Shown here piece after piece: positions 1-64,000 of a DNA stretch of 64,000 nucleotides. The DNA comes from Yoonia tamlensis (GTDB lineage: Bacteria; Pseudomonadota; Alphaproteobacteria; Rhodobacterales; Rhodobacteraceae): contig NZ_FOYP01000002.1 in NCBI RefSeq assembly GCF_900115105.1, forward strand, positions 248,001-312,000, in the 5' to 3' direction. The notes under the pieces were generated by a model. It made no database searches and was not told where the DNA came from. It saw nothing but the letters and a program-made list of their open reading frames with translations. Both the position numbers and the translations under genes were made by a program. How positions within the stretch are numbered: the stretch's first letter is position 1; every line of letters starts with the position of its first letter.

Positions 1-1090
1 CGCCGCGCGCATGATCGATGAAGTGGCCGTCAGCAAATTGCCATAGCTTGCGATACCAGTCTTCGTCGGCGGGCTGTGGGTCCAGCTTGATCAGCGTTGC
101 CAACACCCCAATTGCTTCGGTCACGGGCCACCAATAGCGGTCCTTGATCGCGGGGGTGCCATCGGGGTTCAGCGTATAGATCAACCCGCCGCGCGCCTTG
201 TCCCATGCATCATCAAGCGCGGCTTGCATCAAATGGCGCGCGTTTTGCACAGCGTTTCCATCCGGCCGCCCGCGCAGGTCCCAATATTGTAGTGACAAAC
301 GGGCGAGCTCGAACGAATGCCCAGGTGTGGTGCCTGCAGGGCGGAACATCGGGTTTTCCGAATAGGCCCAATCAATTTGCCAGTCTTGGGTGTAATGCTC
401 GGCCAGCCGCCAGTTGTTTGCAGGCGCAATTTGCCCCACAAAGAAATCGAGAATCCGGCCCGCCTTGTCCAGATAGGCCGTGCGCCCCGTCGCCTCGAAC
501 GCGGTTAGCAATGCCTCAACCCCGTGCATATTGGCATTCATGCCGCGATAGGTCGAAAACGGGCTCCAATCGCGGTTCCATTCATCCGCAAAAAGCCCGC
601 GGTCTTCCTCCCAGAAACGGGTGTTCAGTACATTGGTGACGTCATCGATCAAGGTGATCGCGTCCGGATGCCCCGCCATATGCGCCGAAGACGCAGCCAG
701 CAAAACAAACACATGCCCATAAGCCAGCTTGCGCCCGTCATGGATATTATCGCCATCCAAACCCCATAGATAGCCAGCGTGGTCGGCATCGTGATGGTGG
801 CTCTTGAGGTATTTCAAGCCATGATCAACCACTGCATCACAACCCGCGAACCCTGCCATCTGCCCCAGCGCAAAGGAATGCACCATGCGCGCCGTCGTAT
901 GCAGTTCCTGAACCGTACTGTCCAATGGTGCGCCGTCCAGATCCAGCACATAAAACCCGCCGTCCGCGCGCAGGCTGGGACGGAAAAAGTCAAACTGGCG
1001 CTGCGCGTCCGCGTGCAAATAGTTACGATGCACGGTATCTTTGAGCCAGTTCTGATAGGTGCTGTCTGGTTCAAAAAGAGGTAATTTCAT
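1..1090 (-). CDS. AGE-family sugar isomerase/epimerase (3' end cut by window edge)
   Basis: Cytoplasmic (alpha/alpha)6-barrel sugar isomerase of the N-acylglucosamine 2-epimerase / mannose isomerase / YihS superfamily. The translation starts MKLPLFEPDSTYQNW and shows the family motif GMNANMHGVEA and, further on, TPGHSFELARLSL, both of which carry catalytic-site histidines in this family; WWPVTEA lies near the cut end. About 363 codons are visible and the stop lies outside the window, so the product is close to the usual 380-420 residues. Substrate cannot be read from sequence: D-mannose/D-fructose is the commonest activity, while sulfoquinovose isomerase YihS belongs to the same superfamily. 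The nearby sulfosugar-type locus makes the latter worth considering, but a plus-strand Hint gene separates them. Confidence 0.85.
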   Translation of the reverse strand, partial: MKLPLFEPDSTYQNWLKDTVHRNYLHADAQRQFDFFRPSLRADGGFYVLDLDGAPLDSTVQELHTTARMVHSFALGQMAGFAGCDAVVDHGLKYLKSHHHDADHAGYLWGLDGDNIHDGRKLAYGHVFVLLAASSAHMAGHPDAITLIDDVTNVLNTRFWEEDRGLFADEWNRDWSPFSTYRGMNANMHGVEALLTAFEATGRTAYLDKAGRILDFFVGQIAPANNWRLAEHYTQDWQIDWAYSENPMFRPAGTTPGHSFELARLSLQYWDLRGRPDGNAVQNARHLMQAALDDAWDKARGGLIYTLNPDGTPAIKDRYWWPVTEAIGVLATLIKLDPQPADEDWYRKLWQFADGHFIDHARG

Positions 1091-1288
1091 CAGTTTTTCC
1101 CTTGGATACTAAGTGTGCGAGAAGCTTAACCATTGCAAAGCAGATAAACGGCCACAAACCTAAATCGATTTAGATTTTGTTAACAGATATTTGTTGCGCC
1201 AGTCTAGCAACAAATTCAGGCAGCAGTCAGGCCTGTCGCGGGCAAGGTCAGAAGGCATGTTGACGAAACCGCCGTTTTCAGGAACACA

Positions 1289-2437
1289 GTGACTAACACT
1301 GGCTATTATTGTGAAACTGTTATGCCTTTTCTCGATGTGATTAATGACTATTCGAATGGCGCAACAGGGACGCTCACTGCGACCAACGGTGATACTGTCG
1401 GGTATACGGTGACGGGCACGTCACCAACAGTTGACTGGCAGGGCCTAAACGATGGTGCGCGTGTAAACGGGACCGGATCGGAACAGTTTACGGTGACCTT
1501 TGATAGCTATGTCACTGGCGCAACAATGCAGATTTCGGGCAGCAATAGTAACGAAGAATACTTTATTGTGGTTGATGGGGTTCCGGTTGATCTTAACACG
1601 CTCATTGCCGATGGCACCGTAACGGTTACCCAATCTGGTGCGGCAACCCATGTTGTGAATGCTGACGGGTCGATTTCAGGTGGCCACCATAGCGACGGCA
1701 GCATCATGGAAATTCGGTTTAACACTGCCGTCATCAGCCTTGGCGCAGTCGGGTCTGTTGGCGGGAACGGAAATTGGGACTATTTTGAGGTTGGCATTGA
1801 TTCAACTGATTTTGACGTCGTCTGTTTCAATCGTGGGACAATGATTCTAACGGCTGACGGGCCAAGCCCCGTCGAAAATCTTGCGGTCGGGGATATGATC
1901 CTGACGGCCACACATGGCCAACAGCCCATTCGCTGGATCGGGTCCAAAGATATTACGCCGACACGCCTTGCCCGACAGCCGCAGTTGCGGCCGATCCGGA
2001 TATCGGCTGGGGCGTTAGGGAACGGGCTGCCGCTACGTGATTTGCTTGTGTCACGGCAACATCGGATGGTGGTTTCGTCACCAATTGCAGAGCGCATGTT
2101 CGGCACGACAAATGTGCTTGTTCCGGCAATTAAGCTGACTGCCTTGCCCGATATTGACGTCGATGATAGCAATGCGCCGGTCACATATTTTCATTTACTT
2201 TTTGACCAGCACGAGGTCATTTTTGCAGAGAGCGCACCAAGCGAAAGTTTCTTTGTTGGCCCTGAATCGTTAAAGATGATCCCGCCAGCTGCGCTGACCG
2301 AAATATTGGCGCTGTTTCCGGAATTGGAACGCAAAACGCCGAAGATTGCATATCCGTCACCATCTAAAAAACAGCAAAAACAACTGGTTGCGCGACATCT
2401 TAAGAACGCAAAGCCATTGCTCAACGCGTTCGCCTAA
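1289..2437 (+). CDS. Hint (Hedgehog/intein-like) domain protein
   Basis: Protein of 382 residues. Residues 1 to about 175 are a beta-rich, Gly/Thr/Ser-rich region without recognised domain. From Cys179 a Hint domain begins (CFNRGTMILTADG, then VENLAVGDMIL and IRWIGSK), followed by a SRQHRM block and a basic tail. Hint domains of this Rhodobacteraceae type occur at the C-terminus of secreted RTX-like or cell-surface proteins; self-cleavage after the domain start is known for relatives but not shown here. No classical signal peptide is visible, so export would need another route. The GTG start is chosen because AGGA lies just upstream; an ATG at 1322 (MPFLDVINDY) is the alternative and has no clear ribosome site. 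It stands alone between two minus-strand genes. Confidence 0.75.
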   Translation: MTNTGYYCETVMPFLDVINDYSNGATGTLTATNGDTVGYTVTGTSPTVDWQGLNDGARVNGTGSEQFTVTFDSYVTGATMQISGSNSNEEYFIVVDGVPVDLNTLIADGTVTVTQSGAATHVVNADGSISGGHHSDGSIMEIRFNTAVISLGAVGSVGGNGNWDYFEVGIDSTDFDVVCFNRGTMILTADGPSPVENLAVGDMILTATHGQQPIRWIGSKDITPTRLARQPQLRPIRISAGALGNGLPLRDLLVSRQHRMVVSSPIAERMFGTTNVLVPAIKLTALPDIDVDDSNAPVTYFHLLFDQHEVIFAESAPSESFFVGPESLKMIPPAALTEILALFPELERKTPKIAYPSPSKKQQKQLVARHLKNAKPLLNAFA

Positions 2438-2444
2438 GCTGACA

Positions 2445-3425
2445 TCAGAACAAGATGTGTTGTCCTGCCAGAACATAGCCAGCAAGCGCAATTGTCAGGA
2501 TCAGGATCATCAGCGGCGCGGATCGTCCCACGGATCGCAGGTCTTCAAACGATGTTTTCATCCCAACGGCGGCAACCGCGGTCACAAGACAAGCGCGCGA
2601 CACGCTATCAGCGGTCTGGATCGCCACCGCAGGCAGCCAGCCTAGCGAATTCGTTCCGGCAAGCACCAAAAACCCGATCACAAAACCAGGGATCAGCGGC
2701 ACGCCTTCTGCGCCTTGACCGGATTGCCGCAAGAACAGCGCGCCGATAAATACGACCGGCGCCAACAGGCCCACGCGGAACAATTTGACCAGCGTCGAAA
2801 CATCCCCGGTTTCATCCGACACCGAATAGCCCGCGCCGACAACCTGCGCCACATCGTGGATTGTGCCACCCAAAAACACGCCCGCCGACTGGCTATCCAT
2901 GCCCAGCGCGCTGATCAGGATCGGATAGGCAATCATCGCCACGGTTGATGCCAGCGTGACCGAAACCACTGTAAATGTCACATCACGTTCGGATTTTTCG
3001 CCTTTGGGCAAAAGCGAAGCAATCGCCATCGCCGCCGAAGCCCCGCAAATCGCGACAGCCCCGCCAACCAGAAAACCAAATGACCGGTCCCGCCCGAACA
3101 ACGGCGCCATGACCAACCCCAACAGGATCGTCACCGCCACGCCGGACCCCACCAGCGCCACATTGGCAAAGCCGATCTGGGCGACCATATCTACGCTTAC
3201 CCGCACACCAAGCAGCGCAACGCCAATCCGCAAAACCCTGCGCGAAGCAAAGCCGATACCGGCTGCCGTACGCTCTTCGGTGGACAGGAATTGAAACGGA
3301 ATCCCCAAAAGGATCGCCATCAGCATGACTGGTGCGCCGTAATGTTCCGACAGAAACTGCGCGGCCATCGCCACCATTGCAGCAAATAGCAGGCCGGGGA
3401 AAACGGCCTTGGCGTTTAGTACCAT
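2445..3425 (-). CDS. yeiH: YeiH/UPF0324-family putative sulfate/sulfite exporter
   Basis: Integral membrane protein of 326 residues with about ten hydrophobic segments. It matches the YeiH family (UPF0324, Cons_hypoth698) through blocks such as LRIGVALLGVRVS, GGAVAICGASAAMAIA and GGTIHDVAQVVGAG. Members are annotated as putative sulfate exporters and are often linked to sulfonate metabolism. Its start overlaps the end of the ABC ATPase gene by 10 bases, so it is the last gene of the sulfosugar-type operon. In that setting the natural job is to export sulfite set free by the monooxygenase. Family membership is clear; the transported ion is inference. Confidence 0.85.
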   Translation of the reverse strand: MVLNAKAVFPGLLFAAMVAMAAQFLSEHYGAPVMLMAILLGIPFQFLSTEERTAAGIGFASRRVLRIGVALLGVRVSVDMVAQIGFANVALVGSGVAVTILLGLVMAPLFGRDRSFGFLVGGAVAICGASAAMAIASLLPKGEKSERDVTFTVVSVTLASTVAMIAYPILISALGMDSQSAGVFLGGTIHDVAQVVGAGYSVSDETGDVSTLVKLFRVGLLAPVVFIGALFLRQSGQGAEGVPLIPGFVIGFLVLAGTNSLGWLPAVAIQTADSVSRACLVTAVAAVGMKTSFEDLRSVGRSAPLMILILTIALAGYVLAGQHILF

Positions 3426-4480
3426 GCCTGCCCGCTTGCCTTATCAAACACAAACAGCGCATCCGGATTTATCGCCACACGCAACCCGTCGCCGATTTTA
3501 ACTTGTGTCTGGCCGGGCTGGTGTACCACGATGGATTCTCCTGATGAAAGCTCCGCGAAAAGGTAACTTTCAGCGCCAAGCTGTTCTACCTCGAGAATGC
3601 GCAGGTTGATAGGTCCGTCTGGATCAATGATCAGATCGCGGGGCCGGACACCCAGTTCGACCGCTGTGCCATCCGGCCCTTGCAGGCGCGCGGGGTCAAC
3701 CGCGATCACCGTCTTATCGGCAAGCGTAATTCCCTGCGGGCCGGTTTTGCCTTGCAAAAAGTTCATCGCGGGAGACCCGATAAACCCGGCCACAAAGCGG
3801 TTCTTGGGATTGTTGAACAGGTCCAAGGGCGTACCGAATTGTTCAACTTTTCCGGCCCGCAGGACCGCGATCTTGTCGGCCATCGTCATGGCTTCGACCT
3901 GATCATGGGTGACGTAAATCATTGTATTGCCCAACCGCCGGTGCAACGCGCCGATTTCACGGCGCATGCTGACGCGCAGTTCCGCATCAAGGTTGGACAG
4001 CGGTTCATCAAACAAAAACACTTTGGGTTCGCGCACAACCGCACGGCCAATCGCAACGCGCTGGCGCTGCCCGCCCGATAGCTGGCCCGGACGGCGATCA
4101 AGATAGGGATCAATTTGCAGCATCCGCGCGGCTTCTGACACACGCGCATTGATCTCGGCCTTTGGGGTGCGCAGGTTTTCAAGCCCGAAGCTGAGGTTCT
4201 TGCGCACCGACATATGCGGATAAAGCGCATAAGACTGGAACACCATCGCCAACCCGCGCTGCGCAGCCGGCACATGGTTTACAACCGCATCGTCAATTTC
4301 AATCTCGCCCGCGGTGATGCCTTCAAGCCCCGAAATCATCCGCAACAGCGTCGATTTTCCGCAACCTGATGGGCCAACGAATACACAGAATTCACCAGAT
4401 GGGATTTCCATATCAATGCCGTGGATAACATCGACATCGCCGTAAGATTTCTTCACGTCTTTAAGGACAAGTTTGGTCAT
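3416..4480 (-). CDS. Sugar ABC transporter ATP-binding protein (MalK/UgpC type)
   Basis: ATPase of 354 residues that powers the importer encoded by the next three upstream genes. Walker A is GPSGCGKS (residues 36-43), the signature LSGGQRQR follows, then Walker B FLFDEPLSNLD, and THDQVEAMTMAD as the H-loop region. The C-terminal third is the TOBE/OB-fold regulatory domain typical of MalK, UgpC and SmoE-like subunits (ELGVRPRDL, VEQLGAESYLF). The start used, MTKLVLKDVKKSYG, overlaps the permease stop by one base (TAATG). A longer open frame upstream to 4627 lies inside the permease gene and has no domain content. It belongs to the putative sulfoquinovose/sulfoquinovosyl-glycerol importer. Confidence 0.93.
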   Translation of the reverse strand: MTKLVLKDVKKSYGDVDVIHGIDMEIPSGEFCVFVGPSGCGKSTLLRMISGLEGITAGEIEIDDAVVNHVPAAQRGLAMVFQSYALYPHMSVRKNLSFGLENLRTPKAEINARVSEAARMLQIDPYLDRRPGQLSGGQRQRVAIGRAVVREPKVFLFDEPLSNLDAELRVSMRREIGALHRRLGNTMIYVTHDQVEAMTMADKIAVLRAGKVEQFGTPLDLFNNPKNRFVAGFIGSPAMNFLQGKTGPQGITLADKTVIAVDPARLQGPDGTAVELGVRPRDLIIDPDGPINLRILEVEQLGAESYLFAELSSGESIVVHQPGQTQVKIGDGLRVAINPDALFVFDKASGQAWY

Positions 4481-5916
4481 TATTTCAGTCCCGTATTGGC
4501 AATGCCGGTGGTGATGTATTTTTGCAAGAACACAAAGACGAGCGTGGAAGGCACAAGGCTGACCATCGTCATCGCAAGCCGGTAGTGTTCTTGCGACAGA
4601 TGTTCGCCGCGGAATTCCAGCAGGCATAGCTGGATAGTGTAGGCTTCTTTGGTGGTCGCAATCGCAACCAGCGGCAGGATCAGGTCATTCCAGCGCCAGA
4701 TGATCGACAAAATGCCCAGCGCCGCCAATGCTGGCATCGCCAATGGCAGCACAATGCGCCAGTAAACCTTCCATTCCGAAGCAGCATCCATGCGCGCGGC
4801 TTCGATCAATTCATCAGGGATCGACAGCATGTATTGCCGCAATAGGAACACGCCAGTTGGTGTCGCAGCCCCCGGAATAATCACACCCCAAATTGATCCC
4901 GATAGCCCTGTCGCGTTCACCGCCTTGAACACACCGACCAGCGTGATGGTCGGCGGCACCATCAAAGTTGCTAGAATGACGATGAAAAACGCGACCTGCC
5001 CGCGGAATTTGTATTTGGCCAGCGAAAACGCCGCCATCGAATTGATCAAAAGCGTCAGAACTGTTGCGATCAATGTGACCAGAACAGAATTGGTGAAACA
5101 GGTCGCAAAGTTCACATTCACCCCGAACGCATTACCTGTCAGCGGGTCCGAAAAATTGTTCCATGACGGGTCAAGCTGGCGGCGCATCGTGATCTCTGCC
5201 GTGTTCAGCCGCACGACATCCTCGCTGCGGTTATCGACATAGCGGGCAGGGGTAAGCGCGCGGGTGGCCTTAAAGTTGGATATCCCGAACAGCGTCTCTT
5301 CGCCGGTTTCAGGATCAGGCGCACGCACCAGAACCTGCAGCGCCAGTCGCGATGGTTCGTAACCGCCGATGCCCAAAAATTCGGACAAAAGCCGCTGATC
5401 TTCGGGCGCAAGCGTTGCGATCACTGCGGTCGGGTCGAAATCCTGTTTTGCCGATACCGACATCGACGGGTAGCGCAAAAGCCATTCTGGCAGGTCCTGT
5501 GCTGCGACCATGTCGCGGACCAATGTGGGCACATAGCCCAGTTGCGACCGCAGCGCATATAGTTCATTGCCCGACCATGCCGCCAGAAACGCGGGGATGT
5601 CGCGGCCGGCCTTTTGTTCGTCCGACAGATCGTTCCAGTTCAACACCCAATCGGGCAGGTCCTGAATAAAGAAAATCTCCTTGCCATCCGGTCCGGAAAC
5701 GGTGGCGCGCGCCACGCTTTCAAAGCTGGACGGCAGCAATGAAAGGTCCTGTTTTTCAAGCTGCGACGCGGATTTTAGTGAATTCAGCGCAAGCCACATG
5801 ACCGGCACAACGATCATCAAGAACCCGCTGAACAAGTAGGCATAGGTCAACCAGTCAAGCCAGTTTGCCCGACGGCCCCCCGCCTTGCGCGTCAGAAATG
5901 TTGCGATAGCTGTCAT
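4480..5916 (-). CDS. Sugar ABC transporter permease (MalG type) with large periplasmic insert
   Basis: Inner-membrane permease of 478 residues, much longer than the usual 275-300 for this family. After TM1 (residues about 20-45) comes a hydrophilic stretch of roughly 200 residues, presumably periplasmic, then five TM helices with the EAA loop ELIEAARMDAASEWKVYWRIV contacting the ATPase. The C-terminus is the typical FLQKYITTGIANTGLK. Its start overlaps the upstream permease gene by four bases (ATGA) and its stop overlaps the ATPase start by one base, so the order is binding protein, permease, permease, ATPase. Probable substrate from context is a sulfoquinovose glycoside. Confidence 0.9.
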   Translation of the reverse strand: MTAIATFLTRKAGGRRANWLDWLTYAYLFSGFLMIVVPVMWLALNSLKSASQLEKQDLSLLPSSFESVARATVSGPDGKEIFFIQDLPDWVLNWNDLSDEQKAGRDIPAFLAAWSGNELYALRSQLGYVPTLVRDMVAAQDLPEWLLRYPSMSVSAKQDFDPTAVIATLAPEDQRLLSEFLGIGGYEPSRLALQVLVRAPDPETGEETLFGISNFKATRALTPARYVDNRSEDVVRLNTAEITMRRQLDPSWNNFSDPLTGNAFGVNVNFATCFTNSVLVTLIATVLTLLINSMAAFSLAKYKFRGQVAFFIVILATLMVPPTITLVGVFKAVNATGLSGSIWGVIIPGAATPTGVFLLRQYMLSIPDELIEAARMDAASEWKVYWRIVLPLAMPALAALGILSIIWRWNDLILPLVAIATTKEAYTIQLCLLEFRGEHLSQEHYRLAMTMVSLVPSTLVFVFLQKYITTGIANTGLK

Positions 5917-6977
5917 TGTTTGCTCGATTTCGAAGAAAGGTAAACTTGCAGCAGCGACAGCATGATCAGCACGACAGCCACCAGTAACGACGCCATTGCG
6001 GCAATGCCCAGCCCGTTGGCCGTTGGTTGCCCGCGCAAGCCCGAGGTTTCAAAGATATAGCCGACCAGCGACGTCCAGCGCACCGACATGGCATAAAGCT
6101 CTTCAAAGGCTTGGAAAGCCTTGACCAGTGACAACACTGTCACCACCAAAAGCGTCGGCGCAAGCAGCGGGATCGTGATGCGGGTCAGTTGACGCCACGC
6201 AGGTGTGCCGTCCATTTCGGCAGCCTCATAGACATCGCGCGGGATCGCTTGCAGCCCTGCCAAAAGGATCAACATATAAAATCCCAGATGCGCCCAAGTG
6301 TAGACAAAGACCGACCAGAACATTGTCCATGACGGGTCTGTCAGCCATTGCACTGGCGCGTCGATCCAACCCCAGCGCAGCAGCGTTTCGGACAGCACAC
6401 CCTGGCGCTTGAGGATCAGGCTCCAGAGAAAACCGACGACCACGGGCGATAACATCACCGGGTAGAAGAAAACCGCGCGCCACAACCCGCGTGCGACGAT
6501 ATTGCGGTTCAACGCCAGCGCCGATGCCAGCGCGACCGCAATCATGATTGGGACCTGAAACACCACAAATGTTGCCGTATCGTAGACCGCGCTCAGGAAT
6601 TTGTCGTCTTCGAGGTTGGCGGCACCAGTGTCGATCTGGGTTTCAGACAGCAGACGGCGCAGGTTATCAAGCCCCGCCCATTCGCGGTCGGAAAACAGGA
6701 TAGATTGCCCTTCGGTCACCGAAAAACCCATATTGATGAACAGCGGCGCAAAGGTGAACAGCCCAAAGATGATCATATTGGGCAGCAAGAACAGATAGGG
6801 AAGCCCCGTTGCACCCGACAGGCGCTGGGTCATCTCGATGGGCCAGCCAAGCGTGCTCATGCTGCGGTCCCAGATGGTGCCGGTAGGGCGCACAAGCGCC
6901 CAACCGATGATCACATAGATCAGCAGGTAAAGCGGCCACGGCGAGCCGGAAAATGCAGCAGATAATGCCTCAGACAT
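5913..6977 (-). CDS. Sugar ABC transporter permease (MalF/UgpA type)
   Basis: Inner-membrane permease of 354 residues, partner of the MalG-type permease. It has an N-terminal TM segment (LYLLIYVIIGWALVRPTG), a second hydrophobic helix around LPYLFLLPNMIIFGLFTFAP, then a BPD_transp_1 core with the EAA loop (DVYEAAEMDGTPAWRQLTRI). The N-terminal extra helix is larger than in MalF-short homologues. It starts 22 bases after the stop of the binding-protein gene and overlaps the next permease by four bases, indicating translational coupling. Confidence 0.9.
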   Translation of the reverse strand: MSEALSAAFSGSPWPLYLLIYVIIGWALVRPTGTIWDRSMSTLGWPIEMTQRLSGATGLPYLFLLPNMIIFGLFTFAPLFINMGFSVTEGQSILFSDREWAGLDNLRRLLSETQIDTGAANLEDDKFLSAVYDTATFVVFQVPIMIAVALASALALNRNIVARGLWRAVFFYPVMLSPVVVGFLWSLILKRQGVLSETLLRWGWIDAPVQWLTDPSWTMFWSVFVYTWAHLGFYMLILLAGLQAIPRDVYEAAEMDGTPAWRQLTRITIPLLAPTLLVVTVLSLVKAFQAFEELYAMSVRWTSLVGYIFETSGLRGQPTANGLGIAAMASLLVAVVLIMLSLLQVYLSSKSSKQ

Positions 6978-6999
6978 GCCGTGACCCCTATCTTACGGC

Positions 7000-8265
7000 T
7001 TATTCAGCGATCTTGGCGGCGATATCCGCATCAATCGCGGCAAGCGCTTCGTCAAGGGTCAGCTCGCCTGTGATTGCCTGTGTCAGGTAGTCAGGAACCG
7101 CGCCATAGATGACAAAGTTCTTGGCATAGCCTTGCAGCGTATAGGCCTGCGGTGTGGTTTCAGCCGCAACGCCCGCATTGGCCGCAAAGACAGAAAGCGC
7201 CGCAGCAACCGCCGGGGATGCATCCGCATAGTCGATGCCTGACGCTTGCAGACCTTGGTGAGCTGTGATGTTGCGCGTGGCGGCGGCAAATTTCGCGGCA
7301 TTTTCTTCCATTGCAAGGAAGTCGATCAGCGCAGCGGCTGCTTCTGGCACGTCTGTCGATTCAAACGCGACAATCGCAGCACCGCCCGGCATTGCGCCAC
7401 AGCCACCATCACCGCATGGGGCAGGGACAGCAACCCAGTCGAAATCGGTGATGTTGTCAGCATAGCTGTTGATCATCCACGATCCAGACATGTGCATTGC
7501 AACATCGCCAGACTGGAACAGCGGTGCGGCGTTGCGGTACTGCGTGCCTTCGCCAGCGGGCCAGCCTTCGGCAGGCATCAGGCCGGATGCGTGCCAGCCG
7601 ACAAATGTTTCCGCAAAGTCACGGAAACCTGCGTCCACAAGGATCGGATTACCGGCATCGTCAAAGAATTTCGCGCCATAGCTAAATGCTGGGCCCGCCA
7701 AACGGTGTGCGGTACGGTCCATCGCCAGACCTGCGGTGATGCCGGTCATTTCCTTGACTTCCATCAGCGCAGTTGCCCAGTCGTCCCATGTCGCACCTGC
7801 CCCGGGCATTTCAACGCCGGCATCTTCGAACAGGGTCACGTTGACAAAGGGGCCTGTCACGGTCAGCTGGGTCATCCAGCCGTAGATGCCTGCATCTTCA
7901 CCACCGGGTTTGCGGAACCATGGCAATGTCGCGCCATAGGCGGTTTCCCATGCGGCGCCATCAACATAGGGGGCCAGATCAAGATAGTATTGGTTCAGGC
8001 CGCCCAAATTGGTCACACGCGCCACATCGGGGGCCGCATCTGTTTGCAACTGGTTTTCCAACTGGTCGCGGATCACGTCGTAAGCAACGGTTTCCAACGC
8101 GACGGTATGGCCGGTTTTTTCGGTGAATGCTGGCAGCATTTCAGCGATGACATCGCATTCGTTGCTGTCTTGATAGCAAAGAAACGATACTTCGTCCGCA
8201 TATGCGCCGCTTGCACCTGTCAGCATCAGCGCTGCCAAAGTCAGTTTGTTTGATTTCGTCTTCAT
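7000..8265 (-). CDS. smoF: Sugar ABC transporter substrate-binding protein (SmoF-like)
   Basis: Periplasmic binding protein of 421 residues of the extracellular solute-binding family 1. The start is set at MKTKSNKL because GGGGAGGA lies just upstream; the next upstream ATG would add six residues. The signal peptide runs to about ALMLTGASGAYA, with mature start near DEVSFLC. Family features include WDDWATALMEVKEMTG and the C-terminal ITGELTLDEALAAID. It sits 68 bases after the flavin reductase stop and leads the transporter genes. Assignment as a binder of sulfoquinovosyl-glycerol rests on the flanking SMO-type enzymes, not on ligand residues, so the symbol is tentative. Confidence 0.8.
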   Translation of the reverse strand: MKTKSNKLTLAALMLTGASGAYADEVSFLCYQDSNECDVIAEMLPAFTEKTGHTVALETVAYDVIRDQLENQLQTDAAPDVARVTNLGGLNQYYLDLAPYVDGAAWETAYGATLPWFRKPGGEDAGIYGWMTQLTVTGPFVNVTLFEDAGVEMPGAGATWDDWATALMEVKEMTGITAGLAMDRTAHRLAGPAFSYGAKFFDDAGNPILVDAGFRDFAETFVGWHASGLMPAEGWPAGEGTQYRNAAPLFQSGDVAMHMSGSWMINSYADNITDFDWVAVPAPCGDGGCGAMPGGAAIVAFESTDVPEAAAALIDFLAMEENAAKFAAATRNITAHQGLQASGIDYADASPAVAAALSVFAANAGVAAETTPQAYTLQGYAKNFVIYGAVPDYLTQAITGELTLDEALAAIDADIAAKIAE

Positions 8266-8333
8266 GGTGTCCTCCCCAGACAATCCGATTTCTTTCTTGG
8301 TCTTTGCTTTTGGCTGCCTCCTGCCACGCCACG

Positions 8334-8855
8334 CTATTGCGCGATGTGACCAGCCATTTTACCTCTAAAAAACGTCAATGCATCGCCATCGTCACGCTGT
8401 GCGGCGCGCAACACTTGCCCTACGACGATTTCATGATCGCCACCGTCATAAGACGCGTAGTGGCGGCATTCGAACCGCGCGAGACAACCCGCCAGCACCG
8501 GCACGCCTTCGGCATTGGTTGCCGGTGCCATTTCTGCCAACCCAGCCCCATCGCGGGCAATGCGCCAGCACAGGTCTTCTTGGTCCGCTGCCAGCACATG
8601 GATGGCAAAATGTTCCGCCTGCGCAAAATGCGCAAAACGGCGCGACCCCTTGTCAGGCGCCCAAAGCACAAGCGGCGGGTCCAGCGACAGCGACGAAAAA
8701 CTATTGGCGGTGATCGCCATCGGCCCGTTGGGGGTCGCAACGGTCACAATTGTGACGCCCGTCGCAAACCGCCCGAACGCATCGCGCAACTGGCGCGTAT
8801 TATTTGCGTCAGGGACAAAAGACCGCTGCGTTTTTGGTGTATCGGCCACGGTCAT
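8334..8855 (-). CDS. smoA: NAD(P)H:FMN reductase, flavin-reductase family (SmoA-like)
   Basis: Flavin reductase of 173 residues with the FMN-binding split-barrel fold. Diagnostic blocks are FGRFATGVTIVTV, ITANSFSSLSLDPPLVLW (FMN contact region) and GGDHEIVVGQV near the C-terminus. It would supply FMNH2 to the two-component monooxygenase two genes upstream. The start MTVADTP overlaps the aldo/keto reductase stop by four bases (ATGA). Any such reductase can serve alkanesulfonate, pyrimidine or EDTA monooxygenases; the aldo/keto reductase and sugar transporter next to it point to the SMO pathway. Confidence 0.82.
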   Translation of the reverse strand: MTVADTPKTQRSFVPDANNTRQLRDAFGRFATGVTIVTVATPNGPMAITANSFSSLSLDPPLVLWAPDKGSRRFAHFAQAEHFAIHVLAADQEDLCWRIARDGAGLAEMAPATNAEGVPVLAGCLARFECRHYASYDGGDHEIVVGQVLRAAQRDDGDALTFFRGKMAGHIAQ

Positions 8856-9745
8856 GGAACCTCTGCGCCCAATGCGGATTCGTACAGGTAGAACCAATCC
8901 TGACGGCTGATTGTGACCTTCAAAGCATCCGACAGCCGTGCAATCCGGTCCAGATTATTGGTGCCCAGAACCGGCAGGATTTTGGACGGGTGCCGCAGCA
9001 AGAACGCGACAGCTACGGCGGCCCGATCAACGCCCTGATCGCGCGCGATTTCATCCATCCGGTCGGTCAATGCATTTTGGCCTGTCATCAAATCGCCGCC
9101 ACCCAAGGGCGACCAAGCCATCATGGCGTGGCCATGGCGTTGATGGAATGCAATGTCACCATTGGTAAACGGTGCAATCGCCGAAGCAGAGATTTCGATC
9201 TGGTTGGTCACCAGTTTTTCGGTCATCGCGGATTGCAGCAATTCCCAGTCATAGGGGCGGAAATTCGACACACCAACCGCGCGCACCTTGCCCGATTTCA
9301 CCATTTCATCAAGGGCGGCACCGGTTTCATGATGATCCATGAGCGGGTCGGGGCGATGGATCAACAGCAAGTCAACGTAATCAGTGCCCATCGCCGCAAG
9401 CGATAGATCGACCGATGACGCGATATGCGCGCGGGTCGTGTCGTAGTATTTGCATTTCGAATCCGCATAGCGGCCCATAGGCGCCACGATATCGCATTTG
9501 GTCACGATCTCCATTTGCGGGCGCAAGGACGGGTCCGCCTTGAGCGCAACACCAAGAACGTCTTCGGCGGTATAGCCACCGTAAATATCGGCTTGGTCAA
9601 AAGTGGTGATCCCTTGCGCCAGACAGGCGTGGATTTTAGCCGCAACATGGGCGGCGGATGTGTCGGTATCATCGCCGATCCGCCACATGCCATAGACAAG
9701 CTGGCTAAAGGATAGATCAGGGGTGATTTGTATGCGCGGCATCAT
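8852..9745 (-). CDS. smoB: Aldo/keto reductase (SmoB-like, putative 6-oxo-glucose reductase)
   Basis: NAD(P)H-dependent aldo/keto reductase of 297 residues, TIM barrel. The catalytic tetrad is visible as Asp50, Tyr55 (TTFDQADIYGGY), Lys83 (VTKCDI) and His130 (LLLIHRPD); VGVSNFRPYDWELLQ and GTNNLDRIARL are family blocks, placing it near the YdhF group. In the SMO pathway this enzyme reduces 6-oxo-glucose, the product of sulfoquinovose desulfonation, to glucose. It overlaps the monooxygenase by one base and the flavin reductase by four, so the three enzymes are one translational unit. Without this context it would be only a generic reductase. Confidence 0.8.
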   Translation of the reverse strand: MMPRIQITPDLSFSQLVYGMWRIGDDTDTSAAHVAAKIHACLAQGITTFDQADIYGGYTAEDVLGVALKADPSLRPQMEIVTKCDIVAPMGRYADSKCKYYDTTRAHIASSVDLSLAAMGTDYVDLLLIHRPDPLMDHHETGAALDEMVKSGKVRAVGVSNFRPYDWELLQSAMTEKLVTNQIEISASAIAPFTNGDIAFHQRHGHAMMAWSPLGGGDLMTGQNALTDRMDEIARDQGVDRAAVAVAFLLRHPSKILPVLGTNNLDRIARLSDALKVTISRQDWFYLYESALGAEVP

Positions 9746-10899
9746 TAGCGGCGGACTCCATTTCCAAGTGGTGTTGCGGGAACACCCGAAGGCACGCGCC
9801 CATAAGCATGAGGCAAGGAACAGGTTTTCATCTGCGGCAACACGCGCGACCCAAAGTGTACGGCCTCATCCATATGCGGATAACCCGACAAGATAAACGC
9901 GCGGATACCCATTTTCTGATAGGCTTCCAGTTTTGACAGGACCTGATCGGTCGACCCGACAAGCGCAGCACCACAGCCAGAGCGCGCACGGCCGACCCCT
10001 GTCCAGAGGTTGGGCTCAATATAGCCGAAATCATCCGCGATTTCACGGTTTTTCGCCTGATGGCTCACGCCAAGCGATTTGGCGTCCTGCGCGCGGTTGC
10101 GGATGGCATCGCCCTGATCATCATCCAGCTTGGACACGATATAGTCGGCATATTCGCGGGCTTCGGCTTCGGTGTCGCGCACGATGACGTGGACGCGCAG
10201 ACCATAATCGAGCGTGCGATTGTATTTTTCGGCAACCGCATTCACGGCTTTCATCCGGCCTGCCAGTTCATCAACTTTTTCGGGCCACATCAGATAGACG
10301 TCGCAATGTTCACCGCAAAGTTCCAGTGCCGCCGGAGAATAGCCGCCAAAATACAGCAGCGGACCGCCGGTTTGGTAGGGGCGCACAGGGTCCGTTGTCA
10401 GGCCGGAGAAATTGTAGATCTCGCCTTTGTGGTTAATCTCGTCTTGGGTCCACGCCTGTTTCAGGATCTCGACCACTTCGCGGGACCGCTGGTAACGGTA
10501 GTTGCTGTCTTCGATCTGCCCCGGAAAATCAGAGCTGATGATATTCACGGTCAACCGCCCGTTGAGCATATGATCCAGTGTCGCGATGGTGCGGGCAAGC
10601 ATGATCGGCTGCATTTCACCGCAACGCACCGCTGCCAACATGTTGATGTCTGATGTGATCGGCGCGCAGCCCGCCACAAAGCTAAGCGTGTCCTGCCCGA
10701 CTTGATAGGATGACGGGCATAGAATATTGCGAAATCCCTGCTTTTCCGCCGTTTTCACGATATTCGAACAATGGTCCCAAGATGACCGAAGCGCACCGTC
10801 TGGCTGGCCAAGAAATTGGTAATCATCCGAACACAGTGCTGCAAACCACGACACTTCGGCGGAATCAAGTTCAGCAGAAGTTACCGGAACTACGGTCAT
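9745..10899 (-). CDS. smoC: FMNH2-dependent monooxygenase, LLM family (SmoC-like sulfoquinovose monooxygenase)
   Basis: Luciferase-like monooxygenase of 384 residues, related to alkanesulfonate monooxygenase SsuD. Blocks include SSYQVGQDTLSFVAGCAPIT, GRLTVNIISSDFPGQ, YFGGYSPAALELCGEHCDVYLMW and the C-terminal ALVGSTDQVLSKLEAYQKMGIR. It is predicted to use O2 and FMNH2 from the flavin reductase to cleave the C-S bond of sulfoquinovose, giving 6-oxo-glucose and sulfite. The start at MTVVPVTSAELDS is chosen because GGGGAGGA lies seven bases upstream; the longer frame to 10992 runs into the divergent promoter. It is the first gene of the minus-strand operon. An SsuD-like role on another sulfonate remains possible, but transporter type (sugar, not SsuABC) and the aldo/keto reductase argue for a sulfosugar. 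Confidence 0.8.
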   Translation of the reverse strand: MTVVPVTSAELDSAEVSWFAALCSDDYQFLGQPDGALRSSWDHCSNIVKTAEKQGFRNILCPSSYQVGQDTLSFVAGCAPITSDINMLAAVRCGEMQPIMLARTIATLDHMLNGRLTVNIISSDFPGQIEDSNYRYQRSREVVEILKQAWTQDEINHKGEIYNFSGLTTDPVRPYQTGGPLLYFGGYSPAALELCGEHCDVYLMWPEKVDELAGRMKAVNAVAEKYNRTLDYGLRVHVIVRDTEAEAREYADYIVSKLDDDQGDAIRNRAQDAKSLGVSHQAKNREIADDFGYIEPNLWTGVGRARSGCGAALVGSTDQVLSKLEAYQKMGIRAFILSGYPHMDEAVHFGSRVLPQMKTCSLPHAYGRVPSGVPATPLGNGVRR

Positions 10900-10978
10900 A
10901 TTAGTTATCCTCCCCAGCGCGGCCTTACAGATTGGCTCCGATAAAACCGCTTGACTTTCCTTATCGCTAGCAGTGTCT

Positions 10979-10992
10979 TTGATCTGGATCAA
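10979..10992. promoter_or_regulatory. Perfect palindrome in divergent smo-type promoter; FNR-type box or GntR operator
   Basis: TTGATCTGGATCAA has perfect arms TTGATC/GATCAA. It also fits the FNR/FnrL consensus TTGAT-N4-ATCAA exactly. It lies in the region between the monooxygenase and GntR genes and touches the first possible GntR start codon, which suggests that this start may be too far upstream. It could bind the adjacent GntR protein or an FnrL-type oxygen sensor; the sequence cannot decide. Confidence 0.6.
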
Positions 10993-11741
10993 TGGTGTAT
11001 CAATTTTTTCCGAAAGCAGCCAGAAACGCGATGTACGTCAAAAGCCAAACTGCCAGTTCCTTGCCCCTTTATGTGCAAATCAGCGAAGTCCTGATCCGCG
11101 AAATTGCCTCTGGGCATTTGCTGGACGGGGTGCGACTGCCGCCTGAACGGGTGCTTGCTAAACAACATGGAACAACCGTACGGACGCTGCGTAAAGCATT
11201 GGCAATCCTTGAAAAAAATGGGTTGATCGAAAGCATTCAAGGGTCCGGAAACTATGTGCGCAAGACCCCTGATGTTGCCAGCGTCTATTCAATGTTTCGG
11301 CTGGAATTGCCGCGCGGCGGGGGGTTGCCAACGGCGCAGGTTCTGTCTGTGCAAGAGCTTCGAAAACCTGACAATATGCCGCAATTTGGCACGTCCGATG
11401 ATGCCACAAGAATACGGCGTTTGCGGTTCTTGAACCAAGAACCCATCGCCGTCGAAGAAATCTGGCTGGACCGGAGCGCAGGCAAGATTGTGCCCGCCGA
11501 ACTGTCTGATTCGCTTTACCGCTATTACAAGATGCGGCTTGGTTTCTGGATTACCCACGCCGAGGATTATGTCTCGATCGGGCAAACCCCCGATTGGGCA
11601 CCTGTGAATTTCGCACCGAGCCACGGCCAGACCGTCGGCTTCATCGAGCGGATAAGCCATGCCGAACAATTTGGTTCGGTCGAATATTCGAAAACTTGGT
11701 TTGACCCGCAGCGCGCCCGCTATGTGCAGCGCCTGCGATAG
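10992..11741 (+). CDS. GntR-family transcriptional regulator (HutC/UTRA type)
   Basis: Repressor-type protein of 249 residues. An N-terminal winged helix covers about residues 25-90 (LYVQISEVLIREIASGHLL, RLPPERVLAKQHG, TVRTLRKALAILEKNGLI), followed by a UTRA effector domain (IRRLRFLNQEPIAVEEIWL, GFIERISHAEQFGSVEYS). UTRA domains bind small sugars or sugar phosphates. The gene is divergent from the monooxygenase operon and stops ten bases before the oxidoreductase gene, so it probably controls both. The ATG at 11031 (MYVKSQTASS) is a realistic alternative start; neither start has a strong ribosome site, and the first overlaps the palindrome. Confidence 0.88.
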   Translation: MVYQFFPKAARNAMYVKSQTASSLPLYVQISEVLIREIASGHLLDGVRLPPERVLAKQHGTTVRTLRKALAILEKNGLIESIQGSGNYVRKTPDVASVYSMFRLELPRGGGLPTAQVLSVQELRKPDNMPQFGTSDDATRIRRLRFLNQEPIAVEEIWLDRSAGKIVPAELSDSLYRYYKMRLGFWITHAEDYVSIGQTPDWAPVNFAPSHGQTVGFIERISHAEQFGSVEYSKTWFDPQRARYVQRLR

Positions 11742-11750
11742 GGAGGAAAC

Positions 11751-12860
11751 ATGTCAAACACCACCAACTACGGCATCATCGGCTGCGGCATGATGGGCCA
11801 TGAACACATGCGCAACATTGCGTTGCTGGATAACGCACGCGTCGCGGCCGTGTTCGAACCTGACGCGGGCATGGCGGCGATCGCGCAATCTATCGCGCCC
11901 GATGTGCAACTGATGGACAGTATTGATGCGCTTTTGGCGCTGCCCGATCTTGATTGCATTTTGATCGCCAGTCCAAATTTCAGACATATCGAGCAGCTCG
12001 AAATGCTTGCAGCGCAACGGCATTTGCCTGTGCTGGTCGAAAAACCCCTGTTCACGGATATCGAACAGCTTGGGCGGCTCAAGACATTTATCGATACATA
12101 TCCTTCGCCTGTCTGGGTTGCGATGGAATACCGCTATATGCCCCCCATCGCCGCGCTGTTGAACTGCGTTGACGACGTGACGGGCGGGATCAAGATGCTG
12201 ACGATCCGCGAACACCGCTTTCCGTTTCTGGAAAAAGTCGGCGACTGGAACCGGTTTGATCGCTATTCCGGCGGAACATTTGTCGAAAAATGCTGTCACT
12301 TCTTTGACCTGATGCGGCTTGTGCTGAAATCCGAGCCCGTCCGCGTGATGGCGTCGGGCGGGCAGGATGCGAACCATATCGAGGAGCGGTATAATGGCGA
12401 ACAGCCCGATATCTTGGATAATGGCTATGTCATTGTTGACTTCGCGAACGGCAGCCGCGCGATGCTTGAACTTTGTATGTTCGCCGAAGGTGCACAATAC
12501 CAAGAAGAAGTGTCCGCCGTCGGCCCGATGGGCAAGGTCGAAGCTTTTGTACCCGGTCCCGGACGGTTCTGGCCCGAACATCTTGGCGATGCGCCGCTGC
12601 CCCAGTTGATTGTCAGCCCACGCAAACCCAAAGGTCCGGTAAAGCGCGATATCCCCGTAGACCCCGCCCTGCTAGAGGCCGGCGACCACAACGGGTCAAC
12701 CTATTATCAGCACCAGAAGTTCCTTGAACTTGTCCGCGGCCAACGCAACGCGCCAGAAGTATCATTGATCGATGGCAAGATGGCTGTGCTTCTTGGCATG
12801 GCCGCGCAAATATCGATCCGCGAGCACCGCACAGTGCATATGAACGAGCTTCTGGGCTAG
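11751..12860 (+). CDS. Gfo/Idh/MocA-family oxidoreductase; candidate NAD+-dependent sulfoquinovosidase (GH188/SqgA-like)
   Basis: NAD-dependent protein of 369 residues. A Rossmann fold opens with GIIGCGMMGHEHMRN, the cofactor-proximal VEKPL is at about residue 96, and the C-terminal domain carries GGTFVEKCCHFFDLMRL, where the Lys and His sit in the family's catalytic positions. It follows the GntR gene by nine bases with GGAGG before the start. Sulfosugar clusters that lack a classical GH31 sulfoquinovosidase, including some in roseobacters, are known to carry an oxidoreductive sulfoquinovosidase of this superfamily. No GH31 gene is seen in this window, so that role is the best inference. A plain sugar dehydrogenase or inositol-type dehydrogenase is the alternative. 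Confidence 0.72.
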   Translation: MSNTTNYGIIGCGMMGHEHMRNIALLDNARVAAVFEPDAGMAAIAQSIAPDVQLMDSIDALLALPDLDCILIASPNFRHIEQLEMLAAQRHLPVLVEKPLFTDIEQLGRLKTFIDTYPSPVWVAMEYRYMPPIAALLNCVDDVTGGIKMLTIREHRFPFLEKVGDWNRFDRYSGGTFVEKCCHFFDLMRLVLKSEPVRVMASGGQDANHIEERYNGEQPDILDNGYVIVDFANGSRAMLELCMFAEGAQYQEEVSAVGPMGKVEAFVPGPGRFWPEHLGDAPLPQLIVSPRKPKGPVKRDIPVDPALLEAGDHNGSTYYQHQKFLELVRGQRNAPEVSLIDGKMAVLLGMAAQISIREHRTVHMNELLG

Positions 12861-12867
12861 GCATCTA

Positions 12868-12903
12868 CCCCCTGACCGCGCCGGTTAAACGCGGATCAGG
12901 GGG
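12868..12903 (+). terminator. GC-rich hairpin after the oxidoreductase gene
   Basis: CCCCCTGACCGCG and CGCGGATCAGGGG pair with one bulged base around a loop CCGGTTAAA. It begins eight bases after the stop codon. There is no T-run, so it may be a weak terminator or a 3' stabilising hairpin. Confidence 0.5.
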
Positions 12904-13032
12904 GAACGCCCCGCATAGCTGTCAAAATATTTCAATAATTTATCCAGCCTTTTCAAGGATATAAAAACTCTTTGCGGAAAGTCCACATTTTATTTGAACC
13001 ATTCGCCACCCGCGTCCGACCTATGACTGTAA

Positions 13033-13047
13033 CGCAGATGATCTGCG
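13033..13047. promoter_or_regulatory. Inverted repeat upstream of acidic secreted protein gene
   Basis: CGCAGATGATCTGCG is a perfect palindrome with seven-base arms and a single central base, 30 bases upstream of the ATG at 13078. It may be an operator; the binding protein is not recognised. Confidence 0.35.
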
Positions 13048-13077
13048 GATACTCAAACAACAAATCGGAGCGATATT

Positions 13078-13485
13078 ATGACAAACCTGATCAAAGCATT
13101 TGCAATCTCTACAGCAATCACAACAACAACTTTTGCGCCTATCCAAGCGCAGGCCGGCATCACAACTTTGGGTGAATGCTACGAAGCCGTGATCAATTGG
13201 TGCAACGAAACCTTCCCTGACCATGACTGCAGCCAGACAAGTGGCCTTGACGATTGTGACGAAGAATTCGGCAATGCGATTGGCGGTCTCGACATCACAG
13301 GGATCATCGCGACAAAGCGGGAAGACGAAACCTATACTTTGCGCTTTGAAGGCCCGTCAGTCCCCGAGGACGACAAAGACGAAGGCCGTGGCAGCGACGA
13401 TGATGATCGTGACGACGACCGCGAACCGACACGCCGCCCAACAGTCGACCCACGCAACCCTACATCTGCACCAACACGCGGCTAA
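13078..13485 (+). CDS. Small secreted acidic protein, unknown function
   Basis: Not recognised. The product has 135 residues with a likely signal peptide (MTNLIKAFAISTAITTTTFA, cleavage near IQAQA). The mature part has four cysteines (GECYE, NWCNE, HDCSQ, DDCDE), which could form two disulfides, then a short beta-like region (TYTLRFEGPS) and a strongly charged Asp/Arg tail (GSDDDDRDDDREPTRRP) ending in a Pro/Thr-rich stretch. GGAG lies ten bases upstream of the start. The acidic tail could bind calcium or interact with the cell surface, but this is speculation. A long hairpin follows the gene. Confidence 0.7.
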   Translation: MTNLIKAFAISTAITTTTFAPIQAQAGITTLGECYEAVINWCNETFPDHDCSQTSGLDDCDEEFGNAIGGLDITGIIATKREDETYTLRFEGPSVPEDDKDEGRGSDDDDRDDDREPTRRPTVDPRNPTSAPTRG

Positions 13486-13517
13486 ACCATTCAAACCCAA
13501 TAATTATGACCACCAAA

Positions 13518-13548
13518 GGCTAGTTTTGCACATGTTGCAGAACTAGCC
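13518..13548. terminator. Long hairpin between secreted-protein gene and broken barrel gene
   Basis: GGCTAGTTTTGCA and TGCAGAACTAGCC form a 13-base stem with one G-T wobble around the loop CATGT. No T-run follows, so it is a terminator-like or mRNA-stabilising structure. Confidence 0.5.
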
Positions 13549-13567
13549 GCACACAAGGAATTCGCCA

Positions 13568-14455
13568 ATGTTACGGAAATCCATGCTTTGCAGTTTGATC
13601 GCGCTTAGCGCGGGCGCGGCATATGCCGAAGACGGTTTGCGCTATGCGCATCTTAGCTACGACTACTCTTACTTCGATATCTAAGGCGACGACCGATCAA
13701 CCGGTCGGCTGCAAGGGATCGTTGAATATACGTTTGGTCAGTTCTTGCTGACCGCCGATATTGCCAGCGTGCAATATGATGTGATGGCACCGTTTGATTT
13801 TGTGGAATACGCTGTTTCGGCGGCCTATGAAATTACCCCCGAATTCATGTTTGGCGCAGGATTTAAGGGCATTGACGGCGATGTTCCGGCTTGGGACGGC
13901 TACGAAGTCTTTGGCCAGTATCAAAACGAACAATTCGCCGTCGCGTTGAATTATACACAAGTCGACGATGATGATGCGATTACAGCACTTTACGCGGAAT
14001 ATGCTGTTTCGCCGGAAATTACTGTCGGGCTAGATGTCCAATCATATTCCTACCTTGATACGCTGCACACCAAACTTAGCGCGGCTTATGATGCAGGCCC
14101 AATTCATGCGCGCGGCTATTACCAAGACGGCAGTATCTGGATCGACCGCAGTCTTGTTGGTGCACGTGGCAGCTATGATATTAACGATGCGTTCCGTGTC
14201 TCCGCCGGGGCCGAAGTGCTGCTTGATAACGGTTTCGACGCCACCACCTATGCGGTCGGTGCCGGGTATCAGGTTGCCGATGGCGTCTGGTTCGACGCAA
14301 GCGCCGGACAAATCCTGACAGAGACGACAGATATCACCCGCATTCAGGCGATGATTTCTTTCGAAACAGGTGCACAAACCCGTGTCGACCAGCGCTTTTT
14401 ACAGCGCAACCGCGGCGACCGTTTCGCCAGCATCGAATCTGTCTACCCGTTCTAA
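13568..14455 (+). pseudogene. Outer-membrane beta-barrel (porin-like) gene interrupted by an in-frame TAA
   Basis: The frame starts at ATG 13568 with GGAA upstream and a clean signal peptide (MLRKSMLCSLIALSAGAAYA). After 38 codons (YDYSYFDI) a TAA at 13682-13684 stops it, and the same frame then continues without shift (GDDRSTGRLQGIVEYTFGQF) to 14455. The downstream part is a typical alternating beta-strand protein (VSAAYEITPEFMFGAGF, FRVSAGAEVLLDNG, VGAGYQVADGVWFDASAG) ending in aromatic Phe. The whole would be 295 residues. A single base change (CAA or GAA to TAA) or a sequencing error explains it. Architecture resembles the small barrel protein at 26241-27008, without obvious close identity. 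Confidence 0.8.
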
Positions 14456-14464
14456 TGCTTTGAC

Positions 14465-14485
14465 GGGCCTGCCACTGGCGGGCCC
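14465..14485 (+). terminator. Hairpin after broken barrel gene
   Basis: GGGCCTGCC and GGCGGGCCC pair (one G-T wobble) around ACT, nine bases after the stop codon. No T-run is present, so termination strength is uncertain. Confidence 0.45.
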
Positions 14486-14608
14486 ATCAGCACAGCCGGT
14501 CCATGACGAAAAGTGGCTAGATTGTTGCCTAAATTTCCGGCCACGCCAGTTACAATGCCTTACGATCCGGCAGACCCGGTGCGGTTCACCTAGTTTACAC
14601 TATAGAGT

Positions 14609-14755
14609 TCAGTCATGCATTCTCGGCCCCACAACCCGAACCGGCAACTCCCGATCCGCTAATTGACCACGCTTATGCGCTTTAACTCGCACTACCTTTC
14701 CATTTGCATACCGTCTTTCATGTTCGGCAACCCAGTGTTCTGTCGCCGTATTCAA
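14609..14755 (-). CDS. Short ORF, probable gene remnant or frameshifted tail
   Basis: A 48-codon frame with protein-like sequence (TEHWVAEHERRYANGKVV, then RVKAHKRGQLADREL and PVRVVGPRMHD). It begins with TTG at 14755, right after an in-frame TGA, and overlaps the end of the 166-residue ORF in another frame by 38 bases. Either it is a small coupled gene or it is the true C-terminus of the neighbour displaced by a frameshift. The composition with many basic residues and the sequence style resemble small phage- or island-type proteins, but no family is recognised. Confidence 0.45.
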   Translation of the reverse strand: MNTATEHWVAEHERRYANGKVVRVKAHKRGQLADRELPVRVVGPRMHD

Positions 14756-15218
14756 TCCAAATCAGGTCACGTGGAAAGTCGACTTTACGGACATAGCTTT
14801 GAATATCGGATTCTGGCCGTTCTTCCCACGGCATTCCTTGAACATCCATTCTCAGGGAATCGAGATAGTTCGCAGCATTGTGGTCGAGCATGTAGATTCT
14901 TGCTGTGGCAAGGTCGCTGAGAACGCTTTGCCAGTGCCCACGGATCTCCTCTGGAAGGACTAATTGTCCATCAGGGCCGGGCATGCTGCCGGGCTGCTCG
15001 TTTTCCAGATAGTGTCCAAATTTTAGGGCTATCGTCTTGTAAAGGATCATTGCATCTGCCCCCGTGCAACGATGCAGCCTGCGCAAAAAACGTGCGAGCG
15101 GTTCTGTATGCGTTTTGGATTGATAACTATTCAGACGGTCTGCGAGGTATTGCCCCACCACCACGCGATTCCTCGCGTTCAGGTGCTTCCGTATAGCTTC
15201 CGGTAATGGTGGCGCCAC
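14718..15218 (-). CDS. Hypothetical protein, possibly truncated
   Basis: Not recognised. The 166-residue product is mostly helical by composition (RKHLNARNRVVVGQYLADRL, ARFLRRLHRCTGADAMILYK) and ends abruptly after the strand-like FPRDLIWIEYGDRTLGCRT. It starts with GTG and has no clear ribosome site. Its 5' end lies 50 bases from a tRNA-Lys gene, a common integration point for phages and islands, and the C-terminus looks cut or frameshifted into the short ORF that follows. It may be a decayed leftover of an integrated element. Confidence 0.5.
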   Translation of the reverse strand: MAPPLPEAIRKHLNARNRVVVGQYLADRLNSYQSKTHTEPLARFLRRLHRCTGADAMILYKTIALKFGHYLENEQPGSMPGPDGQLVLPEEIRGHWQSVLSDLATARIYMLDHNAANYLDSLRMDVQGMPWEERPESDIQSYVRKVDFPRDLIWIEYGDRTLGCRT

Positions 15219-15268
15219 AAATCGTAGCCAACAAAGTGCAAGTATATACCTGATATAAATAGAAAAAG

Positions 15269-15344
15269 TGGTGAGCCGTGCTGGGTTCGAACCAGCGACC
15301 TACTGATTAAAAGTCAGTTGCTCTACCAACTGAGCTAACGGCCC
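15269..15344 (-). tRNA. tRNA-Lys(TTT)
   Basis: The minus strand gives GGGCCGTTAGCTCAGTTGG at the 5' side, an anticodon arm CTGACTTTTAATCAG (anticodon TTT), and a T-arm CTGGTTCGAACCCAG. The acceptor arms GGGCCGT and ACGGCTC pair with one G-T, and discriminator A plus CCA are encoded. Length is 76 bases including CCA. Confidence 0.97.
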
Positions 15345-15429
15345 ACTGGGGCGCTAATTAGAAAGGTGGGGCGGTGGGGTCAACCCCCAAATGTCATCTT
15401 ATCTGGAATAGTCCTGACAGTTCGCATAT

Positions 15430-16254
15430 ATGGCCCGAATGAACACGCAAAACCAAGCATATTTGCCCTTTATGAAGATGCACGGGCTGGGAAACGACTT
15501 TGTTGTCGTGGACGAACGGGGAATCACCCCGCGCGTTGACGCGGCGTTAGCAATCGCCATTGCAGACCGGCATCGCGGCGTGGGGTTTGACCAGCTCACG
15601 GTTTTGTCAAAGACACCGGATGCGGATGTGCATTTGACCTTTTGGAACAGCGATGGATCGCTTTCGGCCGCATGCGGCAACGCGACCCGCTGCATCGCGC
15701 GGTTCTTGATGGATGAAACCGGACGTGACACGCTGACCATTACCACGGATCGCGGCACGCTTTATGCGCGTGATGCGGGCGATGGGCTGACATCGGTGAA
15801 TATGGGCCAGCCGCAGCTGCGTTGGGATGAAATCCCGCTATCGCACGAAATGGATACGCTTGCACTGCCGATTGATGGCGCGCCCGTGGCCACAGGGATG
15901 GGCAACCCGCATTGCACGTTTTTTGTCGAAGACGCCGAAGCGGTGGATCTGGCCGCACGTGGGGCGCAAACCGAACATCATCCGCTTTATCCGCAGCGCA
16001 CCAATGTGCAGTTTGCGAGTGTCGTCGGCCCTGATCATCTGCGGATGCGGGTCTGGGAACGTGGGGTTGGGGTGACGCTCGCCTCTGGCTCTTCTTCTTG
16101 CGCGACGGCAGTTGCAGCGGCGCGGCGCGGGATTACGGGGCGCAAGGTGCAGATTGATCTGGACGGCGGCACATTACATATCGACTGGCGCGATGATGGC
16201 GTCTGGATGACCGGCCCCACGGCACATGTGTTTGACGGGCAATGGCGGCTGTAA
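15430..16254 (+). CDS. dapF: Diaminopimelate epimerase
   Basis: Converts LL- to meso-diaminopimelate, the cell-wall and lysine precursor, in the cytoplasm. The 274-residue product shows the family start [14 protein letters not shown] and both catalytic cysteines: Cys82 in [10 protein letters not shown] and Cys224 in [12 protein letters not shown]. Substrate blocks NSDGS and GNPHCTFFV are present. The second active-site segment reads [15 protein letters not shown], with Val and Ser where many homologues have Glu/Ile and Cys. The start could be 15430, 15439 or 15472; none has a strong ribosome site. The stop overlaps mtaB (TAATG). Confidence 0.95.
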
Positions 16255-17516
16255 TGAACAGTGCACCGAAATTTTCCAACCACGGGTGCCGGCTGAACGC
16301 CTATGAATCCGAGGCCATGAAAGAGCTTGCCATCGCGGCGGGCGTCGAAAACGCTGTGATCGTAAACACCTGCGCCGTCACAGCCGAGGCCGTGCGCAAA
16401 GCCCGCCAAGACATCCGCAAACTGCGCCGCGATAACCCCGATGCCAAATTGATCGTCACAGGTTGTGCGGCACAAACCGAGCCCGATACCTTTGCGAACA
16501 TGACCGAGGTCGATGTTGTCATCGGCAATACCGAAAAGATGAATCCGGCGACTTGGGCCAATATGGCGCCCGATCTGATCGGGCAGACCGAACCGGTGCA
16601 GGTGGACGACATTATGTCTGTGACCGAAACCGCCGGTCATCTGATTGACGGGTTTGGCACCCGCAGTCGCGCTTATGTGCAGGTCCAAAACGGCTGCGAC
16701 CACCGCTGTACGTTCTGTATTATCCCCTACGGGCGTGGAAATTCGCGGTCGGTCCCTGCGGGCGTTGTTGTCGACCAGATCAAACGGCTTGTCGATCGCG
16801 GCTATAACGAAGTCGTGCTGACCGGCGTTGACCTGACAAGCTGGGGCGCTGACCTGCCCGCCGCGCCGAAACTGGGCGATCTGGTGATGCGGATTTTGAA
16901 ACTTGTGCCGGATCTGCGCCGCCTGCGGATTTCATCAATTGATAGCATCGAAGTCGATGACAATCTGATGCAGGCCATAGCGACCGAACCGCGGTTAATG
17001 CCGCATTTGCACCTGTCACTGCAGCATGGCGATGATATGATCCTGAAACGGATGAAACGCCGCCACCTGCGCGATGACGCGATCAGGTTTTGCGAGGACG
17101 CGCGCAAACTACGGCCCGATATGACCTTTGGCGCGGACATTATCGCCGGATTTCCGACTGAAACCGATGCGCATTTCGAAAATTCGCTCAAACTTGTCAC
17201 GGATTGCGACCTGACTTGGCTGCACGTCTTTCCCTATTCCAAACGCGAAGGCACGCCCGCCGCGAAAATCCCCACGCAGGTCAACGGCAACGTGATCAAG
17301 GCGCGCGCGGCACAGCTGCGTGCTGCTGGGGACGCCAAGGTTGCTGCGCATTTGCAGGCGCAAATCGGCGCGACCCATCACATTCTGATGGAAAACCCGC
17401 GCATGGGTCGGACCGAACAATTTGCCGAAGTCAGCTTTGCCAGTGACCAGCCTGAAAGCCAGATTGTGGCGGCAAAAATCACGGGCGTTGATGGTAACCA
17501 ACTGCAGGCCCTGTGA
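16254..17516 (+). CDS. mtaB: tRNA (N6-threonylcarbamoyladenosine-37-C2) methylthiotransferase
   Basis: Radical-SAM enzyme of 420 residues that adds a methylthio group to t6A37 of tRNA reading ANN codons, giving ms2t6A. The N-terminal UPF0004 domain begins APKFSNHGCRLNAYE and has two more cluster cysteines (NTCAV, TGCAAQ). The radical-SAM motif is GCDHRCTFCIIPYGRG. The TRAM domain is short or absent. The start is taken at 16254, overlapping the dapF stop by one base; a start four codons earlier is possible. The tRNA-Lys(TTT) gene just upstream of dapF encodes one of the modified substrates of this enzyme class. Confidence 0.92.
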   Translation: MNSAPKFSNHGCRLNAYESEAMKELAIAAGVENAVIVNTCAVTAEAVRKARQDIRKLRRDNPDAKLIVTGCAAQTEPDTFANMTEVDVVIGNTEKMNPATWANMAPDLIGQTEPVQVDDIMSVTETAGHLIDGFGTRSRAYVQVQNGCDHRCTFCIIPYGRGNSRSVPAGVVVDQIKRLVDRGYNEVVLTGVDLTSWGADLPAAPKLGDLVMRILKLVPDLRRLRISSIDSIEVDDNLMQAIATEPRLMPHLHLSLQHGDDMILKRMKRRHLRDDAIRFCEDARKLRPDMTFGADIIAGFPTETDAHFENSLKLVTDCDLTWLHVFPYSKREGTPAAKIPTQVNGNVIKARAAQLRAAGDAKVAAHLQAQIGATHHILMENPRMGRTEQFAEVSFASDQPESQIVAAKITGVDGNQLQAL

Positions 17517-18154
17517 TGGAAACCCGTCCAATTCTTTGGTCATTCCGCCGCTGCCCCTATGCGATGCGTGCGCGGCTGGCGATCCAGTCCAGCCAGCAGC
17601 AAGTCACTTTGCGCGAAATCGTGTTGCGCGATAAACCTGCGCCTTTCCTTGCGGCCTCGGCCAAGGGCACCGTGCCCGTCTTGCAATTGCCGGATCGCGT
17701 GATCGACGAAAGCCGCGATATTATGATCTGGGCGCTGACCCAAAACGACCCCGAAGGCTGGCTGGATATGCCCGCCGAAGGGATGGACCTGATCACCACC
17801 TGCGAAGGGCCATTCAAAACAGCGTTGGACCATACAAAGTACGCCGTGCGTTACCCGGATCTGGACGAAGCCGAGCAACGCGAAAAGGCGATGGTATTCT
17901 TGCGGGTGCTGAACGAACGTCTTGAAAAGACGCCATATTTAATGGGCGACCACATCCGGCTTGCCGATATGGCGATCCTGCCTTTTGTGCGACAATTCGC
18001 AAATACTGACCGCGACTGGTTTGATGCGCAAGGATTGGCCCCGATCACGGCTTGGCTGGATGCATTTTTGTCCTCTGATCGCTTTGCCAGCATCATGACC
18101 AAATATGTGCCTTGGCAAGATGGGCAAGATCAGGTCTTGTTTCCGCAAATCTAA
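17516..18154 (+). CDS. Glutathione S-transferase family protein
   Basis: Product of 212 residues. A thioredoxin-like N-terminal domain begins ILWSFRRCPYAMRARLAI, with Cys-Pro-Tyr at the glutathione-binding position as in omega/glutaredoxin-like GSTs, followed by GTVPVLQLPDRVIDES. The helical C-terminal domain carries the N-capping-type block HIRLADMAILPFVRQF. The ATG overlaps the mtaB stop (TGATG), so it is part of the dapF operon. Substrate is unknown; glutathione-dependent reduction or lyase activity is possible. Confidence 0.88.
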   Translation: METRPILWSFRRCPYAMRARLAIQSSQQQVTLREIVLRDKPAPFLAASAKGTVPVLQLPDRVIDESRDIMIWALTQNDPEGWLDMPAEGMDLITTCEGPFKTALDHTKYAVRYPDLDEAEQREKAMVFLRVLNERLEKTPYLMGDHIRLADMAILPFVRQFANTDRDWFDAQGLAPITAWLDAFLSSDRFASIMTKYVPWQDGQDQVLFPQI

Positions 18155-18169
18155 ACGATAGGAATTTCG

Positions 18170-18772
18170 ATGAAACTACTGATGTCGCCCGCGTCTCCAT
18201 TTGTGCGCAAGGCCCGCGTTGTTGTGCGTGAACTCGGGCTGACCGACCGTGTCGCAGAGGTGCCAATCAGCACAAGTGCGCTGAATTCAGATCCAACGAT
18301 TGTTGCCGCAAACCCGATTGGCAAAATTCCCGCGCTTGTGCGCGATGACGGGCCAGCGATCTATGATAGCCGTGTCATCACACGGTTTTTGAACGATCAC
18401 GCGGGTGGCGCGCTTTATCCGCAAGCGCAAATCTGGGAACTGCTGACGCTTGAGGCCACCGCCGACGCGATCATGGAGGCCGCCGTTGCCATGACCTATG
18501 AAATCAGGCTGCGCCCCGAAAACGAACGTTCGCCCGCGTGGATCGAAGCGCAATGGGCAAAGGCCAGCCGCGGGATCAGCGCCGTGAACAAGATGTGGAT
18601 GAGCCATCTGAACGGCCCGCTGAACATCGGGCAGATCGCGATTGGCTGTGCACTGTCCTATGTTGATCTGCGCCATGATGCGCGCGGCTGGCGCAATGAC
18701 AATGCGGCGCTGGCCGCTTGGCACGCGGAATTCATGCAGCGCGACAGCATGATTGCCACCGCGCCGGCATAA
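18170..18772 (+). CDS. Glutathione S-transferase family protein
   Basis: Product of 200 residues with the GST N-terminal domain (MKLLMSPASPFVRKARVVV, NPIGKIPALVRDDG, YDSRVITRFL) and a helical C-terminal domain (LNIGQIAIGCALSYVDLRH). The Ser-Pro-Phe-Val segment resembles YibF-type bacterial GSTs. AGGAA stands seven bases before the ATG, and it follows the previous GST gene by 15 bases. Its stop abuts the stop of the convergent barrel gene with no base between. Confidence 0.9.
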   Translation: MKLLMSPASPFVRKARVVVRELGLTDRVAEVPISTSALNSDPTIVAANPIGKIPALVRDDGPAIYDSRVITRFLNDHAGGALYPQAQIWELLTLEATADAIMEAAVAMTYEIRLRPENERSPAWIEAQWAKASRGISAVNKMWMSHLNGPLNIGQIAIGCALSYVDLRHDARGWRNDNAALAAWHAEFMQRDSMIATAPA

Positions 18773-19417
18773 TCAGAAGTTAAAGCTGACGCCCATATTC
18801 ACCGCATTGGTGAAAACATCGGTCGAAACGGTGCCGCCGGTTTCAAGATCGGCGGTGTTGGACGAATATGTGCCTTTATATTCACCGAAAACAGACCATT
18901 GGTCGTTGATCGGATAGGTCGCACCGGCAATCCAAGTCGCCGCAGGCCCTGTCAACTGATAGCCGAATGTTTCAGACGCGCCATTCGTGACCTCAACATG
19001 TGGAATGGCAAAGCCAATGCCGCCGCCAACGTATGGTGTAATTTTGCCAAATGCGCCGTTCCAGCGGTGGTAGGCGTTGACTGTCAGCGTGTTCAGCCCG
19101 TCCGTAAATTCAAGCACATCATAGCCAGAAGGCAATTCGCCGTCTTGCGGGTAGATTTTGTTATGCGCAAAATCGAGCCCGAAACCAAAGCTGTCATTAC
19201 GCCAATGGGTGGCGCGAATGCCGTAATAGATCGGCGCCGAAGATGAACGCCCTTCCCATGCGATGATGAAATCATCGTTTCCGATCACGCCGTCACGCAC
19301 CGAAACATCTGACGGAGGCGCCGATTGCGCACCGCCATAAAAGCTCAGCTCGACCTGTGCGGCGGCGACGGCGGGTGTCAAAACGATCAGGGCGAATGGC
19401 GCAAGCGCACGTAACAT
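18773..19417 (-). CDS. Outer-membrane beta-barrel protein, lipid A oxidase (LpxQ)-like
   Basis: Product of 214 residues with signal peptide MLRALAPFALIVLTPAVAAA and mature start near QVELSFYGG. The rest alternates like an eight-stranded barrel and ends NMGVSFNF with C-terminal Phe, the usual barrel-assembly signal. The opening ELSFYGGAQSAPPS and the segment YYGIRATHWR resemble the LpxQ/outer-membrane barrel family, some members of which oxidise lipid A glucosamine to aminogluconate in rhizobia. Enzyme activity here is not proven. A perfect CtrA-type box lies 75 bases upstream of the start. Confidence 0.75.
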   Translation of the reverse strand: MLRALAPFALIVLTPAVAAAQVELSFYGGAQSAPPSDVSVRDGVIGNDDFIIAWEGRSSSAPIYYGIRATHWRNDSFGFGLDFAHNKIYPQDGELPSGYDVLEFTDGLNTLTVNAYHRWNGAFGKITPYVGGGIGFAIPHVEVTNGASETFGYQLTGPAATWIAGATYPINDQWSVFGEYKGTYSSNTADLETGGTVSTDVFTNAVNMGVSFNF

Positions 19418-19827
19418 CAGATTTTCCTAGACAAGAGTAATGGCAGAGTTGTCTGCGGGTAAAATGCCCTATTTAGTCTAACAAGTCACCATTAACCGAG
19501 TCTTAAACCTTCAAAGTGATTTGTGGCCGCCACGACACAAATAACACCGTGAATCCGCGGTCATCACCGTGTCTTGGGTGCATAGCAACAAAAGTCGGGA
19601 AATTCGGTGCTGCTTTTTCCCAAAATGACGGCAATGTGATTCTTGTGTCGCGGTTCACGAAATCTTTGCCGTTTCGCAACAATAAGCGCCACAATAGCGC
19701 CTGCGCCTTATTGTCCGCTGGACGGATCATGTTTTCATGGATAAACAGCGCCGGAATGGGCTAAATTTCTTACAGCCCGTCTTTCCCGTGGGCGTTCTGC
19801 CCAACCAAAGAATCGGAGATGCAAGCC
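19418..19827. other. Intergenic region between barrel gene and petABC
   Basis: About 410 bases without a convincing gene. Short open frames on both strands here have no domain-like content and no ribosome site. It must contain the divergent promoters of the barrel gene (minus) and petABC (plus). The CtrA-type box is the only clear motif. Confidence 0.6.
19492..19506. promoter_or_regulatory. CtrA-type box (TTAA-N7-TTAA)
   Basis: TTAACCGAGTCTTAA matches the full CtrA consensus TTAA-N7-TTAA. It lies 75 bases upstream of the barrel gene start at 19417 and over 300 bases from petA, so the barrel gene is the likely target. Confidence 0.55.
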
Positions 19828-20388
19828 GTGTCACATGCAGACGATCATCAGGGCACACGCCGCGACTTTATTTACTATGCAACAGCCGGAGCCGGTGTCG
19901 TTGCAACAGGTGCAGCGGTGTGGCCACTGGTCAACCAAATGAACCCTTCAGCTGACGTTCTGGCGCTTGCGTCAATTCGCGTTGATATCAGCGCAATCGC
20001 GCCAGGCACACAATTGACTGTGCTTTGGCAAGGTAAGCCCGTTTTCATCCGGTCACGTACCGAAGATGAAATCGCCGCTGCCCGCGCTGTCGACGTATCA
20101 GAACTGCCCGACCAAGGCGCTGAAAACGAAAACCTTCTGGGTGATGCCGATGCATCCGACGAAAACCGCGCCCTGTCCGAAGACGGCACATGGCTGGTCC
20201 AGATGGGCGTTTGCACGCACCTTGGCTGTGTGCCATTGGGTGAAGCTGGCGAATTCGGTGGTTGGTTCTGCCCATGCCACGGGTCGCACTACGATACATC
20301 CGGTCGTATCCGCAAAGGTCCTGCACCGCGCAACCTTCTCGTCCCTGTTGCGTCTTTCGTAGACGAAACAACAATTCAACTCGGTTAA
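19828..20388 (+). CDS. petA: Ubiquinol-cytochrome c reductase iron-sulfur (Rieske) subunit
   Basis: Rieske subunit (186 residues) of the cytochrome bc1 complex; it takes an electron from ubiquinol at the Qo site and passes it to cytochrome c1. [2Fe-2S] ligands are Cys129 and His131 (VCTHLGC) and Cys148 and His151 (CPCHGSH), with Cys134/Cys150 as the disulfide. The N-terminus has a twin-arginine motif ([13 protein letters not shown]) followed by the TM anchor and hinge. The GTG at 19828 is chosen: GGAG ends ten bases upstream and the N-terminus [14 protein letters not shown] matches Rhodobacter PetA. The ATG at 19819 would directly abut that GGAG. First gene of petABC. Confidence 0.97.
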
Positions 20389-20400
20389 GGAGCGCGCACC

Positions 20401-21741
20401 ATGTCTGGTATTCCCCACGACCATTACGAACCCAAGACTGGCATCGAAAAATGGCTGCACACACGCCTGCCGATTGTCGGGCTTGTCTATGACACCCTCA
20501 TGCTGCCCACGCCGAAGAACCTGAACTGGATGTGGATCTGGGGCATTGTTCTGGCGTTTACGCTGGTTTTGCAAATCGCAACCGGCATCGTGCTGGTCAT
20601 GCACTACACCCCGCATGTTGATCTGGCGTTTGCGTCGGTTGAACACATCATGCGTGATGTCAACGGCGGTCATATGATCCGCTATTTCCACGCCAACGGC
20701 GCGTCGCTTTTCTTTGTTGCGGTTTATCTGCACATGTTCCGCGGTCTTTACTACGGTTCATACAAGGCACCACGCGAAGTCACATGGATCATCGGCATGC
20801 TGATGTATCTTGTGATGATGGGCACCGCATTTATGGGTTACGTTTTGCCTTGGGGCCAGATGTCGTTCCACGGGACAGCCGTTATCACAGGCCTGTTTGG
20901 CGCGATCCCGTTCATCGGTGATGCAATCCAGACATGGTTGCTGGGCGCATCTGCGGTTGGCCAGCCTGCGCTGAACCGCTTCTTCTCATTGCACTATCTG
21001 CTGCCATTTGTGCTGCTGGGTCTGACCATCGTGCACGTTTGGGCATTCCACACCACTGGCAATAACAACCCCACAGGTGTTGAAGTCCGCCGGACCAGCA
21101 AAGAAGACGCGGCAAAAGATACGCTGCCATTCTGGCCATATTTCGTGATCAAAGACCTGTTCGCGCTGGCTGTTGTTCTGGCCGTGTTCATGGCGATTGT
21201 TGGGTTCATGCCAAACTATCTTGGCCACCCTGACAACTACGTGCCTGCGAACCCGCTGGCGACACCTTCGCACATTGTGCCTGAATGGTACTTCTTGCCA
21301 TTCTACGCGATTCTGCGGGCATTCACCGCGGACGTATGGATCGTGCAACTGGTGAACTTTGTCAGCTTCGGCATCATCGACGCCAAGTTCTTTGGGGTTC
21401 TGGCCATGTTTGGCGCGATCGCTGTGATGGCGCTGGCACCTTGGCTGGATACATCATCTGTGCGTTCAGGCCGCTACCGCCCGATGTTCAAATGGTGGTT
21501 TGCGCTGCTGGCATTCGACTTCATCGTATTGATGTGGGTCGGCGCGATGCCAACAGACGGCATCTACCCATACATCTCTTTGATCGCTGCGACCTACTGG
21601 TTCGGTTACTTCCTTGTTCTGCTGCCACTTCTTGGCGTGATCGAGAAACCACTGCCACAGCCCGCAACCATCGAAGACGACTTTAACGCGCACTACGCGC
21701 CGAAAGCCGGGGCTGATGCCTCTGCGAAATCGGCCGAGTGA
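20401..21741 (+). CDS. petB: Cytochrome b of the bc1 complex
   Basis: Membrane core of the bc1 complex, 446 residues, eight TM helices, binding hemes bL and bH. Typical blocks are [46 protein letters not shown], the Qo motif PEWYFLP (reads [16 protein letters not shown]) and NPLATPSHI. As in Rhodobacter it is slightly longer than mitochondrial cytochrome b. It starts 12 bases after petA with AAGGAG upstream, and petC begins ten bases after its stop. Confidence 0.98.
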
Positions 21742-21751
21742 GAAAGGACCA

Positions 21752-22594
21752 ATGAATATGTTCCGTAAACTCACACTGACCGCTGCAACAGCGCTTGCCC
21801 TGACAACAGGGCAGGCGATCGCCGAAAGCGAAACGCATATCGAAGATTTCGATTTCTCGTTCGAAGGCCCGTTTGGCAGCTATGATCAGATGCAGCTTCA
21901 GCGCGGTCTGCAAATCTACACCGAGAATTGTTCGTCTTGTCACGGGCTTGAATATGTCGCGTTCCGCACATTGCATGACGAAGGCGGCCCTGCGCTTCCC
22001 GAAGATCAAATGCGCGCCTACGCGGAATTCTACGAAATCTATGATCCGGCGATTGATGACTACCGTTTGGCAACGCCCGCAGATAAATTCCCTGCGGTCA
22101 CAGCGGCAGGCGCACCCGATCTGTCACTGATGGCAAAATCGCGCGCCGGTTTCCACGGTCCGTTGGGTTCAGGTCTGAACCAGCTGTTCAAAGGCATGGG
22201 CGGCGCTGAATATATCGCCTCTATCCTGACCGGCTATGAAGAAACGCCGGAATGTGCGCCAGAAGATTTCGACGGTTACTACAACGTGGCATTTGCCGCC
22301 GGTGGTTTCCCCGAAGAATGCATTGACGACCACGGCCACCACATGGTGCCCGGCAGCTGGATCGGCATGCCGCAGCCGCTTTGGGGTGATGATGTGGAAT
22401 TCGCCGATGGCCATTCCACTGACATCCACCACGAAGCCCAAGACATTGCGGCCTTCCTGATGTGGACAGCCGAGCCAAAGATGATGGACCGCAAACATGC
22501 GGGTCTTGCCGGGGTGATCCTGCTGATCATGCTGTCAGTTTTGCTGTACCTCACAAACAAACGTCTGTGGGCGCCGCACAAGCACAAAGACTGA
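21752..22594 (+). CDS. petC: Cytochrome c1 of the bc1 complex
   Basis: Heme subunit of 280 residues facing the periplasm. The signal peptide ([20 protein letters not shown]) is followed by the c-type heme motif [10 protein letters not shown]. The C-terminal anchor [20 protein letters not shown] ends just before LWAPHKHKD. An insert with two cysteines ([15 protein letters not shown]) matches the disulfide-containing insert of Rhodobacter cytochrome c1. AAAGGA lies upstream of the chosen ATG. A strong intrinsic terminator follows. Confidence 0.97.
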
Positions 22595-22613
22595 TCTGAT
22601 CCGTCACCGAATT

Positions 22614-22645
22614 AAAAAAGGCCCGCCAATTTGGTGGGCCTTTTT
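22614..22645 (+). terminator. Rho-independent terminator of petABC
   Basis: A-run, stem GGCCCGCCA / TGGTGGGCC (one wobble) and a five-T run. It lies 20 bases after the petC stop. Confidence 0.9.
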
Positions 22646-22646
22646 C

Positions 22647-22672
22647 GTAGGGTGGATCTTGATCCACCTCAC
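22647..22672. repeat. 26-base palindromic repeat, copy 1
   Basis: The near-perfect palindrome has arms GTAGGGTGGATC and GATCCACCTCAC around TT. Copy 2 at 28248-28273 differs at only a few bases. Both lie between convergent genes. Here the right arm contains the TGA stop codon of thiQ (read on minus). It could act as a small bidirectional terminator-like or REP-like element. Confidence 0.7.
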
Positions 22673-23364
22673 TTGCCAAGATAGCGGGCCAAGGCGGGCG
22701 GGGGGTTTTCAAACAACGCGCGTGTCGCAACGGGTGCCGCCACAGTCCCATCCGCAACAACTGCCACCGCATCTGCGATCCGTTTGGCATCAGCGGGGTC
22801 GTGGGTGACCATGATCACCGTGCGCCCCTGATCCGCAAGACGTTGTTGCACAAGGTCAAGCATCTCGTCCTTCAGCCGCGGCCCTAGCGCCGCAAACGGC
22901 TCGTCCAGCAACACCAATGGCCGATCCGCCAAAAGCACCCGCGCCAATGCCGCGCGGCTTTGTTGTCCACCCGAAAGTGCTGCGGGCTTGCGTGCGCCCA
23001 TGCCCGCAAGACCGACGCTGTCCAGCACGGCTGCAACCTGCGCCCTTTGATCAGCGGTCAGACGCAGCCCCGACCGCAACCCGAGCCCGACATTTTGCGT
23101 AATGGTCAGATGCGGAAACAGGTTGTTGTCTTGAAAAAGGATGCTGATCGGTCGTTCAGCCGGCGACAGCGCCGAAATATCTTGTGCCGCCCAGATCACA
23201 CGGCCCTTTGCCGGCACCAGAAATCCGGCAATGGCCGCCAAAAACGTCGATTTTCCAGCACCAGAGGGCCCAATCAGCGCAGTGATCCGTCCCGCAGCAA
23301 ACCCAAGCTCAGCCGCAAGCGAAAAATCATCATAACGCAGCTGCAATTTTTCACATCTTAGCAT
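22669..23364 (-). CDS. thiQ: Thiamine ABC transporter ATP-binding protein
   Basis: ATPase of 231 residues for thiamine/TPP import. Walker A GPSGAGKS, signature LSGGQQSRAALARVL, Walker B LVLLDEPFAALGP and switch TVIMVTHDPADA are all present; the short length without a regulatory C-terminal domain is typical of ThiQ. The start MLRCEKLQLRY overlaps the thiP stop by seven bases (ATGCTAA). The stop lies inside palindromic repeat copy 1. Last gene of the thiBPQ operon, under the TPP riboswitch. Confidence 0.93.
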   Translation of the reverse strand: MLRCEKLQLRYDDFSLAAELGFAAGRITALIGPSGAGKSTFLAAIAGFLVPAKGRVIWAAQDISALSPAERPISILFQDNNLFPHLTITQNVGLGLRSGLRLTADQRAQVAAVLDSVGLAGMGARKPAALSGGQQSRAALARVLLADRPLVLLDEPFAALGPRLKDEMLDLVQQRLADQGRTVIMVTHDPADAKRIADAVAVVADGTVAAPVATRALFENPPPALARYLGK

Positions 23365-24878
23365 CGCCGCCCCCAATAGTCGCATATCCAGAAAATCAGC
23401 AGGCTTAGCCCCAATAGGACCACCGCAGCGCCTGCCGCGGCCTCCATCCGGTAGGCACCCATCAGGCGGTACATCGCAAGCGGTAGCGTTTCTTCGGACT
23501 GCCCCGCAAAAAGCGTGATCACGCCCAGATCACCCATCGACAAGGCCGCACAAAGTCCCGCACCAAAGCCGAGCGGGCGCCGGATGCGTGGCAAAACAAC
23601 GATCCGCAGCCAACCCCAGCCCGTCAGCCCGACAGAGGCACCAAGAGGCCCGAAATCCGCCTGCACTGCCGCAATTGCCGGCGCAATCGCGCGCAGCACA
23701 AAGGGCAGGGCAAGCGTTGCATTTACCAACAGCGTCACCAGAAGCGCCACGTCGCTTGGGCTGGTGAACGGGTAGACGATCAAAAATGCACCTGTCCCCA
23801 CAACCAGCCCCGATGCGGCAAGTGGCAGCACACCAATCACCGCGACAACGCGCCCACCCCAAAGCCCGAGGCTGACCGCCATCGTGCAACAAAGCATCGC
23901 AGATCCCACTGCAACACAAATCGACCGCAGCGCCGCGGCCCAAACGCTGCTTGGCAATTGTGAAAGACCGGGCAATCCCCGCAAAACAACCATGCCAAGA
24001 GGGATCACAAGAAACAGCGCCGCCAATGTAATAACAAGGTAATCCAAGACAGGGCGGCGCATATCCCACCGTGCGACCGTGCGATCAAATCCGGCGCCCA
24101 TCGCGTCGGTGCCGGTGACTTGCCACGCGATCACGGCAGCCACGGCGCACAGGCCAAACTGGATACAGGCCAGCATCGCCGCCCGCCCAAGGTCAAAATC
24201 AAACCGTAACGCCTGATAAATCGCCAATTCAACCGTCGTGCTTTTCGGGCCGCCGCCCAATGTCAGCGCGACAGCAAAGCTGGTCAGGCAGATCAGGAAA
24301 ATCACCAAGAACGTGCTGGGCACGACAGCGCGGAGCATCGGGATTTCAAGAATTTTGCCAATCGGCGCGTTCAAACTGGCCGCCAATCGGAACCGTTCCG
24401 CTGGAATCGCAAGCCAGCCTTGCAAGATGAACCGCACCGCCAAAGGCAGGTTAAAAAACACATGCGCCAGAATGACGCCGTGGAAGCCGTAGATCGAAAC
24501 AGGCTCTAACCCCGCCCAAACCAGCCCATTGTTGAGAATTCCGTTGCGACCAAAAACTGCGATCAGCCCGACAATTGCAACGATCACAGGCAATAGGAAT
24601 GGTGCACCCAACAAGGTAATCAACGCTTGCCGCCCTCGGAACCGTCGCCGTGCCAAGGCCCGTGCAACCGGAATCGCAAGCACAACGCTAATCAATGCGG
24701 ATAGAAAGGCTTGGGTCAAAGTAAACCGGATCGCGGCCCAATCAGCAACACCCAATCCCGTCGCAAACTCCGCCCGCAGCGCGACCGCTGCGAGCGTGCC
24801 AAGCGTCAACACTAGCACCAGCGTCCCCGCAAGGACGCCGGGCCAGCGTGGGCTTATTGTGATAGCGCGGTGCGCCAT
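23358..24878 (-). CDS. thiP: Thiamine ABC transporter permease
   Basis: Membrane permease of 506 residues with two tandem BPD_transp_1 domains and about twelve TM helices, the layout of ThiP/FbpB. The two EAA-type loops are seen around GWLAIPAERFRLAASLNAPIG and ADFGPLGASVGLTGWGWLR. It overlaps thiB by 25 bases and thiQ by seven bases. Confidence 0.92.
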   Translation of the reverse strand: MAHRAITISPRWPGVLAGTLVLVLTLGTLAAVALRAEFATGLGVADWAAIRFTLTQAFLSALISVVLAIPVARALARRRFRGRQALITLLGAPFLLPVIVAIVGLIAVFGRNGILNNGLVWAGLEPVSIYGFHGVILAHVFFNLPLAVRFILQGWLAIPAERFRLAASLNAPIGKILEIPMLRAVVPSTFLVIFLICLTSFAVALTLGGGPKSTTVELAIYQALRFDFDLGRAAMLACIQFGLCAVAAVIAWQVTGTDAMGAGFDRTVARWDMRRPVLDYLVITLAALFLVIPLGMVVLRGLPGLSQLPSSVWAAALRSICVAVGSAMLCCTMAVSLGLWGGRVVAVIGVLPLAASGLVVGTGAFLIVYPFTSPSDVALLVTLLVNATLALPFVLRAIAPAIAAVQADFGPLGASVGLTGWGWLRIVVLPRIRRPLGFGAGLCAALSMGDLGVITLFAGQSEETLPLAMYRLMGAYRMEAAAGAAVVLLGLSLLIFWICDYWGRRC

Positions 24879-25843
24879 TCTTCCAATGCTTCAGCACGGA
24901 TCGCGGCTGCTTCTTCAGGGGATTTCAGCAGTGACACCGTTGGCGTCATGAGCGTTTCAAACCCGTCTGGCAAACCATCCGCCGGAGTAACCGCAGGGTA
25001 CATCCAGTTTGTTGTCGGAATGATGGATTGGAACCCTTCACCAACCATAAATGCCAGAAACTGGTCGGCCAGTTCGGGCTGGTCGGTTGACGCCACTTTG
25101 CCGGCCACTTCGACCTGCATGTAATGCCCTTCGTCAAAGCCCCAAGCCACTTTGCTTGCGTCCTCTTCGGCGATCAGGTGATAGGCGGGCGAGGTTGTAT
25201 AGGACAGCACCGCGTCGGCTTCGCCATCAAGGAACATGCCATAGGCTTCGGACCAGCCAGGTGTCACGGTGACGATATTATCGGCCAGTGCGGCCCATAG
25301 ATCAGCGGCCTCATCGGGGTAGGCGGTTTTCACCCATAGCAACAGGCCCAAACCGGGGGTGGATGACCGCGGATCCTGGATCACGATTTTCAAATCGCTG
25401 TCGGCAAGATCACGCAACGAACTGGCTGAAGGCGCATCCGCATTGCCAACAAAGGCAAAATAGCCCCAGTCAAACGGCAGGAATTCAGCGTCATCCCATG
25501 CGATCGGCAGATCAAGTTCAGCGGTCACACCATGCGGCGCAAACAGGCCGGTTTCGCGTGCAGCCGCCGTCAGGTTGGTATCAAGCCCCAAAACCACGTC
25601 AAATTCGGTCCGCGGTCCTTCAAGCTGAAGCCGCGCCAAAAGGGCGGCACCGTCGCCGTTACCCACAAATTGCAGATCACAGGCGCATTCGGCTTCGAAT
25701 GCTGTTTCAATAGCGGGACCGGGGCCCCAATCGCTGACAAAGCTGTCGTATGTCAGAACTTGCAGTACCGGGGTCTCGGCCCATGCGCTTGTGGCACATA
25801 GGGCAAGTCCCGCGACAACTGGCAGATAGATCGGTTTTTGCAT
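24854..25843 (-). CDS. thiB: Thiamine ABC transporter substrate-binding protein
   Basis: Periplasmic binding protein of 329 residues for thiamine and its phosphates. Signal peptide MQKPIYLPVVAGLALCATSA is followed by VLQVLTYDSFVSDWGPGPAI, the typical ThiB opening; DPRSSTPGLGLLLWV and LSYTTSPAYH are ligand-site blocks. The start at 25843 is preceded by GGAGGA. The long frame further upstream to 26077 is the untranslated riboswitch leader and is not protein. Confidence 0.95.
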   Translation of the reverse strand: MQKPIYLPVVAGLALCATSAWAETPVLQVLTYDSFVSDWGPGPAIETAFEAECACDLQFVGNGDGAALLARLQLEGPRTEFDVVLGLDTNLTAAARETGLFAPHGVTAELDLPIAWDDAEFLPFDWGYFAFVGNADAPSASSLRDLADSDLKIVIQDPRSSTPGLGLLLWVKTAYPDEAADLWAALADNIVTVTPGWSEAYGMFLDGEADAVLSYTTSPAYHLIAEEDASKVAWGFDEGHYMQVEVAGKVASTDQPELADQFLAFMVGEGFQSIIPTTNWMYPAVTPADGLPDGFETLMTPTVSLLKSPEEAAAIRAEALEEWRTALSQ

Positions 25844-25892
25844 CGTATCCTCCAAATGCGACGGGCGGATTGGGGGATAGCGCGATTGCCAT

Positions 25893-25977
25893 ACCTTCCC
25901 TCCGCCGGTCTTAACCGGTTCAGGTTCAACGGGTCCGCTTGCGCATCTCAGCCGATATGGCCCCCCGAGGTAGGGGC
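25893..25977 (-). promoter_or_regulatory. TPP riboswitch (THI element) controlling thiBPQ
   Basis: On the minus strand the leader reads TACCTCGGGGGGCC, then GGCTGAGATGCGCAAG, then ACCCGTTGAACCTGAACC and GGTTAAGACCGGCGGAGGGA. These are the conserved CUGAGA and ACCCGUUGAACCUGA-type elements of the TPP aptamer. It ends 49 bases before the thiB start, so it is placed to block translation or transcription of the operon when TPP is plentiful. Confidence 0.95.
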
Positions 25978-26162
25978 TGCATACGCCCAGTCGGGCAGAA
26001 TGAAAAGAGCCGATAATATTCGCCGTACCAGCACAACAGAGCGATCTACCCAAGCCTTCGGGTCGGAGACCGATCATATGCCTGTTTTTTGGTCTATCAG
26101 AATGAAAACAGGCGCTTCACCGCAACAGTCGGCAGCTTTGTAGCGCTTTAAACATTAACGAC

Positions 26163-26190
26163 TTGTTGGCTGGATACACCCGACTAAACT
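26163..26190 (+). promoter_or_regulatory. Possible promoter of small barrel gene
   Basis: TTGTTG and TAAACT are spaced by 16 bases, about 50 bases upstream of the ATG at 26241. The match to the housekeeping consensus is modest. Confidence 0.3.
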
Positions 26191-26240
26191 AGCACTGGTA
26201 TACAACACAGTTTTAATTAATCAGTATTGAAAGGTTCATC

Positions 26241-27008
26241 ATGAACACTCTCTCACTCATCGCAGCAACAGCAATTGTGTCGTTGGCATCCACTGCAAGT
26301 GCGCAATCATTCGGTGGCATCACACATGAAGGCAGCACAATTAGTCTGGCCTACAGCTTCCACAATGACGATGAAGGCGATCCGTATAGCGAAAACTATA
26401 CAAAGCATCTAACGGCAACCTCTCGTTATGCGCTTGGCTCTAATCTTGGGGTGGCGGTCACCTTTGGCTACGTCAGCGAAACATGGGAAGACGAGTATTA
26501 TAGCAGACGGCATGTGCTGGACCTGAACCCGTACTATAGCTTTGGAAACGGATCGGTCGGCGCATATTATACAGTTATTTCGCACCACAATACCGATGAC
26601 GGATCGCTGAACGACACGCAATTCGGTATCACAGCCGACTATGCAGCAAACGGTTTTGGCGTAGAGTTCTACGCTGGCGCCTATATGGAAGACGGTTATT
26701 TCAACGAAGATACGGTTGGGATCGCCGGAAGCTATGAAATCAACGACGCCACGCAAGTGTTCATTTCTCATCGTCGCGACATTGATACCGATGGCGATTG
26801 GACGGGTATGTTGTCGCTTGGTGGAACCTATGACCTACAGATGGCCCCTGTCAGCATCACAGGCGAGCTTACCAAATATGGTCACAACGATGTTTCGTTT
26901 GGTGATTCAGAATGGAACCAGATTACAATTGCTGCATCATACAACTTTGGTGCCGGAGCACAGTCCATTTTCCGCGGCCTGCGCGCTGAGGACTTCTTTT
27001 ATAACTAA
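26241..27008 (+). CDS. Small outer-membrane beta-barrel (porin-like) protein
   Basis: Product of 255 residues with signal peptide MNTLSLIAATAIVSLASTA, mature start near QSFGGITHEG. The remainder is alternating aromatic/polar strands separated by short acidic turns (ISLAYSFHNDDEGD, GVAVTFGYVSETWEDEY, QITIAASYNFGAG), fitting a barrel of about ten to twelve strands. It ends SIFRGLRAEDFFYN, an unusual tail after the last strand, as in the broken barrel gene at 13568-14455. AAAGG precedes the start and a strong terminator follows. Transported solute is unknown. Confidence 0.75.
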   Translation: MNTLSLIAATAIVSLASTASAQSFGGITHEGSTISLAYSFHNDDEGDPYSENYTKHLTATSRYALGSNLGVAVTFGYVSETWEDEYYSRRHVLDLNPYYSFGNGSVGAYYTVISHHNTDDGSLNDTQFGITADYAANGFGVEFYAGAYMEDGYFNEDTVGIAGSYEINDATQVFISHRRDIDTDGDWTGMLSLGGTYDLQMAPVSITGELTKYGHNDVSFGDSEWNQITIAASYNFGAGAQSIFRGLRAEDFFYN

Positions 27009-27034
27009 GACAGCATAGTCGATCTAGACAATTG

Positions 27035-27060
27035 GGCCCGCGAATTGCCGCGGGCCTTTT
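27035..27060 (+). terminator. Rho-independent terminator after small barrel gene
   Basis: The stem GGCCCGCG / CGCGGGCC has loop AATTGC and is followed by TTTT. It starts 26 bases after the stop codon. Confidence 0.85.
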
Positions 27061-27147
27061 GCTATTGGCGCCTCGCAATCAGCCGCAACCAAGATTGAAC
27101 AAATCTCTCCCATCCTGTAATCCGGTGCCAATCAATGGGGCGCGCAT

Positions 27148-28251
27148 ATGTCGATGAATAGTTTTGGTCACCTTTTCCGGTTTACGACTTGGGGCGAAAG
27201 CCACGGGCCTGCGTTGGGGGCTACGGTTGACGGCTGCCCGCCCGGCGTTCCGATTGACGCGGCGATGTTGCAGCAATGGCTGGATAAACGCCGCCCCGGT
27301 TTGAATAAAAATACCACCCAGCGGAATGAACCGGATGCGGTTGAGATCTTGTCAGGTGTGTTTGAAGGTAAATCAACCGGCACGCCGATCCAGTTGATGA
27401 TCCGCAACACCGATCAGCGCTCAAAGGATTATGGCGATATTGCCAATACGTTCCGTCCGGGCCACGCTGACATTACCTACCACCAGAAATACGGCATCCG
27501 CGATTATCGCGGCGGCGGGCGGTCATCTGCCCGTGAAACGGCGGCACGGGTTGCAGCAGGCGGCGTAGCGCGCGAGGCGATCAAAGCCATTGCGCCGAAT
27601 GTGCAGATCAAAGGCTATATGACCCAGATGGGCGCCAAGCAAATTGATCGTGCCAATATGGATTGGGACCAGATCGACCAGAACGATTTTTTCTGCCCCG
27701 ATGCAAATGCCGCTGCCGAATGGAATGACTATCTGGCATGGCTGCGCAAGGATGATCACAACTCGGTCGGGGCCATCATCGAGGTCGTCGCGCGCGGTGT
27801 GCCCGCAGGCATCGGCGCACCGGTTTATGCCAAGTTAGACACTGATTTGGCCGCTGCGATGATGTCGATCAATGCGGTCAAAGGCGTGGAAATCGGCGAA
27901 GGCATGGCAGCCGCGGCCCTGACAGGTCGCGAGAATGCGGACGAGATTTTTATGGGACCAAACGGGCCGGAGTATAGTTCAAACCATGCGGGCGGTATCC
28001 TTGGCGGGATCAGCACAGGTCAGGACATTGTCGTGCGTTTTGCTGTCAAACCGACATCATCCATCCTCAGCCCGCGTAAATCCATCCGCATGGATGGCAC
28101 CCCGATGGAGGTCATCACCAAAGGCCGCCACGATCCCTGCGTCGGCATCCGTGCCGTCCCTGTCGGCGAGGCGATGATGGCCTGCGTTATTCTGGATCAC
28201 CTGTTGCTGGATCGCGGACAAACTGGCGGTGTCCGCGGAAAAATCGGGTAG
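27148..28251 (+). CDS. aroC: Chorismate synthase
   Basis: Catalyses the last shikimate-pathway step, EPSP to chorismate, using reduced FMN. The 367-residue product has all three family signatures: [18 protein letters not shown] near the start, [18 protein letters not shown]-type block (reads [19 protein letters not shown]), and [16 protein letters not shown] near the end. Start is 27148 or the second Met at 27154. The stop TAG lies inside the left arm of palindromic repeat copy 2. Confidence 0.97.
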
Positions 28252-28273
28252 GGTGGATTTTAATCCACCTTAC
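28248..28273. repeat. 26-base palindromic repeat, copy 2
   Basis: The arms GTAGGGTGGATT and AATCCACCTTAC flank TT. The left arm contains the aroC stop (TAG) and the right arm, read on minus, contains the stop (TAA) of the convergent DMT gene. Differences from copy 1 keep the palindrome intact (paired changes C/G to T/A at the centre), which suggests selection for structure. Confidence 0.7.
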
Positions 28274-29130
28274 TGCTTAGACAATTGTACCGCCAAAATG
28301 CCGCCCGCGATGATGCCGACACCGATCACATCAAGCGCACCTATTGCCTCGCCCAACAGTGCCGCCGCGATTGCGACCCCTAAAAACGGGTTCAAAAAGT
28401 GGAATGTCGATGCTTTGACCGCGCCAATCCGGCCGACAAGCGTGAACCAGACCCATGTCGCCGCAAGCCCCGGGATCAGGGTCGTATAGGCAAAGGCAAC
28501 GATCAGCTGCCAATTCCACGTAATATTCAGATCTTCTAGCAAAATCGCGGGACCCGCCAATATCGTGGCCCCCACCAGCATCTGAAGCCCGACAATCATC
28601 AAGACGTTCCCGCCCGATGCCGCGCCCATCACCGCCAGCGTCGCAACCGTTAGCGATGCCACCCCGATGATACAAAGGATCAGACCAAAGGGGTCGACGC
28701 CGCCCTGCAGACGTGCGCCCATAATCAACGTCACACCAATCACACCCGCGACCAATCCAGCCAGCCCGAGAGGCTTGACCTTTGTGCCAAACACACCCCA
28801 GCCGACAAGCGCGACAAGCAACGGCATTGTCGACGCAATAATCGCGGCCAATGACGCGGGCACGGTCTGCATCGCTACAAAATTCAGACCCAGGTAAAGC
28901 GCGTTTTGGCAAAGCCCGAAGACCACCACACCCATCCATTGCCGGCGGCTTAGCCTTGCGGACTGACCAAGCGCGAAAGCAATGCAAATACCAATAAGGC
29001 CGGACACAAAGAACCGTAGCGACAATGCGCTTAGCGGCGGTGCGTATTCAACGATCACCCGTGCAGAGGTAAACGCCGAGGACCACATTGCCGCAAAGGC
29101 CAGCCCCATGAGAATTGCTTTGATATCCAT
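28270..29130 (-). CDS. DMT-superfamily (EamA) transporter
   Basis: Inner-membrane protein of 286 residues with ten predicted TM helices arranged as two EamA repeats (FAAMWSSAFTSARVIVEYAP and LIPGLAATWVWFTLVGRIGA mark the halves). EamA proteins export amino acids, metabolites or drugs; substrate cannot be predicted here. It stands alone, convergent with aroC, and shares the palindrome that holds both stop codons. Confidence 0.88.
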   Translation of the reverse strand: MDIKAILMGLAFAAMWSSAFTSARVIVEYAPPLSALSLRFFVSGLIGICIAFALGQSARLSRRQWMGVVVFGLCQNALYLGLNFVAMQTVPASLAAIIASTMPLLVALVGWGVFGTKVKPLGLAGLVAGVIGVTLIMGARLQGGVDPFGLILCIIGVASLTVATLAVMGAASGGNVLMIVGLQMLVGATILAGPAILLEDLNITWNWQLIVAFAYTTLIPGLAATWVWFTLVGRIGAVKASTFHFLNPFLGVAIAAALLGEAIGALDVIGVGIIAGGILAVQLSKQ

Positions 29131-29215
29131 GGCGCGACGTTTGCCGAACCCGCAAAAAACGTCAATGCGGGTTGCGATTTATATTGTACCGATACGATTT
29201 GCGATGCGCACAACA

Positions 29216-29244
29216 AAAAGGGCCGCCACTGGGGCGACCCTTTC
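29216..29244 (-). terminator. Rho-independent terminator after HU gene
   Basis: On the minus strand AAGGGTCGCC pairs with GGCGGCCCTT around CCAGT (one mismatch or wobble), followed by TTT. It lies 25 bases after the HU stop. Confidence 0.85.
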
Positions 29245-29268
29245 GTCATCGTCGGACAAACCGGATGA

Positions 29269-29559
29269 TTAGCCGTTCACGCTGTCTTTCAACGCTTTGG
29301 CGATTGTCATTTTGACAACCTTGTCGGCTTCTTTTTTGATCTGTTCACCTGTGGCAGGGTTACGGACCATACGCTCTGGGCGTTCACGGCAATAGATTTT
29401 GCCCACACCTGGAAGCGTGACAGCACCGCCGCCGGAAACTTCTTTGGTGATGATGCCAGTCACGGCGTCAAGCGCAGCACCGGCTGCTTTTTTGTCTGTG
29501 CCAAGTTCGTCGGCAAGCGCAGCAACAAGTTGCGCCTTTGTTAGTGGTTTAGTCGCCAT
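29269..29559 (-). CDS. HU-family DNA-binding protein
   Basis: Histone-like nucleoid protein of 96 residues. MATKPLTKAQLVAALADELG starts the helical dimerisation part and the beta-arm region has PGVGKIYCRERPERMVRNPA, close to the HU signature GRNPxTG (here RNPATGEQI). The chosen ATG has GGGAGA upstream. It is longer in frame to 29655 but that part is the leader. Own terminator, single-gene unit. Confidence 0.93.
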   Translation of the reverse strand: MATKPLTKAQLVAALADELGTDKKAAGAALDAVTGIITKEVSGGGAVTLPGVGKIYCRERPERMVRNPATGEQIKKEADKVVKMTIAKALKDSVNG

Positions 29560-29619
29560 TTTCTGGTCTCCCTTAATTGCCCGCCCTATGGGGCCTCTAC
29601 CCGCGCATTTAACGGTATG

Positions 29620-29635
29620 TTGTGGCACACCACAA
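29620..29635. promoter_or_regulatory. Inverted repeat upstream of HU gene
   Basis: TTGTGGCACACCACAA has perfect six-base arms (TTGTGG/CCACAA) with CACA in the centre. It is 61 bases upstream of the HU start and may be an operator. Confidence 0.35.
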
Positions 29636-29658
29636 CGATTAGTGTGCACTTTCAAGTT

Positions 29659-29687
29659 AAAATAGCGGGAAATCGCTCTATTTTTCG
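29659..29687 (-). terminator. Hairpin with A/T flanks after amn
   Basis: AAAATAGCG and CGCTCTATTTT pair with a two-base bulge around GGAAAT. It begins a few bases after the amn stop on the minus strand, so it is a likely weak terminator between amn and the HU promoter. Confidence 0.4.
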
Positions 29688-29690
29688 CCT

Positions 29691-31172
29691 TTATAGGAAC
29701 GCGGTCTCTTCAAAACTGCGTAATTTGCGGCTGTGGATGCGTTCAAGCGGCATTTCGCGCAGCCGTTCCATCGCCCGAATACCGATCATAAGATGCGCGG
29801 CAACCTGTGTTTTATAGAACCCCGATGCCATTCCAGGCAGTTTTAGTTCGCCATGCAACGGCTTGTCGCTGACGCAAAGCAACGTTCCATAGGGCACACG
29901 GAACCGGAATCCGTTGGCGGCGATTGTCGCGCTTTCCATATCAAGCGCCACCGCCCGCGACTGCGAAAGCCGCTGGACCGGACCGGATTGATCACGCAAT
30001 TCCCAGTTCCGGTTGTCAATTGTGGCCACCGTCCCTGTCCGCATGATCCGCTTGAGCTCATAGCCCTCAAGCTCTGTCACGTCAGCCACGGCAGTTTCCA
30101 GCGCAATCTGGATTTCGGCAAGCGCCGGAATTGGCACCCAGACGGGCAGGTCATCATCCAGCACGTGATCTTCGCGCAGATAGGCATGGGCCAGAACAAA
30201 ATCGCCCAAGCGTTGCGAATTGCGCAAGCCCGCGCAATGCCCCACCATCAGCCATGCATGCGGGCGCAGCACTGCGATATGATCGGTCGCGGTCTTGGCG
30301 TTCGACGGGCCAACCCCGATATTGACCAAAGTAATCCCGCCACCGTTCTTGCGCTTTAGATGATAGGTCGGCATCTGCGGCAGCTTGGCAGGCACTGGAA
30401 TGACCGCATCAGCATCCGTAATTTCCACGTTTCCGGTGCTGACAAAACTCGTGTATCCGCTGTCAGGATCCGCCAGCATCTTGCGCGCGTAGCTTTCGAA
30501 TTCTTCGACATAGAATTGGTAGTTGGTAAACAGCACGTGGTTCTGGAAATGCTCGGCCGCGGTGGCGGTATAATGCGACAGGCGGGCAAGCGAATAATCA
30601 ATACGTTGTGCGGTAAACGGCGCAAGTGGACGGGCACCATCGGGATAGGCAAAGCCTTCGCCATTGACGATTGCGTCATGCGTATTGGACAGGTCCGGCA
30701 CATCAAAATTGTCGCGCAGATTGAAATCAAGCGTGCCATCCTGCGGGACGGTCAGGCTTGGGTCATTGGCAACGGCAAAATGCACGGGCATCACTGTGTC
30801 AGACGGCCCGATGATCACTGGCACCCCGTGGCTGTTCAGCAAAAGCTGGATTTGCTGTTCCAGATAGGCGGCAAACAAATCCGGACGGGTAACTGTCGTC
30901 GCATAGGTGCCCGGTTCCGCGACATGCCCGAATGACAGCCGGTTGTCCATTTTGGCATGGGTTGTCGTGGTCAGCCGGATTTCGGGATAAAAGGCGCGCG
31001 CGCGCGTTTCCGGTTGGCCGTTATCCATTGCCTCTTGAAACCGTTCCGCCAAGAAACTAGCCGCCGTTTCATAAAGCGCACAAAGCCGTGCAACCGCTGC
31101 CTTTGCGTCAGTAAACGCCTCGTGGCCGTGCACATCGGGTGTCCGGATCGTGACCTGCATTGGTTCGTTCAT
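29691..31172 (-). CDS. amn: AMP nucleosidase
   Basis: Hydrolyses AMP to adenine and ribose 5-phosphate in the cytoplasm. The 493-residue product has the N-terminal AMP-nucleosidase regulatory domain (ETRARAFYPEIRLTTTTHAK, FAAYLEQQIQLLLNSHGVPV) and a phosphorylase-like C-terminal catalytic domain (NGGGITLVNIGVGPSNAKTA, WLMVGHCAGLRNSQRLGDF, ALDMESATIAANGFRFRVPYG). It starts four bases inside the adenine deaminase stop (ATGA overlap), forming an adenine-salvage pair. Confidence 0.95.
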   Translation of the reverse strand: MNEPMQVTIRTPDVHGHEAFTDAKAAVARLCALYETAASFLAERFQEAMDNGQPETRARAFYPEIRLTTTTHAKMDNRLSFGHVAEPGTYATTVTRPDLFAAYLEQQIQLLLNSHGVPVIIGPSDTVMPVHFAVANDPSLTVPQDGTLDFNLRDNFDVPDLSNTHDAIVNGEGFAYPDGARPLAPFTAQRIDYSLARLSHYTATAAEHFQNHVLFTNYQFYVEEFESYARKMLADPDSGYTSFVSTGNVEITDADAVIPVPAKLPQMPTYHLKRKNGGGITLVNIGVGPSNAKTATDHIAVLRPHAWLMVGHCAGLRNSQRLGDFVLAHAYLREDHVLDDDLPVWVPIPALAEIQIALETAVADVTELEGYELKRIMRTGTVATIDNRNWELRDQSGPVQRLSQSRAVALDMESATIAANGFRFRVPYGTLLCVSDKPLHGELKLPGMASGFYKTQVAAHLMIGIRAMERLREMPLERIHSRKLRSFEETAFL

Positions 31173-32968
31173 AGGTCGTCCTCAAATAATTCTGTCAGTT
31201 CAAACTTTTCAACATCCACGAGCCCCAGATCAGAAATCCGCAACGAAGGGATGACAACCAGCGCCAAAAGCGAATGCTGCATATATGCATTGTTGAGCGT
31301 GCAACCGCATTCCGTCATCGCGGCGACCATTTCATCGGCCTTGGCGGCGACTTGGGCCGCAGGTTGATCCGACATAAGCCCCGCGATGGGCAATTCAACC
31401 AGCGCCAGTTCCTTGCCGTCTTTCCAGATTGTGACACCACCGCCGACTTCGCCCAACCGGTTAGCCGCAGCGGCCATATTCGCGCGGTCCGTGCCGACAA
31501 CGATCATATGGTGGCTATCATGCGCCACGGTCGATGCCATCGCCATTTTTCCGTTATATCCAAAGCCCGAAACAAAGGCGTTCACCACCTTGCCCGTGCC
31601 CTGATGCCGTTCAACCAGTGCAATTTGATAGGTATCGCCCACACCTTCGACCAACCCGTCAACCACGGGAAGTTCTGCGGTCAGCGCTTCGGTCGGGGCT
31701 TGGTTTTCGACCACGCCGATCACCTTGACCTTGACGCTGTTTTTGCCTGCGGGGGCGGGAATCGCGAAATCGGCATCGCCCAGCGCCTTGCCCATGTTCA
31801 CCGTTTGGCGGGCGTCCGCTGGCCAGTCGTAATGCGGGCATTCAACGGTGATTTTGCCGTCCTTCGCGACGGTTTTCCCGCGCGCAATGACGTGTTCAAT
31901 CGGCAAGGTCACGATGTCCGAGGTCAGGATCACATCCGCCCGCCGCCCCGGCGCGATGGACCCCAATTCGCGTTCCAGCCCGAAATGGGTGGCGGTATTG
32001 ATCGTTGCCATTTGCAGCGCAATCAACGGATCACAGCCGCATTCAATCGCATGGCGCACAACGCGGTTCATATGGCCGTCATTCACCAACGTGCCTGAAT
32101 GGCAATCATCGGTACACAGGATAAAATTACGCGGATCAAGCCCGCGTTCGGTAATCGCGGTGATCTGGCTTTCGACATCATACCAAGCCGAACCAAGCCG
32201 CATCATTGATTTCATGCCCAGCCGGACACGCGCAATTGCATCGGCTTCGGCTGTGCCTTCATGATCATCCGCAGCACCACCCGCGACATAGGCCGCAAAA
32301 GCATTGCCTTTGTCGGGGCTGGCATAATGGCCACCCACGGTTTTGCCCGCATTCATCGTCGCGGCCATTTCGGCCAGCATCTGCGGATCGCCGTTGATTA
32401 CGCCAGGGAAATTCATCATCTCGCCCAAGCCAATGATGCCGGGCCATGACATTGCCTCGGCCACATCTTCTGCGGAAATTTCGAAGCCGGTCGTTTCCAA
32501 CCCGGGGGCAGAAGGGGCGCAGGACGGCATTTGCGTGTAGATATTGACCGGCTGCATCAGGGCTTCGTCATGCATCATGCGCACACCGCGCAGGCCCAGA
32601 ACATTGGCGATCTCATGTGGGTCGGTGAACATGGTTGTGGTGCCATGCGGAATCACGGCAGCGGCAAATTCGGCGGGGGTCAGCATACCGCTTTCGATAT
32701 GCATATGCCCGTCGCAAAGGCCGGGAATCAAATAGCGACCCTTGGCATCAATGATTTGTGTCTCAGGGCCAATGCAGTGGCTGGCGTCAGGGCCGACATA
32801 GGCAAAGCGTCCGCCAGAAATCGCCACCTGCCAGCCATCCAGAACCTCGCGGGATTGGACATTGACCAGCTTGCCGCCAGAAATAACAAGATCGGCATGC
32901 GCGCGCCCTGCGGCCACGGCAACCAAACGGGGGGCCAATTCAGCCCAAGATTTGATGTGATGTTCCAT
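31169..32968 (-). CDS. ade: Adenine deaminase
   Basis: Amidohydrolase of about 599 residues that deaminates adenine to hypoxanthine. Metal ligands are in GLCDGHMHIESGML, with further family blocks PHGTTTMFTDPHEIANVLG, CTDDCHSGTLVNDGHMNRVV and MIVVGTDRANMAAAANRLGE. The ATG at 32968 (MEHHIKSWAEL) is used; a GTG five codons upstream is possible. It is coupled to amn, so AMP can be degraded to hypoxanthine through adenine. Confidence 0.94.
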   Translation of the reverse strand: MEHHIKSWAELAPRLVAVAAGRAHADLVISGGKLVNVQSREVLDGWQVAISGGRFAYVGPDASHCIGPETQIIDAKGRYLIPGLCDGHMHIESGMLTPAEFAAAVIPHGTTTMFTDPHEIANVLGLRGVRMMHDEALMQPVNIYTQMPSCAPSAPGLETTGFEISAEDVAEAMSWPGIIGLGEMMNFPGVINGDPQMLAEMAATMNAGKTVGGHYASPDKGNAFAAYVAGGAADDHEGTAEADAIARVRLGMKSMMRLGSAWYDVESQITAITERGLDPRNFILCTDDCHSGTLVNDGHMNRVVRHAIECGCDPLIALQMATINTATHFGLERELGSIAPGRRADVILTSDIVTLPIEHVIARGKTVAKDGKITVECPHYDWPADARQTVNMGKALGDADFAIPAPAGKNSVKVKVIGVVENQAPTEALTAELPVVDGLVEGVGDTYQIALVERHQGTGKVVNAFVSGFGYNGKMAMASTVAHDSHHMIVVGTDRANMAAAANRLGEVGGGVTIWKDGKELALVELPIAGLMSDQPAAQVAAKADEMVAAMTECGCTLNNAYMQHSLLALVVIPSLRISDLGLVDVEKFELTELFEDDL

Positions 32969-33072
32969 CCCCAATGGTTTCACCGATTTTGTGCGGATTC
33001 AAGAGGGGATGATTTTTGAAAATGCAAACAGGCCGCAATGGAAACCCAGCGCGGCCCGTGAATAATTACAGC

Positions 33073-33498
33073 CTACTCGGCACCAAATGTCGCCAAGAAC
33101 GCATAGATATCAGCGGCTTCTTGCGGGTCGCGCACCTGATAGGCCATCTTGCCGCGTGCGCGGTTGTCGCCTGTGGCTTCGCGTAGATAGGCGGTTGGGT
33201 TTTGTACGAATGCGACGAATGATTCTTCGTCCCATGTTGCACCGGTTCCGCCCAGCGCGACGATAGCATCGCCATAGCGAAAGTCTTCCATGGTTCCCAA
33301 AACGCGGCCTTCAATGCCGTAAAGATTTGGACCCGTGCGGGCCGAACGACCGGCAAGCACCTCTCCGGAGTCGTTGCGCACAACATGACATGCCACGCAC
33401 TGGCGATTAAATTGCTCTTCACCAACTGCAGCATTGCCCTCGGCAAATACAGGCGTCGCAAATGCGGCCAGACCTGCTGCGATTGTAATGACTTTCAT
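33073..33498 (-). CDS. Periplasmic class I cytochrome c
   Basis: Product of 141 residues with signal peptide (MKVITIAAGLAAFATPVFA) and one heme motif CVACH (Cys34, Cys37, His38). GPNLYGIEGRVLG and FRYGDAI resemble cytochrome c2/c550-type proteins, and Met118 in RGKMAYQVRDPQEAADIYA is the likely sixth ligand. The start is preceded by GGAAAA. It is a probable electron carrier between bc1 and a terminal acceptor, but the partner is unknown. Monocistronic. Confidence 0.9.
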   Translation of the reverse strand: MKVITIAAGLAAFATPVFAEGNAAVGEEQFNRQCVACHVVRNDSGEVLAGRSARTGPNLYGIEGRVLGTMEDFRYGDAIVALGGTGATWDEESFVAFVQNPTAYLREATGDNRARGKMAYQVRDPQEAADIYAFLATFGAE

Positions 33499-33635
33499 GA
33501 TCGTTTTCCTTTTCGATCTGATCAATGACTGTTTGCCCCAGTCGCTTGCAAATATAATGCGCCGATCAGCCCAAACCAACCCCAAAGACAATTACAATAC
33601 GCCGTGATGCATCAAAAGTTCACTATTATTGGCAC

Positions 33636-33653
33636 CACGCCACCGGGCGTGGC
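33636..33653 (-). terminator. Hairpin after the 53-residue ORF
   Basis: CCACGCC and GGCGTGG form a seven-base stem with loop ACCG, 16 bases after the stop of the small minus-strand ORF. No T-run. Confidence 0.35.
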
Positions 33654-33669
33654 ACCTTGTCGCGCGAAA

Positions 33670-33831
33670 TCATTGCGCAGTCACCTTGCAAGACAGGGTG
33701 CGCCTGTCTTTCTTGACAGGTTCGCAATCACTGGTCTTTTGGAAACGGTCGTCGCGCACCCAATAGTCGGGTGCATCCCAGCGCGCGTTGCGCGTTGCGG
33801 TCATGAAGCTGCGCGAAAGTATTGATAGCAT
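33670..33831 (-). CDS. Small basic protein, 53 residues, unknown
   Basis: A short frame begins MLSILSRSFMTATRNARWDA and continues PDYWVRDDRFQKTSD. GAAAGGAAAA lies just upstream of the ATG, a good ribosome site. The N-terminus is amphipathic and Arg-rich, the rest charged with two cysteines (DCEP, LSCK). No family is recognised. It is divergent from the LysR regulator 97 bases away, the usual arrangement of a LysR regulator and its target. Confidence 0.55.
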   Translation of the reverse strand: MLSILSRSFMTATRNARWDAPDYWVRDDRFQKTSDCEPVKKDRRTLSCKVTAQ

Positions 33832-33927
33832 GACTTTTCCTTTCTAATTGCTGATGCTGAACAAATATTATGATTGCAGCGTTATCGCGACTCTGTATTA
33901 TTTCCATTATGTTAGCTGAACTTTCAT

Positions 33928-34785
33928 ATGAGCTGGCGTGATGTCCCATCACTTGCCGCGTTGCGCGCCTTTGATGCGGCCGCGCGGGCGGGGTCGTTTT
34001 CGCAGGCTGCGCGTGAATTGAACGTCACCCATGCTGCCATTGCACAGCATGTGCGCGCAGTTGAGGCCGATCTTGGCATGTCGCTGCTTGTGCGGCAGGG
34101 GCGCGGCGTGGTGCTGACCGAAAACGGCGCGCGGCTGGCTGATTCCCTTGCAGACGGATTCGGGCAAATCATCGCCGGTGTAAAAGCGGTGCGTGCCGAT
34201 GTTGGCAGCCGCCCGCTTTCGATCACGGCCACCCATAATTTTGCCGAAAGCTGGCTAATGCCGCGCATAGGCAAGTTCTGGGCAAAGCACCCTGAAATCG
34301 CGCTTTCTATCGTTCCCAGCAACAAACTGATTGATCTGCGCAAAGACGGTTATGACGTTGGCATCCGCTATGGCGATGGCAATTGGCCGGGGCTTGAGAC
34401 CACCCATTTGCTTGCGGCGGATTATACCGTCGTTGCGGCACCGGGTGTTGTCGATGCTGACAAGATCGCCCAATCGGGCGCGACATGGTTTTTTGAAGAC
34501 ACACATCAGGAATCGCAGCGTTGGGTGCGTGCCGCGGGGCTGATCGGGCCGACACAAAAGACTGTGACCGTTTCGACATTGGGCATGGCATTGTCGGCGG
34601 TACGCGCGGGCAGCGGGCTTACCATCGCGGCCAGCGCATTGCTGAGCGACGATATCCGCGACGGGCGATTGGTGGCATTGTCGCAAACCCGCCCGGCGGG
34701 GCTTGGCTATTACATCATCCACCCGCCCGGTGTGCTGCCGGATCGGGTCAAGATATTCAAGAAATGGCTGTTGGCCGCGCTTTAG
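33928..34785 (+). CDS. LysR-family transcriptional regulator (GcvA-like)
   Basis: Regulator of 285 residues. N-terminal winged helix: SLAALRAFDAAARAGSFSQA, ARELNVTHAAIAQHVRAVEA. The C-terminal periplasmic-binding-like effector domain includes RPLSITATHNFAESWLMPRI and DVGIRYGDGNWPGLET, blocks typical of the GcvA/AmpR subgroup. Target and effector are unknown; the divergent 53-residue ORF is the nearest candidate. Its stop overlaps the stop of convergent regA by two bases within CTTTAGCGC. Confidence 0.9.
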   Translation: MSWRDVPSLAALRAFDAAARAGSFSQAARELNVTHAAIAQHVRAVEADLGMSLLVRQGRGVVLTENGARLADSLADGFGQIIAGVKAVRADVGSRPLSITATHNFAESWLMPRIGKFWAKHPEIALSIVPSNKLIDLRKDGYDVGIRYGDGNWPGLETTHLLAADYTVVAAPGVVDADKIAQSGATWFFEDTHQESQRWVRAAGLIGPTQKTVTVSTLGMALSAVRAGSGLTIAASALLSDDIRDGRLVALSQTRPAGLGYYIIHPPGVLPDRVKIFKKWLLAAL

Positions 34786-35330
34786 CGCGGGCTGCGCTTG
34801 GCAAGTATCCGTTGCAATGTCCGGCGGTGCATCGAAAGCCTGCGGGCCGTTTCGGATACGTTACGATCACAAAGCTCGTAGACGCGCTGGATATGTTCCC
34901 AACGGACGCGGTCTGCGCTCATCGGGTTTTCTGGGGGTGGCGGCAGTTCGGCACCACGCGCCAAAAGCGCATTGGTCACGTCATTTGCATCCGCAGGCTT
35001 GGCCAGATAATCGGTCGCCCCGATTTTCACGGCCGCCACCGCGGTCGCAATTGCACCATAACCGGTTAGCACAACAATCCGGCTTTCGGGGCGTTTCGCA
35101 CGCAGCAATTCGACCACATCCAAACCATTTCCGTCTTCAAGGCGCAGATCTACCACTGCATAGGCGGGCGGGCGGGCATTTGCGATTGCCTTGCCTTGGG
35201 CAACAGATTCAGCCGTTTCAACGGCAAATCCCCGCTTTTCCATTGCCTTTGCCAACCGACGCAAAAATGCCTCGTCATCATCAACAAGAAGAAGGCTCTT
35301 ATCGTCGCCCAGATCCAATGGCTCGGTCAT
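34782..35330 (-). CDS. regA: Redox response regulator RegA/ActR/PrrA
   Basis: Response regulator of 182 residues. The receiver has the acidic pocket LLVDDDE, phosphoacceptor Asp61 (AVVDLRLEDGNG), Thr in VVLTGYG and Lys in YLAKPADAND. A proline linker (PPPPENP) leads to a Fis-type helix-turn-helix (NVSETARRLSMHRRTLQRIL) that is nearly invariant in this family. RegA controls respiration, carbon and nitrogen fixation and, where present, photosynthesis genes in response to RegB. The ATG at 35330 is chosen because the frame upstream lacks domain content. It lies downstream of senC on the same strand. Confidence 0.96.
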   Translation of the reverse strand: MTEPLDLGDDKSLLLVDDDEAFLRRLAKAMEKRGFAVETAESVAQGKAIANARPPAYAVVDLRLEDGNGLDVVELLRAKRPESRIVVLTGYGAIATAVAAVKIGATDYLAKPADANDVTNALLARGAELPPPPENPMSADRVRWEHIQRVYELCDRNVSETARRLSMHRRTLQRILAKRSPR

Positions 35331-35383
35331 TATCGTGCATCCCTCGTAAACTTGGCCCAAGTGTAAGTTTATGCAGCGCATCG

Positions 35384-35980
35384 TCAACCTGTGATGAAAC
35401 ATGCTGTCACCGCTGCGACATGTTCTGCACTGTCATCACGGCCAAAACGCGCCACCACGCCGGTTTCCGGCTTCACAAAATAGGTCGATGTCGCATGCGC
35501 GACCAGATAGAAATCCGGATCGCCACCTGCTTCTTTTTCGTAAAATGCCCCATAGGCCTGCGATACAGCAGCAATTTGTTCATGCGAGCCGGTCAACCCG
35601 ATCATCTTGGGATGAAAGTTGCCAACATAGCCGTGCAAAACATCAACCGTATCGCGATCAGGATCGATGGATACAAAAACCGGAGTCGCGCTGATGCCCT
35701 GGTCGGCCAGAATATCTACGGCCGTGGCGTTGCGTGCATTATCAATCGGGCAGACATCCGGGCAAAAGGTGTACCCAAAGTAGATCAAGCTTGGTTCACT
35801 GAAGACATCGCGGTCGGTCACGATCGCACCGGCATCATTGCGCAGCGTGAACGGCCCGCCAATATCGCCACCAACCACGGGGCCACAGGCCGGCGCGGGG
35901 ACAAGCTGCGTGAATGCAAATGTGCCACCGATGACGGCCGCCAGCGTGCCACCCGCAACCGCAGCAACCAATCTGGACAT
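35384..35980 (-). CDS. senC: SCO/SenC/PrrC copper chaperone
   Basis: Membrane-anchored thioredoxin-like protein of 198 residues that helps CuA assembly in cytochrome c oxidase and feeds redox signals to RegB. One N-terminal TM segment (VAAVAGGTLAAVIGGTFAF) is followed by the copper motif CPDVC (Cys73, Cys77) and His162 in VAHATSTYF. AAAGGAAA stands upstream of the ATG. It is divergent from regB (85 bases apart) and precedes regA, the standard alphaproteobacterial order. Confidence 0.94.
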   Translation of the reverse strand: MSRLVAAVAGGTLAAVIGGTFAFTQLVPAPACGPVVGGDIGGPFTLRNDAGAIVTDRDVFSEPSLIYFGYTFCPDVCPIDNARNATAVDILADQGISATPVFVSIDPDRDTVDVLHGYVGNFHPKMIGLTGSHEQIAAVSQAYGAFYEKEAGGDPDFYLVAHATSTYFVKPETGVVARFGRDDSAEHVAAVTACFITG

Positions 35981-36065
35981 CGCGTTTCCTTTCCGTAATC
36001 GCACATTGATCCCCCATGCGGCGCTGCTTATCAATGATCTACCTTGCCTTACGGGATCGCCGCCA

Positions 36066-37436
36066 ATGTCTGTTTCAGATTTTCGCCTGTTTCAACAACA
36101 GCAACGCAGCAACTGGATACGGCTGCGGACCCTGACATCTTTGCGCTGGGTTGCAACGATGGGGCAGGTCGCCGCAATTATGGTCGCAAGCCTTGTCTAC
36201 GGCGTTCAAATCCATCTTGGGCTTGCCGCTGCAATCATCGGCGTGTCGGTGCTTGCCAATCTTGTGGCCACAGTCGGCTATCCGGAAAATACACGGCTGT
36301 CCGAACGTGGCGCGTCGCTATGGCTGGTGTTTGACCTCATACAACTGGGGCTTTTGCTTGGGATTGCGGGCGGGCTGAACAACCCGTTTGCGATGCTGAT
36401 GCTTGCACCAGTCACGATTGCAGCCACTGTTTTACATCTGAATACAACCGTTTTGCTGGGGCTGACGGCCATCGCGATTATCACCACAATCAGCCAGCTA
36501 CACATGCCGATTGTGATGTTTGACGGCTCTGAACTGCTATTGCCGATCATATTTCAATTTGGGTTCTGGGCATCGATTGTAATCGGAATCGTGTTTTTGT
36601 CCGTATACGCGCGTCAGGTCACAACCGAAATGCACGCCATGCGCGAGGCCTTGGGCGCTACCCAACTGGCACTTGCGCGCGAACAAAAGCTGACAGATTT
36701 GGGTGGGGTTGTCGCGGCGGCGGCACACGAACTGGGCACGCCCTTGGCAACGATCAAACTTGTCGCGAGCGAAATGAAAGAAGAGCTGGGCGATCACCCC
36801 GATTTATATGAAGATGCGACCCTTATCGGGCAACAGGCCGACCGTTGCCGCGATATCCTGCATTCGATGGGACGGGCCGGCAAAGACGATCTGCTCATAC
36901 GCCACGCTCCGATCGAAGCCATCCTGCGCGAGGCCGCAGAGCCGCATATGGAACGCGGCAAACATGTGCAGTTTCAAATCGACCCATCGCAGGACCAGCC
37001 GACAATCGCGCGGCGGCCCGAAATCATCCACGGGCTTCGCAATCTTATTCAAAATGCGGTCGATTTTGCACAAACAGAGGTGCGCGTCGACGTAACGTGG
37101 ACCGACGTTGCGCTAAATGTGCGCATAGCCGATGACGGGCCGGGATTTCCCGGATCTGTTATCGGGCGGATCGGCGACCCCTATGTGCGGCGCCGGCGAA
37201 ACAACGACGACAGCGCGCGCCCCGGCTATAAGGGTATGGGGCTGGGGCTGTTTATCGCCAAGACGCTTTTGGAACGTTCGGGCGCACAGCTGACATTCGC
37301 CAACAGCCGCAGGGCGGGTCTGGGCGAAGGCGGTGCGGTGATTGATGTCGCTTGGGCGCGCGATGCGCTGCCCAACAGCGGCGATCGGGACAGTGCTCCT
37401 TTGGGCGAAAACCAGCAAAACAGCCCCGAAACCTAG
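36066..37436 (+). CDS. regB: Redox sensor histidine kinase RegB/PrrB
   Basis: Membrane kinase of 456 residues with about six TM helices. The quinone-binding heptapeptide GGLNNPF is at residues 102-108. The phosphorylated His221 is in AAAAHELGTPLATIKLVASE and the redox-active cysteine is Cys261 (ADRCRDILHSM), each four residues below the R. capsulatus numbering (225 and 265). The HATPase part has NLIQNAVDFA and GMGLGLFIAKTLLERSGA. The start at 36066 is supported by the family length. It signals to RegA, encoded divergently beyond senC. Confidence 0.96.
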   Translation: MSVSDFRLFQQQQRSNWIRLRTLTSLRWVATMGQVAAIMVASLVYGVQIHLGLAAAIIGVSVLANLVATVGYPENTRLSERGASLWLVFDLIQLGLLLGIAGGLNNPFAMLMLAPVTIAATVLHLNTTVLLGLTAIAIITTISQLHMPIVMFDGSELLLPIIFQFGFWASIVIGIVFLSVYARQVTTEMHAMREALGATQLALAREQKLTDLGGVVAAAAHELGTPLATIKLVASEMKEELGDHPDLYEDATLIGQQADRCRDILHSMGRAGKDDLLIRHAPIEAILREAAEPHMERGKHVQFQIDPSQDQPTIARRPEIIHGLRNLIQNAVDFAQTEVRVDVTWTDVALNVRIADDGPGFPGSVIGRIGDPYVRRRRNNDDSARPGYKGMGLGLFIAKTLLERSGAQLTFANSRRAGLGEGGAVIDVAWARDALPNSGDRDSAPLGENQQNSPET

Positions 37437-37450
37437 AGCCGGCGCTTGGC

Positions 37451-37465
37451 TTAACCAGCTATTAA
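37451..37465. promoter_or_regulatory. CtrA-type box upstream of DivL-like gene
   Basis: TTAACCAGCTATTAA matches TTAA-N7-TTAA exactly and is followed by C, as in the extended CtrA motif. It lies 49 bases upstream of the PAS-protein start. Confidence 0.6.
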
Positions 37466-37513
37466 CCTCGATTGGCGAAGCTGGTCTCCGGCTAATACTG
37501 AGGGCGCTGGCAT

Positions 37514-39100
37514 ATGTTAATCGGCTACTACCAACTTGCATTTATCGGCTTTGGCGCGGCGCTTTGCCTTGTGCTTGCTTTCATCGCGTGGCGGACCATG
37601 CGACAATCGCGGCAATTGATCGAACACCTTGAAACCGCCAGCAAAGACAGGGCAGTTTTTCTGTTTCAAAACAGTTCATTAATTGACGCCACGCCGCAGG
37701 CCTCTGCGCTACTATCGAATGGTGCAAGCGGGGTATCAGAACTGGAATCGCTGGTGCAACTGCTTGGTCCACATGTGCCAAACCTGCGCCACGTGCTTGA
37801 AAACCCACCCGCAACCAAAACCCGAATCGACGGGGTCAGCGCAGATTCGATCTGGGTCGAAATCTGTGAAACAGGCGGGCGCACGCGGATTACTGTCAAC
37901 GGCGCGGCGGGTCTGGGCGAACCAACAACAATCGCCCAAGACGTGCGCCTGTCCGAACTTGCAATGTTGCGCGACCTTACCCAACACAGCCCGCAATTGA
38001 TCTGGCAAGAAGCCCCCGACGGGCGGCTGATCTGGGCCAATCAGACCTATCTGGCCTTTGCGGACGGCCTTATGCCAACCGATGATCAGGCCCCCAAAAC
38101 ATGGCCCAGTACGTCGATTTTTCCAGCGCTACATGAAACGCTTGGCACGGGCGGGGCCGATGCGCGGCGGCTTTCGGTCAAGCGTGATAACCCGTCAGCG
38201 GAATATTGGTTTGACGTAAAAAGCACAGCATTTGGCGGCGGGTTTTTGTATTACGCCAGCGACGCAAACGGCATTGTCCAAGCTGAACACGAAAGGCAGA
38301 ATTTCAAGCAAACGCTCGGGAAAACATTTGCAGAATTGTCCTGTGGGCTTGCGGTATTCGACAAAAGCCGCCGACTGACCACATTTAACCCTGCGCTTTT
38401 GGATCTGACGGGCATGCCGTTCGAATTCCTCAGCAACCGCCCGTCACTTGATACTGTTCTGGACCGTCTGCGCGAACAACGGATGCTGCCGGAACCCAAG
38501 AACTATACGTCATGGCGCGCGCAATTCAGCGCCGTCGAGGAGGCCGCAAAAAACGGCAGTTACCGCGAAATCTGGGCATTACCGGACGGGCAAACCTTTC
38601 GCGTCACAGGACGCCCGCACCCCGATGGTGCCTTTGCCTTTATGTTCGAAGACATCAGCGCCGAGGTTTCACTTGAACGACGTTTTCGCGCAGATATCGA
38701 AACCAGTCAGGCGGTTCTGGATTCGATGCCTGATGCCATAGCGGTTTTTTCCGCGGCAGGCACATTATTGATTTCAAACCAAGCCTACACAAACCTGTGG
38801 CAGACAAATCCGTCCGTTTACCATGAACAACGGATGCTTCAGACCGAAATAAGGGTCTGGAAAAACCACGCAACCAATGCGCAAATCTGGGCGCGCATAC
38901 GTAATTTTGTGCATCAAACCGGCCCGAGAGACGCATTTTCTGACACGACTTTTCTTGATGATGGCCGCGAACTGCAATGCCACGCCAATGCGATCGCCGC
39001 CGGTAAAACGCTGATCCGGTTCACCACAACCGCCATGGTTAAGCCTGTCATCCAGAAATTGATGATGCATGATCCCGCAATCAGGGCTGGAAAACGCTGA
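37514..39100 (+). CDS. divL: PAS-domain protein, DivL-like, lacking a kinase domain
   Basis: Product of 528 residues with one N-terminal TM helix (YYQLAFIGFGAALCLVLAFI), then a series of PAS-like segments: LAMLRDLTQHSPQLIWQEAP (about 150-170), ELSCGLAVFDKSRRLTTFNP (about 275) and VLDSMPDAIAVFSAAGTLL (about 410). It ends at KLMMHDPAIRAGKR without the DHp and HATPase domains found in Caulobacter DivL. A DivL without kinase part has been described in Rhodobacter. DivL steers CckA and so the CtrA phosphorelay. The exact CtrA box before the gene supports the assignment. Gene order regB-divL-tsaE is typical of the family. Confidence 0.7.
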   Translation: MLIGYYQLAFIGFGAALCLVLAFIAWRTMRQSRQLIEHLETASKDRAVFLFQNSSLIDATPQASALLSNGASGVSELESLVQLLGPHVPNLRHVLENPPATKTRIDGVSADSIWVEICETGGRTRITVNGAAGLGEPTTIAQDVRLSELAMLRDLTQHSPQLIWQEAPDGRLIWANQTYLAFADGLMPTDDQAPKTWPSTSIFPALHETLGTGGADARRLSVKRDNPSAEYWFDVKSTAFGGGFLYYASDANGIVQAEHERQNFKQTLGKTFAELSCGLAVFDKSRRLTTFNPALLDLTGMPFEFLSNRPSLDTVLDRLREQRMLPEPKNYTSWRAQFSAVEEAAKNGSYREIWALPDGQTFRVTGRPHPDGAFAFMFEDISAEVSLERRFRADIETSQAVLDSMPDAIAVFSAAGTLLISNQAYTNLWQTNPSVYHEQRMLQTEIRVWKNHATNAQIWARIRNFVHQTGPRDAFSDTTFLDDGRELQCHANAIAAGKTLIRFTTTAMVKPVIQKLMMHDPAIRAGKR

Positions 39101-39141
39101 TTTGACCTTGCGGACGCGGCCTCAGGCAATAATGTTTCGCA

Positions 39142-39591
39142 ATGATCACCATTGCGCTTACAACTGAAACCGACACCGCTGAACTTGCCGGACGTATCGC
39201 GGGCATTCTCGCGGCTGGCGATACCCTGCTGCTTTCGGGTGAAATCGGTGCGGGCAAATCCGCCTTTGCACGGGCTTTGATCCGCGCCCGGCTTGGCCGG
39301 ATGGAGGATGTGCCTTCGCCCACTTTCACGCTGGTGCAAACCTATGACGATCCGCAAGGCGATATCTGGCACTGTGATCTATACCGGCTGACCCACCCTG
39401 ACGAGGTTTTCGAACTTGGGCTTGACGCGGCATTTGCGACAGCGATCTGCCTGATCGAATGGCCGGACCGGCTTGGCACGGATGCGCCGGCGAACGCGCT
39501 GCGCATGGCGTTTTCGGCGGGCGCGGCGGCGCACAGCGTCACAATTGACGGGCCGCCAGCATGGCTTGACCGACTAAAGGGCCTGCTATGA
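39142..39591 (+). CDS. tsaE: tRNA t6A biosynthesis ATPase
   Basis: ATPase of 149 residues that works with TsaD and TsaB in making threonylcarbamoyladenosine-37 of tRNA. The P-loop is GEIGAGKSAFARAL, and the family blocks VPSPTFTLVQTYD and HCDLYRLTHPDEVFELGLD are present. It overlaps the next gene by four bases, starting the tsaE-amgK-murU-addB-addA chain. Confidence 0.95.
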   Translation: MITIALTTETDTAELAGRIAGILAAGDTLLLSGEIGAGKSAFARALIRARLGRMEDVPSPTFTLVQTYDDPQGDIWHCDLYRLTHPDEVFELGLDAAFATAICLIEWPDRLGTDAPANALRMAFSAGAAAHSVTIDGPPAWLDRLKGLL

Positions 39592-40559
39592 CAGATCGTG
39601 CAGAGGTTGTCGGCAATTTTCTGGCTGCATCAAAATGGGCCGACTGGCGGCGTCACCCGCTTGCCGGAGACGCATCAAGCCGCCGCTACGAGAGGCTAAC
39701 CAATGACGCGGCCAGCGTTATTTTGATGGATGCGCCGCGCGAAAACGGGGCAACAACCGGCGCATTCGCGCAAATAACCGCGCTTTTGCAGAACGCCGGC
39801 CTGTGCCCGCCCGCCATATTGGCGCATGACCAAACCCCTGGGATCATGGTGCTATCTGATCTGGGGCCCGATGATTTTGCCAGTTGGCTGATGAAACATC
39901 CCGCTGATTCATTGGGGCTTTACCGTGTGGCAACAGATGTCTTGGTGCATTTGGCCACGTTGCCCGCCCCCGACACCCTGATCGCAATGACCCCAAAGGT
40001 CGGCGCACAAATGGTTGAAATCACGGGCGAATTCTATGCATCCGACCCGATACCCGACCTGATCCAAGAAATGCAGACAGCTTTGGCGGCGCTCGCCCCG
40101 ACGCCCAACACGCTGTCGTTGCGCGATTTCCACGCCGAAAACCTGATTTGGCGGGCCGATCAGCAGGGGTTGGACCGCGTCGGATTGCTGGATTACCAAG
40201 ACGCATTTGTTGCGCCGCGCGGTTACGATCTGGCGTCGCTTTTGCGCGATGTACGACGCGATATCGACCCCGCGCTTGCGCAAGAAATCACGGCCTATTT
40301 CATTGCCAAAACCCGCGCTGGTCCCGATTTTGTGGCGCAATTGGCGTGCTTGGGTGCGCAGCGCAATCTGCGCATTCTGGGGGTCTTTGCGCGGTTGTCC
40401 AAAGTGATGCAAAAGAAGCGGTATATAGATCTGATCCCCCGCGTTTGGGCGCATCTGATGGCGGACCTGCGACATCCTGCACTTGCGCGGCTGCAACAGG
40501 CCGTCCAAGATACGCTGCCCACCCCCGACGAGGCATTGCTGATCAGGTTGCGCCGATGA
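39588..40559 (+). CDS. amgK: Sugar kinase of the aminoglycoside-phosphotransferase fold (AmgK-like)
   Basis: Product of 323 residues. It shows WRRHPLAGDASSRRYERL near the start, the catalytic loop LRDFHAENLIW and the metal-binding LLDYQDAFVAPRGYDLASLL. AmgK phosphorylates the anomeric position of N-acetylmuramic acid and N-acetylglucosamine. It overlaps the uridylyltransferase gene by four bases, as AmgK and MurU act in sequence to recycle peptidoglycan sugars to UDP-MurNAc, bypassing fosfomycin-sensitive MurA. Confidence 0.85.
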   Translation: MTDRAEVVGNFLAASKWADWRRHPLAGDASSRRYERLTNDAASVILMDAPRENGATTGAFAQITALLQNAGLCPPAILAHDQTPGIMVLSDLGPDDFASWLMKHPADSLGLYRVATDVLVHLATLPAPDTLIAMTPKVGAQMVEITGEFYASDPIPDLIQEMQTALAALAPTPNTLSLRDFHAENLIWRADQQGLDRVGLLDYQDAFVAPRGYDLASLLRDVRRDIDPALAQEITAYFIAKTRAGPDFVAQLACLGAQRNLRILGVFARLSKVMQKKRYIDLIPRVWAHLMADLRHPALARLQQAVQDTLPTPDEALLIRLRR

Positions 40560-41227
40560 AAACGCCGATCCTTTTGTTTGCGGCGGGGCTTGGCACGCGT
40601 ATGGGTGCGTTAACCCAAAATACACCAAAACCATTGGTACAGGTGGCGGGGAAACCGCTGATTGACCATGCGCTTGCCCTGACCGATATCCCGCAGATCG
40701 GGCGCAAAGTGGTTAACGTGCATTACCGCGCCGACCAGATCCGCGCCCATTTGGCGGGGCACGATATCGCGATATCGGATGAAACGGATCTGTTGCGCGA
40801 AACGGGCGGCGGATTGCGCCATGCCCTGCCGCTCTTGGCAGGCAGCCCAGTGATCACCATGAACACGGATGCGGTTTGGCGCGGGCCAAACCCGATTGAA
40901 ATCGCGCTCAACGCTTGGCGCGACGATATGGAAGCCCTGCTGCTGGTGGTCGAAAAACCCAACGTGCGCGGCCACCACGGCAAGGGAGATTTCCACCTTG
41001 ATGCCGACGGCCAGCTGCACCGTGCGCCCGATATGATCTATACAGGCGTGCAGATTATACGCACAGAAACCATTGATCATATTAAAGAATCTGCGTTTTC
41101 ACTGAATTTCGTGTGGAACGGTATTGCAGCGCGCGGCGGGCTTTATGGCGTCAAATACGAAGGGCATTGGTGCGACGTGGGCCAGCCGTCCAGCATCCCG
41201 ATAGCAGAGGCAATGTTGCATGTTTGA
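40556..41227 (+). CDS. murU: Nucleotidyltransferase, MurU-like (MurNAc-1-phosphate uridylyltransferase)
   Basis: Product of 223 residues. The nucleotide-binding signature GLGTRMGALTQNTPKPL is followed by GKPLIDHALAL, and ETGGGLRHALPLL marks the substrate loop. The start at 40556 overlaps amgK (ATGA). It would convert MurNAc alpha-1-phosphate and UTP to UDP-MurNAc, completing the recycling route begun by AmgK. A closely similar enzyme could act on GlcNAc-1-phosphate; pairing with amgK favours MurU. Its end overlaps addB by eight bases. Confidence 0.85.
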   Translation: MKTPILLFAAGLGTRMGALTQNTPKPLVQVAGKPLIDHALALTDIPQIGRKVVNVHYRADQIRAHLAGHDIAISDETDLLRETGGGLRHALPLLAGSPVITMNTDAVWRGPNPIEIALNAWRDDMEALLLVVEKPNVRGHHGKGDFHLDADGQLHRAPDMIYTGVQIIRTETIDHIKESAFSLNFVWNGIAARGGLYGVKYEGHWCDVGQPSSIPIAEAMLHV

Positions 41228-44147
41228 ACCTACCGCCACCCCCCGCATTTTCGGCAGCGCGCCGGGTGTTGATTTCGCGCAATCGCTTGTCGACGGGCTG
41301 GTTGCGCGCGGGCGCGATATGTCCCCGCATGATTGGGCAAAGACAGAAATTTACGTCAACACCACTCGGATGCAGCGCCGTATCCGCGAAGTTTTTGATG
41401 CCGGACCTGCGCGGTTGTTGCCACGCATAAGGTTAATCACCGACCTTGCGGATGATCCGCGCAACAAACAGATGCCACCCGCAATCGCACCGTTGCGCCG
41501 CCGGTTCGAATTGCTGCAAGCGGTCGCCAAACTGATCGAACAGCAGCCCGATATTGCACCGCGCGCAGCACTTTATGATCTGTCCGATAGTCTGGCCAAG
41601 CTCATGGATGAAATGCAAGGAGAAGGGGTCAGCCCCGATACAATTGCCGCGCTGGATGTGTCCGACCAATCCGGCCATTGGGCGCGTTCACTTGCATTTA
41701 TCCGGATTATTTCCGCCTATTTCGGCACTAGCCAAGACGCCCCCGACAAGGAATCCCTTCAACGGTTGGTTGTCGAGACGCTAGCAGATGAATGGGCCAA
41801 GGCCCCGCCGACGCACCCGATTATTGTCGCAGGTTCAACAGGGTCGCGCGGCGCAACGGCGCTGTTTATGCAGGCGGTTGCAAAGCTGCCACAAGGCGCG
41901 ATCATCTTGCCCGGCTATGATTTTGATCTGCCGGACCCTGTCTGGCAGGCGATGGATGATGAAATGACCGCCGAGGATCATCCGCAATTCCGGTTCCGCC
42001 GCTTGATGGATATCATCGGATTTGCGCCCAAAGACGTGCAGGCTTGGTCAGGCGCAGCACCTGCCCACCCCGCACGTAACCATCTGATTTCACTATCATT
42101 ACGCCCCGCGCCTGTAACCAGCCAATGGTTATCCGAAGGACCCAGCTTGGGTGATCTGACGATCGCCACCCAAGGGCTGTCCCTGATCGAGGCAGCATCG
42201 CCACGTGCAGAGGCCGAAACCATCGCCTTGCGCCTGCGCCAAGCCGTCGAAGACGGCATTACCGCCGCGCTGATTTCCCCCGACCGGATGCTGACCCGTC
42301 AGGTGACCGCCGCCTTGGACCGCTGGGATATCAAACCCGATGACAGCGCGGGCATGCCGCTGCAATTATCCCCGCCGGGGCGGATGCTGCGCCATGTCGC
42401 CGATATGATAGGCAAACCGCTGACGGGTGAAATGCTGTTGATTTTGCTCAAACATCCTTTGTGCAATTCGACCGAAACCAAACGCGGTCCGCATCTTTTG
42501 CATACGCGTGAACTAGAGCTACATCTGCGTCGCCACGGCCCGCCATTTCCTACGGCTGACACGCTGCGCGGTTGGGCCGCCAAGGGCGAGGGACGCGAAG
42601 ATTGGGCGCATTGGCTGGCCGATACGATCTTTGATTTTGCTGAGCCCTGCACGCTGCCGCTCGCTGATCATCTAGACAGGCATATCGCCCTGACCGAGGC
42701 GCTGTGCGCGGGGCCATCGGGCACGGATGCAGGCGCACTGTGGAAAGAAGCCGCCGGACGCGAGGCGCGCAAAACCTGCGATGCCATCGCCCAAGACGCT
42801 GAATTCGCTGGCATCATGGATAGCAAGGATTACGCCGCCCTGTTCGGCGCGATCCTGTCAGAGGGGGTTGTGCGTGACCGCGACAAGGGCCACCCGCAAA
42901 TCCTGATCTGGGGCACCCTAGAGGCTCGCGTACAGGGCGTTGATCTGACTATCTTAGGCGGCATGAATGACGGCACCTGGCCCGAAGCGCCCGCGCCTGA
43001 TCCATGGCTTAACCGTGTGATGCGCGCAAAGGCAGGTCTGCTGTTGCCTGAACGCCGGATCGGGCTTTCGGCGCATGATTACCAGCAGGCCGTTGCCGGC
43101 AAAGAGGTCTGGATTACCCGCGCGAAACGGTCCTCGGATGCGGAAACAGTGCCGTCGCGCTGGATAAACCGGCTGACAAACCTTTTGCGCGGCTTGCCGG
43201 ATCAAAACGGCGATACCGCGCTAAAGGCGATGCAGGATCGTGGGCAAGAATGGTTGGAAATGGCCGCAGCCCTTTCGCGCGCCGACCAGCGCAGCGCCAA
43301 CACCCCACGGCCAAGCCCCTGCCCACCGGTTGCGGCGCGGCCTGACCGGCTTTCGGTGACGCAGATCAAAACGCTGATCCGCGATCCATTTGCGATTTAT
43401 GCGCAAAAAGTGCTGCGGCTAAAACCTCTCGACCCGCTGGCACCTAACGCGGATGCGCCTTTGCGCGGGACGATTGTGCATGAAATTTTAGAAAATTTCA
43501 TCGCCGGTGGTTTTGCCCCAGATGACCGTGACGCGCTGATGCAGATCGCGCGCGATTGCTTTGCCGCCAAATGTCCGTGGCCGACGATCCGCGCACAATG
43601 GATCGCGCGACTGGATAAATCTGCCGATGCGTTTTTGGCGGACGAGGTCACACGGCAATCCTTGTCGGATTCCCGCGTGATCGAAAAGAAGGGCGAAATC
43701 ACCCTGCCAAATGTGGGCGTCAAACTGACCTGCAAGGCCGACCGCATTGACATCACCGCAGACGGGCATGCGCTGGTCTACGACTATAAAACTGGTGTTG
43801 TGCCCAGCGCAAAACAGCAGGAAAAATTCGACAAACAACTGCTGCTAGAGGCCGCGATGATCGAACGTGGCGCCTTTGCGGATATAGGTGCGCTACCGGT
43901 TAAAGCCGCAACATTTATCGGCGTTAACGCTGCAATGGGCACCAGCGACGCGCCGCTGGCCAAGAACCCGCCAGATCAGGTTTGGGCCGAGTTAGAGACG
44001 CTTTTTGCCCATTGGATGCAAATTAATCGCGGCTATACCGCGCGGATCGCGCTATTTTTAAAGACCGACTACAGCCCCTATGACCACCTGTCGCGCTTTG
44101 GTGAATGGGACACAAGCGACACGCCAAAACCACAGGTGCTGACATGA
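41220..44147 (+). CDS. addB: Double-strand break repair protein AddB
   Basis: Second subunit of the AddAB helicase-nuclease, 975 residues, that resects DNA ends for RecA. The N-terminal part is helicase-like but has no intact Walker A (VAGSTGSRGATALF occupies the region), as usual in alphaproteobacterial AddB. The C-terminal PD-(D/E)XK nuclease domain has LRGTIVHEILENF and ALVYDYKTGVVPSAKQQEKF. It overlaps murU by eight bases and addA by four. Confidence 0.94.
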   Translation: MFEPTATPRIFGSAPGVDFAQSLVDGLVARGRDMSPHDWAKTEIYVNTTRMQRRIREVFDAGPARLLPRIRLITDLADDPRNKQMPPAIAPLRRRFELLQAVAKLIEQQPDIAPRAALYDLSDSLAKLMDEMQGEGVSPDTIAALDVSDQSGHWARSLAFIRIISAYFGTSQDAPDKESLQRLVVETLADEWAKAPPTHPIIVAGSTGSRGATALFMQAVAKLPQGAIILPGYDFDLPDPVWQAMDDEMTAEDHPQFRFRRLMDIIGFAPKDVQAWSGAAPAHPARNHLISLSLRPAPVTSQWLSEGPSLGDLTIATQGLSLIEAASPRAEAETIALRLRQAVEDGITAALISPDRMLTRQVTAALDRWDIKPDDSAGMPLQLSPPGRMLRHVADMIGKPLTGEMLLILLKHPLCNSTETKRGPHLLHTRELELHLRRHGPPFPTADTLRGWAAKGEGREDWAHWLADTIFDFAEPCTLPLADHLDRHIALTEALCAGPSGTDAGALWKEAAGREARKTCDAIAQDAEFAGIMDSKDYAALFGAILSEGVVRDRDKGHPQILIWGTLEARVQGVDLTILGGMNDGTWPEAPAPDPWLNRVMRAKAGLLLPERRIGLSAHDYQQAVAGKEVWITRAKRSSDAETVPSRWINRLTNLLRGLPDQNGDTALKAMQDRGQEWLEMAAALSRADQRSANTPRPSPCPPVAARPDRLSVTQIKTLIRDPFAIYAQKVLRLKPLDPLAPNADAPLRGTIVHEILENFIAGGFAPDDRDALMQIARDCFAAKCPWPTIRAQWIARLDKSADAFLADEVTRQSLSDSRVIEKKGEITLPNVGVKLTCKADRIDITADGHALVYDYKTGVVPSAKQQEKFDKQLLLEAAMIERGAFADIGALPVKAATFIGVNAAMGTSDAPLAKNPPDQVWAELETLFAHWMQINRGYTARIALFLKTDYSPYDHLSRFGEWDTSDTPKPQVLT

Positions 44148-47100
44148 AACGCGACCCCGCAACCCAACGTCAGGTCGAGGCGGCCAACCCCCAAACATCA
44201 ACATGGCTTTCTGCTAATGCCGGTTCGGGCAAAACCCGCGTGCTGACGGACCGCGTGGCGCGGCTCTTGCTGGAAAAAGTGTCGCCGCAAAACATTTTGT
44301 GCCTGACCTATACCAAAGCCGCCGCCGCCGAGATGCAGAACCGCCTGTTCAAACGGTTGGGTGCGTGGGCGATGATGGCAGATGCCGATTTGCGCGCCGA
44401 TCTGCAAACCCTTGGCGTTGATCACGCGGTTGACGACGAACAGCTACGCGCCGCGCGGACATTGTTTGCGCGCGCGATCGAAACGCCGGGTGGTCTGAAA
44501 ATCCAGACGATCCATTCGTTTTGTGCAGGTATTTTGCGGCGCTTCCCGCTCGAAGCCCAAGTCAGCCCACAGTTTCGCGAAATGGAAGACCGCGCGGCCG
44601 AATTGCTGCGTGCAGAGGTGATGGATGAACTGCTCACCGGCGATCACGCCGCGACCGTTAACAATGTCCTGCATCATTTTACCGGCGCCGAGCTGTCCAA
44701 GCTCACCGCCGAGGTCGCCCAAAAACGCGATGCATTTGCCCATGAAATGCCAAGGGCAGAGCTATGCGCACTGCTGGGCATTGATCCGTCGTTAACCGCT
44801 GACACGCTAGTCGCGCAGGTGCTGAACCAATCCGCGCTTGATAGCATTCACCAGCTTGCCGCGGCTTGCCGCAAGGGCAGCGTGACCGATGCAAAGGCCG
44901 CCGCACAGCTTGATAAGATCAGCAAAACCGCGCCTGCGACGTTGAATGACCTCGCGCTTTTGGAAGGCGTGTTTTTGTTTGGCGCAACCGCCACCCAGCC
45001 CTTTGGCGCAAAGATCGGCAAATTTCCGACCAAAGCAACGCGTGAAGCAAACCCCGAGCTGATGGATGACATTGAGCCGGTCATGCTGGCCACCGGGGAT
45101 GCGCGTGAAGACCGGTTAAGCCTTATGGCGCTAGACCGCACGCTTGCGATTTATCGCTTTGGTGCAGTGTTTATCCCCGCCTATGAACGCCGCAAACTGA
45201 TGATGGGTGCGCTTGATTTTGACGATTTGATCCGCAAGGCCAAGGCGCTTTTGACCGACCGCGATGTTGCGCAATGGGTGCTGTTCAGGCTGGATGGCGG
45301 GATTGACCACGTGCTGGTTGACGAAGCCCAAGACACCAGCCCGACACAATGGGCAGTGATTGAACAGCTGACCCACGAATTTGCAAGCGGCGAGGGCGCG
45401 CACCCCGACCGCACCCGCACGGTGTTTGTGGTCGGCGATAAAAAGCAATCGATCTATTCATTCCAAGGCGCCGATCCGGACGCCTTTGACGCGATGAAAA
45501 CGCATTTTAACAGCACCCATATCGCTGCAGGCAAAGCGTTCGAAGTCACATCGCTTGAACATTCTTTCCGGTCGTCGACGGCAATTCTTGCCGTCGTTGA
45601 TGCCACGTTTACAGGTGACCGCACCGCTGGAATGGACGACCACCTCAGCCACCAAGCGTTCAAGCAAAACATGCCGGGGCGCGTTGATCTATGGCCTGTC
45701 ATCGAAAAATCCGAAACCGAAGATCCGCGCAACTGGTTTGATCCCGTCGATTTGCCGTCGGATACGGATCACAATGTATTGCTGGCCAATCGTGTCGCCG
45801 CCCAGATCAAACGGATGATCGCAGAAGAAACCCTGCCCGATGAAATCGACAACGCCGACAGCTACCGCCGCCGCCCGATTACCGAAGGCGATTTTCTTAT
45901 CCTTGTGCAGCGCCGGTCAGAACTGTTTTCCGAAATTATCCGCGCGTGTAAATCTGCTGGTCTAAAAATCGCCGGTGCGGATCGGCTGCGTGTCGGTGCC
46001 GAGCTTGCAGTCAAGGACCTTGCGGCGCTTTTGAACTTTCTTGCCTTGCCCGAGGATGATCTTTCACTGGCTTCGGCCTTGCGGTCGCCCCTGTTTAACC
46101 TGTCGGAACAGGACCTGTTCACATTGGCGCATCATCGCCCCGCAAAGGGGTTTCTTTGGACCGCGCTGCGCGGATCGCAACATACGAATATCTACGCAGT
46201 TATTGATGACCTGCTGGATCAGGCCGATTTCTTGCGGCCCTACGACCTGATCGAACGGATTCTGACCCGCCATGACGGGCGGCGCAAACTTCTTGGGCGA
46301 TTAGGGCCGGAAGCCGAAGACGGGATTGACGCGCTGTTGTCACAGGCGCTGGCCTATGAGAGCACAGGCGTGCCAAGCCTGACCGGATTTCTGACATGGA
46401 TGGAAACGGATGACCTTGAGGTCAAACGCCAGATGGATTCCCAAGGCGATCAGATCAGGGTAATGACGGTACACGGTTCAAAGGGGCTGGAAGCGCCGAT
46501 TGTGATCCTGCCCGACACCGCCAAACGCCGCGTTGATGTGCGTGATGAATTGCTGCCAGTCGGGGATCATGTGGTGTGGAAAACACCTTCGCAGGGGTCC
46601 GCGACTGTGATGCAAGACATCCGCGAAGACTTTATCGCCAAACAGACCCGCGAACGGATGCGCCTGCTGTATGTGGCAATGACTCGCGCCGAAAAATGGC
46701 TGATCGTGGCGGCGGCGGGTGATGTCGGTGATGGCGATGAAAGCTGGTACAATATTGTTGCCGATGGCATGGCCGCGCAGGGTGATACGCGCGTGCAGAT
46801 TGACGATATGGAGGCGCGCCGCGTGGCGCATCTAGATTGGAATGCGGGCACATTGCACCGCACCGACCCCAAAGCGGCGCCCGATTTTACGCCACCTGCA
46901 TTCGGCCCTGTGCCCGTGGCAAAAACCAAGACGACAATTTCGCCTTCGGCGTTTGAGGGCGCCAAGATTATGCCCGGCGATCCAGCGAATCTTGATATCG
47001 AAGACGCGATGGAACGCGGCACGAAAATCCACCGCTTGCTTGAATTCCTGCCGCAATATGCTGCGCACGAACGGCGTGCCATCGGGCTGCGGGTGTTGAA

Positions 47101-47491
47101 TGACGGGGATGCGGATCTGGTAGAAGAGGTAATCCAACTGCTGGAAAATCCAGATCTGGCCGCGCTTTGGCATCCCGATGCATTGACCGAAATCGACATT
47201 ACTGCCGAACTGGAGGGCATCGGGCGTATTCACGGAACAATTGACCGGCTGATTATTACGGATACAGAGATTCTGGCGATTGATTACAAATCAAACCGGA
47301 TTGTGCCTGAAAAACCCGAACAAACGCCGCTTGGCGTGTTGCGGCAAATGGCTGCATATTTTGCAGCACTTCGGCAGATTTATCCGGACCGTGTGATCAG
47401 AATGGGCGTGCTTTGGACCGCGACCGCGCATTTTGCAGAGCTGCCCGAAGATCTTCTTCACGAAACCCTGAACGGGCTTGCGATCCCTTGA
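44144..47491 (+). CDS. addA: Double-strand break repair helicase AddA
   Basis: UvrD-like helicase-nuclease of 1115 residues. Walker A is ANAGSGKTRVL (residues about 24-34), motif II is VLVDEAQDTSPTQW, motif III KKQSIYSFQGADPD, motif V/VI RVMTVHGSKGLEAPIVILPD and LLYVAMTRAEKWLIV. The C-terminal PD-(D/E)XK nuclease has GTKIHRLLEFL and ILAIDYKSNR. Together with AddB it replaces RecBCD. The start at 44144 overlaps the addB stop (ATGA). Confidence 0.96.
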   Translation: MKRDPATQRQVEAANPQTSTWLSANAGSGKTRVLTDRVARLLLEKVSPQNILCLTYTKAAAAEMQNRLFKRLGAWAMMADADLRADLQTLGVDHAVDDEQLRAARTLFARAIETPGGLKIQTIHSFCAGILRRFPLEAQVSPQFREMEDRAAELLRAEVMDELLTGDHAATVNNVLHHFTGAELSKLTAEVAQKRDAFAHEMPRAELCALLGIDPSLTADTLVAQVLNQSALDSIHQLAAACRKGSVTDAKAAAQLDKISKTAPATLNDLALLEGVFLFGATATQPFGAKIGKFPTKATREANPELMDDIEPVMLATGDAREDRLSLMALDRTLAIYRFGAVFIPAYERRKLMMGALDFDDLIRKAKALLTDRDVAQWVLFRLDGGIDHVLVDEAQDTSPTQWAVIEQLTHEFASGEGAHPDRTRTVFVVGDKKQSIYSFQGADPDAFDAMKTHFNSTHIAAGKAFEVTSLEHSFRSSTAILAVVDATFTGDRTAGMDDHLSHQAFKQNMPGRVDLWPVIEKSETEDPRNWFDPVDLPSDTDHNVLLANRVAAQIKRMIAEETLPDEIDNADSYRRRPITEGDFLILVQRRSELFSEIIRACKSAGLKIAGADRLRVGAELAVKDLAALLNFLALPEDDLSLASALRSPLFNLSEQDLFTLAHHRPAKGFLWTALRGSQHTNIYAVIDDLLDQADFLRPYDLIERILTRHDGRRKLLGRLGPEAEDGIDALLSQALAYESTGVPSLTGFLTWMETDDLEVKRQMDSQGDQIRVMTVHGSKGLEAPIVILPDTAKRRVDVRDELLPVGDHVVWKTPSQGSATVMQDIREDFIAKQTRERMRLLYVAMTRAEKWLIVAAAGDVGDGDESWYNIVADGMAAQGDTRVQIDDMEARRVAHLDWNAGTLHRTDPKAAPDFTPPAFGPVPVAKTKTTISPSAFEGAKIMPGDPANLDIEDAMERGTKIHRLLEFLPQYAAHERRAIGLRVLNDGDADLVEEVIQLLENPDLAALWHPDALTEIDITAELEGIGRIHGTIDRLIITDTEILAIDYKSNRIVPEKPEQTPLGVLRQMAAYFAALRQIYPDRVIRMGVLWTATAHFAELPEDLLHETLNGLAIP

Positions 47492-47516
47492 CCAATCCGG
47501 GCAGGGTACATAGGTT
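47488..47516 (+). promoter_or_regulatory. Possible trxA promoter
   Basis: TTGACC and TAGGTT are separated by 17 bases, starting within the last codons of addA and 35 bases before the trxA ATG. The -10 match is weak. Confidence 0.4.
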
Positions 47517-47550
47517 CAGCATCCAATGATATTCGCCAAGGAGCAGCCCA

Positions 47551-47871
47551 ATGGCAACCGTAGCCGTAACCGACGCAACCTTTGACGCCGAAGTGCGCCA
47601 GTCAGATATTCCCGTTGTTGTAGACTTCTGGGCAGAATGGTGTGGCCCGTGTAAACAAATCGGCCCAGCGCTTGAAGAATTGTCAGCCGAATACGCTGGC
47701 AAGGTCAAAATCGTCAAAGTCAACGTCGATGAAAACCCGAATTCGCCTTCTCAAATGGGCGTGCGCGGCATTCCGGCGCTGTTCATGTTCAAAGGCGGCG
47801 AAGTGGTTTCCAACAAAACCGGCGCAGCGCCAAAAGCCGCACTGCAAGGCTGGATCGAAGAATCCATCTAA
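47551..47871 (+). CDS. trxA: Thioredoxin
   Basis: Cytosolic disulfide reductase of 106 residues with the active site [10 protein letters not shown] (Cys31, Cys34), the cis-proline loop [12 protein letters not shown], and [12 protein letters not shown] before it. AAGGAG stands upstream of the ATG. It follows addA by 59 bases and ends in its own terminator; the addA-trxA neighbourhood is conserved in the group. Confidence 0.97.
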
Positions 47872-47893
47872 GTATTTGAAAAGTTAGAATATC

Positions 47894-47918
47894 GGGCGCC
47901 CCTTGTGGCGCCCTTTTT
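47894..47918 (+). terminator. Rho-independent terminator of trxA
   Basis: Perfect stem GGGCGCC / GGCGCCC, loop CCTTGT, five-T run. It starts 22 bases after the stop and may also serve the convergent gene. Confidence 0.92.
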
Positions 47919-47922
47919 CGTT

Positions 47923-48831
47923 TCAGACAGGCCATCCGTGGCGCAAGAACACGTTGCGGATGATGGACCGTGTTTCGGGGCGGCCTGCGTTGATCGCTTG
48001 CTTTTGCAAGAACCAGAACAGATAGGCCGCGTAATCGGGCGCATGGCCCACGCGTGCGGCAAACGCATCGGCCGCACCCATTTGATGCACATTCAGTGCG
48101 ATATGGTGAAAATCGGATTTGCCAAATAATATCAGCGGCTTTTGCAAGAAATACCCGTGAAAACCGAGGCTGGAATTCTGGGTCACGACATAGTCGCAAT
48201 CGCGTAGCAACGTATCGGCCCCATCCGATTGCACCGAAAACTGATCATATCTATCGGTCAGTTTGTCCAGCGCGTCGATTTCCGCCTGCTGATAGGTTTC
48301 TGACGGATGTAGCGTCGCGATAATTTCGCGTTTCGGTTCATGTTCGAGCGTCGTCTTGATCATCTCGATCGGGCTGCACGATTGAAACGACCGTCGTGTC
48401 AAAAGCCGCCCTTGCAGCGGCATAAACACAAAACCAGCGTGCTTTGGCGTGCCCCAGAATAATTTGCCGCGCCACCGTTGATAAAATGCTGCGGCCTTTG
48501 CTGCATTGACCGCATCGGACGAAAACGCGACCTTTGCGACGGGCCATTTCCAGCGCTCGCTTTGCTTTTCGATATGCCAGAACGGGCCGACATAGGTTTT
48601 GCGCAGGGTTAGCCCGCGCGCATCCACCGGATCATCCATCAAAAACAGGCTCCGCCCTGGCCGTGAAATCGCCTGAAGCCGCCCCAGCTCATCGTTGGTA
48701 TCGAACGCGATGTCAAAGCCGGCGGCTGTCAGTACCGCACTGGTTTGGTGGACAAAATTCTGCTCTCCGCGCTCGGCTTGGCGGCGCATTTTCGGGTTCA
48801 GATAGAATGTAACAGTATTTTCGGAAACCAT
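47923..48831 (-). CDS. Glycosyltransferase-like / capsule-synthesis-like protein
   Basis: Product of 302 residues without TM segment. [18 protein letters not shown] opens it, [20 protein letters not shown] and [20 protein letters not shown] are in the middle, and [20 protein letters not shown] lies near the end. This last pattern, with an HPSE-type block before it, resembles the nucleotide-sugar half of capsule-polysaccharide (KpsS/KpsC-like) and GT-B transferases. The exact reaction is not known. It is convergent with trxA, and divergent from hslV, whose start is about 100 bases away. Confidence 0.6.
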
Positions 48832-48930
48832 AGCGCGACGCTACATGTGCGCGCGCAACTGGGCAAGCCATCGGGGTTGTCTGCCCGCGCGCGCGCCGCC
48901 ATATATAACCAAACCCGCAAGGAGATGAAC

Positions 48931-49485
48931 ATGACCCGCGAAGAATTCCCCGGATGGCACGGCACCACGATTATTGGCGTTCGCAAAGGCGGCAAAGTTG
49001 TCATCGCCGGTGACGGGCAGGTCAGCCTTGGCCAGACTGTGATCAAAGGCACCGCGCGCAAGGTGCGCCGCCTGTCACCCGGTGGTCAGGATGTGATCGC
49101 GGGATTTGCAGGATCGACCGCTGATGCGTTTACCTTGCTCGAACGGCTTGAGAAAAAACTGGAAGCAACCCCCGGCCAACTGGCCCGCGCAAGCGTGGAA
49201 TTGGCCAAGGACTGGCGCACGGATAAATACCTGCAAAAGCTCGAGGCGATGTTGATCGTTACTGATGGCAAAGACCTGTTTGTGATTACTGGCGCAGGTG
49301 ATGTGCTGGAACCTGAACATGATATTGCGGCGATCGGATCAGGCGGCAATTTTGCCTTGGCGGCAGGGCGCGCGATGATGGATACCGATCTGGATGCCGA
49401 AGAGATCGCGCGCAAAGCCATGGCAATTGCCGCTGATATTTGTGTGTATACCAACGGCAAATTGACTGTTGAATCGATCGGTTAG
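48931..49485 (+). CDS. hslV: HslV protease subunit of HslUV
   Basis: ATP-dependent protease peptidase of 184 residues, a two-stacked-hexamer. After a short propeptide ([11 protein letters not shown]) the mature Thr is Thr12 of [20 protein letters not shown]. Further blocks are [20 protein letters not shown] and [19 protein letters not shown]. The ATG at 48931 is six bases after AAGGAG; a Met two codons earlier overlaps that site. hslU is not next to it: two other genes intervene. Confidence 0.95.
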
Positions 49486-49847
49486 CCGATTGGCGCGATG
49501 GCAAGCCCGACGCTGAATTCTTCGCACCAGATCCAGACTTCGTTATAGTCGCCGGTGTCGATGCCTTCGGGCGCGGTAAACTGCGATGCGCCCGCATAGT
49601 TTTCAAGCGGACCCATGATTGTAGCGGGGTCAAATACGCCGTCCTTGCCCAGCGCAACCTTGGGATCAGGCGCGCCATCAAAGACAAAATCTGCCAGCAG
49701 GTTCACAGAACTGCCCGCAATTTCCGCGGTACCCGTGACGGTATGGCCATTGATGCCACCCCATGTCCCCAAGCGGCCATGCCCGCCTGCAAATGCAGGA
49801 GCGGCGGTGGTGCAAAGCAAAGCGGCGATAAAATGACGTCTGTTCAT
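49482..49847 (-). CDS. Exported DM13-domain protein
   Basis: Product of 121 residues. [20 protein letters not shown] is a signal peptide with two arginines (possible Tat). The mature part matches DM13 domains: [18 protein letters not shown], then [17 protein letters not shown], and the conserved single cysteine in [13 protein letters not shown]13 proteins are thought to act in redox or metal-linked processes at the cell surface, but function is unproven. Start is 49847, with GGGAGA six bases upstream. Its end overlaps the hslV stop by four bases. Confidence 0.8.
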
Positions 49848-50009
49848 TGGCATTCTCCCATGGTGATTTCGTTGATCCTACAGGCGGCAAGGTTTCAAAC
49901 AATCACCCCCACGCGTTTGTGAAGCGCTGCAATTTACGGCAAAACGGGGGTGGCGCACTTGGCGTCACCCGTCACAAGGCTTAGGTAGAAGCCAGCCAAA
50001 GGAATGCCG

Positions 50010-51077
50010 ATGATTGAACGCAACGATATTCGCGCCGCTGTTGCCAGCGGGTTGATTGATGAAAGACAGGCTTCGGGGCTGATTTCATTGGCTGATAGCC
50101 GCCGTGGCGCCCGTGAAAACCTTGATCCGGGCGATGAACCGTTCGAGCTGTTCAAAGGTTTCAACGAGATTTTCATCGTCATCGGCCTGTTGATATTGTC
50201 GGTCGGCTGGATGGGCGTTGTGGGCCTCGCGCTGGGCGACAGCATTGTTGATCTGCAAGAATATGCAGGGGTTGTCGCACTGATCGGGGCGGGGCTTTTG
50301 TGGCTGTTGTCAGAATATTTCGTGCGCAAACGGCGGATGGTCGCCCCAGCGATCGCGCTTTCGGTAATGTTTGCCAATAACGCGGCGTTTGGCCTGATGG
50401 CGGTGATGACCGAACCGTTCATGATCGCGCAAAACGACTATGGCAGCGTGCCTTTGCCGCTGTTTGTCGCAACGCTTGCGCTGCTGGTTTACTGGTGGCG
50501 GTTCCGCGTACCCTTTGCGATGGCGATGATTGCCGTTGGCCTGTTCGCCGTGGCGATTGTTTTTGCGGCCAGCCGTGGCGGTCAGGTCAATGATATCAGC
50601 GATTTCTTCTTGCTGTCCGCAGGTGGGCCATTTGCATGGATCACGCTTGTGCTGGGGCTGATGGTGTTCGCCGTGGCAATGGTTTTCGACATGAGCGACC
50701 CGCACCGCGTTACCCGGCGCAGCGCAAACGGTTTCTGGCTGCATGTTGTCGCAGCACCTGCGCTGGTGAACACCGTGGCACTGTCGCTGCTCGACCGCGA
50801 TACATCAGGCGCGAACCTTGTGCTGCTCGCGTTTCTGGCGCTGTTTGCCCTAGTTGCAATTGTCATTGACCGGCGGTCATTCCTGATTGCTGCGATCGGC
50901 TATATTGTGGCGCTGGCTGCGACGATCCTTGATGGGGACGGGGCGGCATTGACCGTGCTTGTACTGGGGATTGTCCTGCTGTTGCTGGGTGCATTCTGGG
51001 AACGTATCCGCGCCCGCATTCTAAAACTGATGCCGCGATTTATCCCGCTGCACCGTCTTCCACCCTCTCATGCTTAA
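50010..51077 (+). CDS. Polytopic membrane protein (DUF2157-like), unknown function
   Basis: Product of 355 residues. A soluble helical N-terminus ([20 protein letters not shown], about residues 1-45) is followed by about ten hydrophobic segments and a short basic C-terminus ([15 protein letters not shown]). The layout resembles DUF2157 membrane proteins. The Met at 50010 fits AAAGGA better than the one at 50004. It is placed between hslV and hslU, eight bases before hslU, so it is probably co-transcribed with the protease ATPase. Confidence 0.75.
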
Positions 51078-51085
51078 GGACTGAC

Positions 51086-52393
51086 ATGACAGACCTGACC
51101 CCCCGCGAAATCGTATCCGAACTGGACCGGTTTATTATCGGCCAGAACGACGCAAAACGCGCCGTGGCCGTGGCCCTGCGCAACCGCTGGCGGCGCAAGC
51201 AGCTTGGCGATGATCTGCGCGACGAAGTCTATCCCAAGAACATCCTGATGATCGGACCCACTGGCGTTGGCAAAACCGAAATCAGCCGCCGTCTGGCGAA
51301 ACTCGCCCGCGCCCCGTTCATAAAGGTCGAGGCAACCAAATTTACCGAAGTCGGTTATGTCGGCCGCGATGTAGAACAGATTATTCGTGATCTCGTGGAC
51401 ACAGCGATTTTGGACACCCGCGAACATATGCGCGAAGACGTGAAAGCCAAGGCTGCACAGGCCGCCGAAGACCGCGTAATAACGGCAGTTGCTGGCACCG
51501 ATGCGCGCGATGGCACCCGCGATTTGTTCCGCCGGAAACTGAAAGCGGGCGAATTGGACAACACAATCATTGAACTGGAACTTGCGGATACGTCGAACCC
51601 GCTCGGCGGTTTTGAAATCCCCGGTCAACCCGGTGGCATGGGCGGCATGATGAACCTTGGTGAATTGTTCGGCAAAATGGGCGGCGGTCGCACGGTCAAG
51701 AAACGGATGACCGTGGCCGAAAGCTATGACGCGCTAATCGCGGATGAGGCTGACAAGCTTCTGGACGACGAAACCGTGACCAAGGCCGCGCTTGAAGCGG
51801 TTGAACAAAACGGGATCGTATTTCTGGATGAAATCGACAAGGTTTGCGCGAAATCGGATGCACGCGGCGCTGACGTTTCCCGCGAAGGCGTGCAGCGCGA
51901 TTTGCTGCCCTTGATCGAAGGCACAACCGTTTCCACAAAACACGGTCCGATCAAGACCGACCATATCCTGTTCATTGCATCTGGTGCGTTCCACGTTGCC
52001 AAACCGTCCGACCTTTTGCCCGAACTGCAAGGCCGGCTGCCGATCCGTGTTGAATTGCAAGCCCTGACCGAAAGTGATTTTGTCCGTATCCTGACCGAAA
52101 CAGATAATGCGCTAACCCTGCAATATAGCGCCCTGATGAAAACCGAAGAGGTCACGGTTACCTTTGCGCCCGACGGGATCAGCGCGCTGGCCAAAATCGC
52201 GGCCGAAGTGAATGAATCCGTCGAAAACATCGGTGCGCGGCGGCTTTATACCGTGATGGAGCGCGTGTTCGAAGACCTGTCGTTCAACGCGCCAGACCGC
52301 GGCGGCGACGAAATCACGGTCGACGCGGATTTTGTTGAAACGCATCTGGGTGCATTGTCACGATCCACGGATGTCAGCCGCTACGTGCTGTAA
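51086..52393 (+). CDS. hslU: HslU ATPase subunit of HslUV
   Basis: AAA+ unfoldase of 435 residues. Walker A is [17 protein letters not shown], pore-loop motif [13 protein letters not shown], Walker [13 protein letters not shown], sensor regions [20 protein letters not shown] and [15 protein letters not shown]. The C-terminus ends SRYVL, the tail that activates HslV. It starts eight bases after the membrane protein gene. Confidence 0.97.
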
Positions 52394-52453
52394 ATACTTC
52401 GGCGCGCGCGATTGGGGGTTCCCTTTTGCGCGCTGCGCGATCACCAAAGGCGT

Positions 52454-53689
52454 ATGAATTCCTACGCCCTTTACCTCCGGTTTTTGCGTGAAAACGCGCC
52501 CTTCCTTGCGGTGGGCGCGCTTTTGTCGTTTCTGTCCAGCTTTGGCCAAACCTTTCTGATTGCCGCCTTCGCCGGTGAAATCCGCACGGAATACGGGTTA
52601 TCGAATGGCGATTGGGGGCTGATCTATATGGCCGCCACGATGGTTTCGGCGGGGGTGATGGTCTTTGCGGGCGGGCTGACGGACCGGTTTCGGGTGCGCA
52701 CGCTCAGCGTGGTTGTGCTGGGCTGTCTCGCGCTGTCTTGCATCGCGATGGCGCTGAACACCCATGTCATCGGATTGATCATCATCATATTTTGCCTGCG
52801 ATTTTTTGGCCAAGGCATGACCAGCACGATTTCGATTGTTTCAATTTCGCGCTGGTTCATCGCCACCCGAGGCCGTGCGCTTGCGATTTCGACATTGGGG
52901 TTTGTCACCGCCGAAGCCGCGCTGCCACTGTCCAGTGTCTGGCTGAAATCGCACCTGCCATGGCGCATGATCTGGATGGGGTTTGCCGGATTTATTCTGC
53001 TGATGATCCCGCTGCTGTGGCATCTGTTGAAACTTGAACGCACGCCGCAAGCCACCGCAAAAACGGATAATGCGGCGGGAATGGATGGCGCACATTGGAC
53101 CCGCGCACAGGCGCTGCGGCATCCGCTTTTCTGGACATTGGCGCCGGTGATGGCGCTATTCCCGATGTTCGCGACGACATTCTGGTTTCATCAGGTCCAC
53201 TTTGCCGAAATCAAGGGCTGGGAACACCTGAGCCTTGTGGCGGTGTTTCCCTTGGGCACGTTTACCTTTATGGGGTCGACGTTTTTGTTTGGCTGGGCCG
53301 TCGACAGGTTCGGTGTGGCCAAGCTGTTGCCGCTCTATCTGCTACCCTATTCGGTCGCGTTTATCATTCACGCATATGCACCAACAATCGCATGGTCGGC
53401 CTTGGGCGTGATCTTGATGGGGCTTGCCGGTGGCGGGCAGGCGACACTGCCCGGATCGGTCTGGAGCACATATTACGGCACCGCACATATCGGTTCTATC
53501 AAATCAGCGGCAGTTGCGTTGATGGTGCTTGGGTCGGCCATCGGGCCAGGAATGTCGGGCTGGTTGATTGATGCGGGCGTCGGGTTTGAAACGCAGCTGC
53601 TGATCTATTCCGCCACATTTGTCATCGGGTCCATCGTCATGATCCCCGCATTACGCGCGGCCACGATCCGGCTACCGCGTGCGCCGTAG
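52454..53689 (+). CDS. MFS transporter
   Basis: Inner-membrane protein of 411 residues with twelve predicted TM helices. The MFS loop 2-3 motif is GGLTDRFRVRTLSV and the N-terminal half has GQTFLIAAFAGEIRTEYGLS, typical of the oxalate/formate-like and monocarboxylate-type MFS group. Substrate unknown. The ATG at 52454 fits the first TM segment. Its 3' end overlaps the convergent Smr gene by 18 bases. Confidence 0.88.
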   Translation: MNSYALYLRFLRENAPFLAVGALLSFLSSFGQTFLIAAFAGEIRTEYGLSNGDWGLIYMAATMVSAGVMVFAGGLTDRFRVRTLSVVVLGCLALSCIAMALNTHVIGLIIIIFCLRFFGQGMTSTISIVSISRWFIATRGRALAISTLGFVTAEAALPLSSVWLKSHLPWRMIWMGFAGFILLMIPLLWHLLKLERTPQATAKTDNAAGMDGAHWTRAQALRHPLFWTLAPVMALFPMFATTFWFHQVHFAEIKGWEHLSLVAVFPLGTFTFMGSTFLFGWAVDRFGVAKLLPLYLLPYSVAFIIHAYAPTIAWSALGVILMGLAGGGQATLPGSVWSTYYGTAHIGSIKSAAVALMVLGSAIGPGMSGWLIDAGVGFETQLLIYSATFVIGSIVMIPALRAATIRLPRAP

Positions 53690-54259
53690 ATAGACGTAAT
53701 AGGCGCCATGTCCACCGTGTTTCAGATGGGCGGGCGTGACCTGCAAAATCGCGTGGTTCAGCGGCGGAAGCGCCAGCCATTGCGGCACTTGATGGCGCAA
53801 AACACCGTGGCGCGTGGGGATCGGGCCGCCATCATCACGGTCTTTGCCCTTGCCTGTAATCACCAGAACCAGCCGCCGCCCGATCGCGTGTGATCCAAGA
53901 ATAAACGCAACCAGTTCGGGGTGGGCTTCGTTCATCGTCATCCCGTGCAAGTCGATCCGCGCTTCGGGCACCAGTTTCCCGCGCCGCATTTTACCAAAGG
54001 ATTTGTGATCCATGTGCACGGGCGCGCGGTGCAGGCGTTCTGTGACGCTGGGCAAAATATCATGCGGGCGGTGCACATCGGCTTTGGCACCAACCTTGAA
54101 GTGCGGCAAAGGTGCAGTATGAATATCGCGCGGTTTTGGTTTTGGCTTGGCGGGTTTTGGCGCGGCAGCGGGGGCTTTGGGGTCAAGCGGTACGGCGCGT
54201 TCGGCTACGCGGTCCCAAAGGGCACGTTCTTCTTCGGACAGATTACGGGGGCGGCGCAT
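53672..54259 (-). CDS. Smr-domain protein
   Basis: Product of 195 residues. The first 60 residues are Ala/Pro/Lys-rich and probably disordered (KPAKPKPKPRDIHTAP). The Smr domain starts at VPEARIDLHGMTMNEAH and continues LVLVITGKGKDRDDGG and APAHLKHGGHGAYYVYLRR-like end (reads TPAHLKHGGHGAYYVY). Smr domains are often endonucleases linked to recombination or ribosome rescue; the activity here is unknown. The start at 54259 overlaps the mltA stop by one base. Confidence 0.88.
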   Translation of the reverse strand: MRRPRNLSEEERALWDRVAERAVPLDPKAPAAAPKPAKPKPKPRDIHTAPLPHFKVGAKADVHRPHDILPSVTERLHRAPVHMDHKSFGKMRRGKLVPEARIDLHGMTMNEAHPELVAFILGSHAIGRRLVLVITGKGKDRDDGGPIPTRHGVLRHQVPQWLALPPLNHAILQVTPAHLKHGGHGAYYVYLRRTR

Positions 54260-55179
54260 CAGGGCATCCCCCCGCATAATCTTTGCGCGTCCGCATGCGG
54301 CAGCAATGTAATCATGCGCCCGCCGTCATTGACTTGCCCTGCCAGTTCGCCCGCCCGAGCGCCCGTGCCAAAGAAAATGTCAGCGCGCTGCGCGCCTTTG
54401 ATCGCAGATCCGGTATCTTGGGCCACCATCAGGCGCTGCATTGCGTGGCGTTCGATCCAGACCGGCGCGCCAAGCGGGGTGCAAGCGGGATCAACGGCAA
54501 TTGAACGGCCAGCCGTGATGGATTTTCCCATCGCGCCAATCGGGCCTTGATCTGCGAGGGTTTCGGTGATTTCGCGAAAAAACACGTAGCTTTCGTTTTC
54601 CCAAAGCAGCGCCTGCCCGGCAGCGCCATTATCATGGACCCATTTGCGGATTGTGTCAGGGTTCACATCCGCGACACCACGCGCAATCAGGATTTTGCCG
54701 ACCGAGGTATAATCCCGCCCGTTTTTACCCGCATAACCCAAGCGCAGCATTGTCCCGTCAGGCAGGGAAATCCGCCCCGATCCCTGCACCTGAAGAAAAA
54801 ACAGATCAACAGGGTCGGACAGAAACGCAAGTTCTAGCCCTTGATCCGCGAATGGCGCGTCTTCTTCGATTTGGCGGCGGCTGAATTCGGCGGGGTCTGC
54901 CGGCATGCCATAGACCGGAATATTGAACTGCGCAGTCTGTTCGCGTGACCCGATTAGTTCAGGTTCAAAATAGCCGGTGAACACCATCGGCGCGCTGTCG
55001 GTGATTAAAACCGGCTGGAAATGGTCTTCGAAGAATGTGCGGGGTGACGCGGCGGCCAAGGCCCTATCTGCCCACGTTGGACTTGTGTTCAGAAAAACAT
55101 CAAGGGCGGCCTGATGATCATCAGCCGCCCATCCATTCAAATCCGCGTAGGATTGTTTTTCATATGTCAGTCCGGCCAT
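54259..55179 (-). CDS. mltA: Membrane-bound lytic murein transglycosylase A homologue (no signal peptide seen)
   Basis: Product of 306 residues. The 3D/MltA domain is complete: PMVFTGYFEPELIGSR, DPVDLFFLQVQGSGRISLPD, YAGKNGRDYTSVGKILIARG and the catalytic-Asp block LMVAQDTGSAIKGAQRADIF. It would cleave peptidoglycan to 1,6-anhydromuropeptides. The frame begins MAGLTYEKQSYADLNGWA without a signal peptide or lipobox, odd for an enzyme acting in the periplasm; the upstream gene ends 14 bases earlier, so no room is left for one in this frame. Confidence 0.88.
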   Translation of the reverse strand: MAGLTYEKQSYADLNGWAADDHQAALDVFLNTSPTWADRALAAASPRTFFEDHFQPVLITDSAPMVFTGYFEPELIGSREQTAQFNIPVYGMPADPAEFSRRQIEEDAPFADQGLELAFLSDPVDLFFLQVQGSGRISLPDGTMLRLGYAGKNGRDYTSVGKILIARGVADVNPDTIRKWVHDNGAAGQALLWENESYVFFREITETLADQGPIGAMGKSITAGRSIAVDPACTPLGAPVWIERHAMQRLMVAQDTGSAIKGAQRADIFFGTGARAGELAGQVNDGGRMITLLPHADAQRLCGGMP

Positions 55180-55193
55180 CGCCTGCCTGCACC

Positions 55194-55850
55194 TTATTCG
55201 CCGGTTGCGACCAGTTTCCAGTTTGGATCACCCGCGTCCATCACGCGCGAGAATGTCCATGTATCTTTCTGGCGTTTTACTTCTTTGTCGCTGCCTTCGA
55301 CGATATCGCCGCCGTTATCGCGGACGACAGATGTCATTTCGGACTTAAAGCGCACGGAAATATCCGCCTCTTTGGTTGTGTCGTCAAATTCGGCAGTGAC
55401 AAGCGTCATGTCGCTGACCCCGATAAATGTGGCATCAACGGTCAGCCCTTTGGCTTTGCGATCTTCGACGACGAAAGCAAAGGCTTCGTAGACATCATCG
55501 GAAATGAAGGGTTTGATCTGGTCCAGATCGCCGTTTTCAAAGGCCATCAGGATCATTTCATAGGCCGCGCGGGCACCGCCCAGAAATTCGGAGACGTTAA
55601 ACGCAGGGTCAACCCGTTTCATCGCGGCAAGCGCGGATGCGGCAGGGGTGTCTTCGGCAACGTGGTCAGTGATATCAAGATCCGGCCCGTCTTGCACAAG
55701 TTCGAGATTTGCCTTGCGACGGTGGTTTTCTTGAGGTTGGCGGGCAACGGGTTTTTCAAAACCTTCCCGCGTCCCCAAAACGCCACGCAAGCGCAGGATC
55801 AAAAAAACGGCGATGCCAGCAAGCACCAAGAGTTCAACAAAAGAGTTCAT
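55194..55850 (-). CDS. Tim44-like domain protein
   Basis: Product of 218 residues with an N-terminal membrane anchor (VELLVLAGIAVFLILRLRGV) and a C-terminal Tim44-like domain (FNVSEFLGGARAAYEMILMA, KPFISDDVYEAFAFVVEDRK, VRFKSEMTSVVRDNGGDIVE, DTWTFSRVMDAGDPNWKL). Alphaproteobacterial Tim44 relatives (TimA) are inner-membrane proteins of unsettled role. The ATG at 55850 has GAGG five bases upstream. It leads a unit with mltA and the Smr gene, and is divergent from fxsA. Confidence 0.9.
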   Translation of the reverse strand: MNSFVELLVLAGIAVFLILRLRGVLGTREGFEKPVARQPQENHRRKANLELVQDGPDLDITDHVAEDTPAASALAAMKRVDPAFNVSEFLGGARAAYEMILMAFENGDLDQIKPFISDDVYEAFAFVVEDRKAKGLTVDATFIGVSDMTLVTAEFDDTTKEADISVRFKSEMTSVVRDNGGDIVEGSDKEVKRQKDTWTFSRVMDAGDPNWKLVATGE

Positions 55851-55962
55851 CAGGGCCTCGATCAAGGGAGGGCATGGAAAAATGCCCGTTCAATCCCTAT
55901 GTAGGTGCTGCACAGGGCCAAGTCCACCTTGCCCGGAACAAGTTTAGAAAGGCGCCCCACCC

Positions 55963-56442
55963 ATGTGGCTATTGCTTGCATTTATCGCGGTCCCCATGAT
56001 CGAAATCGCCCTGTTCATTCAGGTTGGTGGTATTATCGGTATCTGGTGGACGCTTCTTATTGTGCTGACCACGGCAGTTGCGGGGTCTTATCTGGTACGA
56101 CTGCAAGGGCTACGCGAACTTGGGAAACTGCAAAGATCGTTTTCCGACATGCAAGACCCGACCGAGCCATTGGCAAATGGGGCCATGATCCTGTTTTCTG
56201 GTGCATTGTTGCTGACGCCTGGCTTTTTCACGGATATTGTCGGGCTTGCGCTGCTTGTGCCAAAAGTGCGCCAAGCTGCATATGCTTGGGGGCGTTCAAA
56301 GGTAAAAGTCGCAAGATTTAGCGCGGGCTCCGCGCAGCCGCAGCCGCAACACCCCCAAGATCAGGTCATTGACGGTGATTTTCAGGACGTCACCGGAGAT
56401 AAAAAACCGACACATACCCCATCTGGATGGACACAGCATTGA
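55963..56442 (+). CDS. fxsA: FxsA family membrane protein
   Basis: Inner-membrane protein of 159 residues. IAVPMIEIALFIQVGGIIG is the typical FxsA start, and LLLTPGFFTDIVGLALLVP the second hydrophobic block; the C-terminus is soluble and Gln/Pro-rich. E. coli FxsA alleviates exclusion of phage T7; its general function is unknown. Confidence 0.9.
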   Translation: MWLLLAFIAVPMIEIALFIQVGGIIGIWWTLLIVLTTAVAGSYLVRLQGLRELGKLQRSFSDMQDPTEPLANGAMILFSGALLLTPGFFTDIVGLALLVPKVRQAAYAWGRSKVKVARFSAGSAQPQPQHPQDQVIDGDFQDVTGDKKPTHTPSGWTQH

Positions 56443-56500
56443 GCCTTGCCAGATTGGCTGTTAGGAAAACGCCAACAGAATTTAACCGGAGCAGTTTATA

Positions 56501-57004
56501 ATGTCTGATACCCCAGAAAACGGTGCCGCAGCAGCCGCACAACCCGCCCAAGTCAAAAGCCGCGTGATGGCGCAATACATCCGCGACATGTCGTTCGAAA
56601 ACATCCTCGCGCAAAAGGGTGTTTCTGGCGACGCGCAACCTGAAATTCAGGTGCAGGTGAACCTTGATGCGCGCAAGCGTACTGCGGACAACCAGTACGA
56701 GGTCATCACAAAGCTGAACATCACCAGCAAGACCAAAGAAAAAGGCGAGCCGCTGTTCGTTCTGGAAATCGAATATGCGGGCGTGTTCCATATCGAAGGT
56801 GTGCCGGATGCACAGATGCACCCCTACCTGCTAATCGAATGCCCGCGCATCACATTCCCGTTCTTGCGCCGCATTGTCAGCGATATCACCCGCGACGGTG
56901 GTTTCCCCGCGCTGAACCTTGAAACAATTGATTTTGTTGCGCTTTACCGGTCTGAACTGGCGCGTCGCGCCGAAGCTGAAAAAGCAAAAGAAACAGTTAA
57001 CTAA
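56501..57004 (+). CDS. secB: Protein-export chaperone SecB
   Basis: Cytoplasmic tetrameric chaperone of 167 residues that keeps preproteins unfolded and delivers them to SecA. Blocks: QYIRDMSFENILAQKG, EVITKLNITSKTKEKGEPLF, VLEIEYAGVFHIEG and PFLRRIVSDITRDGGFPAL. It overlaps the convergent dnaQ end by eight bases. Confidence 0.96.
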   Translation: MSDTPENGAAAAAQPAQVKSRVMAQYIRDMSFENILAQKGVSGDAQPEIQVQVNLDARKRTADNQYEVITKLNITSKTKEKGEPLFVLEIEYAGVFHIEGVPDAQMHPYLLIECPRITFPFLRRIVSDITRDGGFPALNLETIDFVALYRSELARRAEAEKAKETVN

Positions 57005-57728
57005 GCTTTTTCCACAAAGCTTCGTCGCCCAGCTTGTCGACAAAGGCAGCATGGGCGGCGGTTTCCGCCTCTGTGCGTTTCGACGCAAGCGGTTGCGGGC
57101 GCGCCGAAGGGCGCCATTCATCTGATTGATTGCTGCTGGTTTTTGTCCGCCCGTCCGAGGCAAGCGCGAAATCCGGCTGCCGCCCGCCGATCAGTTCCAG
57201 ATAGACCTCTGCCAGAATTTCACTGTCAAGCAACGCGCCGTGCAAGGTCCGCGAAGAATTGTCGATGCCAAAGCGGCGGCACAGCGCATCCAGTGACGCG
57301 GGCGATCCGGGGAATTTGCGGCGTGCGATGGCCAATGTGTCTAAGGCTTGGTCCATTTTATACGCTGGGTAGCCAAGTGTGCCCAGTTCAGCATTCAGAA
57401 ATTTGATATCAAACGCCGCGTTGTGGATGACCATACGCGCATCACCGACAAAATCGACAAAGCTTTGCGCAATGTCCTTGAATACTGGTTTGTCGCGCAA
57501 AATGACTTGACCGGGTTTCGGGTCTTGTGGCGGTTCTAGCAGATCAGGGCCGATCCCGTGCACGCCAAAGGCTTCGGCGGGCATGGACCGTTGGGGGTTG
57601 ATATATTGGTGATAGGTCCGGCCCGTGGGCATATGACCGATCAGTTCAATCGCGCCGATTTCAACGATGCGGTCGCCGTCAGCAGGTTCAAATCCGGTTG
57701 TTTCGGTATCAAGTACGATCTCGCGCAT
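56997..57728 (-). CDS. dnaQ: DNA polymerase III epsilon subunit
   Basis: Proofreading 3'-5' exonuclease of 243 residues. ExoI Asp7/Glu9 in VLDTETTGFEPADGD, ExoII with MVIHNAAFDIKFLNAEL, and ExoIII-epsilon with HGALLDSEILAEVYLELIGG. The C-terminal tail binds the alpha subunit. It overlaps coaE by 20 bases and is the last gene of the maf-aroE-coaE-dnaQ operon. Confidence 0.95.
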   Translation of the reverse strand: MREIVLDTETTGFEPADGDRIVEIGAIELIGHMPTGRTYHQYINPQRSMPAEAFGVHGIGPDLLEPPQDPKPGQVILRDKPVFKDIAQSFVDFVGDARMVIHNAAFDIKFLNAELGTLGYPAYKMDQALDTLAIARRKFPGSPASLDALCRRFGIDNSSRTLHGALLDSEILAEVYLELIGGRQPDFALASDGRTKTSSNQSDEWRPSARPQPLASKRTEAETAAHAAFVDKLGDEALWKKLS

Positions 57729-58311
57729 CGGCTGGCCCCTTTAGCTTTGCAATCAGGTTTTGCACGGCCAGCGCGGTCCCGTCTAGGGTCAGCGTTTCGA
57801 TAATATGATCCGCGCGGGCCCGTTTTTGTGCATCTGGCATTTGCCGCGCAAGAATGGTTTCAAACTGCGTTTCGGTCATGCCAGCGCGCGCCATCACCCG
57901 TGTTTTCTGAACCTCTGCCGGACAAGATACAACCAAAACGGAATCGAGCCATCTGTCGGCACCGGTTTCAAAAAGCAGTGGAATATCAAAGACAACCAGC
58001 AGTTCTGGATGATCTTTCAGGAACTGTTCACGGCTGGCCGCAACAAGCGGATGCACGATGTTTTCAAGCTGCAACAGCACCTTGGGGTCTTGGTTTATCA
58101 ATTCCTTAAGTGTTTCACGTGAAACCTGATTATCGACAACCGCCACAGGAAAAACCGCCGAAATCGGAGCCACAGCCGCACCGCCCTTTTCATAAAGTTC
58201 ATGAACGGTGGCGTCTGCATCCCAGACAGGCACGCCGGCGTCGCGGAACATCTGGGCGGTGGTGGATTTGCCCATGCCAATCGACCCGGTCAGACCCAAA
58301 CGATGTGTCAC
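57709..58311 (-). CDS. coaE: Dephospho-CoA kinase
   Basis: Last step of CoA synthesis, 200 residues. P-loop GSIGMGKSTT with Lys15, then DADATVHELY and VVFDIPLLFETGADRWLD. It overlaps aroE by four bases. Its coding sequence contains a parS site at 58111-58126. Confidence 0.95.
   Translation of the reverse strand: MTHRLGLTGSIGMGKSTTAQMFRDAGVPVWDADATVHELYEKGGAAVAPISAVFPVAVVDNQVSRETLKELINQDPKVLLQLENIVHPLVAASREQFLKDHPELLVVFDIPLLFETGADRWLDSVLVVSCPAEVQKTRVMARAGMTETQFETILARQMPDAQKRARADHIIETLTLDGTALAVQNLIAKLKGPADARDRT
58111..58126. other. parS site (15 of 16 match) inside coaE
   Basis: TGTTTCACGTGAAACC differs from the consensus TGTTTCACGTGAAACA at only the last base. It lies inside the coaE reading frame, about 1.6 kb from oriC. 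ParB binds such sites to segregate the chromosome. Confidence 0.85.
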
Positions 58312-59135
58312 GCCAATACGGCCCTGCGGGTGGCCTCGTCGACCTCGGGGCGTTGGCCAAACCAGCGTTCAAAGCCCGGAACACCCTGATGCAAGAGCAT
58401 CCCCAGCCCGTCAACGGCTGTGCAGCCAACGGCTTCGGCGGCATCCAGAAACGGGGTGCGCAGTGGATTATAGACGATATCAGTCACCACCGTTTCGGGG
58501 CGCAAAGCATCAAGCGAGACCTTAAAATCAGCGGCGCCCTTCATGCCAAGCGACGTGGTATTCACCAGCAGGTTTGCATCGGCCAAAGCCGTACCCGCCT
58601 GCACCCAATCCACGACCCTGATCCTTGCGCCAAAATCCGCGCGCAGGGCTTCAGCCTTGGCGCGGGTGCGGTTGGAAATGATAATTTCGGGAACACCCGC
58701 ATCGGCGAGCGCCACGATAATCGCGCGCGCAGCACCGCCTGCACCAAAAATCATTGCCGGACCCGCCTTGGGATCCCAATCCGGCGCGCCTTGGCGCAAA
58801 TTTGCAATAAACCCGTAACCATCTGTATTATCGGCCAAAATGCGACCGTCTTCTTTGAATGTCAGGGTATTTGCGGCCCCAATCAGCGTGGCACGATCGG
58901 TGATCTGATCTGCAAACTCCAAGACCGCCATTTTGTGCGGAAGGGTCACATTCATGCCCACAAACCCCTGTGCAGGCAATTCACGCAGGGTTTTTTCCAA
59001 GTCTTGATCGGCTACTTGCAAGGCGGTGTAGGATCCTTTGATGTCATAGCGATCAAGCCAGTAGCCATGCAGTTTTGGTGACAAGGAATGCGAGATCGGA
59101 TTGCCAATGACACAGGCACGCGGAGTGTCGGTCAT
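58308..59135 (-). CDS. aroE: Shikimate 5-dehydrogenase
   Basis: NADPH-dependent reduction of 3-dehydroshikimate to shikimate, 275 residues. Substrate-site blocks are IGNPISHSLSPKLHGYWLD and FVGMNVTLPHK, with Lys catalytic in the latter; the cofactor fold has AMIFGAGGAARAII. It overlaps maf by four bases and coaE by four. Confidence 0.95.
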   Translation of the reverse strand: MTDTPRACVIGNPISHSLSPKLHGYWLDRYDIKGSYTALQVADQDLEKTLRELPAQGFVGMNVTLPHKMAVLEFADQITDRATLIGAANTLTFKEDGRILADNTDGYGFIANLRQGAPDWDPKAGPAMIFGAGGAARAIIVALADAGVPEIIISNRTRAKAEALRADFGARIRVVDWVQAGTALADANLLVNTTSLGMKGAADFKVSLDALRPETVVTDIVYNPLRTPFLDAAEAVGCTAVDGLGMLLHQGVPGFERWFGQRPEVDEATRRAVLA

Positions 59136-59731
59136 GATGGCAATTCCCCGCGCAATGTCAGATATGAAAGTAGTTCCAAAAGTGGCAACCCCAGCACGTT
59201 GAAATAATCCCCATCAATGCGTGTAAACAAACGCACGCCTTCTTCTTCCAGCTTATAGGCTCCGACGGAGTGGCGAATGCTTTCCCAGTTCCGATCGACA
59301 TAATCGCGCAAATATGTGTCGCTTACGTCACGCATTTGCAGCCTGACAACGCCGACATGCCGCCAAAGCGGTTTGCCTTCGCCGTAGATCACCGCCGCAG
59401 AGAGCAATTGATGCGTCTGCCCCCGCAAGGATTGCAGCTGTGCAATCGCCAGTTCGGGCGAGCCGGGCTTTGAAAAAATCTGCCGTTCCTTGGCGAGAAT
59501 TTGATCGCAACCGATCACAAGCGCCTGAGGGTGCTTGGCGGCGACGCGCTGTGCTTTGAGTTCGGCCAATGTGTCGGCTATATCGCGGGGCGATGCATCT
59601 TCGGCGATGAGTGACTGGCGGATCATGTCTTCGTCGATCCGTGCCTTGACTACGGTAAAAGAAACAGCCGCATTGCGCAGCAATGTTGCGCGAATTTCGG
59701 AGCCTGATGCCAAGATGATCGGAGCCGCCAT
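59132..59731 (-). CDS. maf: Maf-family nucleoside triphosphate pyrophosphatase
   Basis: Product of 199 residues of the Maf/HAM1-like fold that hydrolyses nucleotide triphosphates such as dTTP, UTP or modified pyrimidines. The family start MAAPIILASGSEIRATLLRN is present, with VIGCDQILAKERQIFSKPGS in the middle and LEEEGVRLFTRIDGDYFNVLGLPLL near the end. The start at 59731 is immediately adjacent to the origin-side gap; a perfect DnaA box covers the start region. First gene of the origin-side operon. Confidence 0.92.
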   Translation of the reverse strand: MAAPIILASGSEIRATLLRNAAVSFTVVKARIDEDMIRQSLIAEDASPRDIADTLAELKAQRVAAKHPQALVIGCDQILAKERQIFSKPGSPELAIAQLQSLRGQTHQLLSAAVIYGEGKPLWRHVGVVRLQMRDVSDTYLRDYVDRNWESIRHSVGAYKLEEEGVRLFTRIDGDYFNVLGLPLLELLSYLTLRGELPS

Positions 59732-59739
59732 GTGGATAA
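59731..59739 (-). promoter_or_regulatory. DnaA box, perfect TTATCCACA
   Basis: On the minus strand the nine bases are TTATCCACA, the strongest DnaA-binding sequence. It abuts the maf start codon. Confidence 0.75.
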
Positions 59740-60135
59740 CCCTTTGGAAAAATTCTGTGTCAGCCTGCGGGTAGTCGAAGGGATAAGACCTGCAAATCAA
59801 AAGCCTGTGCGAAAGTCACAAGTTGTGCCACCTCTTATGCCGATTTTTCCACCGTGGGAAAGTATAAGTCGCCCCTGTGGAAGAATCGTAGCCGAAAGCA
59901 GAGTCAATGTGACAAACCTCGATTTTACGAGAAAATTTTCAGTTTTAAGTATTTGATATATATGTGTAAATTACCATCCATCCGGTTTATCTTCTGTGCA
60001 GATTTATGTTGCTTGCCTTGGGATAAGTCTGCGGATGAAAAAACAAACCACAGAAAACGCGAACACTAATAACAACAACATCTTTTCTTTCTATATATAT
60101 TTATTAAGAAGCGCAGACCGAGAGCGAGGCAAAAC
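59731..60135. other. Candidate chromosomal replication origin (oriC)
   Basis: AT-rich gap of 404 bases between maf (minus) and hemJ (plus), without a gene. It has a perfect DnaA box TTATCCACA (minus strand, 59731-59739), looser boxes TTTTCCACC (59845-59853) and TCTTCCACA (minus, 59876-59884), two GANTC methylation sites (GAATC at 59883, GAGTC at 59901), and two AT tracts (GATATATATGTG at about 59957 and CTATATATATTT at about 60098) that could unwind. Flanking genes point away on both sides, and parS sites lie about 1.6 and 3.2 kb away. Confidence 0.75.
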
Positions 60136-60585
60136 ATGTTTGAATTCCTGATGCCCTATTATCAATGGATCAAAGCGATCCATATTATGGCTGTGATTTC
60201 ATGGATGGCAGGTATGTTCTATTTGCCGCGCTTGTTTGTTTATCATGCAGAGCGGGCCGAGATCGGGTCAGAGCTTGATCAAACCTTTCAAATCATGGAA
60301 CGCAAATTGCTGCGCGTGATCATCAATCCCGCGATGACGGTCGCATGGATTGCGGGGTTGCTAATGCTGGCGACGGGGGCGTTTGATTGGGGATCGGTCT
60401 GGTCATGGGCCAAGATCATCGCGGTAATCCTGATGAGCGGGTTTCACGGCTGGTTAAGCAAGCGCCGCAAAGAGTTCGCGGCAGGGGTGAACACGCGTTC
60501 GGGGCGGGTGTACAGGCTTGCCAATGAGGTGCCGACAGTGCTGATGGTGGTGATCGTCATTGCGGTGATTGTACGACCGTTCTAG
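60136..60585 (+). CDS. hemJ: Protoporphyrinogen oxidase HemJ
   Basis: Integral membrane protein of 149 residues with four hydrophobic segments that oxidises protoporphyrinogen IX to protoporphyrin IX. YYQWIKAIHIMAVISWMAGM includes the conserved His, LPRLFVYHAE and VNPAMTVAWIAG-like (here INPAMTVAWIAG) blocks follow, with KIIAVILMSGFHGWLSKRRK in the third segment. It is the first gene on the right side of oriC. Confidence 0.92.
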   Translation: MFEFLMPYYQWIKAIHIMAVISWMAGMFYLPRLFVYHAERAEIGSELDQTFQIMERKLLRVIINPAMTVAWIAGLLMLATGAFDWGSVWSWAKIIAVILMSGFHGWLSKRRKEFAAGVNTRSGRVYRLANEVPTVLMVVIVIAVIVRPF

Positions 60586-60592
60586 CGGCGCG

Positions 60593-60621
60593 TTGACTTA
60601 ACAGCGTGCCTTGCGTATATG
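60593..60621 (+). promoter_or_regulatory. Promoter of rho
   Basis: TTGACT and TATATG separated by exactly 17 bases, 85 bases before the rho ATG. This is the best housekeeping-type promoter seen in the window. Confidence 0.75.
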
Positions 60622-60705
60622 CGTTGCAGCCTCCCGTCCGGGAGAAGCGTTTTCCATTTCTATCACTGAATGACACTGGCCCAAGGGCGAGTGCTGGATT
60701 TTATC

Positions 60706-61977
60706 ATGTCACTACACCGTCTGAACCTGTCTGACCTAAAGGCGCAAAGCCCCAAGGATCTGTTATCACTGGCCGAAGAGCTGGAGATCGAGAACGCATC
60801 GACCATGCGCAAAGGCGATATGATGTTCGCCATCCTTAAGGAACGCGCGGATGAAGAATGGGTGATTGGTGGCGATGGTGTGCTCGAGGTCTTGCAAGAC
60901 GGGTTCGGGTTCTTGCGGTCACCAGAGGCGAACTATTTGCCCGGTCCGGATGATATTTACGTATCACCGGATATGATCCGCAAACATTCGTTGCGTACCG
61001 GCGATACCGTCGAAGGTGTGATGAAAGAGCCAAATGATTCAGAGCGTTATTTTGCTTTGACTGTTGTTGAGGCGATCAATTTTGAAGATCCGGAAAAGGC
61101 AAAACACAAGGTTGCATTTGACAACCTTACGCCGCTTTATCCCGACGAGCGGCTGAAAATGGAAGTCGAAGATCCGACGATCAAGGACCGGTCAGCGCGG
61201 ATTATTGATCTGGTTTCCCCGATCGGGAAGGGGCAACGTGCCTTGATTGTGGCGCCGCCGCGTACGGGTAAGACGGTTCTGCTGCAAAATATTGCGAACT
61301 CGATCGAGAAGAACCATCCGGAATGCTATTTGATTGTTTTGCTGATTGACGAGCGCCCTGAAGAGGTGACCGACATGCAACGGTCAGTGAAGGGTGAAGT
61401 CGTTTCATCGACCTTTGACGAGCCGGCAACGCGGCACGTGGCTGTTTCCGAGATGGTTATCGAGAAAGCAAAACGTCTGGTTGAACACAAACGCGACGTC
61501 GTCATTTTGCTGGATTCGATCACACGACTGGGTCGGGCATTTAACACGACTGTGCCTTCGTCGGGCAAGGTTTTGACCGGCGGTGTTGATGCGAACGCCT
61601 TGCAGCGGCCCAAGCGGTTCTTTGGTGCTGCGCGCAATATCGAAGAAGGCGGATCGCTGACGATTATTGCGACGGCCCTGATTGATACCGGATCGCGGAT
61701 GGATGAAGTTATCTTTGAAGAATTCAAAGGGACTGGCAACTCTGAGATTGTTCTGGATCGCAAGGTTGCAGACAAGCGCGTGTTCCCGGCAATGGACATT
61801 CTGAAATCCGGTACGCGTAAGGAAGAGCTGCTAGTTGATAAGAGCGATTTGGCAAAGACTTATGTGTTGCGGCGGATTTTGAATCCGATGGGGACAACCG
61901 ATGCGATCGAATTCCTGATCGGGAAGCTGAAACAGACCAAGACAAATTCGGATTTCTTCGATTCAATGAACACGTAA
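60706..61977 (+). CDS. rho: Transcription termination factor Rho
   Basis: Hexameric RNA helicase of 423 residues. N-terminal Rho domain [23 protein letters not shown]-binding cold-shock part [20 protein letters not shown], Walker [12 protein letters not shown] at about 183-193, and [18 protein letters not shown]-like block (reads [20 protein letters not shown]). The C-terminus ends with [11 protein letters not shown]. The Met at 60706 is used as it matches the family start; the ATG at 60670 adds 12 residues without support. Confidence 0.97.
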
Positions 61978-62006
61978 CTTATTGTTATAAGACAATGGGT
62001 TGAATA

Positions 62007-63287
62007 ATGGATACGATATTTTCCTTGGCAACGGCAAAGGGGCGCGCTGGCGTTGCTGTTGTCCGTTTGTCTGGATCCAAGTCAGTCAGTGCTGCGCAGC
62101 GTCTTATGGGCGATGTGCCGAAAAGCCGCGGCGTGCGGGTGCTGCGGGATGCCGCTGGCGAGCTGCTTGACGAAGCATTTGTATTGCGGTTTGCCGAGGG
62201 CAAAAGCTTTACCGGTGAAGAGGTTGTCGAACTGCATTTGCATGGCAGCCCGGCGGTGCTGGCTTCGGTTCTTTATGAACTTGGCAATGATCCGGATTTG
62301 CGCCCGGCCGAAGCAGGAGAATTCACCCGCCGCGCATTGGAGAACGGAAAGCTGGATCTTGCGCAGGTCGAAGGTCTGGCTGATCTGATTGACGCCGAAA
62401 CGGAAAGCCAGCGTAAGCAGGCGGTGCGCGTCTTTTCAGGGGCGCTTGGTAATCTGGCCGACGGGTGGCGGGTGAAGCTAATTCGCGCGGCTGCCCTTTT
62501 GGAGGCAACGATAGATTTTGCCGACGAAGAGGTGCCAGTTGACGTGACGCCCGAAGTTTGTGCGCTAATTGGAGATGTCCAGCGGGAGATGCAGCGAGAG
62601 GCCGAAGGTGTTCGCGTAGCGGAGAGGCTGCGCGACGGTTTCGAGGTGGCGATAATCGGGGCGCCGAATGTCGGTAAATCAACATTACTTAACCGGATTG
62701 CCGGGCGCGAGGTTGCGATTGTCACTGAAATTGCTGGAACAACGCGCGATGTGATCGAGGTGAAGCTTGATCTTGACGGGATTGCTGTCACGCTTCTTGA
62801 TACCGCAGGACTGCGCGAGACGGATGATCTTGTTGAGGGTTTGGGCGTTGAACGGGCCAAGGAACGCGCAGCACGGGCCGACATACGTGTGCATATGTTG
62901 TTGGCCGAAGATGACGTTCCACTAGATATAGGGGACAGTGATATTATTGTTCGCGCCAAGTCTGATTTATCGGTTGGCGAAGGTATCGCTGTGTCCGGCC
63001 GGACCGGCGCGGGTGTGGATGAACTGGTGGCGCATATTTCTGATATGCTACAGCAACGGGTGGCGTCAGTTGGGGTTGCTATGCGCGAGCGGCATCGCGT
63101 CGCAATGCTGCAGGCAATTGTATATTTGCAAGCTGCAGAGGCTGGAATGTCGGGGCATCACGCGATGGCTGATTTGATTGCGGAAGAGCTTCGGTCAGCA
63201 ATTCGTGCAGTGGATAGCCTTGTTGGACGTGTTGATGTAGAACAGGTACTTGATGAAATATTTTCGAGCTTCTGCATCGGGAAATAG
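62007..63287 (+). CDS. mnmE: tRNA modification GTPase MnmE
   Basis: Forms, with MnmG, the 5-carboxymethylaminomethyl group of U34 in certain tRNAs. The 426-residue product has the folate-binding N-terminal domain ([20 protein letters not shown]), G1 [10 protein letters not shown]2 [10 protein letters not shown]3 DTAGLRET and the C-terminal catalytic FCIGK. Spacing to rho is 29 bases. The G4 motif reads RAKSD rather than the standard NKxD-type block, as in some alphaproteobacterial MnmE. Confidence 0.96.
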
Positions 63288-63290
63288 GAG

Positions 63291-63306
63291 TGTTTCACGT
63301 GAAACA
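63291..63306. other. parS site, perfect, between mnmE and mnmG
   Basis: TGTTTCACGTGAAACA matches the 16-base parS consensus exactly. It lies between the mnmG ribosome site (AGGAG at 63286-63290) and overlaps its GTG start. Confidence 0.92.
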
Positions 63307-64000
63307 TTGTGATTTTGACGTGATCGTAATTGGCGGCGGCCACGCTGGGGCCGAGGCTGCACATGCAGCAGCGCGGATGGGCGCGCGTACCGCCTTGGTT
63401 ACACTAACAAAACAGTCCATTGGCGTCATGTCATGTAACCCGGCAATTGGCGGTCTGGGTAAAGGCCATCTGGTGCGTGAAATTGATGCACTAGATGGTG
63501 TAATGGGCCGCGTTGCCGATCGCGCAGGGATCCAATTTCGACTGTTGAACCGCAAGAAGGGGCCCGCGGTGCAAGGGCCGCGCGCACAAGCTGACCGCGA
63601 AATATACCGCTCTACGATGCAAACCGAACTAGATATGGTTGATGGTTTGTCGATCATTGAAGGTGAAGCCGTTGACCTAGTAATGGCGGGCGACCGTGTT
63701 TCCGGTGTTGTGCTGGGCAACGGACAGACCCTAACAGCAAGCAGTGTAATTCTGACAACAGGTACATTCTTGCGTGGCGTGATCCATATCGGCGATGTAT
63801 CGCGACCCGGTGGACGCATGGGTGACAAGCCCGCCGTTAAGATGGCTGAAAGACTGGATAGTTTTGATCTGGATCTTGGACGGCTCAAGACCGGAACGCC
63901 GCCGCGGATTGACGGGCGCACAATCAACTGGGACCTGCTAGAAAAGCAGCCAAGCGACAGCGACCCAACACTATTTTCGTTCATGTCTACAGGCGTGTCT
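63299..64000 (+). CDS. mnmG: tRNA uridine 5-carboxymethylaminomethyl modification enzyme MnmG (3' end cut)
   Basis: FAD-dependent partner of MnmE. The visible 234 codons read [20 protein letters not shown] (FAD-binding), [40 protein letters not shown] and [19 protein letters not shown], typical of GidA. The start is GTG at 63299, eight bases after AGGAG, and the start codon sits inside a perfect parS palindrome. The gene continues beyond the window. Confidence 0.95.

Follow-up and report, generated by a model that had tools for sequence, protein, structure and literature searches.

A predicted NAD+-dependent sulfoquinovosidase of family GH188 in a sulfo-SMO gene cluster of Yoonia tamlensis

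Which enzyme would release sulfoquinovose (SQ), a sulfosugar of plants and algae, from its glycosides in a sulfo-SMO gene cluster whose genome has no GH31 sulfoquinovosidase (SQase)? The question arises at a locus of Yoonia tamlensis that lies within a 64,000-nucleotide stretch of contig NZ_FOYP01000002.1 (the window), and we focus here on one gene of that locus, sqgA (Table 1). Judged from its sequence and setting, this gene very probably encodes a GH188 NAD+-dependent SQase, SqgA, that frees SQ for SmoC, SmoA and SmoB. A GH188 gene in a roseobacter sulfo-SMO cluster is not new: Kaur et al. 2023 (PMC10755693), who defined the family, had already described the arrangement.

Table 1. Features of the locus, in window coordinates
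Feature	Position	Strand	Basis or remark
YeiH/UPF0324 putative sulfate exporter	2445..3425	-	PF03601, 6.9e-63
ABC importer ATPase, MalK/UgpC type	3416..4627	-	NF008653
ABC importer permease 2, long extra N-terminal part	4480..5916	-	PF00528
ABC importer permease 1	5913..6977	-	PF00528
Sugar ABC importer solute-binding protein	7000..8283	-	PF01547/PF13416
smoA, flavin reductase supplying FMNH2	8334..8897	-	PF01613, 4.4e-36
smoB, aldo-keto reductase (6-dehydroglucose to glucose)	8852..9745	-	7bbz/7bby
smoC, FMNH2-dependent sulfoquinovose monooxygenase	9745..10899	-	alignment to 7olf, 7oh2
Conserved palindrome TTGATCTGGATCAA, candidate operator	10979..10992	.	exact TTGAT-N4-ATCAA
smoD-like GntR/UTRA regulator	10992..11741	+	PF00392, PF07702; start may be 11028-11037
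sqgA-like, predicted GH188 NAD+-dependent sulfoquinovosidase, 369 aa	11751..12860	+	homology and residues

The sqgA reading frame is intact, begins with ATG and matches the Pfam models GFO_IDH_MocA (2.8e-18) and GFO_IDH_MocA_C (6.7e-17). The Gfo/Idh/MocA motifs that a first-pass annotation had read in the protein are present at residues 11–16 (GxGxxG, as GCGMMG), 96–99 (VEKP) and 180–186 (KCCHFFD), and its description of the gene as translationally near a GntR gene agrees with the 9-bp gap, containing the ribosome-binding site GGAGGAAAC, that separates the end of the regulator gene from the sqgA ATG. The two genes, which adjoin each other in 79 of 80 relatives, probably share one transcript. 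The next gene after sqgA (13078–13485) encodes a small predicted protein with an Asp-rich acidic tail and without a Pfam match.

First of all, the protein is homologous to GH188 enzymes over its full length. Members with proven biochemistry are FlSqgA (8QC2/8QC8) and ArSqgA (8QC3/8QC5/8QC6), from the distant hosts Flavobacterium and Arthrobacter (Kaur et al. 2023, PMC10755693). A PDB sequence search returned 8zn9 as the top match (E 6.6e-158, 64% identity), for which a literature search gave no paper on its solving or assay; the nearest assayed enzymes are FlSqgA (8qc2; 49% identity, E 1.5e-107) and ArSqgA (8qc3; 47% identity, E 2.3e-102), whose alignments span 358–359 residues, and at 47–49% identity the activity of the Yoonia protein is a sequence-based prediction. 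A homologue from Yoonia is 87% identical. The first match outside the GH188 structures is an inositol 2-dehydrogenase, whose E value of 9.8e-19 lies over 80 orders of magnitude behind, and inositol-type dehydrogenases reach just 23–29% identity over partial length. In a maximum-likelihood tree, whose outgroup branches are very long, the protein and its homologues group with 8zn9, 8qc2 and 8qc3, and the branch that unites the GH188 structures with this group has support of 91/79. GH109, a family of NAD+-dependent N-acetylgalactosaminidases, has its fold and kind of mechanism in common with GH188, but carries Tyr226 where GH188 has Glu (PMC10755693), and it gave no match by sequence in our PDB search.

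Automated labels would lead elsewhere, to an ordinary sugar or inositol dehydrogenase that stands beside sulfo-SMO genes by coincidence. The top NCBIfam match of the protein is to IolG (TIGR04380), and Gfo/Idh/MocA proteins form a large superfamily, to which eight PF01408 genes of this genome belong; the IolG score of 99.8 bits, however, falls far below the cut-off of 355, and the much better PDB matches to GH188 structures, the lack of sulfonate-binding residues in two inositol-type dehydrogenases and the tight linkage of sqgA to SmoC (see below) together make such a coincidence extremely unlikely. No GH188-specific model fired in the NCBIfam and Pfam versions used, which left the protein labelled merely as a Gfo/Idh/MocA oxidoreductase; many such genes are thus probably unlabelled.

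Second, the active site is conserved. The contacts to SQ and to its sulfonate group are listed in the paper that defined GH188 (PMC10755693), and we mapped them through the ArSqgA register, taken as chain index minus 13. The catalytic and sugar contacts Lys107, Tyr136, Glu189, His193 and His321 are kept as K98, Y127, E179, H183 and H313, and the sulfonate site, Arg166, Leu170 and Lys172, as R156, L160 and K162. The published Glu163 aligns to Val in the register used, with a Glu standing one residue on (E154 here), which is presumably the residue meant. All nine positions are invariant across 80 homologues fetched from other genomes. The residues are absent as a set from six of the seven paralogues in the genome itself, the check having left out L086 and included the badly truncated sequence of L087, and the two inositol-type dehydrogenases likewise lack the set. 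The placement with GH188 and apart from inositol dehydrogenases, which the first-pass annotation had proposed as a check, is thus upheld by the PDB search, the residues and the tree.

The same residues bear on whether a GH188 enzyme at this locus might have shifted its specificity, towards the glycoside of another sulfosugar or towards the beta-linked SQ of glycans, in place of sulfolipid-derived SQ-glycerol. A GH188 enzyme is known to accept both alpha and beta anomers (PMC10755693), and the importer encoded here is unlike that of most relatives. Against this, none of the SQ contacts varies, not even Leu170, which is variable in the Tyr subgroups described in PMC11465081, and we regard a shifted specificity as very unlikely, if slightly less so than a chance neighbour from among the dehydrogenases. 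An SqgA acting on sulfolipid-derived glycosides is by far the better reading.

Third, no classical enzyme is available to take the place of SqgA. The first-pass annotation had noted that the window holds no GH31 SQase, and one just outside it would, by that annotation, have spoken against the reading; whole-genome profile searches found none inside or outside, and the absence extends to the entire genome of 3.19 Mb, estimated to be 100% complete. The YihQ model NF007746 had no match in the whole genome. The sole match to the GH31 profile PF01055 (G000:C7:1877320, 26 bits) might have been an SQase in disguise, but it proved to be a GH36 melibiase (PF02065, 342 bits). In two related genomes (G211 and G112), true GH31 genes (L096 and L101) stand at a distance of 2–9 kb from smoC or sqgA. 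By their scores, 272 and 270 bits for the alpha-glucosidase MalA vs 149 and 130 for YihQ, both resemble alpha-glucosidases more than SQases. The gene from Y. tamlensis resembles the SqgA genes of PMC10755693 in its whole-length homology, in all published contacts and in its setting in an SQ cluster without GH31.

Fourth, the neighbours of sqgA are those of an SQ pathway. SmoA, SmoB and SmoC are all encoded beside it, and this combination of an LLM-class monooxygenase, an aldo-keto reductase and a flavin reductase identifies a sulfo-SMO cluster. The listed smoC reading frame runs to 10992 with a TTG start, and its Met32 corresponds to Met1 of the solved enzymes; the alignment of residues 32–414 spans the whole length, at E 1.9e-210 to 7olf and 1.7e-202 to 7oh2, vs 1e-54 or weaker for other alkanesulfonate monooxygenases and 8e-52 for the ordinary SsuD 1m41. 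SmoB aligns end to end with 7bbz and 7bby (E about 3e-120), with the next family (4r9o, YdhF) at about 1e-58. We take 7olf and 7oh2 to be SmoC and 7bbz and 7bby to be SmoB, their PDB names following older annotations. For smoA, the NCBIfam model NF052639 scores 205.7 bits, under its cut-off, and the listed reading frame has a TTG start, so that the real start may be internal. The structures 7OH2 and 7BBY presumably represent the Agrobacterium sulfo-SMO cluster, which is like the present one in its orthologous SmoC and SmoB and in ABC import. Where the cluster described here has sqgA, that of Agrobacterium relies on SmoI, an SQase of family GH31. The smo genes, together with the ABC importer and the YeiH-family gene, are divergent from smoD and sqgA, and the core, in which smoA-smoB-smoC faces smoD-sqgA, recurs in roughly 75 of the 80 relatives fetched and among the published roseobacter clusters that carry GH188 (Kaur et al. 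2023, Figure S17).

The association with SmoC holds across the family. In a survey of 296 genomes, nearly all from different genera, SqgA homologues (E <= 1e-60) occur in 146, which excludes chance, and SmoC in 124, with both in 122. SqgA is found in 122 of the 124 genomes with SmoC vs 24 of the 172 without it (Fisher p 1.8e-55, a value inflated by kinship, since related genomes share ancestry and the test overstates their independence). The linkage is also physical, SmoC lying near SqgA in 78 of 80 fetched loci. The 24 SqgA proteins from genomes without detectable SmoC are mostly about 50% identical, some of them 60–64% (G040, G143, G201), and probably serve other SQ pathways. That GH188 occurs in roseobacter sulfosugar clusters, as the first-pass annotation had stated, was already reported as near-universal for sulfo-SMO clusters (Kaur et al. 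2023, PMC10755693), and the 122 of 124 genomes give this independent support.

The locus departs from the ordinary in two side observations, namely its importer, which is of ABC type where TRAP is usual, and a palindrome that separates smoC from smoD. Roseobacter sulfo-SMO clusters mostly have a DctP/DctM TRAP transporter (63 of 80 loci), whereas the window has a sugar ABC importer of four genes (3416–8283) that is common to just 7 of the 80. In the PDB, the solute-binding protein finds sugar-binding proteins at low similarity only, with no close solved relative and, in a difference from the Agrobacterium sulfo-SMO cluster, no match labelled SmoF. Permease 2 (478 aa) is covered by PF00528 at residues 295–470 only, with about 260 extra N-terminal residues, and the ATPase matches NF008653 over the cut-off (471.7 bits) from residue 50, near which its true start lies. 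The YeiH-family gene (TIGR00698, 120 bits, under the cut-off), present in 26 of 80 related loci, is a possible outlet for a sulfur oxyanion. The palindrome is exact in 53 of 77 related smoC–smoD intergenic regions, the window's own counted in, and is followed by a conserved GGTGTATCAATT; it is the single such site in the window, with eight in the genome and 61 in total over all fetched loci (1.75 Mb). Its form is that of an FNR box, and a second copy elsewhere in the genome adjoins a gene that, judged by eye, is apparently ccoG. The palindrome may be bound by SmoD or by FnrL. Tentatively, the two features may mark a Yoonia/Loktanella-type variant, in which an ABC importer for intact SQ glycosides replaces TRAP and the palindrome either ties the O2-dependent pathway to oxygen supply or serves as the SmoD operator, although we consider this somewhat doubtful.

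Gene context and the published GH188 chemistry (PMC10755693) suggest that sqgA opens the pathway, as the first-pass annotation had proposed. Sulfoquinovosyl glycerol or a related glycoside would be imported, most likely via the adjacent ABC transporter. Within SqgA, if the cycle of FlSqgA and ArSqgA carries over (PMC10755693), bound NAD+ would oxidise C3, the aglycone would be eliminated across C1–C2, and the addition of water and the reduction of C3 would then yield free SQ, the overall result being the hydrolysis of an alpha- or beta-sulfoquinovoside. SmoC with SmoA would cleave the C–S bond of SQ, and SmoB would convert the resulting 6-dehydroglucose to glucose. Roseobacters are probably able to use sulfolipid-derived glycosides, beyond free sulfoquinovose. 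This was the ecological message of Kaur et al. 2023 (PMC10755693), and the present locus adds one more marine-type genome to it.

Follow-up and report, generated by a model that had tools for sequence, protein, structure and literature searches.

A short, kinase-less divL with its own predicted CtrA-activated promoter in Yoonia tamlensis and related bacteria

We propose that divL of a Rhodobacteraceae-type bacterium, Yoonia tamlensis, has its own CtrA-activated promoter inside a regB-tsaE gene row and forms a positive feedback loop via CckA; we put the probability of this reading at roughly 85%. DivL sets the balance between the kinase and phosphatase activities of CckA. In the proposed mechanism, phosphorylated CtrA would bind a box beside the -35 region and recruit RNA polymerase, transcription would start about 23-24 nt past the box, and the additional DivL would stimulate CckA, and hence ChpT and CtrA. 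The loop would be positive because the DivL of R. capsulatus reportedly acts through CckA to promote the phosphorylation of CtrA (PMC9143464). The host genome encodes CtrA (NF045991, 423.6 bits) and a ChpT-type protein (PF10090).

The PAS protein and its locus

The window, i.e., the whole 64-kb stretch of Y. tamlensis DNA that was analysed, contains the following genes and protein parts:

35838..37436, + strand: regB, redox sensor histidine kinase, the upstream neighbour; start codon uncertain (NF045988, 698 bits, over the cut-off)
37514..39100, + strand: divL, 528 aa, an N-terminal helix and four PAS modules with no DHp or CA (ORF, Pfam, AlphaFold2)
37517..37639, + strand: N-terminal helix, residues 2-42, a probable membrane anchor (model)
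38342..38653, + strand: third PAS module (residues 277-380), where the protein is most conserved (PAS_7; Pfam, profile, model)
38735..39031, + strand: fourth PAS module, residues 408-506, with the protein end 22 residues later (model)
39142..39591, + strand: tsaE, the downstream neighbour (PF02367, E 1.1e-32)

A preliminary description of this DNA had held that the PAS protein is DivL-like and that it stops before any kinase domain, and our analysis bears out both statements. In the 528-aa protein, Pfam recognizes only PAS domains (PAS_7, PAS_8 and PAS_4 above the cut-off), with no HisKA or HATPase_c at E values up to 1. Profiles of the DivL DHp (E = 1.1) and of the DivL CA likewise gave no match. 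The AlphaFold2 model (mean pLDDT 80.5, pTM 0.37) predicts PAS modules at residues 46-129, 162-250, 277-380 and 408-506, followed by a short tail. When this model was searched with Foldseek, the best matches were multi-PAS proteins (DosP, PpsR and FixL), which confirms the predicted PAS folds, but not the DivL identity as such; direct comparison of the short protein with the PDB gave no useful match (best E 0.24). Given its hydrophobic N-terminal helix, the protein is probably located in the membrane.

The identification as DivL draws on the locus, a profile search and a longer relative. An orthologue is present in 136 of 149 family genomes, with no homologue in the other 13 at E 1e-10, and no second DivL copy was found in the host genome at E 0.001. 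One locus was fetched for each of these 136 genomes; in G095, pieces of divL lie on two contigs, one of which was fetched. In three loci (L116, L146 and L147), divL is in broken frames. A family profile built from 26 members was searched against 192 genomes of the class and matched 114 of them, 111 outside the family (E <= 1e-20). We examined 40 of these 111, drawn from the best-scoring. The DHp motif is present in 39 of the 40 homologues, with Tyr as the acceptor residue in 36, Phe in 2 and His in 1; Tyr in place of the phospho-accepting His is a published mark of DivL (PMC4211667). L140, a long relative encoded at a divL locus of the family, matches 4q20, 'Sensor protein DivL', better than any other PDB entry (E 2.7e-18); L142, which has a degenerate tail, has no PDB match. 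Judged by its locus, by a profile that reaches Tyr pseudokinases and by the long relative that matches 4q20, the window protein is a DivL orthologue. As its predicted sequence ends without the C-terminal DHp-CA pseudokinase, it is a short DivL and not a full-length one.

The regB and divL genes are separated by 77 nt on the same strand. Among the 136 family loci, tsaE is downstream on the same strand in 123, and the order regB-divL-tsaE is kept in 108. It might be supposed that the PAS protein is mainly a redox partner of RegB/RegA and that its link to CtrA is secondary, in which case divL would be read together with regB and the PAS modules would pass the redox state to CckA. Indeed, regB lies within 300 nt on the same strand in 119 of the 136 loci, the kinase-bearing basal ones included, and in R. 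capsulatus the loss of regA is reported to lower the CtrA regulon strongly and FnrL to bind next to divL (PMC7232146). However, among the 40 homologues examined outside the family, none has regB nearby on the same strand (tsaE is nearby on the same strand in 13), so the link to regB is a family-level neighbourhood. Moreover, divL has a conserved promoter of its own, as set out below. We consider a primarily redox role improbable, and favour a CtrA-activated promoter for divL; read-through from regB could also transcribe the gene. Separately, redox signals might enter the CtrA relay by way of the regB-divL-tsaE row (35838-39591 of the window).

The CtrA box and the promoter before divL

An exact TTAA-N7-TTAA had previously been noted 49 bases upstream of the PAS gene. 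We find it at 37451-37465, where 48 nt lie between the box and the divL ATG at 37514 (49 by subtraction). The promoter elements are as follows:

37451..37465, + strand: CtrA box TTAA-N7-TTAA, TTAACCAGCTATTAA (exact match; conserved exactly before 108 of 134 orthologues)
37466..37467, + strand: CC after the second half-site, i.e., TTAACC (fraction with C among 108 aligned boxes: 0.82 and 0.69)
37477..37482, + strand: -10-like element GAAGCT (alignment; its A at 37478/37479 is the counterpart of the -11 A in promoters activated by CtrA)
37489..37490, + strand: position where transcription is predicted to begin, 23-24 nt past the box (R. sphaeroides spacing rule, PMC6180460, applied to the window)
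37500..37504, + strand: Shine-Dalgarno-like GAGGG, 9 nt 5' of the ATG (read from the sequence)

In the CtrA-activated fla2 promoters of R. sphaeroides, transcription is described as starting 23-24 nt past the CtrA site, which lies near -35, and in five fla2 promoters the bases at -11 (A) and -4 (G) are invariant (PMC6180460). The window has the full TTAA-N7-TTAA site, its predicted placement near -35 and the -11 A; unlike the R. sphaeroides promoters, it has T or C rather than G at -4. In alignments of divL promoters, the strongest bases 3' of the box are the CC and then an A that is 13 positions past the box end. With the window left out, 107 loci remain. The fraction with A at alignment position 27 is 0.65 (background 0.24), and it rises to 0.96 when an A at either 27 or 28 counts, i.e., when a spacing of either 23 or 24 nt is allowed. 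This conserved -11 A, placed as in the CtrA-activated promoters of R. sphaeroides, argues for activation of divL. We also considered whether the box might be aimed at regB or at an antisense transcript. This idea was rejected because the conserved CC and the -10-like bases occur on the divL side only, with no comparable conservation on the regB side of the 108 aligned boxes.

A functional box could in principle serve repression, such that CtrA would exert negative feedback on divL; CtrA can repress, and its repressing sites in C. crescentus are reported to overlap the -10 region (PMC6180460). However, the box before divL is upstream of the conserved -11 A, which is an activator position, and divL transcripts drop, rather than rise, in published ctrA mutants of relatives. 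Specifically, mutation of ctrA, chpT or cckA in D. shibae, whose divL promoter has a CtrA site, is reported to reduce divL (Dshi_3433) expression (PMC4046655), the divL transcript is reported as lowered in R. capsulatus ctrA knockouts (PMC6363796), and divL1 as repressed in ctrA and cckA mutants of P. inhibens (PMC12363192). Because of the box position and these mutants, we regard repression as very unlikely. CtrA most likely activates divL, although in Y. tamlensis itself we infer both the binding and its direction.

A single exact box in 64 kb, taken alone, is weak evidence. The window has 2 exact boxes where 0.33 are expected, and 2 were reached in 4 of 100 shuffles. Conservation upstream of the orthologues, which the preliminary description had named as a check, is far beyond chance. 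An exact box is located within 200 nt upstream of divL in 108 of 134 family loci (L104 and L121, of the 136, have less than 200 nt upstream and were excluded), and the median distance from box to start is 49.5 nt. At control spacings of 3-6 and 8-12, the corresponding matches were found in 0-3 of the 134 loci. Exact boxes occurred in 0 of 131 control regions comprising the 200 nt after divL, in 0 of 965 windows inside divL and in 2 of 657 windows further upstream in the regB region, and 100 first-order shuffles gave a mean of 0.32 boxes and a maximum of 3. When one mismatch was allowed, the box was found in 119 of 134 loci, versus 9-38 at spacings 4-6 and 8-10. If up to 300 nt upstream are considered in all 136 loci, the box is exact in 109, has one mismatch in 11 and has two or more in 16. 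The exact box is absent in 26 of the 134 loci, and 15 of the 134 lack even a one-mismatch box; these counts treat the broken loci L116, L128 and L146, which have a box just after regB, as missing it, since their open frame starts late. A chance match in an AT-rich gap, which the 4 shuffles in 100 would allow for the window by itself, has a negligible probability because the box is conserved across orthologous gaps. As a prediction, the earlier suggestion that CtrA feeds back on divL is thus well supported.

The host genome (3.19 Mb) contains 25 exact boxes, to which we applied a promoter score built from the divL promoters of other genomes. The window box scores 8.8, the top of the 25 in either direction (99% of random flanks: 3.2). 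Seven of the 24 others are also above the 99% random-flank level (L153, L154, L157, L159, L007, L010 and L012). ORFs downstream of high-scoring boxes include those for a glycosyltransferase (L154), a sugar transferase (L157) and an SLBB polysaccharide export protein (L007), and on account of these polysaccharide-type ORFs, CtrA may drive a polysaccharide in Y. tamlensis. The second box of the window (19492-19506; L004) is 75 nt upstream of a minus-strand ORF for a beta-barrel outer-membrane protein, and another host box (L015) likewise precedes such an ORF. The ORF of a LuxI-type autoinducer synthase (L160:841-1497) is preceded, at about 63 nt, by an exact box. This would fit the control that CtrA exerts on quorum sensing in D. 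shibae, but the flank of this box scores low. At L016, a pair of exact boxes with 37 nt between them precedes the ORF of a PAS_5 (PF07310) protein. Before ctrA, the half-sites TTAACC and TTAA occur, not at N7 spacing.

Loss of the DHp and gain of the box

The DHp-CA part of DivL has been described as a sensor of DivK~P (PMC4211667). Without a DHp, a short DivL would be unable to receive DivK~P input through the DHp surface, so its likely controls would be its amount, as set by CtrA, and signals to its PAS modules.

We compared the distribution of DHp with that of the box. A DHp profile built from 39 outside-family proteins detects DHp in 6 of the 136 family loci; a HisKA match is kept in six family loci, L140 among them. 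The exact box is in none of the 6 with DHp, versus 109 of the 130 DHp-less loci, and it is in 2 of the 40 outside-family loci. In a second, named set of 25 loci (5 of which are the same as family loci by contig), the box is present in 20, and it is absent from the DHp-bearing L205 and from Albimonas L206.

The acceptor residue in the six DHp-bearing family members is His in 3, Tyr in 1 (L149) and Thr in 1 (L151), and the motif is degenerate in 1. The His residues are in the basal DivLs L139, L140 and L145 (ISHRLRTPL, ISHQMRTPL), where DivL elsewhere has Tyr. It is possible that they reflect a return from tyrosine to histidine or an older state.

A tree was made from 80 chosen rows, which included all DHp-bearing ones and 15 boxless rows picked on purpose. 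The DHp-bearing family members branch off successively, and all DHp-less members fall together (SH-aLRT 97). The tree requires one change of the DHp label and 18 of the box label, which, on a tree enriched for boxless rows, suggests that the box was often lost or weakened. Placing the seven DHp-bearing family rows in one clade was rejected (p-AU 0.010), but this test is weaker than its p value suggests because it was made after seeing the tree. Some members are DHp-less but long, among them L207, L213 (Oceanicella), L217, L229 (Pontivivens) and L210 (Amaricoccus). In these, the box is already present and a match to the DivL CA profile persists (E 3e-12 to 1.1e-4), which points to box gain and DHp loss on one branch and later loss of the rest of the kinase.

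The loss of DHp and the gain of the box thus appear to coincide on one branch, although one branch cannot prove cause. We tentatively suggest, at somewhat less than even odds, that the control of DivL was swapped: the DHp surface that reads DivK~P would have decayed and the CtrA box arisen on one branch, basal to most Rhodobacteraceae, with the CA remnant and then the whole C-terminal half lost afterwards. If this is true, transcriptional feedback took the place of a post-translational input. The basal genera Albimonas, Amaricoccus, Oceanicella, Rubricella and Monaibacterium offer a series of intermediates in the dismantling of a pseudokinase during the rewiring of its pathway. In a limited literature search, we found no statement of the order in which box gain and DHp loss come first and truncation later, which does not prove that none exists.

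Comparison with known systems

Caulobacter crescentus DivL resembles the window protein in its N-terminal helix and in its PAS starts, which in published constructs are at 152, 281 and 411 (PMC4211667), versus 162, 277 and 408 here. However, it keeps a DHp-CA region (523-769), in which Tyr550 senses DivK~P (PMC4211667), and the window protein stops there. With DHp starting at 523 in Caulobacter and the window protein ending at 528, the window protein amounts to a DivL that is cut at the joint between PAS and DHp. The distribution of short and long DivL forms was charted in a 2022 study, which places degenerate versions of the long form close to Oceanicella and Albimonas (PMC9430884).

Closer relatives can be compared by description. 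DivL of R. capsulatus (rcc00042) is similarly PAS-only and upstream of CckA (PMC9143464, PMC6473078); one recognised PAS domain is reported there (PMC6473078), whereas four PAS modules are modelled here. D. shibae DivL (Dshi_3433) has a CtrA site in its promoter, as here, with experimental support in that organism (PMC4046655).

The most similar system is that of Brilli et al. (2010), who describe a cluster B of Rhodobacterales without DivJ-PleC-DivK, in which CtrA controls CckA and DivL, and DivL has no kinase domain (PMC2877005). The missing kinase domain and the predicted CtrA control of divL are shared with our case, and the DivK system is absent in that cluster (PMC2877005). Nothing essential differs, except that the site is followed here base by base over 134 loci and together with a promoter layout. 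A kinase-less divL under predicted CtrA control is therefore of a known kind, already proposed in 2010 for Rhodobacterales (PMC2877005). Our analysis adds breadth across the family, the promoter architecture and an order of events. Because the core idea is already in print, this gain is a refinement and not a discovery, and the conservation map marks out the feedback loop as a strong candidate for testing by a simple promoter assay.
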